NCBI RefSeq assembly: GCF_900105135.1
Contig: NZ_LT629741.1
Location: 2,767,001-2,831,000, forward strand
Direction: 5' to 3'
Length of the DNA: 64,000 nt
From: Gramella sp. MAR_2010_147
GTDB taxonomy: Bacteria > Bacteroidota > Bacteroidia > Flavobacteriales > Flavobacteriaceae
Shown here: in pieces, positions 1 through 64,000 of the stretch
Layout of the letters: each line of letters opens with the position of its first letter
How positions within the stretch are numbered: position 1 is the stretch's first letter
Translations under genes and position numbers: made by a program
The notes under the pieces: model-generated
Seen by the model: the letters and a program-made list of their open reading frames with translations, nothing else
Databases searched by the model: none
Told to the model about the DNA's origin: nothing

Positions 1-286
1 TTCCAATTTCGTCATGAACAACAGTTAGTCCAAGTTCTACTCTCTCGCTAACGGGAGTGTGGGCAAAGAAGTTGAGGGTGCGAGGTGCACCATCAACGTC
101 TGTCCATTGCATTCTATAAATAGCTCCCAGATCCAGCATTCCCGGATCGTCTGTTGCGTATGCAGGATTCACCATACTCATGTTATACATATACTGAGTG
201 AAAAGTGGATCTTGCTGGGCGAATCCTTTTATAGAAAAAAGGATAATGCCTGCGAATAATAAATATTTTGTGATTATTTTTTTCAT
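1..286 (-). CDS. PorP/SprF family type IX secretion membrane protein (3' part outside window)
   Basis: The reading frame starts at the ATG complementary to 284-286 and runs off the left edge, so only about 95 N-terminal residues are visible. A signal peptide (about residues 1-23, ending FAQ) is followed by QDPLFTQYMYN and NPAYA, the hallmark N-terminus of the PorP/SprF family. Members are outer-membrane proteins associated with type IX secretion; SprF is needed for surface delivery of the gliding adhesin SprB. The gene lies 22 bp after the large adhesin on the same strand, the usual sprB-sprF order, so it probably helps export or anchor that protein. The family call is solid; pairing with the neighbour is inferred from context. 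Confidence 0.88.
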   Translation of the reverse strand, partial: MKKIITKYLLFAGIILFSIKGFAQQDPLFTQYMYNMSMVNPAYATDDPGMLDLGAIYRMQWTDVDGAPRTLNFFAHTPVSERVELGLTVVHDEIG

Positions 287-308
287 TTCGTTCTCTTATT
301 TATCCTAA

Positions 309-3300
309 TTATCTACTTAAGTATACTGTTCCTCTTACAGGCTCTGTGCTACCATCGTTGTAATTTAGATAGTAGAAGTAAGCCCCCACAGGTAGAACAT
401 CGCTACCGAAAGAACCTTCGGTGCTAAATCCATCCCAGTCAGGAGTGTTTGCATTTCCTTTGTAAACTACGTCTCCGAATCTATTGCGGATTTCCATAGT
501 GAAATTAGGATATTTGTCTCTGATATTTCTGATCTCAAATCTGTCATTCAATCCATCGCCGTTAGGAGAGAAACCTTCAGGAATCGTAAGCGGACAATCG
601 TCATCTATAGTAACTGTCACTGCTAATCTAACTGAACTTTCACATCCTGTGTCAACATTGAATAGAGTTGCATAATATGTCACTCCGTTTTGAAGAGACG
701 TACCATTGTTTAATGCATTATCTCCATCTGCGGAATCGTACCAGGTAACTGTTCCTGTTTCGTTGATTAGATCTGTAAGATCTGCTAATGTTGCATCATC
801 AAATTCGCAGAATGTTGGATTTGTCTCAGAAATTGTAGGTGTAGCTGCATCATTAATAGTCACTGAAATCTCAGTAGCTTCAGATTCGCATCCACCATCA
901 TCATTTCTTTGTGTTACATAGTAAGTACCAGTTGCTAAAGCATCTTCGGCAGCAAGCATCATTGTTAGATCTTCGTCTGAATAAAAAGTTAGATTAGATC
1001 CGGTTGCTGAAAGATCTGCTCCTGTAGCGCCATCTGTTGCACAGAAAGTAAATGGATTGCCATCTACTGTTGGAGCACCAGGTGCTTCTTCAACTGTGAC
1101 AGTGAATTCAGCTGTATCATCTCCACAATCATTAATTGCTTCAACAGTGTAAATTACGGTATACTCACCAGCTGCAAGATCGGCTGGGTTCAACATTCCA
1201 TCTGCAATCACATTTCCATCAAGAGTAAACTCTCCGGTAGTATCAGCATCAATAGATAGGAAAGAGAAAAGATCCTGAGCGTCTTCATCCATACAAACAC
1301 TTAAATCCATATTCATACCTGCAAAAGCAGATTCAAGAACGGTAATAGTGAATGTAGCTGAAGCTTCTCCTACAGTACAAGGTGAATCGTCAGTAAGGGT
1401 GTAGGTAATTTCAAAAGAACCTTCACCTTCCAATCCTGGACTAAATATCCCATCTTCATAGCCTTCAAATGTTCCATTCGGATTTGCATCTTCCGGTAAG
1501 AAAGAGAATAGGTCTACGTCCTCTGCATTTCTACAGATAGGATCTGGATCTGCGATATCGCCGATTTCGGCAGGCAAAGAATCTACAACATTAATTGTAA
1601 GTTCTACTGAATCAGAACAACTTCCATTGCTAATTGTATAAGTAGTTGTGAATTCGTCCTGGTCTGGATTCGAATTATAAGAACTAATCAGCTGTTGAAC
1701 TGTTGGTGCAAAGGTTCCATTTCTAGGCGTTCCATCTTCTAGTAAATCCAAATAGAAATTTCTTACTGAAGAATTATTTGGAAACAAATCATTTACCTCA
1801 ACTCTACAAACGTTTGCGCTATTAGGAGCACCGGCTTCTACTGCCTCATCAATGAAAATTGTAAAAGTGGTTGAGTCGCTTGTGCCTTCTGTAACACAAT
1901 CTGCAGAATCATCAACAGAATATGTTATTTCGTATCCATCTTCGTTTGAGCCTAAGGAAGTATCGAACATATCGCCATCAACACCCATTCCACTGAAAGT
2001 TCCACCAGGAACTGTTTCTTCAGTAAAGAAAGTTGTCAAATCTATCATTCCATTAGATTCGCAAACAGTTTGATCTTCAATATTTCCTGCATCTGCATCC
2101 TGTTCATTGGTGATAGTGATCTCAATTGAAATCACTCCATCATCACAAATTGACTCAGAAGGATCTGTATATTCAAAATTGAAAGTTTCAGAATCTGAAG
2201 TTGGAGTATCGATAAAGTTTGAAAGCCTAGTAGCCTCGGCAATAGCTCCATCACTAAAATTATCAGCATCAAAATCTTCTACACCAGTTTCTTCTACTAA
2301 ACCTTGTAAGAAAGCTATTCCTGCTGTAGGATTAGATATCAAATCTCTTGCATCTGTAATACATAAAGTTCTGGATATAGAGGTGCTTATTGGTGAATCT
2401 TCTACTGTAATCTCAAAAGTAGTAGAGTCACTTCCAGTAACACAAGGAAGGGAATCATCTACACTATAAGTGATAGTGTAAGTTCCAGCTCCAATAGATG
2501 GGTCAAAAACGTTATCTGTAACTCCTTCCCCTGTAAACATGCCACCTGGAGTAGCATCAGGATCATTATTTTCTAAGCTAGTAAGGTCAATTGATTCATC
2601 ATTTGAGCATACAGCCTCTATATTATCAAAATCACCTGCATTTGCTTCCGATGGTTCAACGATAGAAGCAGAGAATTCCGCTGTATCTTCACAAGAAGTT
2701 CCTGCTTCAACGGTATAAGTCGTATTAAACGGACCAGATTCTCCTGCTCTTATGCGGGAAGTAATACTAGGAATATCTGAGAATGTACCTGATGTGCTGC
2801 TAGCATTCCTGATTAAAGTTCTAAAATAAGCTCTAACCTGATCCTGACTAGGATTTGCAACAATTTGATCTCTACAAATTGTATTGTTAAGATTGTCATC
2901 TCCAGCATTTGCCGTACAACCCTCAACAATAACAGTGACTGTTGCCGAATCTGAGCAACTTCCATTATCAACCGTATATGTAAAATCACCAGGAGAGTCG
3001 GTTGATGGATCAAAAGTTCCATCACCAGGTGACCAGGTTCCACCCATATCTGGTGTTCCATTTAAAGAATCGAATAAATTTATTGGGTCATCAGTAGAAC
3101 TTAAAGTTACCGTTCCATCTTCACCAGCATCTGGAGCGTCTTGAACAGAGATAGTAAAATCTATATCATCTTCACCAGTAACACAAGGAAGGGAATCATC
3201 TACACTATAAGTGATAGTGTAAGTTCCAGCTCCAATAGATGGGTCAAAAACGTTATCTGTAACTCCTTCCCCTGTAAACATGCCACCTGGAGTAGCATCA

Positions 3301-5750
3301 GGATCATTATTTTCTAAGCTAGTAAGGTCAATTGATTCATCATTTGAGCATACAGCCTCTATATTATCAAAATCACCTGCATTTGCTTCCGATGGTTCAA
3401 CGATAGAAGCAGAGAATTCCGCTGTATCTTCACAAGAAGTTCCTGCTTCAACGGTATAAGTCGTATTAAACGGACCAGATTCTCCTGCTCTTATGCGGGA
3501 AGTAATACTAGGAATATCTGAGAATGTACCTGATGTGCTGCTAGCATTCCTGATTAAAGTTCTAAAATAAGCTCTAACCTGATCCTGACTAGGATTTGCA
3601 ACAATTTGATCTCTACAAATTGTATTGTTAAGATTGTCATCTCCAGCATTTGCCGTACAACCCTCAACAATAACAGTGACTGTTGCCGAATCTGAGCAAC
3701 TTCCATTATCAACCGTATATGTAAAATCACCGGGAGAGTCGGTTGATGGATCAAAAGTTCCATCACCAGGTGACCAGGTTCCACCCATATCTGGTGTTCC
3801 ATTTAAAGAATCGAATAAATTTATTGGGTCATCAGTAGAACTTAAAGTTACCGTTCCATCTTCACCAGCATCTGGAGCGTCTTGAACAGAGATAGTAAAA
3901 TCTATATCATCTTCACCAGTAACACAAGGAAGGGAATCATCTACACTATAAGTGATAGTGTAAGTTCCAGCTCCAATAGATGGGTCAAAAACGTTATCTG
4001 TAACTCCTTCCCCTGTAAACATGCCACCTGGAGTAGCATCAGGATCATTATTTTCTAAGCTAGTAAGGTCAATTGATTCATCATTTGAGCATACAGCCTC
4101 TATATTATCAAAATCACCTGCATTTGCTTCCGATGGTTCAACGATAGAAGCAGAGAATTCCGCTGTATCTTCACAAGAAGTTCCTGCTTCAACGGTATAA
4201 GTCGTATTAAACGGACCAGATTCTCCTGCTCTTATGCGGGAAGTAATACTAGGAATATCTGAGAATGTACCTGATGTGCTGCTAGCATTCCTGATTAAAG
4301 TTCTAAAATAAGCTCTAACCTGATCCTGACTAGGATTTGCAACAATTTGATCTCTACAAATTGTATTGTTAAGATTGTCATCTCCAGCATTTGCCGTACA
4401 ACCCTCAACAATAACAGTGACTGTTGCCGAATCTGAGCAACTTCCATTATCAACCGTATATGTAAAATCACCGGGAGAGTCGGTTGATGGATCAAAAGTT
4501 CCATCACCAGGTGACCAGGTTCCACCCATATCTGGTGTTCCATTTAAAGAATCGAATAAATTTATTGGGTCATCAGTAGAACTTAAAGTTACCGTTCCAT
4601 CTTCACCAGCATCTGGGTCTTCAACCACAGTTACTGCAAGCTCAACATCGTCTTCGCAACCTTCTGTGGTAGTAAAAGTAGCTAAGGTTGTAAATGTTTG
4701 GAAGGGATTGTCATTGTAATCACTCACAAGACTGCTTATAGTTGGATTAAAAGTAACATCTGAAGGCAAACTTCTGTCATCAACCAAGCTTAAGAAAATT
4801 TCAGTGGGGCTTTCACCGCCATCAAGCCTTTCTTCGAGATCCCCTTGACAAATAGTTTCAGATGCGTCAGCGCCAGCATCAAAGGTAATTACCTCAACAA
4901 TTATCTGAGTTCTTTCATCCATTGATGTTTCACAAGGAGGAAATGGACTGTTTCTATCGTTCACAACCTGTGCTGCGAAATAATCTTCACCATTTATAAG
5001 TTCTACATCATCAGCAAGTGGTGAATTAGAAGTTCTACTTCTATACCATCTGATAGCCTGAGTATTTGGTTCAGTTCCTGAAGCCATTAAGTCGGCTACC
5101 GTTGCTCCCTCACAATAAGTTTGGTTTGCATCTGCTGTAGGAGCAGGAGATTCAAGTGGATCATATCCCACTGCCGCCCTTGTAGAAGGGCAAAGATCAT
5201 TTGAATCGGAAGTATCACCATCAACCTGACCTACAAAGTAGCTATCGCCAGCTACTAATGGTTCACCATCAGCCATTGGTGTTGTGCCAAATTCTTCATC
5301 ATAGACTTCTATCTGGTAACCAGAATCAGCAGTGAAGAGATCTTCAAGCTGACCAGCGGTATAACCAGAAGATTCACAGGGAGAAATAGTAAAGTCACTT
5401 CTGTCATTTGTAACAGTATTCATTGGAGTGTCTGCCGCAACTACGGTTACTGTAACAGGTACTCTGTTACAATCTTCAGTTGTACTCCCAATAAAATAGG
5501 TCTCCCCATTTGTAAGAAGTTCATCCCCATCAATAGGGTCTGTGTCGTTTTCAGTATCTGCTGTTTCATAAACAGCTCCATTTGTGGCGTCTGAATAACG
5601 TAAATCGTCTACTGTCTCAAGATAACAGTAATTTTGGTCTGAACCTGGTGTGGCGCAGTCTTGGCCATAAGAGGCCAAATTTCCAACAAATAAAATAAAG
5701 GCGAAAAGGAACCAATTAAGGCCTTTCCTCCCAAAAGTAAAATTTTGCAT
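309..5750 (-). CDS. giant secreted repeat adhesin with gliding-motility-type C-terminal domain (T9SS substrate)
   Basis: A 1813-residue acidic protein. It has a signal peptide (about residues 1-29, ending SYGQ), then many Ig-like modules of 75-125 residues, each with a conserved cysteine and motifs such as GGTF(S/E)G and ITYSVDDS. Residues about 379-1106 are three nearly identical 247-residue units. The last 90 residues contain PEGFSPNGDGLNDRFEI and end PVRGTVYLSR. This is the gliding-motility-associated C-terminal domain, a type B sorting signal read by type IX secretion. The product is expected on the cell surface as an adhesin, SprB-like in plan but much shorter than SprB. A PorP/SprF gene follows 22 bp downstream. 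No enzymatic domain is visible; the ligand is unknown. Confidence 0.85.
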   Translation of the reverse strand: MQNFTFGRKGLNWFLFAFILFVGNLASYGQDCATPGSDQNYCYLETVDDLRYSDATNGAVYETADTENDTDPIDGDELLTNGETYFIGSTTEDCNRVPVTVTVVAADTPMNTVTNDRSDFTISPCESSGYTAGQLEDLFTADSGYQIEVYDEEFGTTPMADGEPLVAGDSYFVGQVDGDTSDSNDLCPSTRAAVGYDPLESPAPTADANQTYCEGATVADLMASGTEPNTQAIRWYRSRTSNSPLADDVELINGEDYFAAQVVNDRNSPFPPCETSMDERTQIIVEVITFDAGADASETICQGDLEERLDGGESPTEIFLSLVDDRSLPSDVTFNPTISSLVSDYNDNPFQTFTTLATFTTTEGCEDDVELAVTVVEDPDAGEDGTVTLSSTDDPINLFDSLNGTPDMGGTWSPGDGTFDPSTDSPGDFTYTVDNGSCSDSATVTVIVEGCTANAGDDNLNNTICRDQIVANPSQDQVRAYFRTLIRNASSTSGTFSDIPSITSRIRAGESGPFNTTYTVEAGTSCEDTAEFSASIVEPSEANAGDFDNIEAVCSNDESIDLTSLENNDPDATPGGMFTGEGVTDNVFDPSIGAGTYTITYSVDDSLPCVTGEDDIDFTISVQDAPDAGEDGTVTLSSTDDPINLFDSLNGTPDMGGTWSPGDGTFDPSTDSPGDFTYTVDNGSCSDSATVTVIVEGCTANAGDDNLNNTICRDQIVANPSQDQVRAYFRTLIRNASSTSGTFSDIPSITSRIRAGESGPFNTTYTVEAGTSCEDTAEFSASIVEPSEANAGDFDNIEAVCSNDESIDLTSLENNDPDATPGGMFTGEGVTDNVFDPSIGAGTYTITYSVDDSLPCVTGEDDIDFTISVQDAPDAGEDGTVTLSSTDDPINLFDSLNGTPDMGGTWSPGDGTFDPSTDSPGDFTYTVDNGSCSDSATVTVIVEGCTANAGDDNLNNTICRDQIVANPSQDQVRAYFRTLIRNASSTSGTFSDIPSITSRIRAGESGPFNTTYTVEAGTSCEDTAEFSASIVEPSEANAGDFDNIEAVCSNDESIDLTSLENNDPDATPGGMFTGEGVTDNVFDPSIGAGTYTITYSVDDSLPCVTGSDSTTFEITVEDSPISTSISRTLCITDARDLISNPTAGIAFLQGLVEETGVEDFDADNFSDGAIAEATRLSNFIDTPTSDSETFNFEYTDPSESICDDGVISIEITITNEQDADAGNIEDQTVCESNGMIDLTTFFTEETVPGGTFSGMGVDGDMFDTSLGSNEDGYEITYSVDDSADCVTEGTSDSTTFTIFIDEAVEAGAPNSANVCRVEVNDLFPNNSSVRNFYLDLLEDGTPRNGTFAPTVQQLISSYNSNPDQDEFTTTYTISNGSCSDSVELTINVVDSLPAEIGDIADPDPICRNAEDVDLFSFLPEDANPNGTFEGYEDGIFSPGLEGEGSFEITYTLTDDSPCTVGEASATFTITVLESAFAGMNMDLSVCMDEDAQDLFSFLSIDADTTGEFTLDGNVIADGMLNPADLAAGEYTVIYTVEAINDCGDDTAEFTVTVEEAPGAPTVDGNPFTFCATDGATGADLSATGSNLTFYSDEDLTMMLAAEDALATGTYYVTQRNDDGGCESEATEISVTINDAATPTISETNPTFCEFDDATLADLTDLINETGTVTWYDSADGDNALNNGTSLQNGVTYYATLFNVDTGCESSVRLAVTVTIDDDCPLTIPEGFSPNGDGLNDRFEIRNIRDKYPNFTMEIRNRFGDVVYKGNANTPDWDGFSTEGSFGSDVLPVGAYFYYLNYNDGSTEPVRGTVYLSR
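2434..4616 (-). repeat. three tandem 741-bp in-frame repeats inside the adhesin gene
   Basis: Units lie at 2434-3174, 3175-3915 and 3916-4616; the last lacks about 40 bp before the sequence diverges. The period is 741 bp (247 codons), so the frame is kept. The only difference I noticed is A at 2991 against G at 3732 and 4473, which is synonymous. Near identity at DNA level points to recent duplication or ongoing gene conversion. Confidence 0.95.
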
Positions 5751-5932
5751 AGGCTAGGTGTTAAATTCAAAATTAGTATTTGGTTAAAACTCAATTAAAG
5801 TTGCGCAAATATTAAAATAATTTTTAATATGCTGAGTTAAATTAAGAAACATCTTAACATTTAATATTAAGTTGCCTTAAGTTTGCTGTAAAACAAGCTA
5901 TTGGGCGCCCTAAATTTATAAAAAAAATATTT

Positions 5933-6811
5933 ATGCTAGCAAATTTCAGGTTAATAGTCGGACTTTTTCACCTTTTCACCTTCGGATCTATGGCACAGAC
6001 GGGAGTAGAAAGTGCAGAAAAATTTCTCAATAATGGGGAAATTGAGAAAGCGAGAACAATTTTTCTACAGAATAAAGAAATGCCAAAATCAATTGAATAC
6101 TTGGGAGATATTGCCAGTTTTAATAAAAACTGGGATGAGGCCATAGAATATTACGAAACCTTAATCGATATGGACCCCGAAAATGCCAAGTACAATTTTA
6201 AATTAGGAGGAGCAATGGGTATGAAAGCTTATTACGGTTCTAAATTTCAGGCCGCGCTTCTCTTAGGGGATATCAAAGAATATTTAAAAAAAGCAGCAGC
6301 CATGGATCCAACTCATAAAGAATCACGCAGGGCTTTGGTAGAGTTGTATGTACAGATTCCCAGCGTGTTAGGGGGGAGTAAAACGATTGCCGAAAGCTAT
6401 GCTTCAGATTTAGATAGATTAAATGAGGTGGATGCCCTATTAGCTGACGCTTACATCTACAAAAATCAGGAGTACAAAGATCTGGCGAGAAACAAGTATA
6501 ATGAGGCGATAAGAGTAGCACTGAAAAAACCTGATTTATTAACCAGGAATTATTTGAAATATGAGTTGGGAGAAGCTGCTGCGATATACGAAATTCAACT
6601 TGATGGAGGTGAAAAATTTCTGAGGGAGTATATTGCGAATTATGGATATAAGGATTTAAAGTCCCCGGCATGGGCCTACCTTAGACTGGCTCAAATTGAA
6701 AGAGCAAGAAATAATCAACAGGCTGCTCTTAACCTTATTGAAAAATCTCTTGAAATAGATCCGGATTTTGATAAAGCACTTGTTGAAAAGCAAAAAATTC
6801 AACGACTTTAA
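5933..6811 (+). CDS. secreted tetratricopeptide-repeat protein
   Basis: A 292-residue protein with a likely signal peptide (about residues 1-22, ending SMAQ). TPR-type helical pairs are clear at about 60-95 (WDEAIEYYETLIDMDPENAKY) and 240-287 (AYLRLAQIERARNNQQAALN...EKSLEIDPDFDKAL). TPRs mediate protein-protein contacts, so a periplasmic scaffold or assembly factor is plausible, but the partner cannot be read from the sequence. It is divergent from the adhesin gene, with 182 AT-rich bases between them, and is followed after 48 bp by mpl, which appears to have its own promoter. No catalytic residues are evident. Confidence 0.75.
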   Translation: MLANFRLIVGLFHLFTFGSMAQTGVESAEKFLNNGEIEKARTIFLQNKEMPKSIEYLGDIASFNKNWDEAIEYYETLIDMDPENAKYNFKLGGAMGMKAYYGSKFQAALLLGDIKEYLKKAAAMDPTHKESRRALVELYVQIPSVLGGSKTIAESYASDLDRLNEVDALLADAYIYKNQEYKDLARNKYNEAIRVALKKPDLLTRNYLKYELGEAAAIYEIQLDGGEKFLREYIANYGYKDLKSPAWAYLRLAQIERARNNQQAALNLIEKSLEIDPDFDKALVEKQKIQRL

Positions 6812-6837
6812 GAAGCTCAATACCTTACTCAAACTCT

Positions 6838-6845
6838 TATATTTG
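6838..6845 (+). promoter_or_regulatory. -7 promoter box of mpl
   Basis: TATATTTG fits the Bacteroidetes -7 consensus TAnnTTTG and ends 14 bp before the mpl ATG. No clear -33 TTTG lies at the usual 19-21 bp distance, so this is a motif call only. Confidence 0.45.
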
Positions 6846-6859
6846 CACAAAATCGTTCT

Positions 6860-8212
6860 ATGAGAATTCATTTTATTGCCATTGGAGGGAGTGCTATGCA
6901 TAGTTTAGCGATCGCCCTAAAACAAAAGTCTTACGAGATTTCCGGAAGTGACGATGCTATTTTTGAACCTTCAAAAACAAGACTTAAAGAGAATGGTATT
7001 TATCCTGAGAAAATAGGCTGGTCTAAGGATCATATTACAACAGATCTTGATGCCGTGATTTTGGGAATGCATGCGAAAGATGACAATTCTGAATTGATTA
7101 AAGCGAGGGAACTTGGCTTGAAAATATATTCCTATCCTGAATTTCTTTTCGAACAGTCCAGGAACAAAACCAGAGTGGTTATAGGAGGTTCTCACGGTAA
7201 AACAAGCATTACCTCAATGATCCTGCATGTAATGAATTATCATGAGAAGGAAGTAGATTTCATGGTGGGGGCAGCGCTAGAAGGCCTAGAGAATCCTGTT
7301 CATTTAACAGAAGAAAATGATTTTATAGTTATTGAAGGGGATGAGTATTTATCGTCTGCACTGGATAGGAGACCAAAATTTCATTTATATCAACCAAATA
7401 TTGCCTTGTTGAGCGGGATTGCATGGGATCATATTAATGTTTTTCCGACTTATGAAAATTATGTTGAGCAGTTCAAAATTTTTATAGATTCCATTGTAAA
7501 TGGAGGTATTCTGGTTTATAATGAAGAAGATACAGAAGTGAAAAGGCTTGCTGAAGAAACTGAAAACCCCATAAGAAAGCACCCTTATAATACTCCAGAA
7601 TATCATAAAGAAGATAACCAAACTATTTTAGATGTTCCTGAGGGGGAATTGCCATTAGAAATTTTTGGAAAACATAATCTTAATAATCTGGCAGGAGCAA
7701 AATGGATTTGTCAGCACATGGGTGTGGATGAAGATGATTTTTATGAGGCTATTGCCACTTTTAAAGGGGCTTCAAAACGTTTGGAAAAAGTAGCTGAATC
7801 TCCATCTTCTGTGATTTTTAAAGATTTTGCCCATAGTCCATCCAAAGTTTCTGCAACCACAGCAGCGGTTAAAGAACAATTTCCGAATAAGAAAGTGATA
7901 GCCTGTTTAGAACTGCATACCTACAGTAGTTTGAATGCTGAGTTTTTAAAGGAATATAAAAATAGTCTCGAGAAGGCAGATATTGCTTTGGTTTTTTACT
8001 CTCCAGATGCGGTAGCCATCAAAAAGTTAGAAGAAGTAAGCGAAGATCAAATAAGAAAATCTTTTCAGAAAGAAAACCTTAAAATCTTCACGACCTCGGA
8101 AACATTTAAAGGCGAATTGAAGAAAACCGATTTAAAAAATTCGGTTTTGCTGATGATGAGCAGTGGGAATTACGGTGGTCTGGATATGGAAGAGCTTAAA
8201 CAATTAATTTAA
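6860..8212 (+). CDS. mpl: UDP-N-acetylmuramate:L-alanyl-gamma-D-glutamyl-meso-diaminopimelate ligase
   Basis: A 450-residue Mur-ligase family protein. Mpl recycles peptidoglycan by attaching the tripeptide released from old wall to UDP-MurNAc with ATP, in the cytoplasm. The N-terminal glycine-rich nucleotide fold (IHFIAIGGSAMHSLA, residues 3-17) and the ATP loop GGSHGKTSIT (109-118) are intact; DYSP-equivalent FAHSP and the C-terminal ligase domain follow. The IGG...MHSLA start and overall length fit Mpl better than MurC. It stands between a TPR protein and radC, each separated by about 50 bp. It could be misread as MurC, but the N-terminal signature argues against that. Confidence 0.88.
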   Translation: MRIHFIAIGGSAMHSLAIALKQKSYEISGSDDAIFEPSKTRLKENGIYPEKIGWSKDHITTDLDAVILGMHAKDDNSELIKARELGLKIYSYPEFLFEQSRNKTRVVIGGSHGKTSITSMILHVMNYHEKEVDFMVGAALEGLENPVHLTEENDFIVIEGDEYLSSALDRRPKFHLYQPNIALLSGIAWDHINVFPTYENYVEQFKIFIDSIVNGGILVYNEEDTEVKRLAEETENPIRKHPYNTPEYHKEDNQTILDVPEGELPLEIFGKHNLNNLAGAKWICQHMGVDEDDFYEAIATFKGASKRLEKVAESPSSVIFKDFAHSPSKVSATTAAVKEQFPNKKVIACLELHTYSSLNAEFLKEYKNSLEKADIALVFYSPDAVAIKKLEEVSEDQIRKSFQKENLKIFTTSETFKGELKKTDLKNSVLLMMSSGNYGGLDMEELKQLI

Positions 8213-8271
8213 TTTTACGTTTCCATTAATAATTATCAAAATTTTAATTCATTGTTTATCTTTAACTTAAG

Positions 8272-8970
8272 ATGGATAATGAAAAATTTAAGCTTAGTAT
8301 AAAGAAGTGGGCCGAAGATGACAGGCCCCGCGAAAAACTCCTTCAAAAGGGCAAACTTACTTTAAGTGATTCTGAACTGATCGCTATTTTAATTGGCTCT
8401 GGCAGCAGGAGCGAGACTGCTGTAGAATTATCAAAACGTATCCTTTCTTCCGCAAAAAATAATTTGAATGAGTTAGGAAAGCTATCGGTAAGCCAGCTAT
8501 GTAATTTTAAAGGAATAGGACCTGCAAAGGCAATAGCTATAGTTGCGGCTCTGGAACTGGGAAGGAGAAGAAGACTGGAGGAAGCCTTAATACAGCAAAA
8601 AATCACATCGAGTAATTCAGTATTTGAAATGATGCAACCTGTCATTGGAGAATTGTCTCATGAAGAGTTTTGGATACTTTATCTCAATAATAGCAATAAG
8701 GTAATTGAGCAGTTTCAAATTAGCAAAGGCGGTATTACGGGAACCCTGGTGGATGTCAGAATAACCTTAAAAAAAGCTCTTGAGGTTGGTGCGGTCTCAA
8801 TAATATTGGTGCATAATCACCCTTCAGGAAATCTTAAGGCCAGTGAAGCAGATAAGCAGCTTACCCGAAAATTAAAAATAGCGGCAGAGAGTCTGGATAT
8901 CAAAGTGCTCGATCATATTATTGTAACTGAAAAATCATACCTTAGCTTTGCCGATGAAGGTATGCTCTAA
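8272..8970 (+). CDS. radC: RadC family JAB/MPN-domain protein
   Basis: A 232-residue protein with an N-terminal helix-hairpin-helix-like part (about 60-95, NFKGIGPAKAIAIVAALELGRR) and a C-terminal JAMM metal-binding domain containing HNHPSG at 181-186 and a downstream Asp at about 194. Length and order are typical of chromosomal RadC. It was named for DNA repair, but the biochemical role is unsettled; the JAMM motif suggests a zinc-dependent hydrolase. All expected metal ligands appear present. It is co-oriented with mpl and lies 12 bp before the deacetylase-like gene, so it may be cotranscribed with the latter. Confidence 0.9.
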   Translation: MDNEKFKLSIKKWAEDDRPREKLLQKGKLTLSDSELIAILIGSGSRSETAVELSKRILSSAKNNLNELGKLSVSQLCNFKGIGPAKAIAIVAALELGRRRRLEEALIQQKITSSNSVFEMMQPVIGELSHEEFWILYLNNSNKVIEQFQISKGGITGTLVDVRITLKKALEVGAVSIILVHNHPSGNLKASEADKQLTRKLKIAAESLDIKVLDHIIVTEKSYLSFADEGML

Positions 8971-8982
8971 GATAGCTTTTTA

Positions 8983-10272
8983 ATGTTATTGATTTACACC
9001 CAGAAAGTCACCCCCAGAATCATTTATGTTTTTAAGCATATTTGCACCCATATTCTGGGAATTCCAATAAAATTCACTTCTAAAATTGAAGAATTCATCG
9101 CTCATGATGGTGCTAAATTATCTTATGGTCGGCAAGCACTGGGGAATGAGTTTTTTATCCAGAAGGTAGATCTTTTAATGGAGCAGGGGTTCTCAGAATT
9201 GGAGATTAAAGTGCAGCCATGGGATGATACGGTTTGCTTTTTTGCATTACCGGAAGCAAGTGACCTGCCTTTTGATATTTTTGCGGCTTCTTTTTATTTA
9301 TTAAGCAGGTATGAAGAATATCTTCCGCACGTGAAAGATGAAGACGGAAGATTTCCTGCCGGGGAAAGTCTAGCTTATCAGGAAAGTTTTTTACATAAAC
9401 CGGTGGTAGATATTTGGGCTTATCAGTTCCGGGATATTTTACTAGATCGTTTTCCTGATCTCAAATTTTCAGACAGGAACTATAAAACAGGAACTATCAT
9501 AGAATCAAACCATACGTTCATTTTCAAAAATAAGGGTTTCCTTAGAAGCTTTATCGGTCTTTGGTTTGATGTTTTTAAACTGAATATTGGAAAAGTTGTG
9601 GATCGACTTCAGGTGTGGATAAGAATTAAAGATGATCCCAATGATATTTTTGAAGACCTTATCAATTTGATAAAGGAACATAAGATCTACATGCTTTTCA
9701 TGTTTCAGTTAAGTGATTTTTCTATTCACGATCGTAATATTAGTCATAACCGTATACCGCATCGGGCCGTAATTAAATCTGTGGCAGATTATGCTAAAGT
9801 AGGTTTACTAATGGGTTATTACGCCATGGAAGAAGTTAGAAGTCTTCGGAAGGAGAAACTGAGATTAGAAGAAATTATTCACAGTCCGGTAGAACATGCC
9901 ATGAACTCGCAATATAATTTAAGGTTGCCAGATCAATATAATAATCTTAGCGAGTTGGAAATTACCAATGATCATTCTATGGGATATCCAGATCATCCGG
10001 GATTTCGCGCTGGAACCTGTACGCCGTATCTTTTCTATGATATAAATATGGAAGTGACAACTCCCTTACGAATTCATCCATACGCTTTTCATTCTAATGT
10101 CGTGGGAAAAACCTCAAAAACCAGGTTGAAGGAAGATATTTCCAGGATGTTGTTAGAGGTAAAAGAGGTACGGGGAATGTTTAGAGCTGTTTTTAGTAAC
10201 CATGATTTTTCTGATTACTCCGATAATAAATTATATTACTCTCTTTTAAAGCAGATTTATGAAATTGACTGA
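8983..10272 (+). CDS. polysaccharide-deacetylase-like protein, metal-site motifs apparently lost
   Basis: A 429-residue protein of the Bacteroidetes group annotated as polysaccharide deacetylase family, with a conserved N-terminal region (GIPIKFT, FDIFAASFYLLSRYEEYLPH, about 26-115) and a C-terminal half resembling NodB folds. FRAGTC (341-346) followed by TPYLFYD is kept. Where active relatives, as I remember them, carry an Asp-rich DVD, a HPSY and a RQHF motif, this protein has IESNHTF (173-179), LLMGYY (275-280) and NSQYNL (308-313). It may therefore be a non-catalytic paralogue. No signal peptide is visible, so a cytoplasmic place is likely. Its end overlaps the next gene by 14 bp, suggesting translational coupling. 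Confidence 0.7.
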   Translation: MLLIYTQKVTPRIIYVFKHICTHILGIPIKFTSKIEEFIAHDGAKLSYGRQALGNEFFIQKVDLLMEQGFSELEIKVQPWDDTVCFFALPEASDLPFDIFAASFYLLSRYEEYLPHVKDEDGRFPAGESLAYQESFLHKPVVDIWAYQFRDILLDRFPDLKFSDRNYKTGTIIESNHTFIFKNKGFLRSFIGLWFDVFKLNIGKVVDRLQVWIRIKDDPNDIFEDLINLIKEHKIYMLFMFQLSDFSIHDRNISHNRIPHRAVIKSVADYAKVGLLMGYYAMEEVRSLRKEKLRLEEIIHSPVEHAMNSQYNLRLPDQYNNLSELEITNDHSMGYPDHPGFRAGTCTPYLFYDINMEVTTPLRIHPYAFHSNVVGKTSKTRLKEDISRMLLEVKEVRGMFRAVFSNHDFSDYSDNKLYYSLLKQIYEID

Positions 10273-10948
10273 TATAGAACACGTTTTTTTTGACCTGGAT
10301 CATACTTTGTGGGATTTCAATCGCAATTCGGCACTGGCATTTCAGGAAATCTTTCAGAAGCAAAAGATTGGCTTGAGTATCGATGAGTTCCTGGACGTAT
10401 ATATACCGATAAACTTTAAATACTGGGAATTGTATAGGAATGATTCTGTTACCAAAGAGGCTTTGCGATTTGGAAGACTTAAAGACAGCTTTGACAGTCT
10501 GAAATTTAAAACTCAGGATAGTACTATCAATATAATTGCTGATAATTACATTGAATATCTTCCTAATAACAATCATCTTTTAGAGGGTGCTGTTGAAATC
10601 CTGGATCATCTAAAGCATAATTATAAACTCCATATTATTACCAACGGTTTTGAGGAAGTCCAACACAGGAAAATGGAAAATTCAGCAATTCTTGACTATT
10701 TTGAAACCATCACTACTTCAGAAGAAGCTGGAGTAAAGAAGCCACATCCTTTAATTTTTGAAAAAGCGATTCATAAAAGCGGGGCTCTTAAAACAAATTC
10801 AGTCATGATCGGTGATAATCTGGAAGCTGATATTATTGGGGCTCATCAGTTTGGTTTACATGTAATTCATGTAGATTCAGAGGAGCAATCGGTTCAAAAT
10901 CAATATCCTCGAATTCAAAAGTTAAAAGAACTTCTAAATTATTTATAA
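10259..10948 (+). CDS. yjjG: YjjG-type HAD nucleotide phosphatase
   Basis: A 229-residue haloacid-dehalogenase hydrolase. Motif I is FFDLDHTLWDF (10-20), with nucleophile Asp12 and acid/base Asp14; the cap domain follows (about 20-95); motif II is HIITNG; motif III lysine sits in GVKKPHP; motif IV is IGDNLEADI. The LWDF after motif I and the cap sequence match the YjjG group of noncanonical pyrimidine nucleotidases, which dephosphorylate dUMP, UMP and mutagenic analogues. Substrate specificity is inferred from the subgroup. Its start lies inside the end of the deacetylase-like gene, so the two are probably translated from one message. Confidence 0.83.
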   Translation: MKLTDIEHVFFDLDHTLWDFNRNSALAFQEIFQKQKIGLSIDEFLDVYIPINFKYWELYRNDSVTKEALRFGRLKDSFDSLKFKTQDSTINIIADNYIEYLPNNNHLLEGAVEILDHLKHNYKLHIITNGFEEVQHRKMENSAILDYFETITTSEEAGVKKPHPLIFEKAIHKSGALKTNSVMIGDNLEADIIGAHQFGLHVIHVDSEEQSVQNQYPRIQKLKELLNYL

Positions 10949-10991
10949 TACTAAAGAATAGGTATTTTCGTTCGCAAAGAAAGCCTTATTC

Positions 10992-11543
10992 ATGTCGCAG
11001 CTTAACTCTTTAAAAATACCATTCTTTTTAGGTGTCTTTAGCCTGTTGCTTTCGTCCTGTTTTAAAGATGTAGATTTTGAGCAGGCACAGGATATTCAGT
11101 TAGCTCCAGACCTTGAGGTGGATCTTTTATACTACACACTTACCGAACCAGATTTTTTTGATTCTGAAACAATTGCTTACACGCCAGTAATTCGGGATAC
11201 GGTTAGATTGGAGTTTTTAGATGATGACTATATTCAGGATGGTCTAACTTATACTGAATTCAGGTTTAAACATGAAAATAGATTTCCTTATTTAATTAAA
11301 AGTAAGATTCGGTTTTTATCTGAAAATGATAGAACTCAATTCTCGGTGAACTATGATATTCCTGGTGGTTCTGCCCAAGTACCTGCTATAATTGATACTA
11401 TCCATGTAGTTGAAGGTGGTGATATTAGAAAAGTAAAGAGGTCAATAAAAATGCTTGTGGAATTAGAGGTGATTGGTGGTGGAAAAGATATGGATGGAGA
11501 TTTGGATTTTTTGTCTAAAGGTCTATTCAAGTTCGAATTTTAA
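10992..11543 (+). CDS. hypothetical lipoprotein
   Basis: A 183-residue protein with a lipoprotein signal: a hydrophobic stretch followed by the lipobox LLSSC, with Cys23 the likely lipidated residue. The mature part is acidic and beta-rich with no domain I recognise. Its stop codon lies one base before the ATG of the beta-barrel gene that follows, so the two are almost certainly cotranscribed and may work together at the outer membrane. Small lipoproteins beside outer-membrane proteins are common in flavobacteria. Function unknown. Confidence 0.7.
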   Translation: MSQLNSLKIPFFLGVFSLLLSSCFKDVDFEQAQDIQLAPDLEVDLLYYTLTEPDFFDSETIAYTPVIRDTVRLEFLDDDYIQDGLTYTEFRFKHENRFPYLIKSKIRFLSENDRTQFSVNYDIPGGSAQVPAIIDTIHVVEGGDIRKVKRSIKMLVELEVIGGGKDMDGDLDFLSKGLFKFEF

Positions 11544-11544
11544 T

Positions 11545-12951
11545 ATGCAAAAGATTGGCCTGGTCTTATTTCTTTTAACCTGCCTGTCCAGTTTTGGTCA
11601 AAATAAACCTTTGCTCTATAGTGTAGATGATTTGCCGCAATCACTAATGCAGAATCCCGGCGCCCGTATAGACTTTACCAGACATTTTGGAGTTCCTTTT
11701 TTTTCTCAAATACACCTGTCTGCGGGTTCTACAGGAGTCACGGCGCACGATATTTTTTCTGATGCAGATTCTAATGTTAATGACCGGGTTCGTGGGGTAA
11801 TGAATAGAATTACGGCTGGTGATTATTTCTCCGTAAACGAACAAATTGAAATACTTTCATTAGGCTGGAAGATGGGTGCTAAAACATACTTTTCAACCGG
11901 GATTTATCAGGAACTGGATATTTTTGCTTATTTCCCAAAAGATCCTGCACTTCTGGCATTTGAAGGAAACGCAGATTATATTAACCAGGATTTTAATTTT
12001 TCAGATGTAAGTTTCACGGGTGAAGTTTTAACTGTGTATCATGCTGGATTAAATTATAAGGGTGACAATAAGTTGACCGTGGGGGGAAGGTTTAAATTGT
12101 ATTCCGGGATATTTAATGCTGAAAGCACTAATAACGAAGGTGTTTTCAGGACTATAGAAACACCAAACGGGCCCAATTTTTACCGGCATGAAGTTGTTGG
12201 TTTAAATGTAAGGGTTAATACGTCTGGTTACGCTTCTTTAAAGAATGAAGAAGATATGACCGTTGATAATGCGGTTGCAGAATTGTTAAGCAGATCTTTT
12301 TTCGGTCAGAATGTTGGTGTGGGGGTAGACCTGGGATTCCATTACAGGGTCACAGATCAGTTTTCGGTGAATGGATCTATACAGGATCTGGGTTTAATGT
12401 TTCATCAGAAAGATTTAGAAAATTCTACATATTTTGGATCTTCCCAGACAAGTGGATTGGAACCTCTATTTCCAGAATTGGACGAAAATGAAGCTGCTAT
12501 TCCATACTGGGATGTTTTTGAAGAAAGAATAGATCGGGACTTAAATGAAGAGACTACTGAAAATGCCTATACTACCTGGCGCCCTATTAAATTTAATGCT
12601 TCCTTTCAATTTGGTACGGGAAAATCCATTCTTCCCTGTGATTATCTTATTAGTAAAAAGCCCAGGTTTATGAACCTTTTTGGGATGTTGGTTTCGGGCG
12701 TAAACAGACCTAAAGGTCCAACTTATGGTGTAACTGGTTACTGGGATAGAAAGGTGAATGATAATTTAAGATTTCGCGTGGCTTATGGAGCAGATGAATA
12801 CTCAATTACCAAACTTGGAGCAATGATCTCTTCGAGATTTAAGAATTTTAATATTTATCTTGCTGCAAATGATATTATTGGTTATACTAATTTAGCAAAA
12901 GCTAACAGTGCATCTTTACAACTGGGGTTTCAATTTGTATTTAAAGACTAA
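11545..12951 (+). CDS. outer-membrane beta-barrel protein, DUF5723-like
   Basis: 468 residues from the ATG at 11545. A longer frame opens at 11473 but overlaps the lipoprotein gene, whereas 11545 gives a clean signal peptide (MQKIGLVLFLLTCLSSFGQ) directly after the lipoprotein stop. The mature part alternates short beta-strands with glycine/aromatic patterning (LNYKGDNKLTVGGRFKLYSG; GVDLGFHYRVTDQFSVNGSI) and ends in FQFVFKD, as expected for an outer-membrane barrel. It resembles the DUF5723 group of flavobacterial barrels, a recollection that a profile search should confirm. No transport or enzyme role can be assigned. Confidence 0.72.
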   Translation: MQKIGLVLFLLTCLSSFGQNKPLLYSVDDLPQSLMQNPGARIDFTRHFGVPFFSQIHLSAGSTGVTAHDIFSDADSNVNDRVRGVMNRITAGDYFSVNEQIEILSLGWKMGAKTYFSTGIYQELDIFAYFPKDPALLAFEGNADYINQDFNFSDVSFTGEVLTVYHAGLNYKGDNKLTVGGRFKLYSGIFNAESTNNEGVFRTIETPNGPNFYRHEVVGLNVRVNTSGYASLKNEEDMTVDNAVAELLSRSFFGQNVGVGVDLGFHYRVTDQFSVNGSIQDLGLMFHQKDLENSTYFGSSQTSGLEPLFPELDENEAAIPYWDVFEERIDRDLNEETTENAYTTWRPIKFNASFQFGTGKSILPCDYLISKKPRFMNLFGMLVSGVNRPKGPTYGVTGYWDRKVNDNLRFRVAYGADEYSITKLGAMISSRFKNFNIYLAANDIIGYTNLAKANSASLQLGFQFVFKD

Positions 12952-13067
12952 AAAAAATAGAAATTAAAGACTCAGGATCATTTAATAGCGTAAATACGGA
13001 AAAATTGCTAAGTTAATAGTGATTGACTAATTGGTGCTTAATGCTTAAAAGAATTAAAAATAAAAGA

Positions 13068-13943
13068 ATGAAAAAAATACTAGCGAGCATACTCATTTTT
13101 GGGTGTGTAATTACTACTTCTGCTCAGGAAATTAATGACTATAAATACGTAAGTATTCCGGAAACCTATGAATTTGCAGGCGCAACTGATGAATATAGGT
13201 TGAATTCCTTGACAAAATTTCTCTTTGAAAAGAATGGATATAATACCCTGATGAATACGGAAAAGATTCCGGCTGATTTGGATAGTAACCCATGTTTGGG
13301 ATTACAAACAAAAGTTGTAGACAATTCAGGATTGTTCGTAACTAGACTGGTTATAAAATTATTAGACTGCAAGGGGCAGGTAGTTTTTGAATCAAAGGAA
13401 GGGCGAAGTCGGGAAAAGGATTTCCAGGAAGCCTTTCAGGAGGCTTTAAGAGATGCTTTTACGTCACTGGAAGAGATCGAATACAATTATGTGGATACTG
13501 ATATCGCAAATGAAAATTCCATAATGAAAATAGAGAATAAGGCCCAGGTTGACAAGAAAAAGGTTTTACCTGCAACTGAAGCGGAAGAGGCTATGGAAGT
13601 TGTTGAAGTAGAAGAGGAGAAGGAAAAAGATGAGATTGAAGAAATTGCAGTAGAAGAAGTGGGGTCTAAGGTAGACAAGGCAAAAGAGAATTCTAAAATT
13701 TACCTGTATTCGGGAAAAGAATATCATCTTAAGGAAACTAATAGAGGGATAGGTTTGTTTCAGGAGAATTCTTTAGATCCTATAGCTATCTTAATTGAAA
13801 CTAATGGTGGTAAGAGTTATATTTATAATTCATTGACTAATCAGGGTGTTGCATATTTTAATACAGACGGTAACCTGGTTGTTGAATATTTTAGTAGACA
13901 GGAAGATAAAAAGGTGTCTATAACTTATGAACTAAAGAACTAA
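13068..13943 (+). CDS. secreted protein with acidic linker, unknown function
   Basis: 291 residues from the ATG at 13068, chosen because it begins a good signal peptide (MKKILASILIFGCVITTSAQ); an in-frame ATG at 13023 would put 15 charged residues in front. Residues about 20-145 form a folded domain (ITT...YKYVSIPETYEF, with an AFQEALRDAF helix). Then comes a low-complexity Glu/Val-rich linker (about 165-205) and a C-terminal beta-rich domain (YLYSGKEYHLKETNRG ... GVAYFNTDG). The ladder of short beta-turn segments suggests a small repeat fold. It ends with a four-base stop overlap against convergent rarA. No family recognised. Confidence 0.68.
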   Translation: MKKILASILIFGCVITTSAQEINDYKYVSIPETYEFAGATDEYRLNSLTKFLFEKNGYNTLMNTEKIPADLDSNPCLGLQTKVVDNSGLFVTRLVIKLLDCKGQVVFESKEGRSREKDFQEAFQEALRDAFTSLEEIEYNYVDTDIANENSIMKIENKAQVDKKKVLPATEAEEAMEVVEVEEEKEKDEIEEIAVEEVGSKVDKAKENSKIYLYSGKEYHLKETNRGIGLFQENSLDPIAILIETNGGKSYIYNSLTNQGVAYFNTDGNLVVEYFSRQEDKKVSITYELKN

Positions 13944-15214
13944 TACCCATATTTTTTTTGCCATCTTTTTCTTAGAAATTCACGTTGTGCATTTTCTCGT
14001 TGATTATTGCCAGGTTTGTATAGGGTGGTATTGCTAATTTTTTCCGGCATAAATTCAGCTGCGACAAAATTTCCTTCGTGATTGTGAGCGTATTTATATT
14101 CCTTTCCATAGCCAATATCTTTCATAAGCTTTGTAGGCGCATTTCTTATAGCTAAAGGTACAGATAGGTTACCTGTTCTCTTAACAAGACTCTGAGCCTC
14201 ATTTATGGCCATATAGGCTGCGTTGCTTTTAGGGGAGGTGGCAAGGTATGTTACACATTGACTAAGAATAATCCTGGCTTCCGGATATCCAATGGTATTT
14301 ACCGCCTGGAAGGAATTATTTGCTATCACTAAAGCTGTTGGATTGGCATTGCCAATATCTTCGCTTGCCAGGATTAACAATCGGCGAGCTATGAACTTCA
14401 CATCTTCACCTCCTTCGATCATTCTTGCCAGCCAGTATACGGCAGCATTAGGATCACTTCCTCGAATAGATTTTATAAAAGCCGAAATAATATCATAATG
14501 CTGCTCGCCGGTCTTGTCATATAGCACGGTGTTTTGCTGAACTTTTGATAAAACAAGCTCGTTCGTTATCGTTACATTTTTTTCTGCTGAGGTTACCAAA
14601 AGCTCAAAAATGTTGAGGAGTTTACGAGCGTCGCCACCGCTTAATCTTATTAATGCTTCTGTTTCATGAAGTTTTACATTTTTAGCCGCAATGATCTTAT
14701 CTTCTTTTATAGCCCGGTTCAAAAGGGCTACAAGGTCTTCTTTAGTAAAAGGTTTTAAAATATATACCTGGCACCTGGATAATAATGCAGAGATCACCTC
14801 GAAACTTGGATTTTCGGTAGTTGCTCCTATAAGAGTTACCCATCCTTTTTCTACAGCACCTAAAAGCGAATCCTGTTGTGATTTACTAAAGCGATGAATT
14901 TCATCAATAAAAAGGATAGGACTTTTTGTCGTAAATAAACCTTCACTCTTTTTAGCTTTTTCAATAACCTCCCGAACATCTTTTACTCCACTGCTAATTG
15001 CACTAAGAGTGAAAAAGGGTCTTCCAGATTCTGCTGCAATTATATTAGCTAACGTGGTTTTTCCAACTCCTGGGGGACCCCAGAATATCAGAGATGGAAT
15101 TATTCCCTGTTTAATCTGTTGTTTTAAGGCTCCATTTTTGCCAATAAGATGCTGTTGACTAAGATAGTCTTCTAGTGTTTTGGGTCTAAGTCTTTCGGCC
15201 AGTGGTTGATTCAT
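13940..15214 (-). CDS. rarA: replication-associated recombination protein A (RarA/MgsA AAA ATPase)
   Basis: A 424-residue clamp-loader-like AAA+ ATPase acting at stalled replication forks. It starts MNQPLAERLRPKTLEDYLSQQHL, has Walker A GPPGVGKTT (46-54), Walker B ILFIDEIHRF (100-109), sensor-1 GATTENPSF, and the C-terminal tetramerisation region with SDPNAAVYWLARMIEGGED and the late PTKLMKDIGYGKEY motif. Length and motif order are those of RarA rather than RuvB or DnaX. It is convergent with the upstream-coordinate gene, sharing four bases that hold both stop codons. No defects seen. Confidence 0.95.
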   Translation of the reverse strand: MNQPLAERLRPKTLEDYLSQQHLIGKNGALKQQIKQGIIPSLIFWGPPGVGKTTLANIIAAESGRPFFTLSAISSGVKDVREVIEKAKKSEGLFTTKSPILFIDEIHRFSKSQQDSLLGAVEKGWVTLIGATTENPSFEVISALLSRCQVYILKPFTKEDLVALLNRAIKEDKIIAAKNVKLHETEALIRLSGGDARKLLNIFELLVTSAEKNVTITNELVLSKVQQNTVLYDKTGEQHYDIISAFIKSIRGSDPNAAVYWLARMIEGGEDVKFIARRLLILASEDIGNANPTALVIANNSFQAVNTIGYPEARIILSQCVTYLATSPKSNAAYMAINEAQSLVKRTGNLSVPLAIRNAPTKLMKDIGYGKEYKYAHNHEGNFVAAEFMPEKISNTTLYKPGNNQRENAQREFLRKRWQKKYGY

Positions 15215-15293
15215 AGCTATATAAAATGTGACAGATTTACATCCGGTTTAGTTTGGATGGTTTTTTGTAATATTAATTAAAATTGAAGAAAAC

Positions 15294-16028
15294 TTGAAAG
15301 CATCCTCACCTTTTGTTTTTACGAGTGGAACTATAGGTTATCCACTGTTGTTCGTGCTTTTGATCTGGATCGTTTTCTGGGCTGAAATACGATTTGGGAT
15401 TAGGTTCAATTCCTTTGGGGTGAGGCCTGGTGAAATTGTAGGCCTTAGAGGTATTATTTTCTCTCCATTTATCCATTCAGATATAAAACACCTGTTTAAT
15501 AACACCATTCCCTTATTTATATTATCCCTGGCACTCTTTTATTTTTACCGTCCCATTAGCTGGAAAGTACTTCTGATAGGTCTTGTTTCAACGGGATTAC
15601 TTACATGGCTCATTGGCAGGCCTGCTAATCACATCGGGGCCAGTGGAATTATATATTTGTTAGCCTCTTTTCTCTTTTTTAAAGGCGTTTTTTCTAAGCA
15701 TTACAGGTTAGTGGCACTATCGCTTATTGTAGTGTTTGTGTATGGTGGTTTAGTGTGGTATGTGACCCCTATAGATCCATCAATTTCCTGGGAAGGCCAT
15801 CTTTCAGGGTTGATAAGCGGATTTGGGCTTTCGCTGATCTTTCGAAAGAATGTGCCAGAACCTCCTAAATATTCCTGGCAAAAACCAGATTATTCAGAAG
15901 AAGAAGATCTCTTTATGCGGCACTTCGATGAAAATGGAAATTTTATAGAAAATTTACCGATAGAAGAGGAGGAGGAAGACGAGAATGAGTTCAACTATAT
16001 CTATAAGGAAAAGCCAAAAAAGGATTAG
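15294..16028 (+). CDS. rhomboid family intramembrane serine protease
   Basis: A 244-residue membrane protein. Catalytic GASG lies at 115-118 (Ser117 nucleophile) and the partner His169 is in WEGHLSG; the conserved SPFIHSDIKHLFNN (57-70) belongs to the rhomboid L1/TM2 region. Six or so hydrophobic segments are followed by an acidic cytoplasmic tail from about residue 185. Rhomboids cleave transmembrane substrates inside the membrane; substrates here are unknown. The start is TTG at 15294: no in-frame ATG precedes the catalytic region. It is convergent with rlmB with a four-base overlap holding both stops. Confidence 0.9.
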   Translation: MKASSPFVFTSGTIGYPLLFVLLIWIVFWAEIRFGIRFNSFGVRPGEIVGLRGIIFSPFIHSDIKHLFNNTIPLFILSLALFYFYRPISWKVLLIGLVSTGLLTWLIGRPANHIGASGIIYLLASFLFFKGVFSKHYRLVALSLIVVFVYGGLVWYVTPIDPSISWEGHLSGLISGFGLSLIFRKNVPEPPKYSWQKPDYSEEEDLFMRHFDENGNFIENLPIEEEEEDENEFNYIYKEKPKKD

Positions 16029-16759
16029 AGACGCTGTCTTACCGCCTCATATAGAAATGCTCCGCAGGCTACTGAAACATTTAGCGAGGCAATGTTTCCA
16101 AGCATGGGTAATTTTGCACGGTAATTTGCAGCTTTAAGAATAGAGTTGGATATTCCTTTCGCTTCATCCCCCATGATAATAGCGATAGGCTGTTTCAGGT
16201 CTATATCATAGATCACATCGTCCGTTTTTTCAGTGGCAGCAATCAATTTAATGTCATAGGTCTGTAGATGAAATACGGCATCTTTAATATGGTTTACTTT
16301 ACAAATAGGAATATTGAATACAGCGCCGGCCGAGGTTTTTACGGTATCGGCATTAATAGGAGCAGAGCCTTTTTCCTGAATTATAATCCCGGTAGCACCA
16401 CAACATTCTGCAGTTCTAATAATAGCTCCGAAATTGCGAACATCTGTCAAACCATCTAGTAATAGAAAAAGTGGGGAAGTGGAGGAATTTTGTGAATCTT
16501 CTACAAGCTTTTCAAGGCTAACAAAACTCACAGGGGAAATATTAGCTACAACACCCTGGTGGTTTCCTTTGCTTAGTTTATTTAGCTTTTCAACAGGAAC
16601 ATGAGAAATATTATAATTGCCATTTTTCAAATGCCTGTTTAGTTCCTGGAATAAAGGTCCTGAAAGTCCTTTTTGAATAAATACTTTCTCGATGTCTTTG
16701 TTGCTTTCTATCGCTTCAATTACCGTTCTTATTCCAAAAATCCTTGTAGTTTCTTCCAT
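16025..16759 (-). CDS. rlmB: 23S rRNA (guanosine-2'-O)-methyltransferase RlmB-type
   Basis: A 244-residue SPOUT methyltransferase of the TrmH family. The N-terminal substrate-binding domain (FGIRTVIEAI, about 8-17, and KLNKLSKGNHQGVVANI) precedes the knotted SAM domain with LDGLTDVRNFGAIIRTAECCGATGII, IIMGDEAKGIS and NIASLNVSVACGAFLYEAVRQ. These are the three conserved SPOUT motifs, with the Asn and Arg/Glu expected. RlmB methylates G2251 of 23S rRNA; the exact target is by family analogy, and other TrmH members methylate other rRNA or tRNA sites. A -7 box sits 5 bp upstream, so the mRNA may be leaderless. Confidence 0.87.
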   Translation of the reverse strand: MEETTRIFGIRTVIEAIESNKDIEKVFIQKGLSGPLFQELNRHLKNGNYNISHVPVEKLNKLSKGNHQGVVANISPVSFVSLEKLVEDSQNSSTSPLFLLLDGLTDVRNFGAIIRTAECCGATGIIIQEKGSAPINADTVKTSAGAVFNIPICKVNHIKDAVFHLQTYDIKLIAATEKTDDVIYDIDLKQPIAIIMGDEAKGISNSILKAANYRAKLPMLGNIASLNVSVACGAFLYEAVRQRL

Positions 16760-16763
16760 GCTG

Positions 16764-16771
16764 CAAAGTTA
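16764..16771 (-). promoter_or_regulatory. -7 promoter box of rlmB
   Basis: On the minus strand the sequence reads TAACTTTG, a match to TAnnTTTG, ending only 5 bp before the rlmB ATG. Transcription would start at or next to the start codon. No -33 box was identified. Confidence 0.42.
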
Positions 16772-16808
16772 GTATTTAAAATATTTCTGAAGTTTAATTT
16801 TAAGGAAT

Positions 16809-16836
16809 AAAAAAACCACCCTGAAAAGGGTGGTTT
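16809..16836 (-). terminator. intrinsic terminator of the downstream susCD operon
   Basis: A 10-bp stem (16813-16822 with 16827-16836, AAACCACCCT pairing AGGGTGGTTT) closes a four-base loop and is followed on the minus strand by a run of seven T. It lies 27 bp after the susD stop. Confidence 0.88.
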
Positions 16837-16862
16837 AATAATTATATGAAATGACTAATAAA

Positions 16863-18446
16863 TTAGTTTACATCCCAGAATAAAGTACTGAAGATAGTAT
16901 CTCCATTATCTAGTCCTGATACTGCAGCAGCTCTGTTTTCTCCATTTAAAGTTTGAAGAATAACAGGGTACTTAAGTCTTGCAGGAAGATCTGTAGCACC
17001 TTCTACACCCGCATCAAATGTGTAGGTGTCATCTTCAGTTTCAGCTGCCTGAACTGCAGGTAGTGTGTAAGACTCTCCTGGTAAGAAAAGAATATCAGAA
17101 TCTGGGAATCCAGTTCTTCTGTATTCAGCATACGCCTGGTGAGCTTGCATATATAGTGCAACATACTTCTGAGTTAAAACAGTTTCTTCACTAGCAGCAG
17201 GAAGTGATCCAACAAAAGCATCAATTTCAGCACTGTCTACACCCCATTTTTCCATAGAAGCTCTTACACCATTCTCATAGTTATCCTGGCTCCAGTCATT
17301 GAATTCAGAAAGTAGGAATTCAACTTCAGCATATTCCATTAATACTTCTCCGTAATCTGGAGTTAGGATCTTGCTACTTGGGAAGCTATATACGGTAAAT
17401 GGAAGGTCATTAGCATTCTGGAATGCATAAGGAACCCCTTCGTAATCATCGTAATCTTCGCTTCTCTCATAAGAATTTGCTTTGATATCCTCAATGTCTA
17501 CGGTAATAGGAGCAGCCATTTCGAAAAGTCTTGCATCTGGTCCAAAGTCTCCAGTTTCACCTTTAAGAAGGTTTACAAATGGAGCTGCTACAGCAAAGTC
17601 AGTTCTAGCAATAAAAGCTGACCACCATGGAGATGAAGTTGCATCGGAAGCCTCATAAGCCTGTACAGCGTTATCAGCATTTGATTCCATTACACCATCG
17701 GCGATTGCAGCAGAAGCAGCAGACTCATAAGTAGCTTGATCTACCTCAGAAAGATTAGTTGCAATTCTAAGAATTAAAGAGTTTGCAAACTTTTTCCACT
17801 TCACAGGATCACCATTGAAAATGTTATCACCAGTAGTGAAAACAGGCTCAGAAGTATTGATCATATCAGCAGATTCACGTAATTCCTTAAGGATATCAGC
17901 GTAAATCTTTTCCTGAGGTGCAAATACAGGAGATAAAACTTCATCAATTTGAAGTGCCTGGAAATCTGCATCTTCAGTACCATAAGAATAGTAAGGTACA
18001 TCACCAAATGTATTCGTCAATTGGTGGAACATGTACGCTAGCATAATACGAGATGCAGCGATCTGGTTTTCATTTGCTCCAACTGAAGAAGCAGTTCCTG
18101 CTGTTTCAGGATCTGTGTTAAGATCGATGATCTGCTTAAGATCTGTTGCAACCAGGTACGTGTTTCTATAAAGACTCTCTGCACTGGTCTCTCTGTATAG
18201 GTAACGATCCTCATCTGCGTATGAGTTTTGTCCCCAATATTCCATCCAGTTTAGCACTAATCTACCGTTGTTGAAAGAACTTCTTGAGAAGTCGGTAAAT
18301 TCTTTAGTGGCACTGTTAAAAATTGTATTAGTCGGGACCACTTCCGGACTATTTGGATTTTTGTTAACGTCTGCAATATCTTCTCCACATGATGTGAGAA
18401 TCAATCCCAGGAATAACATCCATATTGTATTATTAATCTTTTTCAT
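16863..18446 (-). CDS. SusD/RagB family nutrient-binding outer-membrane lipoprotein (SusD-like 2 type)
   Basis: A 527-residue lipoprotein with lipobox ILTSC (Cys20). Early NPNSPEVVPTNTIF and LNWMEYWGQNSYADEDRY are typical of the SusD-like 2 group; the MLAYMFHQLTNTFGDVPY helix pair and the late AYAEYRRTGFPD motif also fit. SusD lipoproteins form the lid of a SusC transporter and bind the substrate at the cell surface. It starts 4 bp after the preceding susC and ends before a strong terminator, so the two form an operon. No glycoside hydrolase, peptidase or sensor gene is adjacent, so the imported glycan or peptide cannot be predicted. SusD-like 2 proteins often accompany peptide or unknown substrates. 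Confidence 0.9.
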   Translation of the reverse strand: MKKINNTIWMLFLGLILTSCGEDIADVNKNPNSPEVVPTNTIFNSATKEFTDFSRSSFNNGRLVLNWMEYWGQNSYADEDRYLYRETSAESLYRNTYLVATDLKQIIDLNTDPETAGTASSVGANENQIAASRIMLAYMFHQLTNTFGDVPYYSYGTEDADFQALQIDEVLSPVFAPQEKIYADILKELRESADMINTSEPVFTTGDNIFNGDPVKWKKFANSLILRIATNLSEVDQATYESAASAAIADGVMESNADNAVQAYEASDATSSPWWSAFIARTDFAVAAPFVNLLKGETGDFGPDARLFEMAAPITVDIEDIKANSYERSEDYDDYEGVPYAFQNANDLPFTVYSFPSSKILTPDYGEVLMEYAEVEFLLSEFNDWSQDNYENGVRASMEKWGVDSAEIDAFVGSLPAASEETVLTQKYVALYMQAHQAYAEYRRTGFPDSDILFLPGESYTLPAVQAAETEDDTYTFDAGVEGATDLPARLKYPVILQTLNGENRAAAVSGLDNGDTIFSTLFWDVN

Positions 18447-18450
18447 TTTC

Positions 18451-21400
18451 TTATAATTTGATTTCTACGTTAAGACCATAAGTTCTTGTAGAAGGTAAAG
18501 ATCCACCTTCAGAACCTTGAATGTTACCACTACCACCGGTAGCTACTTCAGGATCAAAATTATCATTATCTAATCCCCATACTAAAAGGTTTCTTCCGAA
18601 AGCACTGAATCTTACAGACTCAATTCCAGTTTCACCCATCCAGTCTTTTGGAAGAGTATATCCTAGAGTCACTTCACGAAGTTTCCAGTAATCTGATTCA
18701 AAAACGTTTTGAGCATCAGGTCCAAAGAAGTGATCTACACCCCAAAGTTGAGCCGGGATCGCTGTTGTGTTCTCTGCTGTGTTAGTAACAGTATAAGAAC
18801 CATCATTGTTAAATGCTACATCACCAGTAACACCATCAATTACGATACCGTCTTCACGTATGTTGTTGGCCGCAGTTGACTCAAGGATACCAGAATAGTG
18901 ACCCCAGATATTAGTCAATGAACGATAAACACCACCTTTTTGCATGTCGATTAGGAATCCAAAATCAATGTTTTTGAATCTGAAAGAGTTTCTAATACCC
19001 ATGTTGTAATCTGGAAGTACAGATCCAAGGTTTTGAACTGTATTTGTAGCTAAATATCTACCACCTGCACTAACAACTTTGTTTCCTGCATCGTCGTACA
19101 CAAAATCAGTACCTCTAATGATTCCGTACTGCTCTCCAACGATGGCATTTAAAGTAACTCCTTTAAACGGGAAGCTTGCAAGCTCAAGAGAATTTACACC
19201 TGGAAGTAATTCCAGTAACTCATTTTCGTTCTTAGCAAAGTTCCATGTTACATTCCAGTCAAAGTCTTCAGTTTGTACCGGAGTAAGATTTACCAATGCC
19301 TCGATACCTTTGTTAGAAAGTTTTCCAGCATTTGCAAAAGTACTTCTGTAACCTGTACTTGGATCAACCTGTACCGGAGTAATTAGGTCTTCAGTTACTT
19401 CATCATAATAAGTTACGTCAAAATTGAACCTATTGTTAAAGAAGCCCATTTCCAAACCAACTTCCCAGGTAGTTTTTCTTTCTGGTTGTAGGTTAGGATT
19501 TTTATTTTCATCAGGCTGATTGTAACGAATGTTTCCAAAAAATGCACTTCTGTTATTAAAAGTGTTTCTTAACTGGTAAGGATCTGTATCTGATCCTACT
19601 TCAGCATAACCTCCACGAAGTTTACCAAATGATAGCCAGTCTGCATCTAATACCTGAGAGAATACAAAACTACCGTTAATAGATGGGTAGAAGAATGAGT
19701 TGTTTTCTGCTGGAAGTGTAGAAGACCAGTCATTCCTACCTGTTACAGTAAGATATAACATATCATCATATCCAAATGAAGCCGATCCAAAAACAGATTC
19801 AATTTGTTTTTGTTCGTTGTAATCAAGAAGTGCTGGATCGTCTACTGAGTTACCAAGGTTGTAAATTTCTGGCACTGCTAAACCTCCACGAGTGTTTCCT
19901 GCAAGACGACTAAATTTAGTATCTCTTTTATTAGCTCCAACAAATGTGTTAAGATCTAATACATCATCCATGAAACTCTTATCATAATGTAAGATCGCTT
20001 CATAGTTTAATTCAGTAAAATATCTTTGGTTCTCAACATAATTAGATTGAGCCTGAGATCCTTCAGCAATCCTAGTGCCAGTTGTGAAGTTGTAATTATC
20101 CATGTACATTTTAGCAGTAACATAAAGATCATCAGTAAAATTATACTGTGCACCTACGTTACCAAACCATCTTGTACGCTTATCCTCAGAATAGTTTTTA
20201 TTGATAATCCAGTAAGGGTTATCTGTATATCTTGGATTAGGATTGTCAAATGCAATTCTGTTCCAGGTTCTCTGAGTTCCATCAGGAAGTACATAATCTT
20301 TTAATCTCTCGTAATCCAATTGAGTTTGACCAAACTGGAAGAACTGAAGGATTACACTGTTTCCACTGTAACCAAATGCTGGACGGTTATAACCATCAGT
20401 AATTGTAAGGTTGATACCAGCATCAATTTTCAACTTATCACTAAGTTGAGAAGTTCCGTTAAAGTTAAGACTTGTTTTATCAAGTTGACTCTGAGGAACG
20501 ATACCACTAGATTGTGTATTGTTCAAGGAAAGTCTCATTGTAGATTTCTCAGAACCTAAAGATAATGCTACACCGTTATTGAGGCTCACACCTGTGTTAA
20601 AGAAATCTTCTTTGTCATTCTCAGGATATACCCATGGTCTTGGGTTTAAATACTGATTTGGAAATTCAGGATCAAATGCATCCCAGTGAAGAACTTCAGT
20701 GTTTGCATCGTATCTTGGTCCCCAAGATTCATCAGTACCGTAATCTACGATATTGTAAGTAGTTCCTTCAATGGTTGCCTGCTCAAAACCAGATTGCTCG
20801 ATAGTAAGTGCATTACCACCACCACCACCGTACAACTTCTGTACTTGTGGGATAATGTTGATACTTTCAAAGCTTACACCTGAATTAACAGTAATTTCTG
20901 CTTTACCTTTTTTACCAGATTTTGTGGTAATGATAATAGCACCATTGTTTGCACGGTTACCATAAAGAGCTGCTGCTGCACCACCTTTAAGTACGTTCAT
21001 GCTGGCAATATCATCTGGGTTGATATCGAATCCGGTATCACCGAAATCGTATCCACCACCACCATCTTGAGCAGATTCAGTGTTGTAGTTAGAGTTATCT
21101 AATGGAATTCCATCAACAACAATAAGTGGCTTATTCCCTTGTGTTACAGAACCAACACCTCTAAGTACAATTCTTGTAGAACCTCCAAGCTGACCACTGT
21201 TGTTCGTAATTTGAACACCAGCAACCTGTCCGCTAAGTGCGTTTAAGGCATTGGAGTTACGGGATTTTGTGATTTCTTCACCATCAAGTTGTTGAGAAGC
21301 GTAACCTAGAGATTTTTTCTCTCTTGTTATACCCAACGCGGTAACTACTACCTCGTCAAGTTGAGCGGTGTCCGTTTCCAATACTACATCCACAATATTG

Positions 21401-21663
21401 GTGCTTCCTACAGGATATTCTGCTGTTTTCATTCCTACAAAGGAGAAAACTAACACATCACTTTGAGAAGCTTCAATGTTGTAATTTCCATCAAAATCTG
21501 TCTGTACACCAGTTGATGTTCCTTTAATAATAACGGTAACTCCAGGTAGGGGCAGACCATCTTGGTCAGTCACCGTACCGGATACCGTTTGTTCTTGCGC
21601 AAAGGTCATTTGCACAACAAACGCCAGTAATAGCGTTAAAATACTACTAAATTTTGCTTTCAT
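18451..21663 (-). CDS. SusC/RagA family TonB-linked outer-membrane transporter
   Basis: A 1070-residue TonB-dependent receptor. After a signal peptide ending TFAQ (about 1-22) comes a carboxypeptidase-regulatory-like beta domain (about 25-100, GTVTDQDGLPLPGVTV ... DFDGNYNI), the LDEVVVTALG segment, a plug with GQVAGVQI and VDGIPLDN and MNVLKGGAAAALYGNRANNGAIIITTK, and a long C-terminal barrel ending LNVEIKL. It transports bulky nutrients across the outer membrane with energy from TonB-ExbBD, with the SusD encoded 4 bp downstream as lid. It is the second of two tandem SusC paralogues here and has the same leader plan as the other. Confidence 0.95.
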   Translation of the reverse strand: MKAKFSSILTLLLAFVVQMTFAQEQTVSGTVTDQDGLPLPGVTVIIKGTSTGVQTDFDGNYNIEASQSDVLVFSFVGMKTAEYPVGSTNIVDVVLETDTAQLDEVVVTALGITREKKSLGYASQQLDGEEITKSRNSNALNALSGQVAGVQITNNSGQLGGSTRIVLRGVGSVTQGNKPLIVVDGIPLDNSNYNTESAQDGGGGYDFGDTGFDINPDDIASMNVLKGGAAAALYGNRANNGAIIITTKSGKKGKAEITVNSGVSFESINIIPQVQKLYGGGGGNALTIEQSGFEQATIEGTTYNIVDYGTDESWGPRYDANTEVLHWDAFDPEFPNQYLNPRPWVYPENDKEDFFNTGVSLNNGVALSLGSEKSTMRLSLNNTQSSGIVPQSQLDKTSLNFNGTSQLSDKLKIDAGINLTITDGYNRPAFGYSGNSVILQFFQFGQTQLDYERLKDYVLPDGTQRTWNRIAFDNPNPRYTDNPYWIINKNYSEDKRTRWFGNVGAQYNFTDDLYVTAKMYMDNYNFTTGTRIAEGSQAQSNYVENQRYFTELNYEAILHYDKSFMDDVLDLNTFVGANKRDTKFSRLAGNTRGGLAVPEIYNLGNSVDDPALLDYNEQKQIESVFGSASFGYDDMLYLTVTGRNDWSSTLPAENNSFFYPSINGSFVFSQVLDADWLSFGKLRGGYAEVGSDTDPYQLRNTFNNRSAFFGNIRYNQPDENKNPNLQPERKTTWEVGLEMGFFNNRFNFDVTYYDEVTEDLITPVQVDPSTGYRSTFANAGKLSNKGIEALVNLTPVQTEDFDWNVTWNFAKNENELLELLPGVNSLELASFPFKGVTLNAIVGEQYGIIRGTDFVYDDAGNKVVSAGGRYLATNTVQNLGSVLPDYNMGIRNSFRFKNIDFGFLIDMQKGGVYRSLTNIWGHYSGILESTAANNIREDGIVIDGVTGDVAFNNDGSYTVTNTAENTTAIPAQLWGVDHFFGPDAQNVFESDYWKLREVTLGYTLPKDWMGETGIESVRFSAFGRNLLVWGLDNDNFDPEVATGGSGNIQGSEGGSLPSTRTYGLNVEIKL

Positions 21664-22014
21664 TTTTAAATTTGTTTGAATTAGCCAGCGCCAAATGTGA
21701 TAATAAATGGTTAATTAAACAAGCTTTTAAAATTAAAATATTTAAATATGGTTAAATTTTTAATGTGAGGATCTCCTTGGTTTTTAATGGATAATAATTG
21801 TTAATAATATTAATTATTTAATGATTTTCTGGGGTTTAATAGTTTATATAAATAATCTTTTAAGTTTACTCTTAAATGAGGTTCTTGTTTCAGATTATGT
21901 TAGTACGAGAGAAGGGCAGGTAAATCTTAAAAATTTAAGGATGAAGAAAAAAAGTCTCCAGACTTTTTAAAAAAAGCTGGAGACTTTTGGGTAATTCAAA
22001 AAATTGGTCCTTAA
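21664..22014 (-). promoter_or_regulatory. 351-bp AT-rich gap: leader of the second susC and terminator of the first susCD
   Basis: No gene is visible. Close to susC, TTTGAATTAGCC (21675-21686) and GTTAATTAA (21710-21718) recur at nearly the same spacing upstream of the other susC, so they probably mark the promoter-leader region. A terminator for the first operon lies at 21947-21987. The rest is AT-rich without evident structure. Confidence 0.6.
21947..21987 (-). terminator. intrinsic terminator of the first susCD operon
   Basis: An 11-bp stem (21951-21961, AAAGTCTCCAG, with 21977-21987) closes a 15-base loop and is followed on the minus strand by a T run. It lies 27 bp after the susD stop at 22015. 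Confidence 0.85.
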
Positions 22015-23664
22015 TTAATTCTGATCTGAAGGACCTAAATTTGGATTTGCATTAATTTCTGCCTGAGGGATCTTAAAGATCCAGTCATCATTTACTGAAG
22101 GTTTATCCATTTGATAAGCTCCCTGATAAAGAACTTCAGAAGCTCCTGAACCTCCATTGGCTGCATGGTCAATTCCTTCATCCCATCTTATATGGTTAGT
22201 GTATCCAAAGCCTTCGCCCCACATTTCTAATCTCCACTGGAATTTTAAATGCTCGAAGAAACCATCTTCAGTACTAAAATCATCTGCGCTCCATGCGCTG
22301 TCTCTAGCTTCTGCCAGAGGCGCTAAAGCTGCTTTAGCTCCAGATAGATCGCCCATCATTAATTTAGCTTCGGCCTCGATAAGATACATTTCTGAAGCTC
22401 TCATGTAAATAACATCATCTGGATCTATACTTCCAGGGTTTGCCTGCTTCAATTTAAAGTGCATGTATGGATGTGTATTATGTCCTGAAACCAATCCATA
22501 AGTTCCTTTAATGTCTGCTATTGCCGCATCAAACTCTTCTTCTGTTGAGTATAGTGGGTTTGTATTATTTTCCCATCCACCATTGCCATTTGCAGCAGAA
22601 GTGTTTGAATTTGGTGCATCTGGTAAGAAAACATCTTTACGGTAATCTGTTTCAGGAATGGCATCAACCATTCTGCGGTCTGCAATTTTCGGGTTATTTC
22701 TAATCTGGCTTCCATTAAAAGTGTTGCTCGCCAGGTAAAAATAAGAACGGAAGAAAGTAGTTTCCGCTGCTATTACATTGCTCCCCCAAATAACCTCAGA
22801 AAGGTTGTTTGTGTTAAAACCAGATTTCCAGTCATCTTCTCCAAGTAAGGCGTAACTCTCTCTTGCTTTCACAGCTGCATCAGCAGCAGTTTGCCAGTCA
22901 CCTTTTGATAAAGCCCAACGTGCTTTAAGGCCGTATGCTACATCAATATTCAACTGAGACTTAACTTCTGCTCCTCCAGATGGTCTTGGGTTACCGTTTT
23001 CAAAAGCGCTAATAGAAGCTTCCAGATCCAATCCTATTTGATCATAAATTTCCTGAACCGTAGATCTAGGCTGACTTGTAAAAGGTGCTTCCGAAGAAAA
23101 AAGTAATGGAACTCCGGGGTCTGAAGACGGGTTACCAATTAAGTATCCTCTTCCGTAGTGTTGAACTAGGGATAGGTAAGCATATGCTCTATAAGCGTAC
23201 GCCTGTCCCAGTATTGTATTTAATCCAGGAGTTTCTGTTAGATCGCCATCCGTAATTCCATTAATCAACAAGTTTGCATGAAGAATAATGTTGTAGCGAT
23301 GATACCATAGTAATTCTACCGTAAGGGAAGTAGGCTGTGTATGCTCGTTCCATTGCATTGCAGATCTCCAGGATAGGTTATTTGCATTCGCAGAATGTAT
23401 GAGGTCCCCTGTTAAGTTATCTCCCAGTGGTACCCAGTAATGGTTGTTAGCTCTGGCTGTGCTACCACCTGGAAATACCGTTTGTGATTGAGAATATAAA
23501 CCACGGTGCACACCATTAAGTACCAGTTGCATGTTTTCCTGATTCGCTAAAGCGGCAGATGCCGAAATTGCGTCAGTCGGGGTTCTTTCGAGAAAGTCCT
23601 TCTCACAGGATATAATTGGTACTGTAAGAAATACCAGGAGAAGATATTTTAATTTATTTAACAT
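22015..23664 (-). CDS. SusD/RagB family nutrient-binding outer-membrane lipoprotein
   Basis: A 549-residue lipoprotein with lipobox PIISC (Cys20) followed by EKDFLERTPTDAIS, the classical SusD N-terminus. The region GQAYAYRAYAYLSLVQHYGRGYL (about 165-190) is the TPR-like helix pair of SusD, and YMRASEMYLIEAEAKLMMGD plus WRLEMWGEGFGYTNHIRW match the conserved C-terminal half. It is expected to cap the SusC encoded 19 bp upstream and to bind the substrate. It belongs to the canonical SusD group, unlike the SusD-like 2 member in the next operon. No neighbouring degradative enzyme reveals the substrate. Confidence 0.93.
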   Translation of the reverse strand: MLNKLKYLLLVFLTVPIISCEKDFLERTPTDAISASAALANQENMQLVLNGVHRGLYSQSQTVFPGGSTARANNHYWVPLGDNLTGDLIHSANANNLSWRSAMQWNEHTQPTSLTVELLWYHRYNIILHANLLINGITDGDLTETPGLNTILGQAYAYRAYAYLSLVQHYGRGYLIGNPSSDPGVPLLFSSEAPFTSQPRSTVQEIYDQIGLDLEASISAFENGNPRPSGGAEVKSQLNIDVAYGLKARWALSKGDWQTAADAAVKARESYALLGEDDWKSGFNTNNLSEVIWGSNVIAAETTFFRSYFYLASNTFNGSQIRNNPKIADRRMVDAIPETDYRKDVFLPDAPNSNTSAANGNGGWENNTNPLYSTEEEFDAAIADIKGTYGLVSGHNTHPYMHFKLKQANPGSIDPDDVIYMRASEMYLIEAEAKLMMGDLSGAKAALAPLAEARDSAWSADDFSTEDGFFEHLKFQWRLEMWGEGFGYTNHIRWDEGIDHAANGGSGASEVLYQGAYQMDKPSVNDDWIFKIPQAEINANPNLGPSDQN

Positions 23665-23683
23665 AGTTGTATTTTTTAATTTA

Positions 23684-26600
23684 TTAAAAGGAAAGATTTA
23701 AACCTAAAGATACAATTCTTGGTGGGGAAAAATCGTCACCAGGAGGTGTTCCTGCCAAATTGTATTGAGGATCTAAACCTGTTCTTTCACTACTCAAATA
23801 TAGGTTTTCACCTGTAAGTGATATTCTAAGGTCATCCAGGCCAATAGCGTCTGTAGTGCTGTTGCCAAAACTATATCCAATATTAACATTTTTAAGTGAC
23901 CAGAAAGTTGCGTCAGTTAAAAATCTATCTGATTGTGTTCTAACCAGGTTCGGGTTACCATTCTCCAGTCTTGGAACATCAGTGATGTCTCCAGGTTGTC
24001 TCCAGGCATTTAAAATATCCGGGTGAAGAGAATTTCCGTAAGATCCGCTATGCATCAAACTTGAATATGCATTGTCAAGAACACTTCCTCCAATTCCGTA
24101 AGTTATAAGGAAATCTACAGTGAAACCTTTGTAACCGAAACTATTGGCTACAGAACCTAATAGATCTGGGATAGAAGAATCCCCGGTATAAGCTCTTTCA
24201 GTTTCCTGCCAATCATTTGTGGTTGCAATGTCTCCGTTAGCATCAAGAACAGGAACACTCTCACCGTCTTCATCCTGCTCATATAGAAGGAATAGTTGGT
24301 CTCCTGTTTCTGGATCTACTCCAGCTGTTCTCAATAAGAAAAAGTCAAATCTTGAACGTCCTTCTGCCCATCTTTTACTTCCGTTGATAAATGGATCTGG
24401 TAAAGAGGTGATTTCATTTTTAAATGTTGAAGCCTGTAATGTCAGGTCCCAGAAAAAATCAGCCTTGTTTACTAAATGACCAGTAAGTGCAAGTTCTAAA
24501 CCTGAGTTGTACATGTCACCAAGGTTAACAGGAACCTGGTTTAATCCGTTACTTAATGCAATTGGTAAATTGTAAAGTAGGTCACTTGAGTTCTTTTTGT
24601 AATATTCAATAGAACCTTCTAAAAAGTTGTTGAATAAACCAAATTCTAAGGCAACATCAAAATTCTCTATAGTTTCCCACTGTAGATCTGTGTTTCCTAT
24701 GTCTGTAAAAAGAATTGCAGGATTTGCAGCATTAGAAGTAATAGAGAATCTTGCCTGTGATAAGTAGCTATCTAAAAGATCATCGTTACCTACCTCTCCA
24801 TAAGATGCTCTAACTTTTAATCTATCAATAAAAGACACATTTTCCATAAAATTCTCCTGGTCTATTCTCCAGGATGCACCTACAGAATAAAATGTTCCCC
24901 ATCTCTTATCTGCATTAAATACAGAAGATCCGTCACGTCTTACAGAACCACTTATATAATATTTATTGTCAAAATTATAGTTGGTTCTAAGGAAATAACC
25001 TTCAATAGCCTTGTCAAACGTAGCGCCATCCAGATCCACAATATTTGAGAAATTCGCGAACTCAAAAATTCCATTGGCGGCTTGTATCGTTGCTAGACCT
25101 TCCAGGTTTGAAATTGTCCTTTCAAAACTTTCATGACCAGCAGTGATATCTACATTGTGGTTTCCAAAACTATTTGCATATGTAAGGATCTGGTTAAAGT
25201 TCTGAACTTCTCTTCGTGCACGGTCCTCACTTAATCTTCCGTCTGGTTGTGCATCACCAATGATGGCGTTTTCATACTCTCTTTCAAAAAGTTCGTTGAT
25301 GTCTCTACCGTAATTTGCTCTGAAATTTAGGCCCTCAACTATATTGATATCTCCAAAGAATCTAAATCCATATGTGTTATTTCTATCGCTTTCATTGTTT
25401 AGAAGTAGCTCTTGAAGTGCGTGACGCCCTTGATTCGTTGGTCTGGATCCAATGTTAAACTCAGGGAATCCTTCACCGTTGTCAAATACTGGTTCTCCAA
25501 ATTCATCGGTTACGATATTCCCTTGCAGATCATTTACGTATACAGGATAGATAGAGCCCATCCCTAATGCGAAACTAAATGGATTCACAATACTTCCTGT
25601 ACCAGCAGAACTTGGTCCTCTTGCCTCAGAAATAGTAATATTTGCACTACCTCCAACTTTAATTCTATCACTAACATCAAATTCACCATTCAGTCTGGCA
25701 GTTAATCTGTCAAATCCTGAGGTTACTACATAACTTTCTTCATCTAAATACGAAGCAGAGAAAAATACTGTATGATCTTCGCCACCGGCTGAGACATTCA
25801 TATTGTAATTTGTTCTAATCCCTGTTTGTTGTAATTCTTCAAACCAATCTAAACTTTGATAGATTACCTGGGCATCCGGGTTTAATTGACCATTTGTACC
25901 TACAATTTGATCATTAGGTACATTAAATGGATTATAGCCTAACTGGTTGTAGATATTTGCGCTTGCAAATTCTGGGTCACCGCCACCGGCACTCGAGTTT
26001 TTAAGAGCCTCCCACATAACTTCGTAATATTCACCTGGAGTTACCTGATCGTAAGTTTGCACTCCGTTGGTTACTATTCCCGTTTGAGTTGAGAAACTAA
26101 TTTTTGGCTCGCCCTTCGTACCTTTTTTCGTTGTGATTATTACCACCCCATTTGCAGCTCTAGAACCGTAAAGGGAGGTAGATGCAGCATCTTTAAGAAT
26201 GGTGAAAGACTCGATGTCTTCCTGGTTAATTGAGCTTAAGCTTCCTTCAAATTGCATTCCGTCTACTATATATAGAGGGTCTGTATCACCATTAAGAGTT
26301 CCCACACCTCTAATAACGATTCCTGGAGATTCACCGGGACCGGAAGGAGAGGTAAATTGTACCCCCGTTGCTCGACCTTCAATGGCTGCAATAGGCGATG
26401 TTACGTTCCTTATAGCCAGGTCTTCCTTGCCAACCACACTTGCAGAACCTGTAAAAGCTTCTTTACTGGTGGTACCATAAGCTACTACAACAACTTCATC
26501 TAAAGAAGCAGCATCAGCACTCATGGTGACATCTACAATATTTACATTGCCAACGGTATACTCTTGAGATTGTAGTCCTACAAATGAAAATACAAGAATA

Positions 26601-26806
26601 TCTCCTGCTGCAGCTTCGATGGAATAATTCCCGTCAAAATCTGTTTGTGTCCCGGTTGATGTACCTTTTTTGAGGACATTAACACCGGGCAGAGGAAGGC
26701 CACCTTCATCTGATACTGTCCCGGTAATAGTTTTTTGTTGGGCAAAAGACATCTGCACAACAAACGCCAGTAAGAGCGTCAAAATACTACGTAAATTTGA
26801 TTTCAT
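23684..26806 (-). CDS. SusC/RagA family TonB-linked outer-membrane transporter
   Basis: A 1040-residue TonB-dependent receptor with the same plan as the other SusC here. Its signal peptide is nearly identical (SILTLLLAFVVQMSFAQ), followed by the carboxypeptidase-like domain (GLPLPGVNV ... DFDGNYSI), LDEVVVVAYG, the plug with ATGVQF, VDGMQFEG and FTILKDAASTSLYGSRAANGVVIITTKKG, and a barrel ending LGLNLSF with the usual terminal Phe. The barrel parts of the two SusCs diverge strongly while the N-terminal 80 residues stay alike, so they likely take different substrates. It heads a susC-susD operon and is divergent from the rpsL operon. Confidence 0.95.
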   Translation of the reverse strand: MKSNLRSILTLLLAFVVQMSFAQQKTITGTVSDEGGLPLPGVNVLKKGTSTGTQTDFDGNYSIEAAAGDILVFSFVGLQSQEYTVGNVNIVDVTMSADAASLDEVVVVAYGTTSKEAFTGSASVVGKEDLAIRNVTSPIAAIEGRATGVQFTSPSGPGESPGIVIRGVGTLNGDTDPLYIVDGMQFEGSLSSINQEDIESFTILKDAASTSLYGSRAANGVVIITTKKGTKGEPKISFSTQTGIVTNGVQTYDQVTPGEYYEVMWEALKNSSAGGGDPEFASANIYNQLGYNPFNVPNDQIVGTNGQLNPDAQVIYQSLDWFEELQQTGIRTNYNMNVSAGGEDHTVFFSASYLDEESYVVTSGFDRLTARLNGEFDVSDRIKVGGSANITISEARGPSSAGTGSIVNPFSFALGMGSIYPVYVNDLQGNIVTDEFGEPVFDNGEGFPEFNIGSRPTNQGRHALQELLLNNESDRNNTYGFRFFGDINIVEGLNFRANYGRDINELFEREYENAIIGDAQPDGRLSEDRARREVQNFNQILTYANSFGNHNVDITAGHESFERTISNLEGLATIQAANGIFEFANFSNIVDLDGATFDKAIEGYFLRTNYNFDNKYYISGSVRRDGSSVFNADKRWGTFYSVGASWRIDQENFMENVSFIDRLKVRASYGEVGNDDLLDSYLSQARFSITSNAANPAILFTDIGNTDLQWETIENFDVALEFGLFNNFLEGSIEYYKKNSSDLLYNLPIALSNGLNQVPVNLGDMYNSGLELALTGHLVNKADFFWDLTLQASTFKNEITSLPDPFINGSKRWAEGRSRFDFFLLRTAGVDPETGDQLFLLYEQDEDGESVPVLDANGDIATTNDWQETERAYTGDSSIPDLLGSVANSFGYKGFTVDFLITYGIGGSVLDNAYSSLMHSGSYGNSLHPDILNAWRQPGDITDVPRLENGNPNLVRTQSDRFLTDATFWSLKNVNIGYSFGNSTTDAIGLDDLRISLTGENLYLSSERTGLDPQYNLAGTPPGDDFSPPRIVSLGLNLSF

Positions 26807-27125
26807 TTTTGTTTTATTTGAATTAGCCGCTTCAATATTGCTAATAAAAAGTTAATTAAGCAAGGTTTTTTGGTTAAAAATTAACATCAATTTGCATTTG
26901 TTGTAAAACAAATGTTAAAACAGGTAGTTTTTTTTTGAGAGGTGTGTTTCTGACTGATGTTTTGAAAGCGTAATAGAAGGAATTTAAAATTGAATTTCAA
27001 GCAGCTGTAAATATTTCTAAACTAAATAAATAAGATATTGTTTGAATTATATTTTTTTATTTCTACCTTTGCAGACCCTAAAAAACAGGGGATTAAATTT
27101 ATTAATAATTAGTGTATAGGAAATT
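26807..27125 (+). promoter_or_regulatory. 319-bp divergent control region between susC and rpsL
   Basis: No gene is visible. The susC side carries TTTGAATTAGCC (26817-26828) and GTTAATTAA (26851-26859), shared with the other susC. The rpsL side carries a full Bacteroidetes promoter. A 4-bp stem CCCT/AGGG (27076-27079 with 27087-27090) lies in the presumed rpsL leader; it is too short to weigh. Confidence 0.6.
27041..27071 (+). promoter_or_regulatory. promoter of the str-S10-spc-alpha cluster
   Basis: TTTG (27041-27044) and TACCTTTG (27064-27071) are separated by 19 bp, a full match to the Bacteroidetes -33 TTTG / -7 TAnnTTTG promoter. The leader to the rpsL ATG would be about 50 bases. Confidence 0.75.
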
Positions 27126-27500
27126 ATGCCAACAATTTCACAATTAGTACGAAAAGGAAGAGCCAAAATAACCAAGAAGAGTAAATCGGCTGCTTTGGAT
27201 TCGTGCCCTCAAAGGAGAGGTGTTTGTACACGTGTGTACACAACAACTCCTAAGAAACCAAACTCGGCTATGAGAAAAGTAGCAAGGGTGAGGTTAACTA
27301 ACGGAAAAGAGGTGAATGCCTACATTCCGGGAGAAGGTCACAATCTACAAGAGCACTCGATAGTATTGGTTAGAGGTGGAAGGGTAAAAGATTTGCCTGG
27401 TGTTAGATACCACATTGTTCGTGGTGCGTTAGATACTGCCGGTGTTGAAGGTAGAACTCAGCGTAGGTCTAAGTACGGAGCTAAACGCCCTAAGAAGTAA
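27126..27500 (+). CDS. rpsL: 30S ribosomal protein S12
   Basis: A 124-residue S12 of the decoding centre. [43 protein letters not shown] and the loop [16 protein letters not shown] are intact. The lysines of the TPKKPNS loop (Lys43 and Lys44) that are altered in classical streptomycin-resistant mutants are the wild-type residues. It is the first gene of the cluster, about 55 bp after a clear promoter, and is followed by rpsG after 23 bp. Normal length and no oddities. Confidence 0.98.
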
Positions 27501-27523
27501 TTAAAAACTTTTAATGTAAAGAA

Positions 27524-28000
27524 ATGAGAAAAAGACAGGCGAAAAAACGACCTCTTTTACCAGATCCAAAATTTAACGATCAGCTTGTAACACGTTTTGT
27601 GAACATGATGATGTGGGATGGTAAAAAATCTGTTGCCTTTAAAATTTTCTATGACGCTATCGCGATCGTGGAAGAAAAGAAACAAGACGAAGAGAAATCT
27701 GGATTAGAGATCTGGAAAGATGCTCTTTCTAACGTTATGCCTCACGTAGAAGTGAGAAGTAGACGTGTTGGAGGTGCAACTTTTCAAATTCCAATGCAGA
27801 TAAGGCCAGACCGTAAGGTGTCTACTGCTATGAAGTGGTTAATTAGCTTCGCGCGTAAGAGAAATGAGAAAGCTATGGCTGCTAAATTAGCGGCTGAAGT
27901 TCTTGCTGCTGCGAAAGAAGAAGGAGCTGCTGTTAAGAAAAGGGTAGATACTCATAAGATGGCTGAAGCTAACAAAGCATTCTCTCACTTTAGATTCTAA
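27524..28000 (+). CDS. rpsG: 30S ribosomal protein S7
   Basis: A 158-residue S7, which nucleates assembly of the 30S head and lines the E site. It begins [17 protein letters not shown] and holds [11 protein letters not shown] and the [17 protein letters not shown] segment, all diagnostic. Length fits the family. It lies between rpsL and fusA with only 6 bp to fusA, which fits cotranscription. In E. coli S7 is the feedback regulator of this operon; I saw no matching binding structure in the 23-bp rpsL-rpsG gap, so regulation here must differ or lie elsewhere. Confidence 0.98.
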
Positions 28001-28006
28001 AACAAC

Positions 28007-30118
28007 ATGGCACAAAGAGATTTAAAATTTACTAGAAATATCGGGATTGCAGCTCATATTGATGCAGGTAAAACTACTACTACAGAGCGTATCCTTTATT
28101 ATACAGGTATAAGTCATAAAATCGGTGAAGTTCATGATGGTGCTGCTACTATGGACTGGATGGAGCAGGAGCAGGAGCGTGGTATTACTATTACCTCTGC
28201 GGCTACACATTGTAAGTGGATGTACCGCGATCAAGAATTTACAGTTAATATTATTGACACTCCAGGTCACGTTGACTTTACGGTAGAAGTAGAGCGTTCT
28301 TTACGTGTACTTGATGGTGTTGTTGCTCTGTTTTCTGCAGTAGACGGGGTTGAACCTCAGTCTGAAACTGTTTGGAGGCAAGCTGATAAATATAGAGTTC
28401 CACGTCTAGGTTTCGTAAACAAAATGGACCGTCAGGGAGCAGATTTCTTTAATGTATGTCGTCAGGTAAGAGAAATGCTTGGTGGTAACCCGGTGCCGCT
28501 TCAGGTGCCAATCGGAGATGAAATCGACTTCAAAGGTGTGGTAGATCTTATTTCTAAGAAAGCGATTATCTGGAATGATGAAGATCATGGGATGACTTAT
28601 GATACAATTGATATTCCTGAAGAGCTTTTAGAAGATGTGAATAAATACCGTGCAGAATTAGTAGAAGCGGTTGCAGAATATGATGAAGCTTTAATGGAGA
28701 AATTCTTCGAGGATGAAAATTCCATTACTGAAGATGAGATCATTGCTGCATTAAGAGCTGCTACTATAGATATGAGCATCATTCCAATGATGTGTGGTTC
28801 TGCATTTAAAAATAAAGGTGTTCAGGCGATGCTTGACGCTGTGATGCGTTACCTTCCATCTCCGGTAGATGTTGAAGCAATCGTTGGTACAAACCCTGAA
28901 ACTGGCGAAGAAGAAAGCCGTAAGCCGAATGTGGATTCTCCATTTTCTGCGCTTGCGTTTAAAATTGCTACCGATCCTTTCGTAGGTCGTTTGGCATTCT
29001 TCCGTGCTTATTCTGGTACTCTTGATGCTGGATCTTACGTATTAAACGTTCGTTCTGGTAAAAAAGAGCGTATCTCAAGAATTTACCAAATGCACTCTAA
29101 CAAGCAAGAGCCTATCGACAGTATTGAAGCTGGAGATATTGGAGCTGCTGTTGGTTTTAAAGATATTAAGACTGGAGATACTCTTACAGATCTTAAGAGT
29201 CCAATCGTATTAGAATCTATGTCTTTCCCTGCACCGGTAATCGGTATCGCAGTGGAGCCTAAAACTAAGGCAGACGTTGAGAAAATGGGAATGGCTCTTG
29301 GTAAGTTGGCTGAAGAAGATCCTACTTTTACTGTTAAGACTGATGAGAACTCAGGTCAGACAATTATTTCTGGTATGGGTGAGCTTCACCTTGAGATCAT
29401 TATTGATCGTATGAAGCGTGAGTTTAAAGTTGAAGTGAACGTTGGTGAGCCTCAGGTAGAATACAAGGAAACTATTACAAGAAATGCAGATCACAGAGAG
29501 GTTTATAAGAAACAATCTGGTGGTCGTGGTAAGTTTGCTGATATTGTTTTCGAAATGGGACCAATCGATGAAGATTTCGAAGGAACGGGACTTCAGTTTA
29601 TAGATTCTATTAAAGGTGGACGTATTCCTAAAGAATTTGTTCCTTCAGTAGAGAAAGGTTTCAAAGAGGCTATGAAGAATGGTCCTCTTGCAGGATTTAC
29701 AATGGATTCATTAAAGGTTGAACTTAAGGATGGATCTTTCCACCCTGTAGATTCAGATCAACTTTCTTTCGAATTGGCTGCTAAAATGGGATATAAAGAT
29801 GCTGCTAAGAAAGCAGGAGCTGTAATCCTTGAGCCAATTATGAAAGTAGAAGTTGTAACTCCAGAAGAAAACATGGGTGATATTGTTGGTGATCTTAACA
29901 GAAGAAGAGGTCAGGTAAACAACATGTCAGACAGATCTGGAGCGAAAGTAATCAAAGCTGAAGTGCCACTTTCTGAAATGTTCGGTTATGTAACTACATT
30001 AAGAACACTTTCATCTGGTAGAGCAACTTCAACTATGGAATTCTCTCACTATGCTGAAACTCCTTCTAATATTTCTGAAGAAGTGATCAAAGCAGCTAAA
30101 GGAGCAGCAAACGAATAA
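28007..30118 (+). CDS. fusA: elongation factor G
   Basis: A 703-residue translational GTPase that drives translocation. G1 [15 protein letters not shown] (about 16-30), G3 DTPGHVDFT and G4 [10 protein letters not shown] are intact, followed by domain II, the domain III-V region ([32 protein letters not shown]) and a C-terminal end [15 protein letters not shown]. It is the EF-G of the str operon, full length. The tuf gene that follows fusA in many bacteria is absent; rpsJ comes next after 10 bp, the usual Bacteroidetes arrangement. Confidence 0.98.
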
Positions 30119-30128
30119 TCTTAAGGAA

Positions 30129-30434
30129 ATGAGTCAAAAAATCAGAATAAAACTAAAATCTTACGATCATAACCTGGTAGACAAGTCTGCTGAGAAAATC
30201 GTAAAAACCGTAAAGACTACGGGAGCTGTTGTTACCGGACCAATTCCGTTGCCAACGAATAAAAAAATCTTTACTGTTCTTCGTTCACCTCACGTGAACA
30301 AGAAATCCAGAGAGCAGTTCGAGTTAAGCTCTTACAAGAGATTGCTTGATATCTATAGCTCTTCTTCAAAAACGATTGATGCGTTGATGAAGCTTGAATT
30401 GCCAAGTGGTGTAGAGGTAGAGATCAAAGTGTGA
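30129..30434 (+). CDS. rpsJ: 30S ribosomal protein S10
   Basis: A 101-residue S10, a 30S head protein that also acts as NusE in antitermination. [52 protein letters not shown] and the C-terminal [11 protein letters not shown] are typical. It follows fusA by 10 bp and is followed by a 147-bp gap with two hairpins, the second a perfect terminator. It therefore sits at the last position before a possible attenuation point that would control the rest of the S10 operon. Confidence 0.98.
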
Positions 30435-30444
30435 TAAAACAGTT

Positions 30445-30464
30445 CCGCGTACTTCGGTACGCGG
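30445..30464 (+). ncRNA. UUCG tetraloop hairpin in the rpsJ-rplC gap
   Basis: CCGCGTAC (30445-30452) pairs perfectly with GTACGCGG (30457-30464) around a TTCG loop. There is no T run after it, so it is not a terminator. It may be part of a structured leader for rplC. Confidence 0.75.
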
Positions 30465-30515
30465 TTAACATGTCCGGCGCGTTTCGCAAAGGAAAAACGG
30501 TGAAAGATACAATTC

Positions 30516-30550
30516 AGGGCTGAAATGTATTTTTCAGCCCTTAGTTTTTT
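30516..30550 (+). terminator. intrinsic terminator or attenuator between rpsJ and rplC
   Basis: AGGGCTGAAA (30516-30525) pairs with TTTCAGCCCT (30532-30541) around a six-base loop; six T follow at 30545-30550. No TAnnTTTG box is seen between it and rplC (30582), so the downstream genes seem to need read-through, as in an attenuator. Confidence 0.8.
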
Positions 30551-30581
30551 AAATAAGTAAACAATTAATAATTAATTAAAT

Positions 30582-31193
30582 ATGTCTGGGTTAATAGGAA
30601 AAAAGATCGGCATGACCAGCATTTTCGACGAGAATGGGAAAAATATCCCATGTACCGTGATTCAAGCTGGACCATGCGTGGTTACCCAAGTCAGAACCAA
30701 AGAGGTTGACGGGTATGAAGCACTTCAACTTGGTTTCGATGACAAAAAGACTGTTGGTAAGGCTGCTGAAGGGCACGCCAAAAAAGCAGGAACCGTTGCA
30801 AAACGTAAAGTCGTTGAATTCCAGGGTTATAATGAAGATTACAAATTAGGTGACTCTGTTACCGTGGAACATTTCAAAGAAGGTGAATTTGTGGATATCG
30901 CAGGTACATCTAAAGGTAAAGGTTTCCAGGGTGTTGTTAAGAGACACGGATTTGGAGGAGTTGGACAGGCCACACACGGTCAGCACAACAGATTAAGAGC
31001 ACCAGGTTCTATTGGAGCAGCGTCTTATCCTGCGAGAGTTTTCAAAGGAATGAAGATGGCCGGTAGAATGGGTGGCGAAAGAGTTAAAATTGAAAACCTG
31101 AGAGTTTTAAAGGTAGTTGCAGACAAGAACCTTTTAGTGGTAAAAGGATGTGTGCCAGGATCTAAAAACTCATACGTAATCATTAGTAAGTAA
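30582..31193 (+). CDS. rplC: 50S ribosomal protein L3
   Basis: A 203-residue L3, an early assembly protein near the peptidyl transferase centre. [15 protein letters not shown] at the start, [30 protein letters not shown] and [18 protein letters not shown] are diagnostic. It opens the long co-directional S10 block and is preceded by a terminator-like hairpin. Its stop codon overlaps the rplD start by one base (TAATG), so translation of L3 and L4 is likely coupled. Confidence 0.98.
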
Positions 31194-31819
31194 TGGAAAT
31201 AGCAGTTTTAGATATAAAAGGAAAAGAAACAGGCAGAAAAGCAAAGCTTTCTGATGCTGTTTTCGCTATAGAGCCTAATGACCATGCTGTTTATCTAGAT
31301 GTTAAACAATACTTGGCTAACCAGCGTCAGGGAACTCATAAAGCTAAAGAAAGAGCAGAGATCGCGGGTTCTACTCGTAAGATCAAGAAACAAAAAGGTA
31401 CTGGTACTGCAAGAGCAGGTAGTATTAAGTCTCCTATCTTTAAAGGTGGTGGACGTGTTTTTGGACCAAGACCAAGAAATTATGGTTTTAAATTGAATAA
31501 AAACCTTAAGCGTCTTGCTAGAAAATCTGCGCTTTCCATTAAAGCAAATGATAAGGCTATTATGGTAATTGAAGATTTTTCATTCGATACACCTAAGACC
31601 AAAAACTTCACGGAAGTTCTTAAGGCTCTGGGTATTGAAAGTAAAAAATCTCTAATAGTGTTGGGTGAGTCAAATAAAAATGTATATTTGTCGTCGCGCA
31701 ATTTAAAGACCTCTGAAGTTATAAGTAGCTCAGAATTAAGCACTTACAAAATACTTAATGCAAAGAGTATCGTATTTTTAGAAGGTTCTTTAGAAGGAAT
31801 TGAGTCGAAATTAAGTTAA
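31193..31819 (+). CDS. rplD: 50S ribosomal protein L4
   Basis: A 208-residue L4 whose loop (about 45-100: [43 protein letters not shown]) reaches into the exit tunnel. Length and loop are normal. In E. coli L4 represses the S10 operon by acting on its leader; here the hairpins before rplC would be the obvious place to look for such control, though that is only an analogy. It overlaps rplC by one base and is followed by rplW after 9 bp. Confidence 0.98.
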
Positions 31820-31828
31820 TAAACCGTT

Positions 31829-32119
31829 ATGAGCATCTTGATTAAACCTGTTATTACAGAAAAAGCTACCGCAGATAGCGAGATGAACAATCGCTTCACT
31901 TTTGTGGTAAGTAACAAGGCAAATAAGATTCAGATCAAAGATTCGATCGAATCTGCTTATGGCGTGTCTGTTACTAAAGTTCGAACTATGAATGTCCGCC
32001 CGGATCGTAATACCAAATTCACAAAATCTGGTATGATCACTGGTAAAACTAAAGCTTACAAAAAAGCAGTAGTACAGGTGGCGGAAGGTGAAACTATTGA
32101 TTTATATAGTAATCTTTAA
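31829..32119 (+). CDS. rplW: 50S ribosomal protein L23
   Basis: A 96-residue L23, which sits at the tunnel exit and docks trigger factor and the signal recognition particle. LIKPVITEKATADSEMNNRFTF and the central VTKVRTMNVRPDRN are typical. The length is normal for the family. It lies in the S10 block, 9 bp after rplD and 9 bp before rplB. No unusual features. Confidence 0.97.
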   Translation: MSILIKPVITEKATADSEMNNRFTFVVSNKANKIQIKDSIESAYGVSVTKVRTMNVRPDRNTKFTKSGMITGKTKAYKKAVVQVAEGETIDLYSNL

Positions 32120-32128
32120 GATTAAAGA

Positions 32129-32968
32129 ATGTCAGTTAGAAAATTAAAACCAATTACACCTGGTCAGCGTTTTAGAGTAGTTAATGGGTATGACGCCATT
32201 ACTACTGATAAGCCGGAGAAAAGCCTATTGGCGCCGATAAAAAAATCAGGTGGTAGAAACAGTCAGGGTAAGATGACCATGCGCTATAAAGGTGGTGGTC
32301 ACAAAAAACGTTACCGAGTTATCGATTTTAAACGTGACAAGCAGGGAATTCCTGCTACTGTTGCTAGTATAGAATACGATCCAAACAGAACTGCCTTTAT
32401 CGCATTATTGAATTATCAGGATGGTGAGAAAAGGTATATTATTGCTCAAAATGGGCTTCAGGTAGGTCAAAATCTAACTTCAAGTAGTGAAGCTGGAACT
32501 CCTGAAATTGGGAATGCAATGCCATTGGCAAACATCCCTCTTGGTACTGTGATCTCTTGTATAGAGCTAAGACCTGGACAAGGTGCTGTGATGGCGCGTA
32601 GTGCTGGTGCTTTTGCTCAGTTATTGGCAAGAGAAGGAAAGTATGCTACTATTAAATTGCCTTCAGGTGAGATTCGTAGAGTCTTAGCTTTATGTATGGC
32701 TACAATAGGAGCTGTTTCTAACAGTGATCATCAGCTAATGATCGGTGGTAAAGCCGGTAGAAGCAGATGGTTGGGTATACGTCCAAGAACAAGACCAGTA
32801 GCGATGAATCCTGTAGATCACCCAATGGGTGGTGGTGAAGGTAGAGCTTCTGGTGGTCACCCACGTTCTAGAAAAGGTCTTCCTGCAAAAGGATTCAAGA
32901 CCCGCTCAAGAACAAAAGCGAGTAATAGATATATTGTAGAACGTAGAAAGACTAGAAAGAAAAAATAA
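32129..32968 (+). CDS. rplB: 50S ribosomal protein L2
   Basis: A 279-residue L2, needed for subunit joining and near the peptidyl transferase centre. The N-terminal [15 protein letters not shown], the RNA-binding [17 protein letters not shown], and the C-terminal [20 protein letters not shown] with its conserved histidine are present. It is full length, with a Lys/Arg-rich tail ending RRKTRKKK. It is followed by rpsS after 3 bp, which supports tight cotranscription. Confidence 0.98.
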
Positions 32969-32971
32969 GAT

Positions 32972-33250
32972 ATGGCACGTTCATTAAAAAAAGGACCTTT
33001 CGTTCATTACAAACTGGAACAAAAAGTGGCTCAGAATGTTGAGTCAGGAAAGAAAGCCGTGATCAAAACCTGGTCTAGAGCTTCTATGATTACTCCAGAT
33101 TTTGTAGGACAAACTATAGCAGTACACAATGGGAAGCAATTTGTTCCTGTATATGTAACTGAAAACATGGTAGGTCATAAACTAGGAGAATTTTCACCAA
33201 CACGTTCTTTCAGAGGACATGCAGGTGCGAAAAATAAAGGTAGAAAATAG
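32972..33250 (+). CDS. rpsS: 30S ribosomal protein S19
   Basis: A 92-residue S19 of the 30S head, contacting S13 and the A-site tRNA region. It starts [17 protein letters not shown] and contains [17 protein letters not shown] and the C-terminal [16 protein letters not shown]. The length is normal. It lies 3 bp after rplB and 5 bp before rplV, in the standard S10 order. Confidence 0.98.
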
Positions 33251-33255
33251 AAGCT

Positions 33256-33663
33256 ATGGGAGTTCGTAAAAGAGAAAGAGCAGAGCAAATAAAAGAAGCC
33301 AAGAAACAGGTAGCTTTTGCAAAGTTAAATAACTGCCCTACTTCACCTAGAAAAATGCGTCTTATGGCGGATTTAGTAAGAGGTGAAAAAGTAGAAAATG
33401 CGCTTCATATTTTAAAATTCAGTAAAAAAGAAGCATCTAACCGCTTAGAGAAACTATTAGTTTCTGCTATTGCTAACTGGCAAGCTAAGAACGAAGATGC
33501 TAATCTTGAAGAAGCTGAATTATTTGTGAAAGAGATTCGTGTAGACGGAGGAAGTATGTTGAAAAGACTTCGTCCAGCTCCACAGGGTCGTGCACACCGA
33601 ATTAGAAAGAGATCCAATCACGTAACATTGGTGCTTGGAGCAAACAATAATACACAAAGCTAA
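33256..33663 (+). CDS. rplV: 50S ribosomal protein L22
   Basis: A 135-residue L22 lining the exit tunnel. [26 protein letters not shown] and the C-terminal beta-hairpin [26 protein letters not shown] are intact, so no erythromycin-type deletion in the hairpin is evident. A basic N-terminal extension ([16 protein letters not shown]) precedes the conserved fold. It is followed by rpsC after 8 bp. Confidence 0.97.
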
Positions 33664-33671
33664 GAGATAGT

Positions 33672-34391
33672 ATGGGACAAAAAACAAATCCAATCGGGAA
33701 TCGCCTTGGTATCATTAGAGGTTGGGAATCCAACTGGTACGGAGGTAATGACTACGGCGATAAATTAGCCGAAGACGATAAGATTAGAAAGTATATCCAT
33801 GCTCGTCTTTCGAAAGCGAGTGTATCGCGTGTAATCATCGAGCGCACGCTTAAGCTTGTAACCGTTACTATTACTACTGCAAGACCTGGTATCATTATCG
33901 GGAAAGGTGGTCAGGAAGTAGACAAGCTTAAGGAAGAGCTAAAAAAGATTACCGACAAGGAAGTTCAAATTAACATCTTTGAGATTAAGAGGCCAGAACT
34001 TGATGCTCACTTGGTGGGAGCAAGTGTTGCAAGACAAATTGAGAATCGTATCTCTTACCGTCGTGCAATTAAGATGGCTATCGCGGCTGCAATGAGAATG
34101 AACGCTGAAGGAATCAAAATTGAGATCTCCGGACGTTTAAACGGTGCTGAAATGGCACGTTCAGAATCATACAAAGATGGTAGAATTCCATTGTCTACTT
34201 TTAGGGCTGATATTGACTATGCTTTAGTTGAAGCACATACTACTTATGGTAGATTGGGTGTAAAAGTATGGATCATGAAAGGTGAGGTATACGGAAAAAG
34301 AGAGCTTTCGCCTCTTGTTGGTCTTGCAAAGAACCAAGGAAAGAAATCCGGTGCCGGACGAGGTGGGAACAAATCACGTCGTAGAAAGTAA
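33672..34391 (+). CDS. rpsC: 30S ribosomal protein S3
   Basis: A 239-residue S3 with a KH-type RNA-binding domain (about 60-105: [18 protein letters not shown], carrying the GxxG loop) and the C-terminal domain with [36 protein letters not shown]3 helps form the mRNA entry helicase site. It has a basic tail [13 protein letters not shown]. The length is normal and it is followed by rplP after 20 bp. Confidence 0.98.
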
Positions 34392-34411
34392 TTTTTTAAA
34401 GGAAAGAAAAA

Positions 34412-34831
34412 ATGTTACAACCTAAAAGAACAAAATACCGTAAGCAACAAAAAGGCCGTATGAAGGGCTTGTCTCAAAGAGGGCACAGACTTTCTAACGG
34501 TACTTTTGGAATCAAATCTATGGATTCCAGTTTTGTTACTGCACGTCAAATAGAAGCAGCGCGTATCGCCGCTACCCGTTATATGAAAAGAGAAGGTTCT
34601 ATCTGGATCAAAATTTTTCCGGATAAGCCTATTACAAAGAAACCTCTTGAAGTACGTATGGGTAAAGGTAAAGGTGCCGTTGAATATTGGGCAGCTGTAG
34701 TGAAGCCAGGAAGAATCATGTTTGAAATTGGTGGTGTACCAATGGATGTAGCTAAAGAGGCATTGCGTCTTGCAGCTCAGAAACTTCCTGTGAGAACTAA
34801 ATTTGTTGTAGCTAGAGATTATCAAGAATAA
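34412..34831 (+). CDS. rplP: 50S ribosomal protein L16
   Basis: A 139-residue L16, next to the A-site tRNA elbow. [18 protein letters not shown] at the start, [19 protein letters not shown] and the long PVRTKFVV end are characteristic. The length is standard. It lies between rpsC and rpmC, as in almost all bacteria, with 10 bp to rpmC. Confidence 0.98.
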
Positions 34832-34841
34832 TATTGGAATT

Positions 34842-35033
34842 ATGAAACAATCAGAAGTAAAAGAATTGTCTGTTGCAGAATTGCAAGAAGAGCTTGGTAA
34901 GTCTAGAAAAGCTTATTCAGATTTAAAAATGGCTCACGCTGTTTCGCCATTAGAGAATCCAATACAGTTAAGAACTGTAAGAAGAGACGTGGCGAGATTA
35001 GCTACAGAGTTAACTAAAAGAGAACAACAATAA
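34842..35033 (+). CDS. rpmC: 50S ribosomal protein L29
   Basis: A 63-residue two-helix protein at the tunnel exit. KQSEVKELSVAELQEELGKSRKAYSDLKMAHAV and the second-helix RTVRRDVARLATELTKRE are typical. It is short but of normal size for L29 and in its usual place between rplP and rpsQ. Confidence 0.96.
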   Translation: MKQSEVKELSVAELQEELGKSRKAYSDLKMAHAVSPLENPIQLRTVRRDVARLATELTKREQQ

Positions 35034-35051
35034 TTGTTATTCTGCTGAAAG

Positions 35052-35309
35052 ATGGAAAAAAGAAATTTAAGAAAAGAGCGTGTAGGAGTTGTTACAAGTA
35101 ACAAAATGCAGAAATCTATCGTGGTTTCTGAAGTGAAAAAAGTAAAACATCCTATGTATGGTAAATTCGTTTTAAAAACGAAAAAATACGTAGCACACGA
35201 CGAAAATAACGACTGCAACGAAGGTGATACTGTAAAGATCATGGAAACAAGACCTTTAAGTAAATCCAAGACTTGGAGACTAGTAGAAATAATTGAAAGA
35301 GCTAAATAA
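35052..35309 (+). CDS. rpsQ: 30S ribosomal protein S17
   Basis: An 85-residue OB-fold protein that binds 16S rRNA early in 30S assembly. [19 protein letters not shown] and [20 protein letters not shown], ending in [16 protein letters not shown], match the family. The length is normal. It follows rpmC by 18 bp and precedes rplN by 2 bp. Confidence 0.97.
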
Positions 35310-35311
35310 CC

Positions 35312-35680
35312 ATGGTACAACAAGAGTCCAGACTAAAAGTAGCAGATAATACCGGAGCTAAAGAAGTTTTAGCGATCCGTGTATTAGGAGGTACAAAGAA
35401 AAGATACGCATCTGTTGGAGACAAGATCGTTGTCAGTGTAAAAGAAGCTACCCCTAACGGAAATATCAAGAAGGGTGCAGTTTCAACAGCAGTTGTTGTT
35501 CGTACCAGGAAAGAAGTTCGCAGACCAGACGGATCTTACATTCGTTTTGATGATAATGCATGTGTATTATTAGGGCCTCAGGGAGAAATGCGCGGAACCC
35601 GTGTATTTGGACCTGTAGCGCGTGAACTTCGTGATAAGCAATTCATGAAAATTGTATCATTGGCACCTGAAGTGCTTTAA
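35312..35680 (+). CDS. rplN: 50S ribosomal protein L14
   Basis: A 122-residue L14, part of the intersubunit bridge with 16S rRNA. It begins [19 protein letters not shown], then [27 protein letters not shown] and [10 protein letters not shown], all highly conserved. Length is exactly that of the family. It lies in the spc block between rpsQ and rplX. Confidence 0.98.
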
Positions 35681-35692
35681 TACATTAAGAAA

Positions 35693-36004
35693 ATGACAAA
35701 GCTTAAGATAAAATCAGGAGATACCGTTCGCGTTATTGCTGGAGACCACAAAGGTCAGGAAGGTAAAGTGCAGAAGGTACTTATTGAGAAGAACAAAGCC
35801 ATTGTGGAAGGGGTTAATATGATCTCTAAACATGAGAAGCCTAGCGCTTCAAATCCGCAAGGTGGTATTAAGGAGAAAGAAGCTCCTATCCATATTTCTA
35901 ATCTATCACTAATCGATAAGAACGGTGAAACAACCAGAGTTGGTTACAGAGAAGAAGATGGAAAGAAAGTGAGATTTTCTAAAAAATCTAATGAAGTAAT
36001 ATAG
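35693..36004 (+). CDS. rplX: 50S ribosomal protein L24
   Basis: A 103-residue KOW-domain assembly initiator. [21 protein letters not shown] (about 6-26) is the KOW motif, followed by [30 protein letters not shown]. The length is normal. It starts 12 bp after rplN and is followed by rplE after 2 bp. Confidence 0.97.
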
Positions 36005-36006
36005 TT

Positions 36007-36558
36007 ATGGCATACGTACCAAGACTTAGACAGGAATATAACGAGAGAGTGAAAAATGCTCTTAAGGAAGAATTCAGCTACTCCAATATTATGGAGGTGC
36101 CAAAACTTACGAAAATAGTAATTAGCCGTGGAGTTGGTGGAGCAGTAGCAGATAAGAAACTTATCGATCATGCTGTTGATGAACTTAGTGCTATTAGCGG
36201 TCAAAAAGCCGTATCTACTATTTCGAAGAAGGATGTTGCATCGTTTAAGCTGCGTAAAGGAATGCCAATTGGTGCTAAAGTTACTTTACGTGGATATAGA
36301 ATGTTTGAATTCTTAGATAGATTAATTACTACCGCTTTACCGCGTGTACGTGATTTTAACGGTATCAAATCTAACGGATTTGATGGTAGAGGTAATTATA
36401 ACCTGGGGATCACTGAGCAGATCATTTTCCCTGAGATCGATATTGATGCAGTGAACAGAATTGCTGGTATGGATATCACATTCGTTACGACTGCTGAAAC
36501 CGATAAGGAAGCAAAAGCATTGTTAACAGAACTAGGATTACCTTTTAAAAAGAACTAA
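36007..36558 (+). CDS. rplE: 50S ribosomal protein L5
   Basis: A 183-residue L5 that binds 5S rRNA in the central protuberance. [35 protein letters not shown] and [27 protein letters not shown] are conserved in order. The length is normal. It is followed by rpsN after 2 bp, the classical spc order. Confidence 0.98.
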
Positions 36559-36560
36559 TT

Positions 36561-36830
36561 ATGGCTAAAGAATCAATGAAAGCCCGTGAGGTAAAAAGAC
36601 AGAAATTGGTAAAGAAGTATGCTGAGAAAAGAGCTGCGCTTAAAGAAGCTGGTGATTACGAAGGCCTGCAGAAATTACCAAAGAACTCTTCTCCAGTTCG
36701 TTTGCATAACAGATGTAAATTAACAGGTAGACCTAAAGGGTATATGAGACAATTTGGTCTTTCTCGTGTAATGTTCAGAGAAATGGCTAATCAGGGTCTT
36801 ATCCCAGGAGTTAAGAAAGCAAGCTGGTAA
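36561..36830 (+). CDS. rpsN: 30S ribosomal protein S14 (zinc-independent form)
   Basis: An 89-residue S14 of the long type. [23 protein letters not shown] starts it; the C-terminal [30 protein letters not shown] matches the family. Only a single cysteine is present, so the four-cysteine zinc ribbon of the short form is missing. This is the C-minus type, which does not need zinc. It is followed by the 58-bp gap before rpsH that contains a hairpin. Confidence 0.97.
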
Positions 36831-36841
36831 AATTATAAACT

Positions 36842-36874
36842 GGATGAAGGTTCGAACTAATGAAAACCACATCC
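36842..36874 (+). ncRNA. hairpin in the rpsN-rpsH gap
   Basis: GGATG (36842-36846) pairs with CATCC (36870-36874), and inside it GGTT (36849-36852) pairs with AACC (36865-36868), around a 12-base loop. No T run follows. It lies 14 bp before rpsH, so it could be a protein-binding leader or a spacer; no homology is known to me. Confidence 0.55.
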
Positions 36875-36888
36875 GCAAATAAAGATAG

Positions 36889-37287
36889 ATGAATACAGAT
36901 CCTATTGCAGATTACTTAACAAGAATCAGGAATGCAAATGCTGCAAACCACAGAGTTGTGGAAATTCCTGCTTCTAATGTTAAAAAAGAGATCACTAAGA
37001 TATTATTCGATCAGGGATATATTCTTAGTTACAAATTCGAAGATACTACCGCGCAGGGAACTATCAAGATCGCTCTTAAGTATGATAAGCTTACTAAAGA
37101 CCCGGTAATTAAGAAAATTCAAAGAATAAGTAAACCTGGTTTACGTAAATATGCTGGTTCAACAGAGATTCCAAGAATCCTTAACGGTCTTGGTATTGCT
37201 ATTGTTTCTACTTCTCACGGAGTAATGACTGGAAAACAGGCAAAAGCAAACAAAGTTGGTGGCGAGGTATTGTGCTACGTATACTAA
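36889..37287 (+). CDS. rpsH: 30S ribosomal protein S8
   Basis: A 132-residue S8. MNTDPIADYLTRIRNA at the start and the C-terminal GLGIAIVSTSHGVMTGKQAKANKVGGEVLCYVY are diagnostic. S8 is the known autoregulator of the spc operon in E. coli, where it binds the rplE mRNA; here an unusual 58-bp gap with a hairpin directly precedes its own gene. Whether that hairpin binds S8 is only a suggestion from position. Confidence 0.98.
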   Translation: MNTDPIADYLTRIRNANAANHRVVEIPASNVKKEITKILFDQGYILSYKFEDTTAQGTIKIALKYDKLTKDPVIKKIQRISKPGLRKYAGSTEIPRILNGLGIAIVSTSHGVMTGKQAKANKVGGEVLCYVY

Positions 37288-37306
37288 TACTTAAAAGACT
37301 AAAGAA

Positions 37307-37849
37307 ATGTCAAGAATAGGTAAAAGCCCGGTAACAATTCCAGAAGGTGTGACAGTAGATCACAAAGATGGTATTGTAACGGTAAAAGGAAAATTGGGAG
37401 AGCTTAAGCAGGAAGTAAAGGATATCGATGTTAAAATCGAAGATAATATTATTACTTTCGAGCGTTCCTCAGAAAAAAGTGATCAGAAAGCAAAACACGG
37501 TCTTTACCGTGCGTTGATTAATAATATGATTGAAGGTGTTACTAATGGTTACACTAAAGAACTTGAACTTGTAGGTGTTGGTTATAGAGCTAGCAACCAG
37601 GGGAACAAGCTTGATTTAGCTGTTGGTTATTCTCATAATATTGTACTAGATTTGGCTCCCGAAGTAAAAGTGGAGACCATATCAGAAAAAGGTAAGAACC
37701 CTATCGTAAAGGTAACTTCTCATGATAAGCAACTTGTTGGACAGGTTGCAGCGAAGATTCGTTCATTCAGAGCGCCAGAACCTTATAAAGGTAAAGGTAT
37801 CAAGTTTGTAGGCGAGCAATTGAGAAGAAAAGCAGGTAAATCAGCTTAA
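37307..37849 (+). CDS. rplF: 50S ribosomal protein L6
   Basis: A 180-residue L6 with two repeated RNA-binding domains. MSRIGKSPVTIPEGVTV, ELVGVGYRASNQGNKLDLAVGYSH and the C-terminal SFRAPEPYKGKGIKFVGEQLRRKAGKSA, which is the strongest signature, are intact. The length is normal. It lies 19 bp after rpsH and 12 bp before rplR. Confidence 0.98.
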   Translation: MSRIGKSPVTIPEGVTVDHKDGIVTVKGKLGELKQEVKDIDVKIEDNIITFERSSEKSDQKAKHGLYRALINNMIEGVTNGYTKELELVGVGYRASNQGNKLDLAVGYSHNIVLDLAPEVKVETISEKGKNPIVKVTSHDKQLVGQVAAKIRSFRAPEPYKGKGIKFVGEQLRRKAGKSA

Positions 37850-37861
37850 TAAAGTTTAGTT

Positions 37862-38218
37862 ATGGCATTATCAAAATTAGATAGAAGAAATAAAATTAGA
37901 AAACGTATCCGTAAGGATATCGTTGGAACAACAAGCCGTCCTAGATTATCTGTTTTTAGAAGCAATAGAGAAATTTATGCTCAGATTATCGACGACGTAG
38001 AAGGTAAGACCTTAGCATCAGCTTCTTCAAGAGATAAGGATATCGCTTCTGCATCTGCAGATAGAAAAGAGCAGGCTGTAATGGTTGGAAAAACCATTGC
38101 GGAAAAAGCGAAGAAAGCCGGAATAGATACTATTTCTTTCGATAGAGGTGGTTATTTGTATCACGGTAGAGTTAAATCATTAGCAGAAGGTGCTCGCGAG
38201 GGAGGACTAAAATTCTAG
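37862..38218 (+). CDS. rplR: 50S ribosomal protein L18
   Basis: A 118-residue L18 that binds 5S rRNA with L5. [40 protein letters not shown] and the C-terminal [26 protein letters not shown] are typical. The length is normal. It is followed by rpsE after 5 bp. Confidence 0.98.
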
Positions 38219-38223
38219 AAAAT

Positions 38224-38748
38224 ATGTATCAAGATTATAAAAACGTAGAACATGTAAAACCAGGAGGTCTTGAATTGAAAGATCGTTTGGTAGGAGTACA
38301 ACGTGTTACTAAGGTTACAAAAGGTGGTAGAGCATTTGGTTTCTCTGCTATTGTTGTAGTTGGAGATGAGAATGGTGTTGTAGGACAGGGACTTGGAAAA
38401 TCCAAGGAAGTGGCAGACGCTATCTCTAAGGCGGTAGAAGACGCTAAGAAAAATCTGGTACGCATTCCTTTGCATAAAGGAACTTTACCTCACGAACAAA
38501 AGGGTAAGTACGGTGGAGCAAGAGTAATGTTGCTTCCAGCTGCTGCCGGTACCGGTATTATTGCTGGTGGTGCGATTCGTGCGGTATTGGAATCTGTAGG
38601 AGTACATGATGTACTTTCTAAGAACCAGGGATCTTCAAACCCTCACAACGTTGTTAAAGCTACTTTTGATGCCTTGCTTCAATTAAGGAGCGCTGATACT
38701 GTTGCAAAACAGAGAGGTGTTTCATTGGAAAAGGTTTTTAAAGGATAA
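38224..38748 (+). CDS. rpsE: 30S ribosomal protein S5
   Basis: A 174-residue S5 with the double-stranded RNA-binding-like domain. [46 protein letters not shown] and the C-terminal [25 protein letters not shown] are diagnostic. S5 lines the mRNA entry channel. Length is normal; it begins [11 protein letters not shown] and is followed by rpmD after 13 bp. Confidence 0.98.
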
Positions 38749-38761
38749 ATCAAGGAATAAG

Positions 38762-38944
38762 ATGGGAAAGATAAAAGTCACAAAAGTAAAAAGTGCTATT
38801 AACCGCACGAAGAACCAAAAACTAGTTCTTGAATCTTTAGGATTGAAGAAGATTGGTCAAACGGTTGAGCATGACGATACGCCAAACATCCTTGGTATGG
38901 TAAATAAAGTTAAACACTTAGTTTCTGTAGAAGAAACAAAATAA
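38762..38944 (+). CDS. rpmD: 50S ribosomal protein L30
   Basis: A 60-residue L30. The ATG at 38762 is preferred to an in-frame opening at 38702, which lies inside rpsE and would add 20 non-homologous residues. [35 protein letters not shown] and the late MVNKVKHLV are the family signature. The size is normal. It lies between rpsE and rplO. Confidence 0.97.
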
Positions 38945-38953
38945 TAATCTCTC

Positions 38954-39406
38954 ATGGATTTAAGTAACTTAAAACCTGCAGAAGGTTCAGTTAGAAAAAA
39001 TAGCAAGCGTATTGGTCGTGGTGAAGGATCTGGTAAAGGTGGAACCGCTACCAGAGGTCACAAAGGTGCCAAGTCACGTTCAGGTTATTCTAAAAAGATT
39101 GGTTTTGAAGGTGGGCAGATGCCACTTCAAAGACGTGTACCTAAGTTTGGATTCACTAACAGAAACCGTAAAGTATATCAGGGAATTAACCTTGATACAC
39201 TTCAGAATCTGGTAGATGAAGGTAGAATTAAGGATACAGTTGATATGGATGTGCTGGTTGAAAACGGTCTTGCCGGAAGAAACGAGCTTGTTAAGATATT
39301 AGGTAGAGGTGAATTGAAGGCTAAGTTGAAAATATCTGTTCATAAATTTACGACCTCAGCGAAAGAAGCTATTGAAGCTGCCGGAGGTGAAGTTGTTACT
39401 TTATAA
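38954..39406 (+). CDS. rplO: 50S ribosomal protein L15
   Basis: A 150-residue L15. The glycine- and basic-rich N-terminus (RIGRGEGSGKGGTATRGHKGAKSRSGYSKKIGFEGGQMPLQRRVPKFGF) and the C-terminal IEAAGGEVVTL are intact. L15 is a late assembly protein. The length is normal and it is followed by secY after 11 bp. Confidence 0.98.
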   Translation: MDLSNLKPAEGSVRKNSKRIGRGEGSGKGGTATRGHKGAKSRSGYSKKIGFEGGQMPLQRRVPKFGFTNRNRKVYQGINLDTLQNLVDEGRIKDTVDMDVLVENGLAGRNELVKILGRGELKAKLKISVHKFTTSAKEAIEAAGGEVVTL

Positions 39407-39417
39407 TAGATAATCAA

Positions 39418-40755
39418 ATGAAATTCATCAATACGATTAAAAATATTTGGAAAATCGAGGAGCTAAAAAATAGAATTTTAGTAACCCTCGGTTTGCTTTT
39501 GGTATATCGTTTCGGGGCGCAAGTAGTGCTCCCTGGAATTGATGCCGCTCAGCTTTCTAATCTTGCTACCCAAACAGATGGTGGGTTATTAGGGCTTCTT
39601 AATGCTTTCACCGGGGGTGCGTTCTCGAACGCTTCGGTATTTGCTTTGGGTATTATGCCTTATATCTCTGCTTCTATTGTGGTTCAGTTGATGGGAATTG
39701 CAATTCCTTATCTTCAAAAGCTTCAGAAAGAAGGGGAAAGTGGGCGTAAGAAGATTAACCAGATCACACGTTGGCTTACTATTGCGATTACTCTTGTACA
39801 GGGGCCCGGTTATATCTATAACCTGTTTGCTACTTTACCCGGGGAGGCATTTTTGTTAGGAGATAACTTAACATTCGTGGTTTCATCGGTAATTATCCTT
39901 ACAACGGGTACCATTTTCGCAATGTGGCTGGGTGAGAAGATCACAGATAAAGGTATTGGTAACGGTATTTCATTATTGATTATGGTTGGTATTATTGCCA
40001 CCCTGCCGCAAGCCTTTATTCAGGAATTCGCTTCAAGAGTATTTGAATCGAACGGTGGTCTTGTAATGATACTGATAGAATTAGTTATCTGGTTTGCCAT
40101 TATTATGGCTTCAGTGATGCTGGTTATGGCAGTGCGTCAAATTCCGGTTCAGTATGCCAGAAGATCTGCCTCAGGTGGATATGAAAAGAATGTTTTCGGA
40201 TCAAGACAATATATTCCATTAAAACTAAATGCATCTGGAGTAATGCCTATTATTTTCGCCCAGGCGATTATGTTTATTCCTGTAGCGGTTGCTGGTCTTT
40301 CAGACTCAGACGCGGCACAGGGGGTGACAGCGGCATTTCAGAACATATTTGGTTTTTGGTATAACTTGGTGTTCGCATTATTGATTATTGTGTTTACATA
40401 TTTCTATACTGCGATCACAGTTCCAACAAATAAAATGGCTGATGATCTTAAGAGAAGCGGAGGGTTTATTCCTGGGATTCGTCCCGGAGGTGAAACTTCT
40501 GAATATCTGGATCGCATTATGTCTCAAATTACGCTTCCGGGATCTATATTCCTGGCGCTTATTGCAGTGTTCCCTGCGATAGTGGTTCAATTGCTGGGTG
40601 TACAGCAGAACTGGGCATTGTTCTTTGGAGGTACCTCGCTGTTAATTATGGTTGGAGTTGCAATAGATACTATGCAACAGGTAAATTCTTACTTGCTGAA
40701 TAGACACTATGACGGATTAATGAAAACAGGTAAAAACAGAAAAGCAGTAGCTTAA
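39418..40755 (+). CDS. secY: SecY protein translocase subunit
   Basis: A 445-residue multispanning membrane protein forming the SecYEG channel for secretion and membrane insertion. [22 protein letters not shown] at the start, [14 protein letters not shown] in TM2, [36 protein letters not shown] and [20 protein letters not shown] before the last segments are conserved. Ten hydrophobic segments can be counted. The spc order ends here: rplO-secY-infA, with adk and map absent, and only 2 bp to infA. Confidence 0.97.
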
Positions 40756-40757
40756 TT

Positions 40758-40973
40758 ATGGCAAAACAACCACCAATTGAACAGGACGGAACTATCATTG
40801 AAGCATTGTCTAATGCGATGTTTCGTGTAGAATTGGAGAATGGTCACGTAGTGACTGCTCATATCTCCGGGAAAATGCGTATGCATTACATAAAATTACT
40901 TCCCGGTGATAAAGTAAAACTGGAAATGAGTCCTTACGATTTAACTAAGGCTCGAATAACTTACAGATACTAA
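40758..40973 (+). CDS. infA: translation initiation factor IF-1
   Basis: A 71-residue OB-fold initiation factor that blocks the A site during initiation. [56 protein letters not shown] spans the whole fold, and [13 protein letters not shown] ends it. The length is normal. A 116-bp gap with a promoter-like box and a structured leader separates it from rpmJ. Confidence 0.97.
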
Positions 40974-41005
40974 AAAGTAATTTTCAGCCTTTTATAAATT
41001 TTTTA

Positions 41006-41013
41006 TACTTTTG
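41006..41013 (+). promoter_or_regulatory. -7 box upstream of rpmJ
   Basis: TACTTTTG matches TAnnTTTG and would start a transcript about 70 bases before rpmJ, giving the rpmJ-rpsM-rpsK-rpsD-rpoA-rplQ block a promoter of its own. The -33 region is only T-rich. Confidence 0.55.
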
Positions 41014-41032
41014 CACTCTGAAAAATTTATGA

Positions 41033-41069
41033 CGGCTAAAATTTCACTGAAAGAGTTAATGCTCTGCCG
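41033..41069 (+). ncRNA. structured leader upstream of rpmJ (alpha-operon side)
   Basis: CGGC (41033-41036) can pair with GCCG (41066-41069), stacked on AGAG (41052-41055) pairing with CTCT (41062-41065), around a TTAATG loop, with a 15-base bulge on one side. The same stretch could encode a 14-codon peptide from the ATG at 41029 to a TGA at 41071-41073. It resembles a ribosomal-protein-binding leader; no homology is known to me. Confidence 0.45.
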
Positions 41070-41089
41070 GTGAATAAAAAAGAGATAAG

Positions 41090-41206
41090 ATGAAAGTTAG
41101 AGCATCAATAAAAAAGAGAAGTGCCGACTGCAAGATTGTACGCAGAAAAGGGCGCCTTTACGTAATTAACAAAAAGAATCCTAGATTTAAACAAAGACAA
41201 GGCTAA
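41090..41206 (+). CDS. rpmJ: 50S ribosomal protein L36 (zinc-free form)
   Basis: A 38-residue protein, complete: it starts [20 protein letters not shown] and ends with NPRFKQRQG. The usual C-plus form has three cysteines and a histidine that bind zinc; here only one cysteine (in SADCK) remains, so this is the C-minus type. It begins 117 bp after infA and ends 2 bp before rpsM. It is too small for most ORF finders but the match to L36 is unambiguous. Confidence 0.96.
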
Positions 41207-41208
41207 TT

Positions 41209-41583
41209 ATGGCAAGAATTGCAGGGGTAGATATACCTAAACAAAAGCGAGGGGTTATAGCATTGACCTATATCTTCGGAATTGGCAGAAGCAGGGCTCA
41301 GGAGATACTTGCACAGGCTAAAGTAGACGAGAGTAAGAAAGTTTCAGACTGGGACGATGACGAGATTGGTAAGATCCGTGAGGCTGTTGGTCAATTTACA
41401 ATCGAAGGAGAATTACGTACTGAGGTTCAAATGAGTATTAAACGTCTTATGGACATTGGATGCTACAGAGGAATTCGCCACAGAGCGGGACTTCCTTTAA
41501 GAGGCCAAAGAACTAAGAACAACTCCAGAACCAGAAAAGGTAGAAGAAAAACAGTTGCTAACAAGAAAAAAGCAACTAAATAG
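41209..41583 (+). CDS. rpsM: 30S ribosomal protein S13
   Basis: A 124-residue S13 of the 30S head, contacting tRNA and the 50S subunit. [34 protein letters not shown] and the C-terminal [32 protein letters not shown] are diagnostic. It is the start of the alpha operon order rpsM-rpsK-rpsD-rpoA-rplQ. The length is normal. Confidence 0.98.
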
Positions 41584-41591
41584 TAAGTAGT

Positions 41592-41993
41592 ATGGCAAAG
41601 AAAGCAAATCCAAAAGCTAAAACTCAGAAAAAACGTAAAGTAATCGTTGAATCCAACGGTGAAGCACACGTAACTGCTTCCTTCAACAACATCATTATTT
41701 CTCTTACAAACAAAAAGGGAGATGTTGTAGCATGGTCGTCTGCAGGTAAGATGGGCTTTAGAGGATCTAAGAAAAATACTCCTTACGCTGCGCAGTTGGC
41801 TGCTGAAGATGCTTCGAAAGTAGCACATGAGGCAGGAATGCGTAAAGTAAAGGTTTATGTAAAAGGTCCTGGAAATGGTAGAGAATCTGCAATAAGAGCA
41901 GTTCACAATAGTGGTATTGAGGTTACAGAAATCATTGATATTACTCCGCTTCCGCACAATGGTTGTCGTCCACCAAAGAGACGTAGAGTTTAA
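41592..41993 (+). CDS. rpsK: 30S ribosomal protein S11
   Basis: A 133-residue S11 of the platform. [46 protein letters not shown] and [47 protein letters not shown] match the family strongly. The length is normal. It is followed by an 83-bp gap with a hairpin before rpsD. Confidence 0.98.
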
Positions 41994-42020
41994 TAAATTT
42001 TAATAATAGGAGAGGATTTA

Positions 42021-42054
42021 GATTATCGAAGGACTTATGCCTTAATTCATAATC
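42021..42054 (+). ncRNA. hairpin in the rpsK-rpsD gap
   Basis: GATTAT (42021-42026) pairs with ATAATC (42049-42054), enclosing AAGG (42029-42032) with CCTT (42040-42043) and a seven-base loop. No T run follows. The position directly before the S4 gene is suggestive, since S4 autoregulates the alpha operon in E. coli, but binding is not shown. Confidence 0.5.
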
Positions 42055-42076
42055 CCTTTCTAAAACAACTATAGTA

Positions 42077-42682
42077 ATGGCAAGATATACTGGTCCAAAA
42101 ACTAAAATAGCCCGTAAGTTCGGAGAAGCTATTTTTGGAGATGACAAATCTTTTGAAAAAAGAAACTATCCTCCAGGACAGCACGGGAATAACCGTCGTC
42201 GTGGAAAAAAATCAGAATATGCTATCCAGTTAATGGAGAAGCAAAAAGCCAAGTATACCTATGGTATCCTTGAGCGTCAATTCCGTAACATGTTCGAAAA
42301 AGCAACTCGCGCACAGGGAATTACCGGTGAGGTACTTCTTCAGCTTTGCGAGTCTCGTTTAGATAATGTTGTGTACCGTATGGGTGTGGCACCTTCTAGA
42401 AGAGCTGCCCGTCAATTAGTAGGTCACCGTCATATCACTGTGAACGGAGAATTAGTAAACATCCCTTCTTACCACCTTAAGGCTGGTGATGTTGTTGGTG
42501 TTAGAGAAAAATCTAAATCACTTGCTGTGGTTCAGGAATCATTATCAAATAGCAGCAGTGTTTACGAATGGATTTCATGGAATTCAGAAAAGAAAGAAGG
42601 TACTTTCGTAACTGTTCCTGGAAGAGTTCAGATTCCTGAAAACATTAACGAGCAATTTATAGTCGAATTATATTCGAAATAA
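42077..42682 (+). CDS. rpsD: 30S ribosomal protein S4
   Basis: A 201-residue S4, primary binder of 16S r[24 protein letters not shown] at the start; the S4 domain is [59 protein letters not shown] (about 92-150). No N-terminal zinc-binding cysteine cluster is present. The length is normal. It is followed by rpoA after 22 bp. Confidence 0.98.
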
Positions 42683-42704
42683 TAATTCACACAGAAGTCG
42701 AAAT

Positions 42705-43697
42705 ATGGCAATACTAAATTTTCAGAAGCCCGATAAAGTTATAATGATTGATTCAACAGATTTCGAAGGGAAATTTGAATTTCGCCCTTTGGAGCCTGGT
42801 TATGGATTAACTGTTGGTAACGCTTTAAGACGAGTGCTTTTATCTTCTTTGGAAGGTTTCGCGATCACTTCAGTACGAATTGAAGGGGTAGATCACGAAT
42901 TCTCTACCATTGCAGGTGTAGTGGAAGACGTAACTGAAATTATTCTTAACCTTAAACAAGTAAGGTTTAAGAGACAAATAGATGAGATCGATAACGAATC
43001 GGTTACCATTTCAGTTTCCGGAGAAGAGCAGTTAACTGCCGGTCACTTCCAGAAATTCATTTCAGGATTTCAGGTTCTTAATCCAGATCAGGTAATCTGT
43101 CATATGGATAAGAAAGTAAGCCTGAACATGGAGGTTACTATCGAAAAAGGTAGAGGTTACGTTCCGGCTGAAGAAAACAAGAAAGCCAATGCTCCTTTAG
43201 GGACCATTTTCGTAGATTCTATTTACACTCCTATAAAGAATGTAAAATATAGTATCGAGAACTTTCGTGTAGAACAGAAGACTGACTATGAAAAACTGGT
43301 GTTTGAAATTATCAGTGATGGTTCTATTCATCCAAAAGATGCTTTAACTGAAGCAGCGAAGACTCTTATCCACCACTTTATGTTATTCTCTGACGAGCGT
43401 ATCACTTTAGAGGCAGATGAGATCGCACAAACTGAAACTTATGATGAAGAATCCCTTCACATGAGACAACTTCTTAAAACGAAATTGGTAGATCTTGATC
43501 TTTCAGTGAGAGCGTTGAACTGTCTTAAAGCGGCTGAAGTTGATACTTTGGGAGACCTTGTGTCTTACAACAAGAATGACTTGATGAAATTCAGAAACTT
43601 CGGTAAAAAATCACTTACTGAATTGGAAGAGCTTGTAAGCAACAAAGGGTTGAACTTTGGTATGGACCTTTCAAAATATAAACTTGATAAAGACTAG
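42705..43697 (+). CDS. rpoA: DNA-directed RNA polymerase alpha subunit
   Basis: A 330-residue alpha subunit. The N-terminal assembly domain has [25 protein letters not shown] (about 26-50) and the long beta-dimer segment; the C-terminal domain (about 250-330) has [22 protein letters not shown] and [22 protein letters not shown], the UP-element and activator-contact part. The length is normal. It sits at its usual place between rpsD and rplQ and is the only transcription gene in this cluster. Confidence 0.98.
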
Positions 43698-43738
43698 TCA
43701 CCTTTCTAAGGTTACGGTCTAAATTATAATATAATAAC

Positions 43739-43780
43739 CATCATAATTTGCTCCTCAAAATGAGTAGTAGCAAGATGATG
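43739..43780 (+). ncRNA. long imperfect hairpin immediately upstream of rplQ
   Basis: CATCAT (43739-43744) pairs with ATGATG (43775-43780), TTTGCT (43747-43752) with AGCAAG (43769-43774, one G-U), and CTCA (43754-43757) with TGAG (43761-43764) around AAA. This gives about 16 pairs in three stacked helices ending 14 bp before the rplQ start, without a T run. Its position in the 97-bp gap suggests a translational control structure. Confidence 0.6.
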
Positions 43781-43794
43781 AAACAAAAAATGTC

Positions 43795-44340
43795 ATGAGA
43801 CACGGAAAAAAGACAAATCATTTAGGTAGAAAAACAGCCCATCGTAAGGCAATGCTTGCGAATATGGCTTGTTCCCTAATTGAACACAAACGAATCAACA
43901 CTACTGTTGCTAAAGCGAAAGCTCTTAAGGTATTTGTTGAGCCGTTAGTAACAAAATGTAAAGAAGATACTACGCACAATAGAAGAATTGTGTTTAGTAA
44001 ACTTCGTAGCAAGGAAGCGGTTAGCGAATTGTTTCGTGAAGTAGCTCCTAAGGTAGGAGATCGTCCTGGAGGATATACCAGAGTTATTAAACTTGGTAGT
44101 CGTCTTGGAGATGCAGCTGAAATGGCGCTGGTAGAACTTGTAGACTTCAATGAAACCTACAATGTAGGAGAGAAGCCTAAGAAGAAAAAATCTACTCGTC
44201 GTGCTGGTAAGAAGAAAGCTGAAGATACAGCTTCTACTGCTGAGCCGAAAGAAGCTTCTGCTAAGGAAACTAAAAAAGAAGAGCCTAAAGCTGAAGAGCC
44301 AAAGGCTGAAGAAAAAAAGGACGATAAAAAAGAGGAATAG
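43795..44340 (+). CDS. rplQ: 50S ribosomal protein L17 with long charged C-terminal tail
   Basis: A 181-residue L17, longer than the 120-130 of the E. coli protein. The first 120 residues are standard ([72 protein letters not shown]). After that comes a lysine/glutamate/alanine-rich low-complexity tail (about 121-181, with [16 protein letters not shown]). Such tails occur on several Bacteroidetes r-proteins; the role is not known to me. It ends the cluster and is followed by a terminator. Confidence 0.97.
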
Positions 44341-44368
44341 AAATGATTCTTTTTACCATCTAAATTTT

Positions 44369-44402
44369 AAAAGGATAAGCTTTAATAGTTTATCCTTTTT
44401 TT
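44369..44402 (+). terminator. intrinsic terminator after rplQ
   Basis: AAAAGGATAA (44369-44378) pairs with TTATCCTTTT (44390-44399), followed by a T run to 44402. It closes the ribosomal supercluster and lies 29 bp after the rplQ stop. Confidence 0.82.
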
Positions 44403-44422
44403 ATACCCAATAGATAAATTAT

Positions 44423-44430
44423 TAAATTTG
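44423..44430 (+). promoter_or_regulatory. -7 promoter box of carA
   Basis: TAAATTTG matches TAnnTTTG and ends 25 bp before the carA ATG, just after the rplQ terminator. The -33 region overlaps the T-rich terminator tail, so no separate -33 box can be claimed. Confidence 0.5.
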
Positions 44431-44455
44431 CCACAACTGCAACTATAACACAACT

Positions 44456-45568
44456 ATGAAGTATCAGGCTAAACGAAAGGCGATCATTTTACTTGAAGAC
44501 GGAACTATTTTTTATGGAAAATCTGTAGGAAACAAAGAAGGTAGTGCTGTTGGTGAAGTTTGTTTTAATACCGGAATGACCGGGTATCAGGAGATCTTTA
44601 CAGATCCTTCTTATTTTGGTCAGTTAATGGTGACTACCAACGCACATATTGGTAATTATGGCACCAATCAAAATGAAAATGAATCTGATGGTGCTAAAAT
44701 TGCAGGTTTGATCTGTAAGAATTTTAGCTATACAGAGTCAAGACCAGCAGCAGATAAGACGCTGGAAGAATTTCTCAATGAAAGTAATATTTTTGCAATA
44801 TCTGATGTAGACACGAGGGCTTTGGTTACTTATATCAGGGAGAATGGAGCAATGAATGCAATTATCTCTACAGATGTCGCTAATATAGATGGGCTGAAGA
44901 AGCAATTAGAGGAAGTGCCAGATATGAACGGACTCGAACTGGCTTCAAAAGTTTCTACCAAAGAGCCTTATTTCTACGGAAATGAAAATGCTACCTATAA
45001 AATTGCAGCCCTGGACGTGGGGATTAAGACAAATATCCTTAGGAATTTGGCTGAAAGAGGAGCTTACATAAAAGTATATCCTTATAATGCTACTTATGAG
45101 GAAATGAAAGAGTGGAATCCTGATGGTTATTTTCTATCAAATGGACCTGGTGATCCGCAACCTCTGGAGAGCGCTATCAATGTGACCAAAACCATCATAG
45201 AAAATGATCATCCATTATTTGGGATCTGTTTGGGGCATCAAATAATCGCTATCGCTAATGGGATTAAGACTTACAAAATGCACCACGGCCACAGGGGGAT
45301 AAATCACCCGGTTAAGAATATGGTGAATGGGAAAGGTGAGATCACCTCTCAAAATCACGGTTTTTCTGTAGATAAAGATCAAACCGAAGCGCATCCTGAT
45401 GTGGAAGTAACTCATATTTGTCTGAATGATGGTACCGTTGGTGGTCTGGCTATGAAGAATAAAAATGTTTTTTCTGTGCAGTATCACCCGGAAGCCAGCC
45501 CTGGACCGCATGACTCAAGTTACTTGTTCGATGAGTTTATAGATAGAATTAAGTCAGTCAAAGCTTAA
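44456..45568 (+). CDS. carA: carbamoyl-phosphate synthase small subunit
   Basis: A 370-residue glutamine amidotransferase subunit. It releases ammonia from glutamine for carbamoyl phosphate used in pyrimidine and arginine synthesis. The N-terminal CPSase domain (ILLEDGTIFYGKSVG ... GEVCFNTGMTGYQEIFTDPSY) is followed by the class I amidotransferase domain with nucleophile Cys258 in FGICLGHQ and QYHPEASPGPHDS near residue 343. The length is normal. carB is not next to it, so the large subunit must be encoded elsewhere. A perfect UUCG-loop terminator follows. Confidence 0.96.
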   Translation: MKYQAKRKAIILLEDGTIFYGKSVGNKEGSAVGEVCFNTGMTGYQEIFTDPSYFGQLMVTTNAHIGNYGTNQNENESDGAKIAGLICKNFSYTESRPAADKTLEEFLNESNIFAISDVDTRALVTYIRENGAMNAIISTDVANIDGLKKQLEEVPDMNGLELASKVSTKEPYFYGNENATYKIAALDVGIKTNILRNLAERGAYIKVYPYNATYEEMKEWNPDGYFLSNGPGDPQPLESAINVTKTIIENDHPLFGICLGHQIIAIANGIKTYKMHHGHRGINHPVKNMVNGKGEITSQNHGFSVDKDQTEAHPDVEVTHICLNDGTVGGLAMKNKNVFSVQYHPEASPGPHDSSYLFDEFIDRIKSVKA

Positions 45569-45592
45569 TTCTGAATCATAAAAACTAGAGTG

Positions 45593-45621
45593 AAAACCGG
45601 AATTTCGATTCCGGTTTTTTT
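45593..45621 (+). terminator. intrinsic terminator after carA
   Basis: AAAACCGGAAT (45593-45603) pairs perfectly with ATTCCGGTTTT (45608-45618) around a TTCG tetraloop; a T run follows. It lies 24 bp after the carA stop. Confidence 0.92.
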
Positions 45622-45699
45622 ATTACGCTTTGGCCTAAAATATAATTGGTTTATATGCGAGATTCCGCTAGCTTTGGCAGCCTGTTTTAATTTACTCCA

Positions 45700-46230
45700 A
45701 TGAAAAGATTATTATTAGTTATTTTTTTATGTGTAGGTTCTGTGGCTTTTTCCCAGGAAACTACAACCAACAGTCAGTTTTCTTTAAATCTGGTAATGCC
45801 TTCAGCTGAATATGAGCTGGCAGTTTCAGATCATTCCACAATTGATTTGGATTTAGGAATCGGATTTGCCTATCATAAATCTTCCTATAGTGGAGAAGCA
45901 TTTGGAATTTATCCCGGGCTCACAGCTCAATACCGTTATTATTATAATTTAGAAAAGAGAGCTGATAAGGATAAAAAAACTTCTGAAAACAGTGGGAACT
46001 ATATAGCTGGTGTCGCCTCGATCACCGGAGGGGACCCGATTATCGGAGATTTAGAGTTTTCCAATGATTATGGAGGTTTTGTTGGTCCGGCCTGGGGGCT
46101 GCAAAGAGTATATAACAGCGGATTTAAATTAAATCTTAATCTGGGGCTCGGTATGGGCTTTAATGATGCTGGTGATAAATATTTTACCCCATTGTTTGGT
46201 TTGCAGTTAGGATGGTTGGTCGCACAGTAG
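45700..46230 (+). CDS. small outer-membrane beta-barrel-like protein
   Basis: A 176-residue protein with a signal peptide (MKRLLLVIFLCVGSVAFSQ). The mature part shows alternating hydrophobic strands (FSLNLVMPSAEYELAV, IDLDLGIGFAYHKSSY, AQYRYYYNLEKR, LNLNLGLGMGFND) and ends LQLGWLVAQ, which fits a small beta-barrel in the outer membrane. No family is recognised. The next gene begins 19 bp before its end, so the pair is probably translated in coupling and the two proteins may act together. Confidence 0.72.
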   Translation: MKRLLLVIFLCVGSVAFSQETTTNSQFSLNLVMPSAEYELAVSDHSTIDLDLGIGFAYHKSSYSGEAFGIYPGLTAQYRYYYNLEKRADKDKKTSENSGNYIAGVASITGGDPIIGDLEFSNDYGGFVGPAWGLQRVYNSGFKLNLNLGLGMGFNDAGDKYFTPLFGLQLGWLVAQ

Positions 46231-46880
46231 TTTTTGTAATCTTTTTTGTTAGCTGTTTAAATTGTCTTGCACAAAAACATCCTGTGTTTTATGGCGGATT
46301 TGAATATTATCGCCATACAGGGTTTAAAAATGATGCATTTTATAATGTAAATCTTGGGAGCCAGGTTTATCAATGGAAATTTTTCGCGCCAGAAGTTGGT
46401 GTGAATTTTCATGCTGGTTTTATTCCGGATAGGGAATTTGACGAAGGCCCAGATCCAAATACTATTCCGGTTGCATTATCTAGAGCCTCATTTACTTCTT
46501 TTTCTATAAGTCTCGCGCCTAAATTAAAGTTTGGTAATGAAGAAGCTGCATTGGTGCTCATTCCTGAATATAATATCGGAAAACGCACTGCAAAAGGGAA
46601 TTACCTGGTTTATAATGGAAATGAGAGATATGATCTGGAACAGAAAGAAACCTATTCTGAATCCCAGAATTACTGGTCTTTTGCCGCAGGTATTGAAGGT
46701 CAGCTTCTCAATGTAGATCATCTTTGGTTTTCATTTTATCTGAAATATACCTTGCTGGATTCTAAGAAAGTTATTCAATCTTTAGACTTTTCAGACTATG
46801 ATTTTAAATCTAACGGGGGTAGCAAAGATGGATATGGTTTAGGAATACGTGTGTATTATGACCTCTTTTCTGCATTATGA
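46212..46880 (+). CDS. hypothetical envelope beta-barrel-like protein
   Basis: A 222-residue protein with a signal peptide (about 1-20, ending CLAQ). The rest has barrel-like strands (HPVFYGGFEYYRHTGF, ISLAPKLKFGNEEAALVLIPEYNIG, SFYLKYTLLDSKK, GYGLGIRVYYDLFSAL) and a C-terminal aromatic end. It overlaps the preceding gene by 19 bp in another frame. Two overlapping small barrel genes next to enolase suggest an envelope pair of unknown role. No family recognised. Confidence 0.68.
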   Translation: MVGRTVVFVIFFVSCLNCLAQKHPVFYGGFEYYRHTGFKNDAFYNVNLGSQVYQWKFFAPEVGVNFHAGFIPDREFDEGPDPNTIPVALSRASFTSFSISLAPKLKFGNEEAALVLIPEYNIGKRTAKGNYLVYNGNERYDLEQKETYSESQNYWSFAAGIEGQLLNVDHLWFSFYLKYTLLDSKKVIQSLDFSDYDFKSNGGSKDGYGLGIRVYYDLFSAL

Positions 46881-46894
46881 TAAAAAGTTGATAA

Positions 46895-48304
<1,410 letters not shown>

Positions 48305-48326
48305 ATTCAAGTAAGATATTTTATAG

Positions 48327-48353
48327 AGCCTCTTCGAAAGAAGGGGCTTTTTT
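48327..48353 (+). terminator. intrinsic terminator after eno
   Basis: AGCCTCTTC (48327-48335) pairs with GAAGGGGCT (48340-48348, one G-U) around GAAA, followed by six T. It lies 22 bp after the enolase stop. Confidence 0.85.
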
Positions 48354-48459
48354 ATTTAATCCTTAATTATTTAAATGTTATATTAACAATCATTTAAATT
48401 GGAAAATACTTCTAGAGATTTTTTAATTGCTAAATTCAGTAAAATAACCAACCACTACT

Positions 48460-50010
48460 TTGAACACCAATTTTCTATTTGTTGCTGCGGAAAATGATGG
48501 CATTCCACGATGTAAAGCCGGAGGGATGGGAGATGTTGTTAGAGATGTTCCTAGACAGATCGCGGCAAACAAAGATCATGTTCGTGTAATAACACCATCA
48601 TACTCCAGGTTGCATAAGGACGGAGGTAATAAAATTACTGATGTAAATTTTGTATTTCGCGGTGTCCCTCATAATGCTGAGATATATGAAGTGCCGGGAA
48701 AGAAAGAAATTCCTGGTGTCAAACATTATGTGTTGCATCATCATGATATAAAGGCTGGAGATATTGCACATATTTACTTTAATGATCCGGACCAGCCATT
48801 TTTTACAGATGCTAATGTGTTTTCGCTTTTTTGTACCGGCGTAGCTGCAGCTATTAGAGAAAATGTATTTGGAAAAATTGATATTATCCATTTACACGAC
48901 TGGCATACCAGTATGTTATTGTTTCTCAGAGAATTCAATGAGAAGTTTAAAGTGCTTAAGGATATTAAATTTGTATACTCCATTCATAATTTGGCGATAC
49001 AGGGAATAAGACCTTTCAGTAATAATTTTTCATCTGTCGATGCATTTTTTCCAGACATAGAATATGACCATAAGATATTACAGGACAGTCGTTATCAGGA
49101 TTGCATAAATCTAATGGCTGTGGGGATAAGACTCTCAGATGCGGTTCATACAGTATCTCCTTCGTATAAAGAAGATATTCAAAAACCAAGTGATCCTCCG
49201 CATTTTATAGGCGGAGAAGGACTGGAGGAGGATCTCAAAAAGGCAGAAAATGAAAATCGTCTTTTTGGAATTTTAAATGGAGCCAATTATGCCAATATTG
49301 AGATAGTTGAAAAAGGAATTCTTCTAAGGCAATGTGTTCGAAGATTATTTAGATGGCTCCAGGAGGAGAAGAAAGATTATAAAGCACATTATTTGGCTCA
49401 TACTGGCGAAAAGATAACTCGCTGGCAGGAAAGGAATCCCGACTTCATTTGCTCCAGTGTAGCCAGATTAACTGAACAAAAATTCTTCTTTTTCAAAGAA
49501 AATCCGGCTTTGCTTGATGGTTTGATGGAGAAACTCGCTAGTGTGAATGGCATTTACATTCTGCTAGGTACCGGAGCACCAGAATATGAGATGATATTTA
49601 GAGATGCCAGTTATAAGTATAAGAATTTCATTTTTATAAATGCACAGTCAGACAGTATTATCGATATGCTGTATCAGGACTCTAACTTATATTTAATGCC
49701 TAGCCTGTTTGAGCCCTGCGGAATTAGTCAGATGCTTGCCATGAGAAACGGTCAGCCTTGTTTGGTACATCATACAGGGGGATTGAAAGATACCGTTGTT
49801 CACGCCAAAACCGGGTTTAGTTTCGATGGAAAAACAACTCATGAGAAAACTGAAGATTTCATAAAAGTATTTTCTGAAGCGGTAGATCTTTTTTTCAGTA
49901 ATAAGAAGGAATGGAAAAAAATATGTATGAATGCCAGAAAACAAAGGTTTACCTGGGAGAAATCGGTGAACAAATATTACGAAGAGCTTTATGGGATTCA
50001 AATTGATTAA
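48460..50010 (+). CDS. glgA: glycogen/starch synthase (GT5 family)
   Basis: A 516-residue glucosyltransferase. The N-terminal catalytic domain starts NTNFLFVAAENDGIPRCKAGGMGDVVRDVPRQ, where the KAGGMGD loop (19-25) matches the ADP-glucose-binding KxGGLGDV of GlgA; HLHDWHTS and SIHNLAIQGI lie in the same domain. The C-terminal domain has CSSVARLTEQK and FEPCGISQMLAMRNGQPCLVHHTGGLKDTV, the GT5 donor site. The start is TTG at 48460: a stop lies 15 bp upstream in frame and no ATG precedes the donor loop. glgC and glgB are not adjacent, so a complete glycogen operon is not present here. Confidence 0.85.
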   Translation: MNTNFLFVAAENDGIPRCKAGGMGDVVRDVPRQIAANKDHVRVITPSYSRLHKDGGNKITDVNFVFRGVPHNAEIYEVPGKKEIPGVKHYVLHHHDIKAGDIAHIYFNDPDQPFFTDANVFSLFCTGVAAAIRENVFGKIDIIHLHDWHTSMLLFLREFNEKFKVLKDIKFVYSIHNLAIQGIRPFSNNFSSVDAFFPDIEYDHKILQDSRYQDCINLMAVGIRLSDAVHTVSPSYKEDIQKPSDPPHFIGGEGLEEDLKKAENENRLFGILNGANYANIEIVEKGILLRQCVRRLFRWLQEEKKDYKAHYLAHTGEKITRWQERNPDFICSSVARLTEQKFFFFKENPALLDGLMEKLASVNGIYILLGTGAPEYEMIFRDASYKYKNFIFINAQSDSIIDMLYQDSNLYLMPSLFEPCGISQMLAMRNGQPCLVHHTGGLKDTVVHAKTGFSFDGKTTHEKTEDFIKVFSEAVDLFFSNKKEWKKICMNARKQRFTWEKSVNKYYEELYGIQID

Positions 50011-50250
50011 TACTAAATCATTGCTTATTTCATGATAGAAACTAAATATAGAAACCTATATTTTTTCGATATTCAAGATTTTCTTATTAAAACAAGCCTA
50101 AGTTTTTGGCTACCCATAGTTAAATTTCATGAAAACTGAATAAAATCGGGGTATTTATGAAATTTCGTTACTGTCCTTAAAATTATTTTAACACTAAATT
50201 TCGTAATTTAGCAATCCTTAAAAATTAATCTAAAAAGAACTAAATATAAT

Positions 50251-51537
50251 ATGTCTAAAACAGCGACACTCGAATTTGACGGAAAGAAATATGAGTTTCC
50301 CGTTACCGTGGGAACCGAAGATGAAATAGGGGTAGATATAAAAAAGCTTCGTGGAGAAGCTGGAATTATCACACTAGATCCCGGATTTAAGAATACTGGA
50401 AGCTGCGAGAGTGCTATCACATTTTTGGACGGTGAAAAAGGAATCTTAAGATATCGTGGTTATGCAATTGAAGATCTTGCTGAAAAAGCAGATTTTCTTG
50501 AAGTTGTTTACCTTCTAATTTTCGGGGAACTACCAAATAAGGAACAATTAGAAAAGTTCAATACAGATATTAAAGAACAATCTCATGTAGATGAGGAGAT
50601 GAAGAAGATCCTTGATGGATTTCCGAAATCTGCTCACCCAATGGGAGTTCTTTCTTCTTTGACCAGTGCTTTGATAGCTTTTAACCCGTCTTCTGTAGAT
50701 GTTTCTTCAGAAGAAGATATGTATAAGGCAATCGTGAAGATTCTTGGTAAATTCCCGGTACTTGCTGCCTGGACATTAAGAAAGAAAAATAGTCTTCCGC
50801 TGAATTATGGGGATGAGTCTCTTGGTTACGTAGAGAACCTTCATAAAATGATGTTCGAGAAGCCTAACAAAACATACAGCGTAGATAAAGCAGTGATCGA
50901 TGCATTGGATAAATTATTAATTCTTCATGCAGATCATGAACAAAACTGTTCTACCTCTACGGTAAGAATGGTTGGTTCTTCTCATGCCGGATTATTTGCT
51001 TCACTTTCTGCAGGGATTTCTGCTCTTTGGGGTCCCCTTCATGGGGGTGCAAACCAGGCAGTGATAGAAATGCTTGAAAAGATCAAAGAAGATGGTGGAG
51101 ATACTCATAAGTTCATGCAAAAGGCCAAGGATAAAGAAGATCCTTTCCGTTTAATGGGCTTTGGGCACCGTGTTTATAAAAATTTTGATCCTAGAGCAAA
51201 GATCATTAAGAAATCTGCAGATGAAGTTCTTGAGCAGTTAGGAGTACAGGATCCTGTTCTTGATATCGCGAAAGGACTGGAGAAAGAAGCCTTGGAAGAT
51301 GATTATTTCGTAAAAAGAAAATTATATCCAAACGTAGACTTTTATTCCGGGATCATATATCGTGCACTTGGAATTCCGGTTGATATGTTTACCGTGATGT
51401 TTGCTTTGGGTAGACTACCGGGTTGGATTGCTCAGTGGAGAGAAATGAGGCTGAGAAAAGAGCCAATTGGTCGTCCACGTCAGATTTATATCGGTGAAAA
51501 TCATAGAGATTTTAAGCCACTTGGTAGCAGATCATAA
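50251..51537 (+). CDS. gltA: citrate synthase
   Basis: A 428-residue type II citrate synthase, condensing acetyl-CoA with oxaloacetate in the TCA cycle. The N-terminal beta domain (TATLEFDGKKYEFPV) is typical of the NADH-regulated bacterial form. HADHEQNCSTSTVRMVGSSHA, LWGPLHGGANQAVIEML and GFGHRVYKNFDPRA carry the catalytic histidines, and PNVDFYSGIIYRALGIP the catalytic Asp. The length is normal. A terminator follows, so it is likely monocistronic. Confidence 0.96.
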   Translation: MSKTATLEFDGKKYEFPVTVGTEDEIGVDIKKLRGEAGIITLDPGFKNTGSCESAITFLDGEKGILRYRGYAIEDLAEKADFLEVVYLLIFGELPNKEQLEKFNTDIKEQSHVDEEMKKILDGFPKSAHPMGVLSSLTSALIAFNPSSVDVSSEEDMYKAIVKILGKFPVLAAWTLRKKNSLPLNYGDESLGYVENLHKMMFEKPNKTYSVDKAVIDALDKLLILHADHEQNCSTSTVRMVGSSHAGLFASLSAGISALWGPLHGGANQAVIEMLEKIKEDGGDTHKFMQKAKDKEDPFRLMGFGHRVYKNFDPRAKIIKKSADEVLEQLGVQDPVLDIAKGLEKEALEDDYFVKRKLYPNVDFYSGIIYRALGIPVDMFTVMFALGRLPGWIAQWREMRLRKEPIGRPRQIYIGENHRDFKPLGSRS

Positions 51538-51565
51538 TTGAGTTTTATTTGAAAATGAATTAATC

Positions 51566-51597
51566 AAAAAAGCTTCATCATAGGATGGAGCTTTTTT
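51566..51597 (+). terminator. intrinsic terminator after gltA
   Basis: GCTTCATC (51572-51579) pairs with GATGGAGC (51584-51591, one G-U) and is flanked by six A before and six T after. The -7 box of the next gene begins at its last base. Confidence 0.87.
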
Positions 51598-51604
51598 ATA
51601 TTTG
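51597..51604 (+). promoter_or_regulatory. -7 promoter box of the guanidino-enzyme operon
   Basis: TATATTTG matches TAnnTTTG, ends 14 bp before the ATG at 51619 and directly follows the gltA terminator. Any -33 box would lie inside the terminator stem. Confidence 0.5.
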
Positions 51605-51618
51605 TCAAAATATTAGCA

Positions 51619-52530
51619 ATGAAATTGCATATAACTAATGAAACCTCAAAGCTTAGAGCAGTGGTACTTGGTACGGCTCAAAGCAATGGTCCTATTCCCA
51701 CTTTAGAGGAGGCATACGACCCAAAGTCTCAGGAGCATATAAAAGCCGGGACATATCCTAAAGAAGAGGATATGATCAATGAGATGGAAGCTGTAGCGGC
51801 TGTTCTGAAAAAATATCAGGTGCAGGTTTTCAGGCCTAAGATAATTGAAGATTACAATCAGATCTTTACCAGGGATATCGCATTCGTGATAGGGGATAAG
51901 TTTATTAAATCTAATATTCTACCAGATCGCGATCAGGAGATCGATGCCATAGAGCACGTGTTAAAAAAAATAGATCCTGCTAAGATTATTACTCTGCCTG
52001 AAGAAGCTCATATAGAAGGAGGAGATGTAATGCCTATGGGAGATTATATCTTCGTGGGTACTTATAAGGGCAAGGATTATAAAGATTTTATAACTGCCAG
52101 AACTAACTGGCAGGCGGTTGAAGCGCTGGAAAAAGCTTTTCCAGATAAAAAGGTAGTTTCCTTTAGTCTGAAAAAATCAAATTCTATCGCAAAGGATAAT
52201 GCCTTGCATTTAGATTGCTGCTTTCAGCCGGTCGGCAGGAATAAAGCAATTCTGTATAAAGGTGGATTCCTGATCGAGGAAGAATACGAGTGGCTGGTAA
52301 ATTTCTTCGGAAAAGAAAATATCTATGAGATCACTCGCGATGAGATGTATCATATGAATTCTAATATTTTCTCTATTTCTGAAGAGGTAGTGATATCTGA
52401 AAAAGGATTTACAAGATTGAATTCATGGCTGAGAGAGCAGGGGATTACTGTGGAAGAAGTTCCTTATGCTGAAATCTCCAAGCAGGAAGGATTATTACGG
52501 TGTTCCACATTACCCTTAATTAGAGATTAA
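51619..52530 (+). CDS. arginine deiminase/amidinotransferase-fold hydrolase
   Basis: A 303-residue member of the guanidino-group-modifying enzyme superfamily. The fold markers are IFTRDIAFVIGDKFI (about 87-101), HIEGGDVMPMGDYIFVG, a catalytic His in ALHLDCCFQPVG, and the nucleophile Cys295 in LLRCSTLPLIRD at the end. Relatives act on arginine, dimethylarginine, citrulline or peptidyl arginine; the exact substrate cannot be read from sequence alone. It is 6 bp before a second member of the same superfamily, and the two share one promoter box, so they probably act in the same arginine/citrulline-related pathway. Confidence 0.82.
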   Translation: MKLHITNETSKLRAVVLGTAQSNGPIPTLEEAYDPKSQEHIKAGTYPKEEDMINEMEAVAAVLKKYQVQVFRPKIIEDYNQIFTRDIAFVIGDKFIKSNILPDRDQEIDAIEHVLKKIDPAKIITLPEEAHIEGGDVMPMGDYIFVGTYKGKDYKDFITARTNWQAVEALEKAFPDKKVVSFSLKKSNSIAKDNALHLDCCFQPVGRNKAILYKGGFLIEEEYEWLVNFFGKENIYEITRDEMYHMNSNIFSISEEVVISEKGFTRLNSWLREQGITVEEVPYAEISKQEGLLRCSTLPLIRD

Positions 52531-52536
52531 ATTATT

Positions 52537-53466
52537 ATGATGAAGCAGATTACAGATACGATTTTAATGGTAAGACCGGTCGGATTCAGAATGAATGAAC
52601 AAACGGCGGTAAATAATTATTTTCAGACAAAGATTGAAGGAGATGATATTAACGAACTGGCTACGCAGGAGTTTGATATTTTCGTAGAAAAGCTGAGAGG
52701 TGTTGGGGTAAATGTGATCGTGGTAGATGATGTTCCCGAGGATGATACTCCAGACTCTATATTTCCAAATAATTGGGTTTCTTTTCACGAAAACGGTCAG
52801 ATTGCCCTTTATCCAATGTTTGCTGAAAACAGAAGAAAAGAACGCAGGCTTCATTATTTTGCTAAGCTAGAAGAAGCCGGGTTAAAAATTAAAGAAATTG
52901 TTGATTATACGGTTGCCGAGGAAGATGATGTCTTTCTGGAAGGTACAGGAAGTTTAATTTTAGACAGGGTACATCAAAAAGCTTATTGTGCTATTTCACC
53001 AAGAGCAGATGAAGATCTATTGATCGAGTTCTGCGAAGATTTTGAGTTTACCCCGGTAATTTTTAATGCGTATCAAAGCGTCGAAAAGAAAAGACTTCCT
53101 ATTTATCACACGAATGTCATGATGTGCATCGCCGAGGAATTTGCGGTGATCTGCCTGGATACGATTGATGATAAGAAGGAGCGAAAAAACGTGGTAAAGC
53201 ATCTAAAAATGGACGAAAAGGAGATTATTTCCATTAGCGAAGAGCAAATGCACGAGTTTGCCGGAAATATGCTGCAGGTTCAGGGAGCTGAAGATAAAAA
53301 GTTTCTTGTGATGAGCGCCAGGGCTCATAGAAGTCTTTCAGAAGAACAAATTTCGAGGATTGAGAAACACTGCGAAATTTTAAGTTCTGAAATTCAGACG
53401 ATAGAAACTTGTGGAGGCGGAAGCGCCAGATGTATGATGGCAGAGGTATTCCTGCCAAAAGCCTAG
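52537..53466 (+). CDS. ctlX: CtlX-type citrulline-utilisation hydrolase
   Basis: A 309-residue amidinotransferase-superfamily protein of the group annotated as citrulline utilisation hydrolase CtlX. DSIFPNNWVSFHENGQIALYPM (about 74-95), FLEGTGSLILD, the catalytic His in IYHTNVMMCI and the nucleophile Cys in SARCMMAEVF, preceded by ETCGGG, are in family order. CtlX was named from Francisella; the substrate in flavobacteria is assumed. It is 6 bp after the other guanidino enzyme. Its stop overlaps that of the convergent BCCT transporter by four bases. Confidence 0.82.
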   Translation: MMKQITDTILMVRPVGFRMNEQTAVNNYFQTKIEGDDINELATQEFDIFVEKLRGVGVNVIVVDDVPEDDTPDSIFPNNWVSFHENGQIALYPMFAENRRKERRLHYFAKLEEAGLKIKEIVDYTVAEEDDVFLEGTGSLILDRVHQKAYCAISPRADEDLLIEFCEDFEFTPVIFNAYQSVEKKRLPIYHTNVMMCIAEEFAVICLDTIDDKKERKNVVKHLKMDEKEIISISEEQMHEFAGNMLQVQGAEDKKFLVMSARAHRSLSEEQISRIEKHCEILSSEIQTIETCGGGSARCMMAEVFLPKA

Positions 53467-54965
53467 AATTTTTCCGATCTTCTTCTGAAAAGTTTGATGC
53501 TAAAAAGAAGGATGATGAGCACGCTTAAAAAAGCAAAAGGCAGAGAGCTGATAATTAAAAATTTCTGCATAGCGGTTAAAACGTCAGCGTCGGGTTTTAC
53601 CTGGCCCAGAACAATAATCGCTTCACAAAATATAAGGATCAATACCGCCCAGATAAGGCGGTATTTTTTTTTCGGTTCAGAATTACCATGATCGGTAAAC
53701 ATGCTTAATACAAAAATAGCCGAATCTACTGAAGTCACCAGAAAACTTATCAAAAGTAAAATTACGATCATACTAGTAATCACCGGAAGCGGGTAAGCTT
53801 CAAAGAAGACAAACATGGAAGTAAACACATTTCCAAATTCATTATCATAAGCGTTCCAGCTTTCAATTAATTCGAATGCCGAAGTACCAAAAACACTAAA
53901 CCAGAAAAAACTTCCTAAAGAAGGAATGAGTAAAACTCCCAATATCATCTCACGGATGCTTCTTCCTTTAGAAATTCTTGCGATAAATATACCGGTAAAA
54001 GGCGCCCAGGCTAACCAGAATGCCCAATAATAATAAGTCCAATCGGTTAGAAATTCTACTCCCGGATCATAATCTCCATATGCCAGGCTTAACGGAATAA
54101 AATCAATAATATAATGATAGAGGGAATTGAAGAAGTTCCATAGAATTTCAGAAATATCTCCGGTTAGGAATACAAAAAACATTAATAATAAGGCTACATA
54201 GATATTCCAGTTAGAAATTCTTTTGATGCCTTTGTTGACACCTGCCCATGCAGACATGAAAGCAAGTGAGCAGATAAGGAAGACCAGACCCATATTTTGA
54301 AATAACGAACCAGGTTCTTTTGATTGGATATGACTCAATCCACCCTCAATCTGGGTAGTTCCTAAGCCTATTGCGGCTACAAGCCCGATCACTGTGGTAA
54401 GTATGGTAAGAATATCAATCGAAGAAGGTAAAAAATGAATTTTTTTAAATGCTGAAAATCCAGAGCTCAATCTTACATCGGTCTTTTCTACAAAAATTGA
54501 ATACCCAATTACAAGTGCAAAAAGGCCGTAAAATGCCCAGGCTGTAAATCCCCACTGATAAAAAGTATATTCTAAAGAGATGATTGCCATTGTTTCCCCG
54601 GTCTGGATTGGAGGGTTCATGAACATAAATACCGGTTCCTGAACCGCTCTTAATAGTATTCCCGCTCCCATTCCTGCAGAATAAAGCATGGCAATCCATG
54701 ATAACCTGTTAAATTCAGGAGGCGAACTTCCTAAGCGTATTTTTCCGAATTTTGAAAAAGCAATGAATAGAAGAAAAAATACACAGCCTAGTCCCAGCCA
54801 GAGATAAAATGTTCCGAAATAACTTCTTACCCAAAGAGATATTTCTTCAATGCTATTGTAAAACTGGTTTGTGAATACAAAAATGAGGATAGAGCTAAGA
54901 ACAAGAATGATCGCAGAGGCCAAAAAAACTTTGTTCTTAAATAATACACTGAAATTTGATCTCAA
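53463..54965 (-). CDS. BCCT family (betaine/carnitine/choline) transporter
   Basis: A 500-residue protein with about 12 hydrophobic segments. The BCCT signature WTYYYWAFWLAWAPFTGIFIARISKGRSIREMI (about 300-335) is clear, and GMGAGILLRAVQEPVFMF (about 95-112) is the Na-binding and substrate-gate region. BCCT carriers import quaternary ammonium compounds such as glycine betaine, often for osmoprotection; which compound is transported here is unknown. In well-studied members the position after GxGxGL is FW or FF, here LR, so substrate range may differ. It is convergent with ctlX. Confidence 0.9.
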   Translation of the reverse strand: MRSNFSVLFKNKVFLASAIILVLSSILIFVFTNQFYNSIEEISLWVRSYFGTFYLWLGLGCVFFLLFIAFSKFGKIRLGSSPPEFNRLSWIAMLYSAGMGAGILLRAVQEPVFMFMNPPIQTGETMAIISLEYTFYQWGFTAWAFYGLFALVIGYSIFVEKTDVRLSSGFSAFKKIHFLPSSIDILTILTTVIGLVAAIGLGTTQIEGGLSHIQSKEPGSLFQNMGLVFLICSLAFMSAWAGVNKGIKRISNWNIYVALLLMFFVFLTGDISEILWNFFNSLYHYIIDFIPLSLAYGDYDPGVEFLTDWTYYYWAFWLAWAPFTGIFIARISKGRSIREMILGVLLIPSLGSFFWFSVFGTSAFELIESWNAYDNEFGNVFTSMFVFFEAYPLPVITSMIVILLLISFLVTSVDSAIFVLSMFTDHGNSEPKKKYRLIWAVLILIFCEAIIVLGQVKPDADVLTAMQKFLIISSLPFAFLSVLIILLFSIKLFRRRSEKF

Positions 54966-54990
54966 GATGGGTAGTTCTTAGTTCATAAAA

Positions 54991-56427
54991 CTAATCTTTT
55001 TTAATACCCTTCGCAATTCTATTGATCATCCCTTCAAATATGAAATAATGAAAAGGATACATAGAGTACCAGTAGGCGCGCCCAAGTAAACCTTTTGGCC
55101 TGAAAGTCGCATTTTGATGAAGTATATTGTTCTCATCTATTTTAAATTCCAGCCAGGCTTCTCCCGGAACCTTCATTTCAGCAAAAAGGAGTAGCCTTTT
55201 TTCTTCTTTATCAGCTAGAAGAACCCGCCAGAAATCAAGTGAATCACCTGCATTGATCCTGTTTGGATGTGTTCTTCCTCTGCGCAGGCCAACTCCGCCA
55301 AAAAATTTATCTATGTACCCCCGAACTTTCCAAAGCCAGTTTCCGTAATACCATCCGTTGAGCCCGCCAATAGCCCACACTCTTTCCAGTGCTTCCCTGG
55401 GATCTTCAACTTCTATAGATTTTTTATCCTGCAAACAACCATATTTTGGAATCTGAACATATTTATTCAATTCTTTTCGAAACCTTCCACTGCTCAGAGA
55501 GTCTTTCCAGCTGGAAATCACCTCATTTTGTTCTATTCTATGGAAGGCCATCTTAATAGCTTCTTTATACTGAATGAGTTCGATATTCAGGATTTCCTGA
55601 AGCCGGGTGTCTTTTGTTATCACTTCAATTGCCATACTGTCCACAAGATTTTGAGCAAGCCTATAGGACGTGGAAGTGACAAAATATAACCAGTAAGAAC
55701 TAAGTTTCGGGGACATAAATGGTACACCGATGATCCATATTTTTAATTCCCTGACTTCAGCATATTGTTCCATCATTTCCTGGTAGGTAAGAACATCTGG
55801 TCCCCCCACATCAAAAGATTCATTATAGCACTCCTCTCGACCAATAACCCCGGTAAGATATTGAATGATATTCCTAATGGCAATGGGCTGGGATTTTGTT
55901 TTTACCCATTTTGGCGTGATCATCACTGGGAGTTTTTCACAAAGATCACGTATGATCTCAAAAGAAGAACTTCCGGATCCCACAATAATAGCTGCTCTTA
56001 AGACGGTTACATTAAAGTCTCCTTTATAAAGAATTTCTTCAACAGCCTTTCTGGATTTTAGATGTTTTGAAAGCTCTTCTTCATTAATGATTCCGCTGAG
56101 GTAGATAACCTGATTTACCGAAGTTTCAGCCATCATCTTATTAAAATTCTCTGCGGCCTGAGCTTCCTGTTTGTCGAAGTCTTTAGTGGAAGCCGTCATT
56201 GAATGAATAAGGTAATAAGCAACGTCTATATTTTTAATCTTTTCTGCAGCAGTTGTATCTTCAAGAAAATCTATTTCTACGATCTCAACTTTTTCTTTGA
56301 GTTCCTCATTTGAAGTAAACCTGTTTCGGTTTCGAACCGCGCAAACCACATCATGTCCCTGCTCAAGTAATTGAGGTAACAGTCTCATGCCAATATATCC
56401 ATTGGCCCCGGTAAGTAATATGCGCAT
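54991..56427 (-). CDS. NAD(P)-binding SDR with C-terminal DUF2867 domain
   Basis: A 478-residue two-domain protein. The N-terminal half is an extended/atypical SDR with ILLTGANGYIGMRLLP (3-18), a dinucleotide-binding glycine motif, and AYYLIHSM at about 69-76. The C-terminal third (from about 325) with GLNGWYYGNWLWKVRGYIDKFFGGVGLRRGR and PKGLLGRAYWYSMYPFHYFIFEGMI matches the DUF2867 type. Such fusions are common in Bacteroidetes; the substrate is unknown. It is co-oriented with the BCCT gene, 26 bp away. Confidence 0.85.
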   Translation of the reverse strand: MRILLTGANGYIGMRLLPQLLEQGHDVVCAVRNRNRFTSNEELKEKVEIVEIDFLEDTTAAEKIKNIDVAYYLIHSMTASTKDFDKQEAQAAENFNKMMAETSVNQVIYLSGIINEEELSKHLKSRKAVEEILYKGDFNVTVLRAAIIVGSGSSSFEIIRDLCEKLPVMITPKWVKTKSQPIAIRNIIQYLTGVIGREECYNESFDVGGPDVLTYQEMMEQYAEVRELKIWIIGVPFMSPKLSSYWLYFVTSTSYRLAQNLVDSMAIEVITKDTRLQEILNIELIQYKEAIKMAFHRIEQNEVISSWKDSLSSGRFRKELNKYVQIPKYGCLQDKKSIEVEDPREALERVWAIGGLNGWYYGNWLWKVRGYIDKFFGGVGLRRGRTHPNRINAGDSLDFWRVLLADKEEKRLLLFAEMKVPGEAWLEFKIDENNILHQNATFRPKGLLGRAYWYSMYPFHYFIFEGMINRIAKGIKKD

Positions 56428-56497
56428 TTGAAGAATTTGAACATCAAATTAGAGATTAAATTATTACTTTCACTTCAGATTAATAAAACTTTATTAA

Positions 56498-56701
56498 ATG
56501 AATAACGTGCTGAAATTTGTGCTTTTGATCATTGGTGTAGGCTTGATTGGATATGGAGTGTATCAGCTTGTCACCCCTGAATTTTCGATAGATGCAGGAC
56601 CTTTGCAGGTTGAAGCTCATGGAGATAATACCCAGTCTTATGCCATGATCGTATTCGGGATACTTTCTTTAGTTGGAGGGCTGGCTTTCAGGAAAAGATA
56701 A
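56498..56701 (+). CDS. small two-span membrane protein
   Basis: A 67-residue protein with two hydrophobic segments (about 5-25, LKFVLLIIGVGLIGYGVYQLV, and 47-63, YAMIVFGILSLVGGLA), joined by an acidic loop, and a basic end FRKR. It has a plausible start, is divergent from the SDR gene and runs convergent to marC with only 4 bp between the stops. No family that I can name with certainty. Likely a real small inner-membrane protein. Confidence 0.62.
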   Translation: MNNVLKFVLLIIGVGLIGYGVYQLVTPEFSIDAGPLQVEAHGDNTQSYAMIVFGILSLVGGLAFRKR

Positions 56702-56705
56702 TTGA

Positions 56706-57347
56706 TTAAACACTCCTTAATAAGTTTAAGACTGAAGAACTTATATATTCTACTCCAATAGCGATCACTATAAATCCTATTATTCTTGAGATTGCGTTAA
56801 TTCCAGATGCTCCAAGAAAATTTACGATATAATGTGAACTTCTTAGCACCAACAACGTGGCCAGGCAAACGCTGAAAATTGCCAGTACAGCAATTAGTTT
56901 ATCATTCCACAAATCATATTCCTGGTAAAGTCCTATAAGAAATGAAATAGAGCCAGGGCCGGCAAGCATGGGGATTGCCAGCGGTGTGAGGGAAACGCCA
57001 TCTCTTTGAAAAGCATCTTCCTTTACCTTAGGTTTATCCATTCCTTTGTGTTTTGAAAAAGAACCGGTAAGTAGGGCAAAACCTGAAGTCGTGATAATAA
57101 GTCCGCCTGCTATTCTTAGGGAATCAAGACTTATTCCGAAGAAATTTAGAATATACCTGCCTGTAAAAAAGCTGATCAAAAGAATAACAAAAATATTGAT
57201 TGCTGTTAAAATAGACGTTTTTGATCTTTCTGCTTTTGAATCTTCTTTGGTAAGTCCAACAAAGATTGGAACTGTGCCCAGCGGATTAATTACCGAGAAA
57301 AGTGCGGCGAAAACATAAATAAATAATTCCATTAATTTTTTCAGCAA
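56706..57347 (-). CDS. MarC family integral membrane protein
   Basis: A 213-residue protein with six hydrophobic segments. SVINPLGTVPIFVGLTKEDS (about 18-37), LRIAGGLIITTSGFALL (about 76-92) and GVSLTPLAIPMLAGPGSISFLIGL (about 115-138) are the MarC/UPF0056 signatures. The biochemical activity of MarC proteins is not established; earlier links with multiple antibiotic resistance were not confirmed. The length is normal. It is convergent with a small membrane protein. Confidence 0.9.
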   Translation of the reverse strand: MLKKLMELFIYVFAALFSVINPLGTVPIFVGLTKEDSKAERSKTSILTAINIFVILLISFFTGRYILNFFGISLDSLRIAGGLIITTSGFALLTGSFSKHKGMDKPKVKEDAFQRDGVSLTPLAIPMLAGPGSISFLIGLYQEYDLWNDKLIAVLAIFSVCLATLLVLRSSHYIVNFLGASGINAISRIIGFIVIAIGVEYISSSVLNLLRSV

Positions 57348-57438
57348 AATTGCTTCAGCTTTCCTTCTGAAAAATTAAAATGAAATCAACTTTACGTTAA
57401 ACAAAACACCTCGAAATTTTAAGAATGTAAATTAAATA

Positions 57439-57867
57439 TTATTGAAGATCTTCAATTTGAGTTGGGGCATTATCATTTTTGTGATCAATGATCTTTTTGA
57501 AAAACTTATGAATACCCGGGGTGTCGGCCTTTACCTTGATAAAATGATGGTCTTTATGGATGCTGTATTCTTCTGCTTTACCTTTGTAAAGGTTCAATTT
57601 GTAATAAGGAATTACCAAAGCGTAAGTTTCTAATAGCGACCTAAACATCACAATGATGCCACTATTTCTCATTTCCACGTTGCAAATATTGGCATTGTTA
57701 TCCAGAATAAGAAGATTATGAATATCGATGCTTGTTGAGGTAATATGCAGTTTTGGGGACCCCGATCCTTTGAGTTTTACCCTTTGCATCAGCGTAAGAG
57801 GCTTGCCGACTTCTGCATTAATTTTTTCTGAAATGGCCGGGCGGTTATAGGAAATATTAACTAGCAT
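57439..57867 (-). CDS. conserved hypothetical protein of unknown function
   Basis: 142 residues from the ATG complementary to 57865-57867. A longer frame opens at 57993 but would add 42 residues and cross the argS promoter and start. The protein begins MLVNISYNRPAIS and has a regular alpha/beta pattern (ITSTSIDIHNLLILDNNANI, IIVMFRSLLETYALVIPYYKLNLYKG), ending in a lysine-rich HKFFKKIIDHK helix. No signal peptide or membrane segment. I cannot name the family. It is divergent from argS. Confidence 0.6.
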   Translation of the reverse strand: MLVNISYNRPAISEKINAEVGKPLTLMQRVKLKGSGSPKLHITSTSIDIHNLLILDNNANICNVEMRNSGIIVMFRSLLETYALVIPYYKLNLYKGKAEEYSIHKDHHFIKVKADTPGIHKFFKKIIDHKNDNAPTQIEDLQ

Positions 57868-57930
57868 TTCTTTTTTCCTAAATATAAGGATTTGAGTATA
57901 AAGCCTGGCGCCTAGAACTCCAATTCTTTT

Positions 57931-57938
57931 TATCTTTG
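57931..57938 (+). promoter_or_regulatory. -7 promoter box of argS
   Basis: TATCTTTG matches TAnnTTTG and ends 40 bp before the argS ATG. No -33 TTTG lies at 19-21 bp upstream. Confidence 0.45.
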
Positions 57939-57978
57939 CGCACTTAATTATTTGAAATTCGCTAAAAAGCATAGGAAA

Positions 57979-59757
57979 ATGAATATTGAACAACTTCTTG
58001 CATCAAAAGTAAACGAGGCCGTGAAGAAACATTATGAGGTTGAACCTGAAAATATCGAATTTCAGCCTACCCGTAAAGATTTTGAAGGTGATATCACTTT
58101 GGTGGTTTTCCCCATGCTAAAACAGCTCAGAACCAGTCCAGCGCAGTTAGCTGAAAAGATTGGGAAATATCTGGAAGATGAAGTAGAAGAAGTCGCCAGT
58201 TTTAATGTGATTCAGGGTTTTCTGAATATCGTGATTAGTGATCAATATTACATCAATTTCTTTAACGAAGTAAAAGATAGAGAGGATTTCGGAATTCTGT
58301 TACCGCAAAGTGATGCGAGCGGAATTATGGTGGAATATTCTTCCCCAAATACCAATAAACCCCTTCACTTAGGTCATATTAGAAATAACCTTTTAGGTTA
58401 TTCGGTCTCTGAAATTCTACAAGCTGCCGGAAATGAGGTTTATAAAGTGCAGGTGATCAATGATCGAGGAATTCATATTTGTAAATCCATGGTTGCCTGG
58501 GAGAAATTTGGCAATGATGAAACTCCTGAATCTACCGGATTAAAAGGAGATAAACTGGTTGGGAATTATTATGTAAAATTTGACCAGGAATATAAGAAGG
58601 AGATCGCTCAGCTAAAAGAAGAAGGAAAGAGTGAAGATGAGGCAAAAGCTCAGGCTCCAATTTTTGTAGAAGCTCAGGAAATGCTTAGAAAATGGGAAGC
58701 TAACGATCCTGAAGTGGTAAAACTCTGGTCTACTATGAATCAATGGGTTTACGATGGGTTTGAGAAAACCTATAACGCCCTGGGAGTGGATTTTGACAAG
58801 AATTATTACGAAAGCGAAACCTATATATTAGGAAAAGACAATATTCAGAAAGGTCTGGAAGACGGAGTTTTTTATAAAAAAGAAGATGGTAGTGTCTGGA
58901 TCGATCTTAGCGATGAGGGGCTGGATGAAAAGATCGTTCTAAGAAGTGACGGAACGGCGGTGTATATGACCCAGGATATTGGGACGGCGATTCAGAGATT
59001 TGCAGACTTCGATATCAACCAGATGGTGTATACCGTTGGAAACGAGCAGGAATACCATTTTAAAGTTCTTTTCCTAATTTTGAAGAAATTAGGGTATGAC
59101 TGGGCAGATGCGCTGTATCATTTAAGTTATGGAATGGTAGATCTTCCCAGCGGAAAGATGAAAAGTAGGGAAGGAACCGTGGTTGATGCCGATGATCTTA
59201 TTAGGGAAATGGCTGAAACTGCTAAGAATATTTCTGAGGAATTAGGTAAGCTTGATGGCTATTCTGAAACTGAAAAGGAAGAGCTATACCGAATAATAGG
59301 CCTTGGAGCTTTGAAATATTATATTTTGAAAGTGGATCCAAAGAAAAGAATTCTCTTCAATCCTGAAGAATCGGTAGATTTTCAAGGAAATACGGGGCCG
59401 TTTATCCAATACACCTATGCCAGAATCCAGTCAATTTTAAGAAAAGCTGAATTTGATACTTCGGCAGAGCTATCGAAAGATTTCAGTTTCCACGAAAAAG
59501 AAAAAGAATTGATCAAGCAGGTACAGTTATTTCCGGAAACCATTGCTTTGGCAGCTGAAAATCATTCACCGGCATTGATCGCCAACTATACTTATGAACT
59601 GGTGAAATCTTTCAATTCCTTTTATCAGAATGTTCAAATTCTGGGTATCGATGATGAAGCTGAAAAAGTTTTTAGAGTACAATTGTCAGGATTAGTAGCG
59701 AATGTTATAAAATCAGCATTTAAATTACTTGGGATCGAGGTTCCGGAGAGAATGTAA
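57979..59757 (+). CDS. argS: arginyl-tRNA synthetase
   Basis: A 592-residue class I synthetase charging tRNA-Arg. The ATG at 57979 (MNIEQLLASKVNEAVKKHY) is preferred to an in-frame TTG at 57952, which adds nine basic residues. The N-terminal additional domain is followed by the HIGH-type NKPLHLGHIRNNLLG and by SGKMKSREG, the KMSK-type site. TGPFIQYTYARIQSI and the C-terminal anticodon-binding helical domain (ELVKSFNSFYQNVQI) are conserved. The length is normal for the family. Confidence 0.97.
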   Translation: MNIEQLLASKVNEAVKKHYEVEPENIEFQPTRKDFEGDITLVVFPMLKQLRTSPAQLAEKIGKYLEDEVEEVASFNVIQGFLNIVISDQYYINFFNEVKDREDFGILLPQSDASGIMVEYSSPNTNKPLHLGHIRNNLLGYSVSEILQAAGNEVYKVQVINDRGIHICKSMVAWEKFGNDETPESTGLKGDKLVGNYYVKFDQEYKKEIAQLKEEGKSEDEAKAQAPIFVEAQEMLRKWEANDPEVVKLWSTMNQWVYDGFEKTYNALGVDFDKNYYESETYILGKDNIQKGLEDGVFYKKEDGSVWIDLSDEGLDEKIVLRSDGTAVYMTQDIGTAIQRFADFDINQMVYTVGNEQEYHFKVLFLILKKLGYDWADALYHLSYGMVDLPSGKMKSREGTVVDADDLIREMAETAKNISEELGKLDGYSETEKEELYRIIGLGALKYYILKVDPKKRILFNPEESVDFQGNTGPFIQYTYARIQSILRKAEFDTSAELSKDFSFHEKEKELIKQVQLFPETIALAAENHSPALIANYTYELVKSFNSFYQNVQILGIDDEAEKVFRVQLSGLVANVIKSAFKLLGIEVPERM

Positions 59758-59799
59758 GTGTAAATGCGAAGGTTGAATTTAGAGGTTGGATATTTCGTC

Positions 59800-59820
59800 A
59801 TGCTGCACTTGTTTCAGCAT
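59800..59820. repeat. small palindromic intergenic element
   Basis: ATGCTG (59800-59805) is repeated inverted as CAGCAT (59815-59820) around nine bases; the stretch from 59797 resembles a GTCATGCTGAACTTGTTTCAGCAT-type sequence that, from memory, recurs between genes in Bacteroidetes. Only one copy is visible in this window. Confidence 0.5.
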
Positions 59821-59868
59821 ATCAAATGAAATTTCAATTTTGAACTTTCTCTTTCAGCTTCAAATCAT

Positions 59869-59876
59869 TAAATTTG
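59869..59876 (+). promoter_or_regulatory. -7 promoter box of ffh
   Basis: TAAATTTG matches TAnnTTTG and ends 45 bp before the ffh ATG. The -33 box is not clear. Confidence 0.45.
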
Positions 59877-59882
59877 CAATTC

Positions 59883-59895
59883 GCTGCTTAGCAGC
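59883..59895 (+). ncRNA. short hairpin in the ffh leader
   Basis: GCTGC (59883-59887) pairs with GCAGC (59891-59895) around TTA, in the presumed ffh leader 26 bp before the start codon. No T run follows; the loop is tight and the role is unknown. Confidence 0.35.
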
Positions 59896-59921
59896 ACAAG
59901 AATAAAATCACAGGAAAGATT

Positions 59922-61250
59922 ATGTTTGATAATTTAAGCGATAAGTTAGATAGTGCCTTTCACGTCCTGAAAGGACATGGGCAGATAACAGAAATAAATG
60001 TTGCGGAAAGTCTTAAAGAGGTAAGACGAGCCTTAGTAGATGCCGATGTAAACTATAAAATAGCCAAGGAATTTACCAATACGGTAAAAGAAAGGGCTCT
60101 TGGTCAGGATGTTTTAACAACATTAAAGCCGGGACAGTTGATGGTGAAGCTCGTCAAAGATGAGTTGACCCAGCTGATGGGTGGAGAAGCTGAAGGTATT
60201 AATCTTTCTGGAGATCCTTCTGTGATTTTAATGTCTGGTTTACAGGGGAGTGGTAAAACTACGTTTTCTGGTAAACTGGCGAATTTCTTAAAGAACAAGA
60301 AGACAAAGAAACCACTCTTGGTTGCCTGTGATGTATATCGTCCAGCAGCGATCAATCAGCTCCACGTAGTTGGAGAGCAGGTTGGCGTTGAGGTTTATTC
60401 AGATGAAGGAAATCAGGATCCCGTGGCGATCTCTAAAGATGCTATTGCTTACGCAAAAGAAAATGGTCATAATGTAGTAATCATTGATACCGCGGGTAGA
60501 CTTGCAGTAGATGAGGCGATGATGACCGAAATTTCCAATATTCATCAGGCGATTCAGCCACAGGAAACACTTTTTGTGGTAGATTCCATGACTGGTCAGG
60601 ACGCAGTAAATACTGCAAAGACCTTTAACGAAAGGTTGAATTTCGATGGAGTTATTCTTACCAAGTTAGATGGTGATACTCGTGGGGGTGCCGCTATTTC
60701 AATTAAATCGGTTGTAAATAAACCAATTAAATTCATCGGTACCGGTGAAAAAATGGATGCGATCGATATTTTCTATCCTTCTCGTATGGCCGACAGAATC
60801 CTGGGAATGGGAGATGTTGTGTCACTTGTAGAAAGAGCTCAGGAACAATATGATGAAGAGGAAGCGAGAAAACTTCAGAAGAAGATCGCAAAGAATGCTT
60901 TCGGTTTTGATGATTTCTTAAATCAGCTTCAACAGATCAAGAAAATGGGATCTATGAAAGATCTTATGGGGATGATCCCAGGAGCCGGGAAAATGCTGAA
61001 AGATGTAGATATCGATGATGATGCCTTTAAAGGAATTGAAGCTATTATTCATTCTATGACTCCTGGAGAAAGAAGCGAGCCAAAGGTGATCAACGCCAGT
61101 AGAAAGAAAAGAATTGCCAAAGGATCTGGAACTACCGTTCAGGAAGTGAATCAGTTATTGAAGCAGTTCAACCAGATGGGTAAAATGATGAAGATGATGC
61201 AAGGTGGTGGTGGCCGAAAAATGATGCAAATGATGAAGGGGATGCAATAA
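59922..61250 (+). CDS. ffh: signal recognition particle protein Ffh (SRP54)
   Basis: A 442-residue GTPase that recognises hydrophobic signals and delivers ribosomes to SecYEG. The N domain (about 1-90) precedes G1 GLQGSGKTTFSGKLANF (about 107-123), DVYRPAAINQL, DTAGRLAVD and TKLDGDTRGGAAISI; the methionine-rich M domain (from about 325) has SKMTPGE-like HSMTPGERSEP and ends GRKMMQMMKGMQ. The length is normal. It is followed immediately by the left heptad array and the four-helix-bundle gene. Confidence 0.97.
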   Translation: MFDNLSDKLDSAFHVLKGHGQITEINVAESLKEVRRALVDADVNYKIAKEFTNTVKERALGQDVLTTLKPGQLMVKLVKDELTQLMGGEAEGINLSGDPSVILMSGLQGSGKTTFSGKLANFLKNKKTKKPLLVACDVYRPAAINQLHVVGEQVGVEVYSDEGNQDPVAISKDAIAYAKENGHNVVIIDTAGRLAVDEAMMTEISNIHQAIQPQETLFVVDSMTGQDAVNTAKTFNERLNFDGVILTKLDGDTRGGAAISIKSVVNKPIKFIGTGEKMDAIDIFYPSRMADRILGMGDVVSLVERAQEQYDEEEARKLQKKIAKNAFGFDDFLNQLQQIKKMGSMKDLMGMIPGAGKMLKDVDIDDDAFKGIEAIIHSMTPGERSEPKVINASRKKRIAKGSGTTVQEVNQLLKQFNQMGKMMKMMQGGGGRKMMQMMKGMQ

Positions 61251-61255
61251 GATCT

Positions 61256-61294
61256 AGTTCACAGTAAATTAGTTGACAGTTTGCAGTTATGAGT
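61256..61294 (+). repeat. left heptad array flanking the four-helix-bundle gene
   Basis: AGT recurs at 61256, 61263, 61271, 61278, 61285 and 61292, that is at steps of 7, 8, 7, 7 and 7 bp, mostly as NNNCAGT. It fills the ffh-gene gap and the last copy lies just inside the gene. It is the inverse of the array on the other side. Confidence 0.85.
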
Positions 61295-61660
61295 TTTAAA
61301 ACTTTATTGGCATATCAAAAAGCGTTTGACTTAGCTATGCAAATTTTTAAAATATCTAAAGGATTTCCAGTAGAAGAGAGGTTTGCTCTTACATCGCAAA
61401 TTGTAAGATCTTCTAGGGCAGTTTGTGCTACAATTGCTGAAGCATATAGGAAAAGAGATTATATAAAGCATTATAAAAGCAAGTTGACTGATGCTGATAG
61501 TGAGAATGCAGAAACCCAGCTATGGATAGATTTTGCTCTTGCTTGCAATTATATTTCAGAAGAAGAATCTATTAGTTTAAATTCTCAGAATGATGAAATT
61601 GGTAGACTAATCAATTACATGATTAATAACCCAGGCAAATTTGGAGTACGAGACTGCTAA
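61289..61660 (+). CDS. four-helix-bundle protein (23S rRNA intervening-sequence/Avd-like family)
   Basis: A 123-residue all-helical protein. FKTLLAYQKAFDLAMQIFKISKGFP, EERFALTSQIVRSSRAVCATIAEAYRK (about 28-54) and the AETQLWIDFALACNYI helix (about 74-90) are the signature of the family first seen in 23S rRNA intervening sequences, which also includes Avd of diversity-generating retroelements. Here it stands alone between ffh and folD, not in an rRNA gene and without a reverse transcriptase. It is bracketed by inverted arrays of 7-bp period, which suggests a small mobile or domesticated element. Members form pentamers in the Avd case; function in this setting is unknown. Confidence 0.88.
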   Translation: MSFKTLLAYQKAFDLAMQIFKISKGFPVEERFALTSQIVRSSRAVCATIAEAYRKRDYIKHYKSKLTDADSENAETQLWIDFALACNYISEEESISLNSQNDEIGRLINYMINNPGKFGVRDC

Positions 61661-61687
61661 CTGCCCACTAAAAACTGAATACTGAAT
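61653..61687 (+). repeat. right heptad array flanking the four-helix-bundle gene
   Basis: ACT recurs at 61653, 61660, 61667, 61674 and 61681, exactly 7 bp apart; four of the five are followed by G. The array overlaps the last codons of the gene and ends directly at the folD ATG (61688). It is the reverse complement of the left array pattern. Confidence 0.9.
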
Positions 61688-62590
61688 ATGACAATTCTCG
61701 ACGGTAAAAAGATCAGTAATGACATCAAGGATGAAATCGCTGCCGAAGTTACCAAAATCAAGAAACGTGGAGAAAAAGTTCCTCATCTGGCTGCAATTAT
61801 TGTAGGGAAAGATGGAGCTAGTATGACCTACGTGAATTCTAAAGTAAAGGCCTGTGAAAGAGTAGGTTTTGAATCCTCACTTTACAGACTTCCGCATACC
61901 GTGAATGAACTGGAATTACTGGATAAGATCGAAGAGTTGAACCAGAATGATGACATCGATGGTTTTATCGTTCAATTGCCTTTACCTCCTCAAATAAATA
62001 CTCAAAAGGTACTGAATGCAGTAGATCCCGATAAGGATGTAGATGGATTTCATCCCACTAATTTCGGGAAAATGGCGTTGGATATGACCAGTTTTATCCC
62101 TGCGACACCCTTTGGAATTTTAGAACTTTTAGAGCGTTATGATATTCCTACCAAAGGAAAACATACCGTAGTGATTGGGAGAAGTTATATCGTAGGACGG
62201 CCTATGAGTATTTTAATGGGAAGAAGTGGATTTCCTGGAAATTCTACTGTTACCTTAACACATGAATTTACCAAGAATATTACTCAGGTAACATCTCAGG
62301 CAGATATTATCATTATAGCTGTTGGAATCCCTGATTTTCTAAAAGGTGAGATGATCAAGGATGATGCTGTAATCATCGATGTTGGAATTACCCGTGTTCC
62401 AGATGATAATACTGAAAAAGGATACGTCATTAAAGGAGATGTAGATTTCGAGAATGTAAGTAAACGTGCCTCTTACATAACACCAGTTCCTGGTGGCGTG
62501 GGACCAATGACGGTCTCGATGTTATTGAAGAATACTTTACTGGCCAGAGAAAGACATAAACATAGAGCTTCAGAAGCTTTGAAGAAATAA
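61688..62590 (+). CDS. folD: bifunctional methylenetetrahydrofolate dehydrogenase/cyclohydrolase
   Basis: A 300-residue FolD that interconverts 5,10-methylene- and 10-formyl-tetrahydrofolate with NADP. YVNSKVKACERVGFES holds the catalytic lysine (about 43-58), GFIVQLPLPPQIN the folate site, ATPFGILELLERYDIP and GRSYIVGRPMSILMG the nucleotide-binding region, and TPVPGGVGPMTVSMLLKNTL the C-terminal signature. The length is normal. Its start codon lies at the edge of the right heptad array, so any native leader or promoter may have been altered by the element. A bidirectional terminator follows. Confidence 0.97.
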   Translation: MTILDGKKISNDIKDEIAAEVTKIKKRGEKVPHLAAIIVGKDGASMTYVNSKVKACERVGFESSLYRLPHTVNELELLDKIEELNQNDDIDGFIVQLPLPPQINTQKVLNAVDPDKDVDGFHPTNFGKMALDMTSFIPATPFGILELLERYDIPTKGKHTVVIGRSYIVGRPMSILMGRSGFPGNSTVTLTHEFTKNITQVTSQADIIIIAVGIPDFLKGEMIKDDAVIIDVGITRVPDDNTEKGYVIKGDVDFENVSKRASYITPVPGGVGPMTVSMLLKNTLLARERHKHRASEALKK

Positions 62591-62619
62591 AAAGAGGGAG
62601 TTTTTAACTCCCTCTTTTT
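62589..62619. terminator. bidirectional intrinsic terminator between folD and the DUF1232 gene
   Basis: AAAGAGGGAGTT (62591-62602) pairs with AACTCCCTCTTT (62606-62617) around TTT, with A and T runs at the ends, so it can serve both convergent genes. Confidence 0.9.
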
Positions 62620-62622
62620 ATT

Positions 62623-63036
62623 TTATAAAGCGCCACTTGTATCGCCGTGCTCCAATTTCCAGTCCAGATAACTATGAATATCTGTTTGTATAAATCTCAG
62701 GCCAAAAGTGATGATAGCCATATCATCTATATATCCGAGCCCCGGGATAAAATCTGGAATAATATCTAAAGGATTAAGCACGTATAAAAAGGAGAACGCA
62801 ATGGTGGCAATTGTAAACCACGGCACTTTGGTATAAATACCTTTTCTGTAATCTTTAAGCATTCCATACATCACTTTAGCTAGCTCTGCATACTTCTGAA
62901 GTACTCCCGAGTTATTAATCTTTTCATCAACCTCTTCTTTACTATTCATAGCGATGGTAACATCGTCATTGTCAATTTTCGTGATTTCAGATTTCACATA
63001 GTCTTCTTCTATTTCTTTTTTCCATTTTCCGAACAT
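62623..63036 (-). CDS. YkvA/DUF1232 family membrane protein
   Basis: A 137-residue protein. The C-terminal part with YTKVPWFTIATIAFSFLYVLNPLDIIPDFIPGLGYIDDMAII (about 75-118) is the DUF1232 signature, with one strong hydrophobic segment; the N-terminal half is charged and helical. Function unknown for the family. It lies 16 bp downstream of the AI-2E family gene on the same strand, so the two are likely cotranscribed. It ends at a shared terminator. Confidence 0.85.
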   Translation of the reverse strand: MFGKWKKEIEEDYVKSEITKIDNDDVTIAMNSKEEVDEKINNSGVLQKYAELAKVMYGMLKDYRKGIYTKVPWFTIATIAFSFLYVLNPLDIIPDFIPGLGYIDDMAIITFGLRFIQTDIHSYLDWKLEHGDTSGAL

Positions 63037-63052
63037 ATCTTTTTATTTTTTG

Positions 63053-64000
63053 TTATAACCTGTGGTGTGAATTCCCATATTCTTTCTTGTAAATCTTCAG
63101 AATTAGAAGAAACAAAGAGATTAATAATGGGCCGAATATCAGTCCTATAAACCCGAAAAGAGGGACTCCTACAATAACCCCGAAAAGTGTTATTAGAGGA
63201 TGAACGCTCGCAAGTTTTTCGAGCACATATAGGCGTATAATATTATCTGTAGAGCCTACTACTACAAAACCGTAAATAAGTAACGCGATGGCCTGGAAAT
63301 CATTTCCCTGAGCAAATAACAAGATGCATGCAGGTAAAATTCCTATTGCAGTCCCTATAAAAGGGATCATAGAGCCAATTGCCGTAATTACGAACCAGAA
63401 AAACGGATCTGGGACACCAAATATTAAAAAACCGATCAGAGCAATAATTCCCTGAACGATCGCAACCAGTGGGATCCCTAGTGCATTTGATTTTACCAGT
63501 TGATTGCTTTCTTCTCCAATGATCCTAAGATTATCTTTGCCTAATGGAATATAAGTGATCATAGAATCCCGCATAGATTGACGATTGGTCAACATATAAT
63601 ATAGCATGAAGTACATAATACCAATAGCTATAATTGCATTAAAAGTGCCTCCCGCTAAATTTTGAAGATTGGAAGATACCCAATTAGTAATGGAGGTCGT
63701 GTCTATACTTGAGCTGATGCTAAATCCAATTTCTGCTTCAATATTATTTAACTGATCTTTTAGTGCTTTTAGTACTCTTTCAGAATTTGCAACAGCTTTT
63801 CCTATTTTGGAAGTTAGCATAATCGCAATTAGGGTAACGGGAATAAGGATCCCTACAAAAGAACCAGCCATAAGAAGAGAAGCCGCTAATGGTGGTCGCC
63901 AGCCTCTATTAACTAATTTCTTCATCCAGCCCTTTAATATCACGTATAAGGTTACCGCCCCCAGAACTCCAGAGAGATATGGCAAAGTTTCTCTTACAAT
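63053..64000 (-). CDS. AI-2E family transporter (5' end outside window)
   Basis: At least 315 residues; the frame is open to the right edge, so the true start is outside. PYLSGVLGAVTLYVILKGWMKKLV, WRPPLAASLLM, several hydrophobic segments (GILIPVTLIAIML, AIIAIGIMYFMLYYML, IGILPACILLF) and the GVPLFGFIGLIFGPLLISLFLLI end are typical of the AI-2E exporter/UPF0118 family, which has about eight membrane spans. Members include TqsA-like exporters and other permeases of unknown substrate. It is followed by the DUF1232 gene in an apparent operon. Confidence 0.88.
   Translation of the reverse strand: MVRETLPYLSGVLGAVTLYVILKGWMKKLVNRGWRPPLAASLLMAGSFVGILIPVTLIAIMLTSKIGKAVANSERVLKALKDQLNNIEAEIGFSISSSIDTTSITNWVSSNLQNLAGGTFNAIIAIGIMYFMLYYMLTNRQSMRDSMITYIPLGKDNLRIIGEESNQLVKSNALGIPLVAIVQGIIALIGFLIFGVPDPFFWFVITAIGSMIPFIGTAIGILPACILLFAQGNDFQAIALLIYGFVVVGSTDNIIRLYVLEKLASVHPLITLFGVIVGVPLFGFIGLIFGPLLISLFLLILKIYKKEYGNSHHRL

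Follow-up and report, generated by a model that had tools for sequence, protein, structure and literature searches.

The nearest known kind of element to the locus analysed here is the S23p-bearing intervening sequence (IVS) of 23S rRNA genes. In the sections of PMC4990558 drawn on here, such an IVS, with a total size of 428 nt similar to that of our element, has complementary ends around an open reading frame (ORF) of the same protein family (S23p, or IVP), and the function of S23p/IVP proteins is still called unknown. The locus in Gramella sp. MAR_2010_147 differs from an IVS in that it lies between protein-coding genes and its arms are arrays of a degenerate word. It also differs from Avd of diversity-generating retroelements, since its genome is without a reverse transcriptase anywhere (PF00078 gave no match in 17 of 24 genomes of the genus, this one included). 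REPtrons, composed of a RAYT gene and REPs, are alike in having one small repeat-flanked gene and gene-less repeats dispersed between genes. However, according to the parts of PMC3733652 used here, REPs are palindromes of 20-40 bp that bear a GTAG or CGTC tag, RAYT being a tyrosine transposase, whereas our locus has word arrays and a four-helix-bundle protein. The gene between its arms matches PF05635 and not the Y1 (HUH) transposase of REPtrons, for which (PF01797, Y1_Tnp) no match was obtained in 16 of the 24 genus genomes, again including this one.

Several reports describe heptamer repeats in bacteria, and their cause is not agreed upon. Cyanobacteria are said to harbor such repeats, named STRR, reportedly described by Mazel in 1990. 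Arrays of TAACTGA occur in Beggiatoaceae, cyanobacteria and five Bacteroidetes including Gramella forsetii, as stated in the sections of PMC4679880 considered here. For one of the two G. forsetii sets the closest relative has a shorter spacer with no obvious repeats, the other set led the author to suggest that the repeats act in gene rearrangement, and no mechanism for the spread of the repeats was evident to the author. The GGGAATC arrays of Xanthomonas (PMC4692102, likewise in part) mostly have four units, are mostly intergenic and often form convergent pairs, 70 and 75 in two genomes. Both kinds of repeat share with our arms the 7-bp unit, the mostly intergenic location and the proximity to gene ends but, in the portions of the two papers referred to, are described as repeats alone, unlike the gene-bearing element presented here; the terms S23 and four helix have no occurrence in either main text. 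X. campestris is both among the species studied in PMC4692102 and the source of the S23p/IVP structure 2gsc (XCC0516), public since 2006. In searches of open-licence PMC papers we came across no report joining S23p or four-helix-bundle genes to heptamer arrays.

The window, that is, the whole analysed stretch of 64,000 nucleotides, contains the element in the 437 bp between the ffh stop (61250) and the folD ATG (61688), which consist of a left array, an ORF and a right array (Table 1). The preliminary description had located AGT at 61256, 61263, 61271, 61278, 61285 and 61292 and ACT at 61653, 61660, 61667, 61674 and 61681, and all these positions are correct. The 7-bp period it ascribed to both arrays holds at every step on the right; on the left one step is 8 bp (7, 8, 7, 7, 7). 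Its statement that the inverted arrays and the gene occupy the complete ffh-folD gap is accurate. The sixth left word (61292) lies inside the ORF, which starts at 61289, the first right word (from 61653 on) runs into the stop codon of the gene, and the last base of the right arm directly precedes the folD ATG. None of 20,000 mononucleotide shuffles per arm reached the 3-mer chain of either arm, and only one place in the 64-kb window, 61271-61295 in the left array, has four or more copies of a 4-mer in a chain with 6-8 bp steps. Because the spacers are degenerate, TRF at a minimum score of 30 picks up nothing of the two arrays but a section of the right one (61674-61688, 2.1 copies). The IVP gene is the only ORF of at least 60 aa between the arms, and there is no transposase of its own. 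Terminal inverted repeats, as in insertion sequences and MITEs, are present in the form of word arrays; the same inverted arrays provide complementary ends around the ORF, imperfect and with no continuous stem. An Rfam search of the locus gave no match, so it is not inside a 23S rRNA gene.

Table 1. Positions of the element and of the adjoining genes in the window
Feature	Coordinates	Strand	Basis
ffh (signal recognition particle protein), upstream, 0 bp to element	59922..61250	+	ORF; name from preliminary description
Left arm: six AGT-centred words, mostly CAGT/TAGT, 7-8 bp steps	61251..61294	+	read directly
IVP/S23p four-helix-bundle gene, 123 aa	61289..61660	+	
Right arm: five ACT(G) words, exact 7 bp steps, reverse complement of left word	61653..61687	-	read directly
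folD, downstream, 0 bp from element	61688..62590	+	ORF; name from preliminary description

The encoded protein matches PF05635 (23S_rRNA_IVP, S23p) with 99.4 bits at a cut-off of 33.8 and is also above the cut-off for bAvd. Its monomer model is a four-helix bundle, as in the relatives 2gsc and 2rld, both deposited in the PDB with 5 chains, and the modelled fold resembles both the S23p pentamer and Avd. Judged by dN/dS values of 0.03-0.10 in three pairs of ffh-folD copies, the gene at this site is under purifying selection.

To follow the element in related genomes we read individual gene junctions, with ffh as the anchor for ffh-folD in genus and family genomes; folD itself was matched in every one of the 24 genus and 80 family genomes. 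Four junctions, each read in 22-24 genus genomes, were found in a filled, an empty and a gene-less state. At ffh-folD, 7 of the 24 genomes are filled, the copy of one of them (G002) having an in-frame stop, and 13 have a plain spacer of 35-47 bp without arrays. Another genome retains a left-arm remnant beside the native spacer (L201), and three carry a GC-rich palindrome, next to a clear right arm in L206 and to short right-arm-like ends in L198 and L199. Among 29 family loci, taken as the best FolD matches of 80 genomes, 6 have a gap of more than 300 bp with CAGT arms and count as filled by gap size; 23 are short, two of which (L270, L271) have arrays by eye and too little room for the gene. 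Thus, with 7/24 genus genomes and 6/29 family loci filled, the element is patchy at this site, and family-wide vertical conservation of the gene, which the preliminary description had set against its own proposal, is contradicted. A further reservation, arrays in relatives lacking the gene, gave a mixed picture: the 13 plain spacers speak for the proposal, the arm-like remnants in 4 of 24 genomes against it, and arrays without a gene are common elsewhere in the genus.

One could suppose that the gene has been domesticated at ffh-folD and retained by this lineage because it serves the cell, with the arrays as vestiges. The sampled ffh-folD proteins do group together (94/95) apart from most other copies of the genus, copies at this site are found in many Flavobacteriaceae, and the dN/dS values of the three pairs are low. 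However, the minority of filled loci in both genus and family, the in-frame stop in G002 and the still matched arms fit this poorly, and we consider domestication very improbable.

The other junctions vary in the same manner. At a HemW-like junction (name by eye), 7 of 24 genomes are empty, with the genes overlapping by 1 bp or lying 3 bp apart, and 8 are filled (403-491 bp), among them a copy with two stops in G009. The remainder comprise one arms-only pair with the word CAAT (L345), four arms-only pairs of AATTTGA (64-71 bp), two palindromes and two others; in L344 an AATTTGA pair is followed by a CAAT element. Filled and empty alleles of this junction share at most one A, and no target-site duplication could be read. 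At a hemB-like junction 6 of 24 genomes are filled and 13 short; L325 has a 181-bp rest resembling the 3' end of the gene, L329 and L331 have arrays and no gene, and two further genomes have an insert of ~985 bp. Upstream of a thiolase gene (named fadA by eye) the junction is filled in 13 and short in 9 of 22 genomes, two others of the 24 having given only a paralogue and been left out of the count; two short ones (L293, L294) keep a right-arm remnant. The native spacer of empty alleles is missing from filled alleles at ffh-folD and fadA, an outcome not expected from plain insertion. Comparison of related species at the same junctions shows that arms and gene form a unit, which is present, absent, decayed or reduced to its arms. 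The preliminary description had proposed a small mobile or domesticated element with arrays as its ends; what stands is a patchy, array-ended family, whose mobility the comparisons suggest.

A GC-rich palindrome, CCCCCAAGGGGG ... CTCCTCCCC..GGGGAGG, occurs at IVP junctions in L198, L199 and L206 (ffh-folD) and in L347 and L349 (HemW-like). G018 and G011 carry it at both, so small repeats of more than one kind are accommodated at these junctions.

The genome of the window (G000; 3.16 Mb, one contig) has six PF05635 genes by profile search. By eye, these six copies have six different words, namely TGTA, GTGA, AGTTCG, CAGT, CAAT and GTTGTG, each reverse-complemented on the opposite flank. Since the word differs between copies in one genome, this is not a CAGT element as such. 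The AGT/ACT signature that had been offered for the whole family therefore describes the lineage of the window, and other lineages use other words.

For statistics we assembled 195 loci: 35 from the genome search, 80 by place from 11 genus genomes rich in copies (hand-picked among the matches listed) and 80 mostly from Flavobacteriia, the best 80 of 160 relatives. Broken genes, short flanks or Ns led to the removal of 19, which left 176 for testing, each with an intact gene and complete flanks. In a set of 102 genome-search loci, which includes five from outside the genus (L010, L013, L015, L023 and L031), the lag-7 match is 0.382 vs 0.289 in shuffled flanks (z 36.7), and lag 14 is also elevated (z 24.9). 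For 29 loci (L220-L248), drawn from among the best-scoring matches across Bacteroidota, the lag-7 z is 14.9, so the expected excess of period 7 over shuffled flanks is real. Lags 6, 7 and 13 stand out in 74 Flavobacteriia-type loci (z 29.7, 18.0 and 17.6), which points to mixed 6- and 7-bp steps. The signal is local: in 104 genus-set loci the lag-7 match is 0.43 upstream and 0.41 downstream within 75 bp of the gene, 0.30 and 0.27 over the following 75 bp and 0.24-0.27 farther out, and the excess is gone within about 150 bp of the gene.

As a rule, the two arms also carry each other's word in inverted form. A common word in inverted orientation, with chains of at least two in both arms, was found in 79 of the 102 loci, vs 23.5% of mismatched-site pairs; with chains of three the figures are 25/102 and 1.3%. 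In direct orientation only 32 (chains of two) and 5 (chains of three) of the 102 loci share a word. The phylum set gave 17/29 inverted, vs 18.8% of mismatched pairs, and 4/29 direct; together with its period-7 signal this bears out the suggestion that such array-flanked genes form a family in other Bacteroidetes. For the 74 Flavobacteriia-type loci the counts are 62 inverted and 9 direct, and here 77% of mismatched pairs match too, a comparison made uninformative by the commonness of CAGT. Over 139 loci, the arm-to-arm match is 18.2 within a locus vs 15.8 with other loci of the same site (p 1.4e-8), and far lower, 10.9, with arms of other sites. Since own arms pair better than same-site arms, hairpin-guided exchange between them may take place. 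In most genus-set and phylum loci the left strand is G-rich and the right C-rich, whatever the word, and the left G excess is weak in the 74 Flavobacteriia loci (38 vs 29). By eye, polarity is exceptional in L072 (ACTG left, CAGT right) and in L068 and L089, whose right arm has CAGT.

In a tree of 110 IVP proteins, copies from the same site mostly group together, and sites occupied by several clades carry several words. For example, the fadA junction houses three clades with the words TGTA, TAGA and AGTA; the latter two are sisters (support 100/98) that differ by a change of [TG]AGA to [TG]AGT, present on both sides of the gene (4 and 5 loci). Conversely, related proteins at different sites have a common word, GTGA at sites 11 and 20, and TAAGC is common to sites 9 and 30 (by eye). 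Among 104 genus-set loci, different-site pairs have more similar words the more alike their proteins are (r 0.206, a value without phylogenetic correction, vs a maximum of 0.064 in 500 permutations). With 215 loci, mean word similarity is 0.40-0.41 for different-site pairs of 60-80% identity, vs 0.04 below 35%; above 80% it is only 0.22 (58 pairs). Same-site pairs of 25-35% identity reach 0.12-0.14 (25 pairs) vs 0.04 elsewhere, and L010 and L180, which lie at the fadA site outside its three clades yet have TAGA-like words, suggest some site effect on the word. As far as such comparisons go, the word is tied more closely to protein lineage than to site, though not without exceptions. The two arms of a locus usually have the same word, which can change in both together, and most copies within sites look vertically inherited.

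Arrays also occur without a gene. The pattern CAGTN{2,3}CAGTN{2,3}CAGT has 497 overlapping matches in the 24 genus genomes, 16 of them in that of the window, vs 10 and 0 for the reversed pattern; the latter is an independent control, whereas a CTGA pattern is not, being contained in ACTGATA arrays. Among the matches listed, 30 loci (25 distinct), two have an IVP gene near and four have a CAGT array followed by an ACTG array within 40 bp; the opposite order within 40 bp was seen in none of these 30. Inverted pairs of arms only are L346, L350, L358 and L363 (by eye), and also L373, L383, L385 and L390. Gene-less CAGT arrays can be long: L371:7-122, L376:1501-1588 and L380:1501-1623 hold 17, 13 and 18 words, those of L371 and L376 being perfect CAGTTAT, which is TAACTGA on the opposite strand. 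In G004, gene-less CAGT arrays begin at the very ends of several contigs and therefore probably break assemblies. The GGGAATC arrays of Xanthomonas look like arms-only copies as well, and X. campestris encodes the IVP protein XCC0516.

These arrays raise the question of whether the arms are simple repeats born by slippage at tolerant junctions, with the IVP gene inserting into, or being flanked by, such hot spots and the arms matched by hairpin-templated repair. Perfect expanded repeats do form some arms (L040, L104, L167 and L175), gene-less CAGT triples far outnumber reversed ones, the two arms of a locus match better than arms of the same site, and L010 and L180 hint at an effect of site on word. 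Against slippage, however, speak the association of word and protein across different sites, the CAGT words kept while the spacers vary, the confinement of the signal to ~150 bp around the gene and the plain empty spacers without arrays, and simple slippage does not explain the inverted partner. We regard this origin as improbable.

Beyond the genus, PF05635 is over cut-off in 220 of 296 sampled Bacteroidota genomes, and its matches in plasmid records are mostly cyanobacterial. Thirteen cyanobacterial loci from the plasmid hits show elevated lags 7 and 8 (z 7.4 and 9.7), with inverted words in 8 of 13, vs 41% of mismatched pairs, and direct words in 2. Most cyanobacterial plasmid copies examined are flanked by similar arrays; L403 and L407 had no clear arms on inspection. 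By eye, arms of ~7 bp period in direct orientation on both sides occur in plasmids of cyanobacteria (L251, L402), Gemmatimonadota (L400) and Spirochaetota (L401). Some IVP genes of cyanobacterial plasmids are enclosed by CRISPR-cas genes: by cas6/cas4 at L254:1189-1557 and L402:1192-1551, and by cas10/cmr3 at L404:1189-1545, with spacers of 35 and 36 bp in the last. A MAG contig assigned to Nitrotoga (Betaproteobacteria; L094) bears a CAGT-armed element resembling those of Flavobacteriia, which may be a binning error. Carriage by phages was set aside, with 1 weak match in 50,697 phage records. On an Azospirillum plasmid (L256) an IVP copy lies inside a 23S rRNA gene (RF02541, 2150 bits), and its ends are 7-bp arrays with an inverted match of 27/30 bases (counted by eye). 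In this one case, an rRNA intervening sequence is, by its sequence, built like the intergenic elements.

What the arrays present to a reader can be narrowed down from their layout. Recognition of double-stranded DNA in helical register, as the preliminary description had imagined, does not agree with the data: steps are 7 with frequent 6 and 8, lag 7 (genus) or lags 6, 7 and 13 dominate, and lags 10 and 11 have no excess in the genus set or the Flavobacteriia loci (lags up to 16 covered). A continuous RNA hairpin between the arms was rejected as well. In 65 loci with CAGT on the left and ACTG on the right, spacers are CN or TTN in 124/192 left and 105/177 right cases and steps mix 6 and 7; with words kept, spacers varying and steps mixed, a continuous helix is not the conserved feature. 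Exact words per arm peak at four in these loci (25/65 left, 32/65 right). A single-stranded target, whether RNA or ssDNA, is favoured by the kept words, the variable spacers, the phase-breaking steps, the strand bias (G on the left, C on the right) and the number of exact words, about four.

A protein that reads spaced words is known. TRAP, the trp RNA-binding attenuation protein, is an 11-mer of beta fold that reads GAG/UAG words with 2-3 nt spacers. As a ring protein reading many spaced short words it is analogous to what we propose for IVP, with no relation in sequence or fold being claimed. We put at about even the chances that the locus is a minimal mobile-type element, made up of an IVP/S23p gene and two inverted arrays of ~7-bp words, whose ring protein reads its own arrays. 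By analogy with the solved relatives, the IVP protein would be a homopentameric ring, each subunit reading one word, so that a ring would grip an array of about four to six words. The form bound, in the manner of TRAP, would be a single-stranded or RNA form of the element ends. A ring on both ends might bring them together for copying or insertion, with the enzymes supplied in trans, and S23p-ORF intervening sequences would represent the same element in copies that rRNA tolerates. Counting degenerate words, the arms of the window have six and five; because exact CAGT words peak at four, five or six being rare, the match to a pentamer is loose. Against this reading count the lack of any enzyme inside and the absence of PF00078 and PF01797 from a genome holding six copies. 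The native spacers missing from filled alleles, the lack of a readable target-site duplication, the vertical look of most copies within sites and the exceptions in word and polarity count against it as well. Two candidate partners in trans were rejected: neither G000 nor G002, the latter with 17 IVP matches, has a reverse transcriptase, and Y1 transposase is absent from G000 and from G015, which has 12. IVP matches average 10.1 in the 8 genomes with Y1 and 4.4 in the 16 without (uncorrected p 0.007), an association that genome size may confound.

Binding of the ring could also set the expression of the IVP gene, and the left array, because it overlaps the start region, could control it. Taken further, this would make the locus a regulatory cassette, in which the ring binds the word array in the mRNA leader, as in TRAP-like autoregulation, and near the downstream gene; the arrays would be operators, and ordinary transfer together with homologous recombination would account for gain and loss of the gene. 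The layout suits such a cassette, the left array overlapping the start region and the right one abutting the next start codon, and so do the association of word and protein, the G-rich left arms on the gene strand (genus and phylum sets) and the purifying selection on the gene. Translational regulation by TAACTGA repeats in Beggiatoaceae was, moreover, proposed by MacGregor in 2015 (PMC4679880, in the sections considered). On the other hand, the right arm is a reverse complement, so its transcript carries a different word; gene-less inverted arm pairs exist, different lineages fill the same junctions, and polarity is reversed at a few loci. A regulatory cassette therefore appears unlikely to us, though the likeliest alternative to the mobile-type element.

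A wider reading, which we advance tentatively and hold to be less than an even bet, is a categorically new class of mobile elements, consisting of a ring protein and end arrays with an evolving 'word code', possessing no enzyme of its own and underlying both rRNA intervening sequences and many heptamer repeats. In such a code the word would follow the protein in most copies, and do so in both arms. One element family would then join two puzzles, the rRNA intervening sequences and the dispersed heptamer repeats, and, if true, the class would cover, as solo or arms-only copies, a large share of the heptamer repeats that lack an explanation in cyanobacteria, Beggiatoaceae, xanthomonads and Bacteroidota. 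For the S23p/IVP family the arm arrays offer a concrete, lineage-specific candidate ligand, and the concerted change of the word in both arms between sister proteins amounts to a natural experiment in nucleic-acid recognition.
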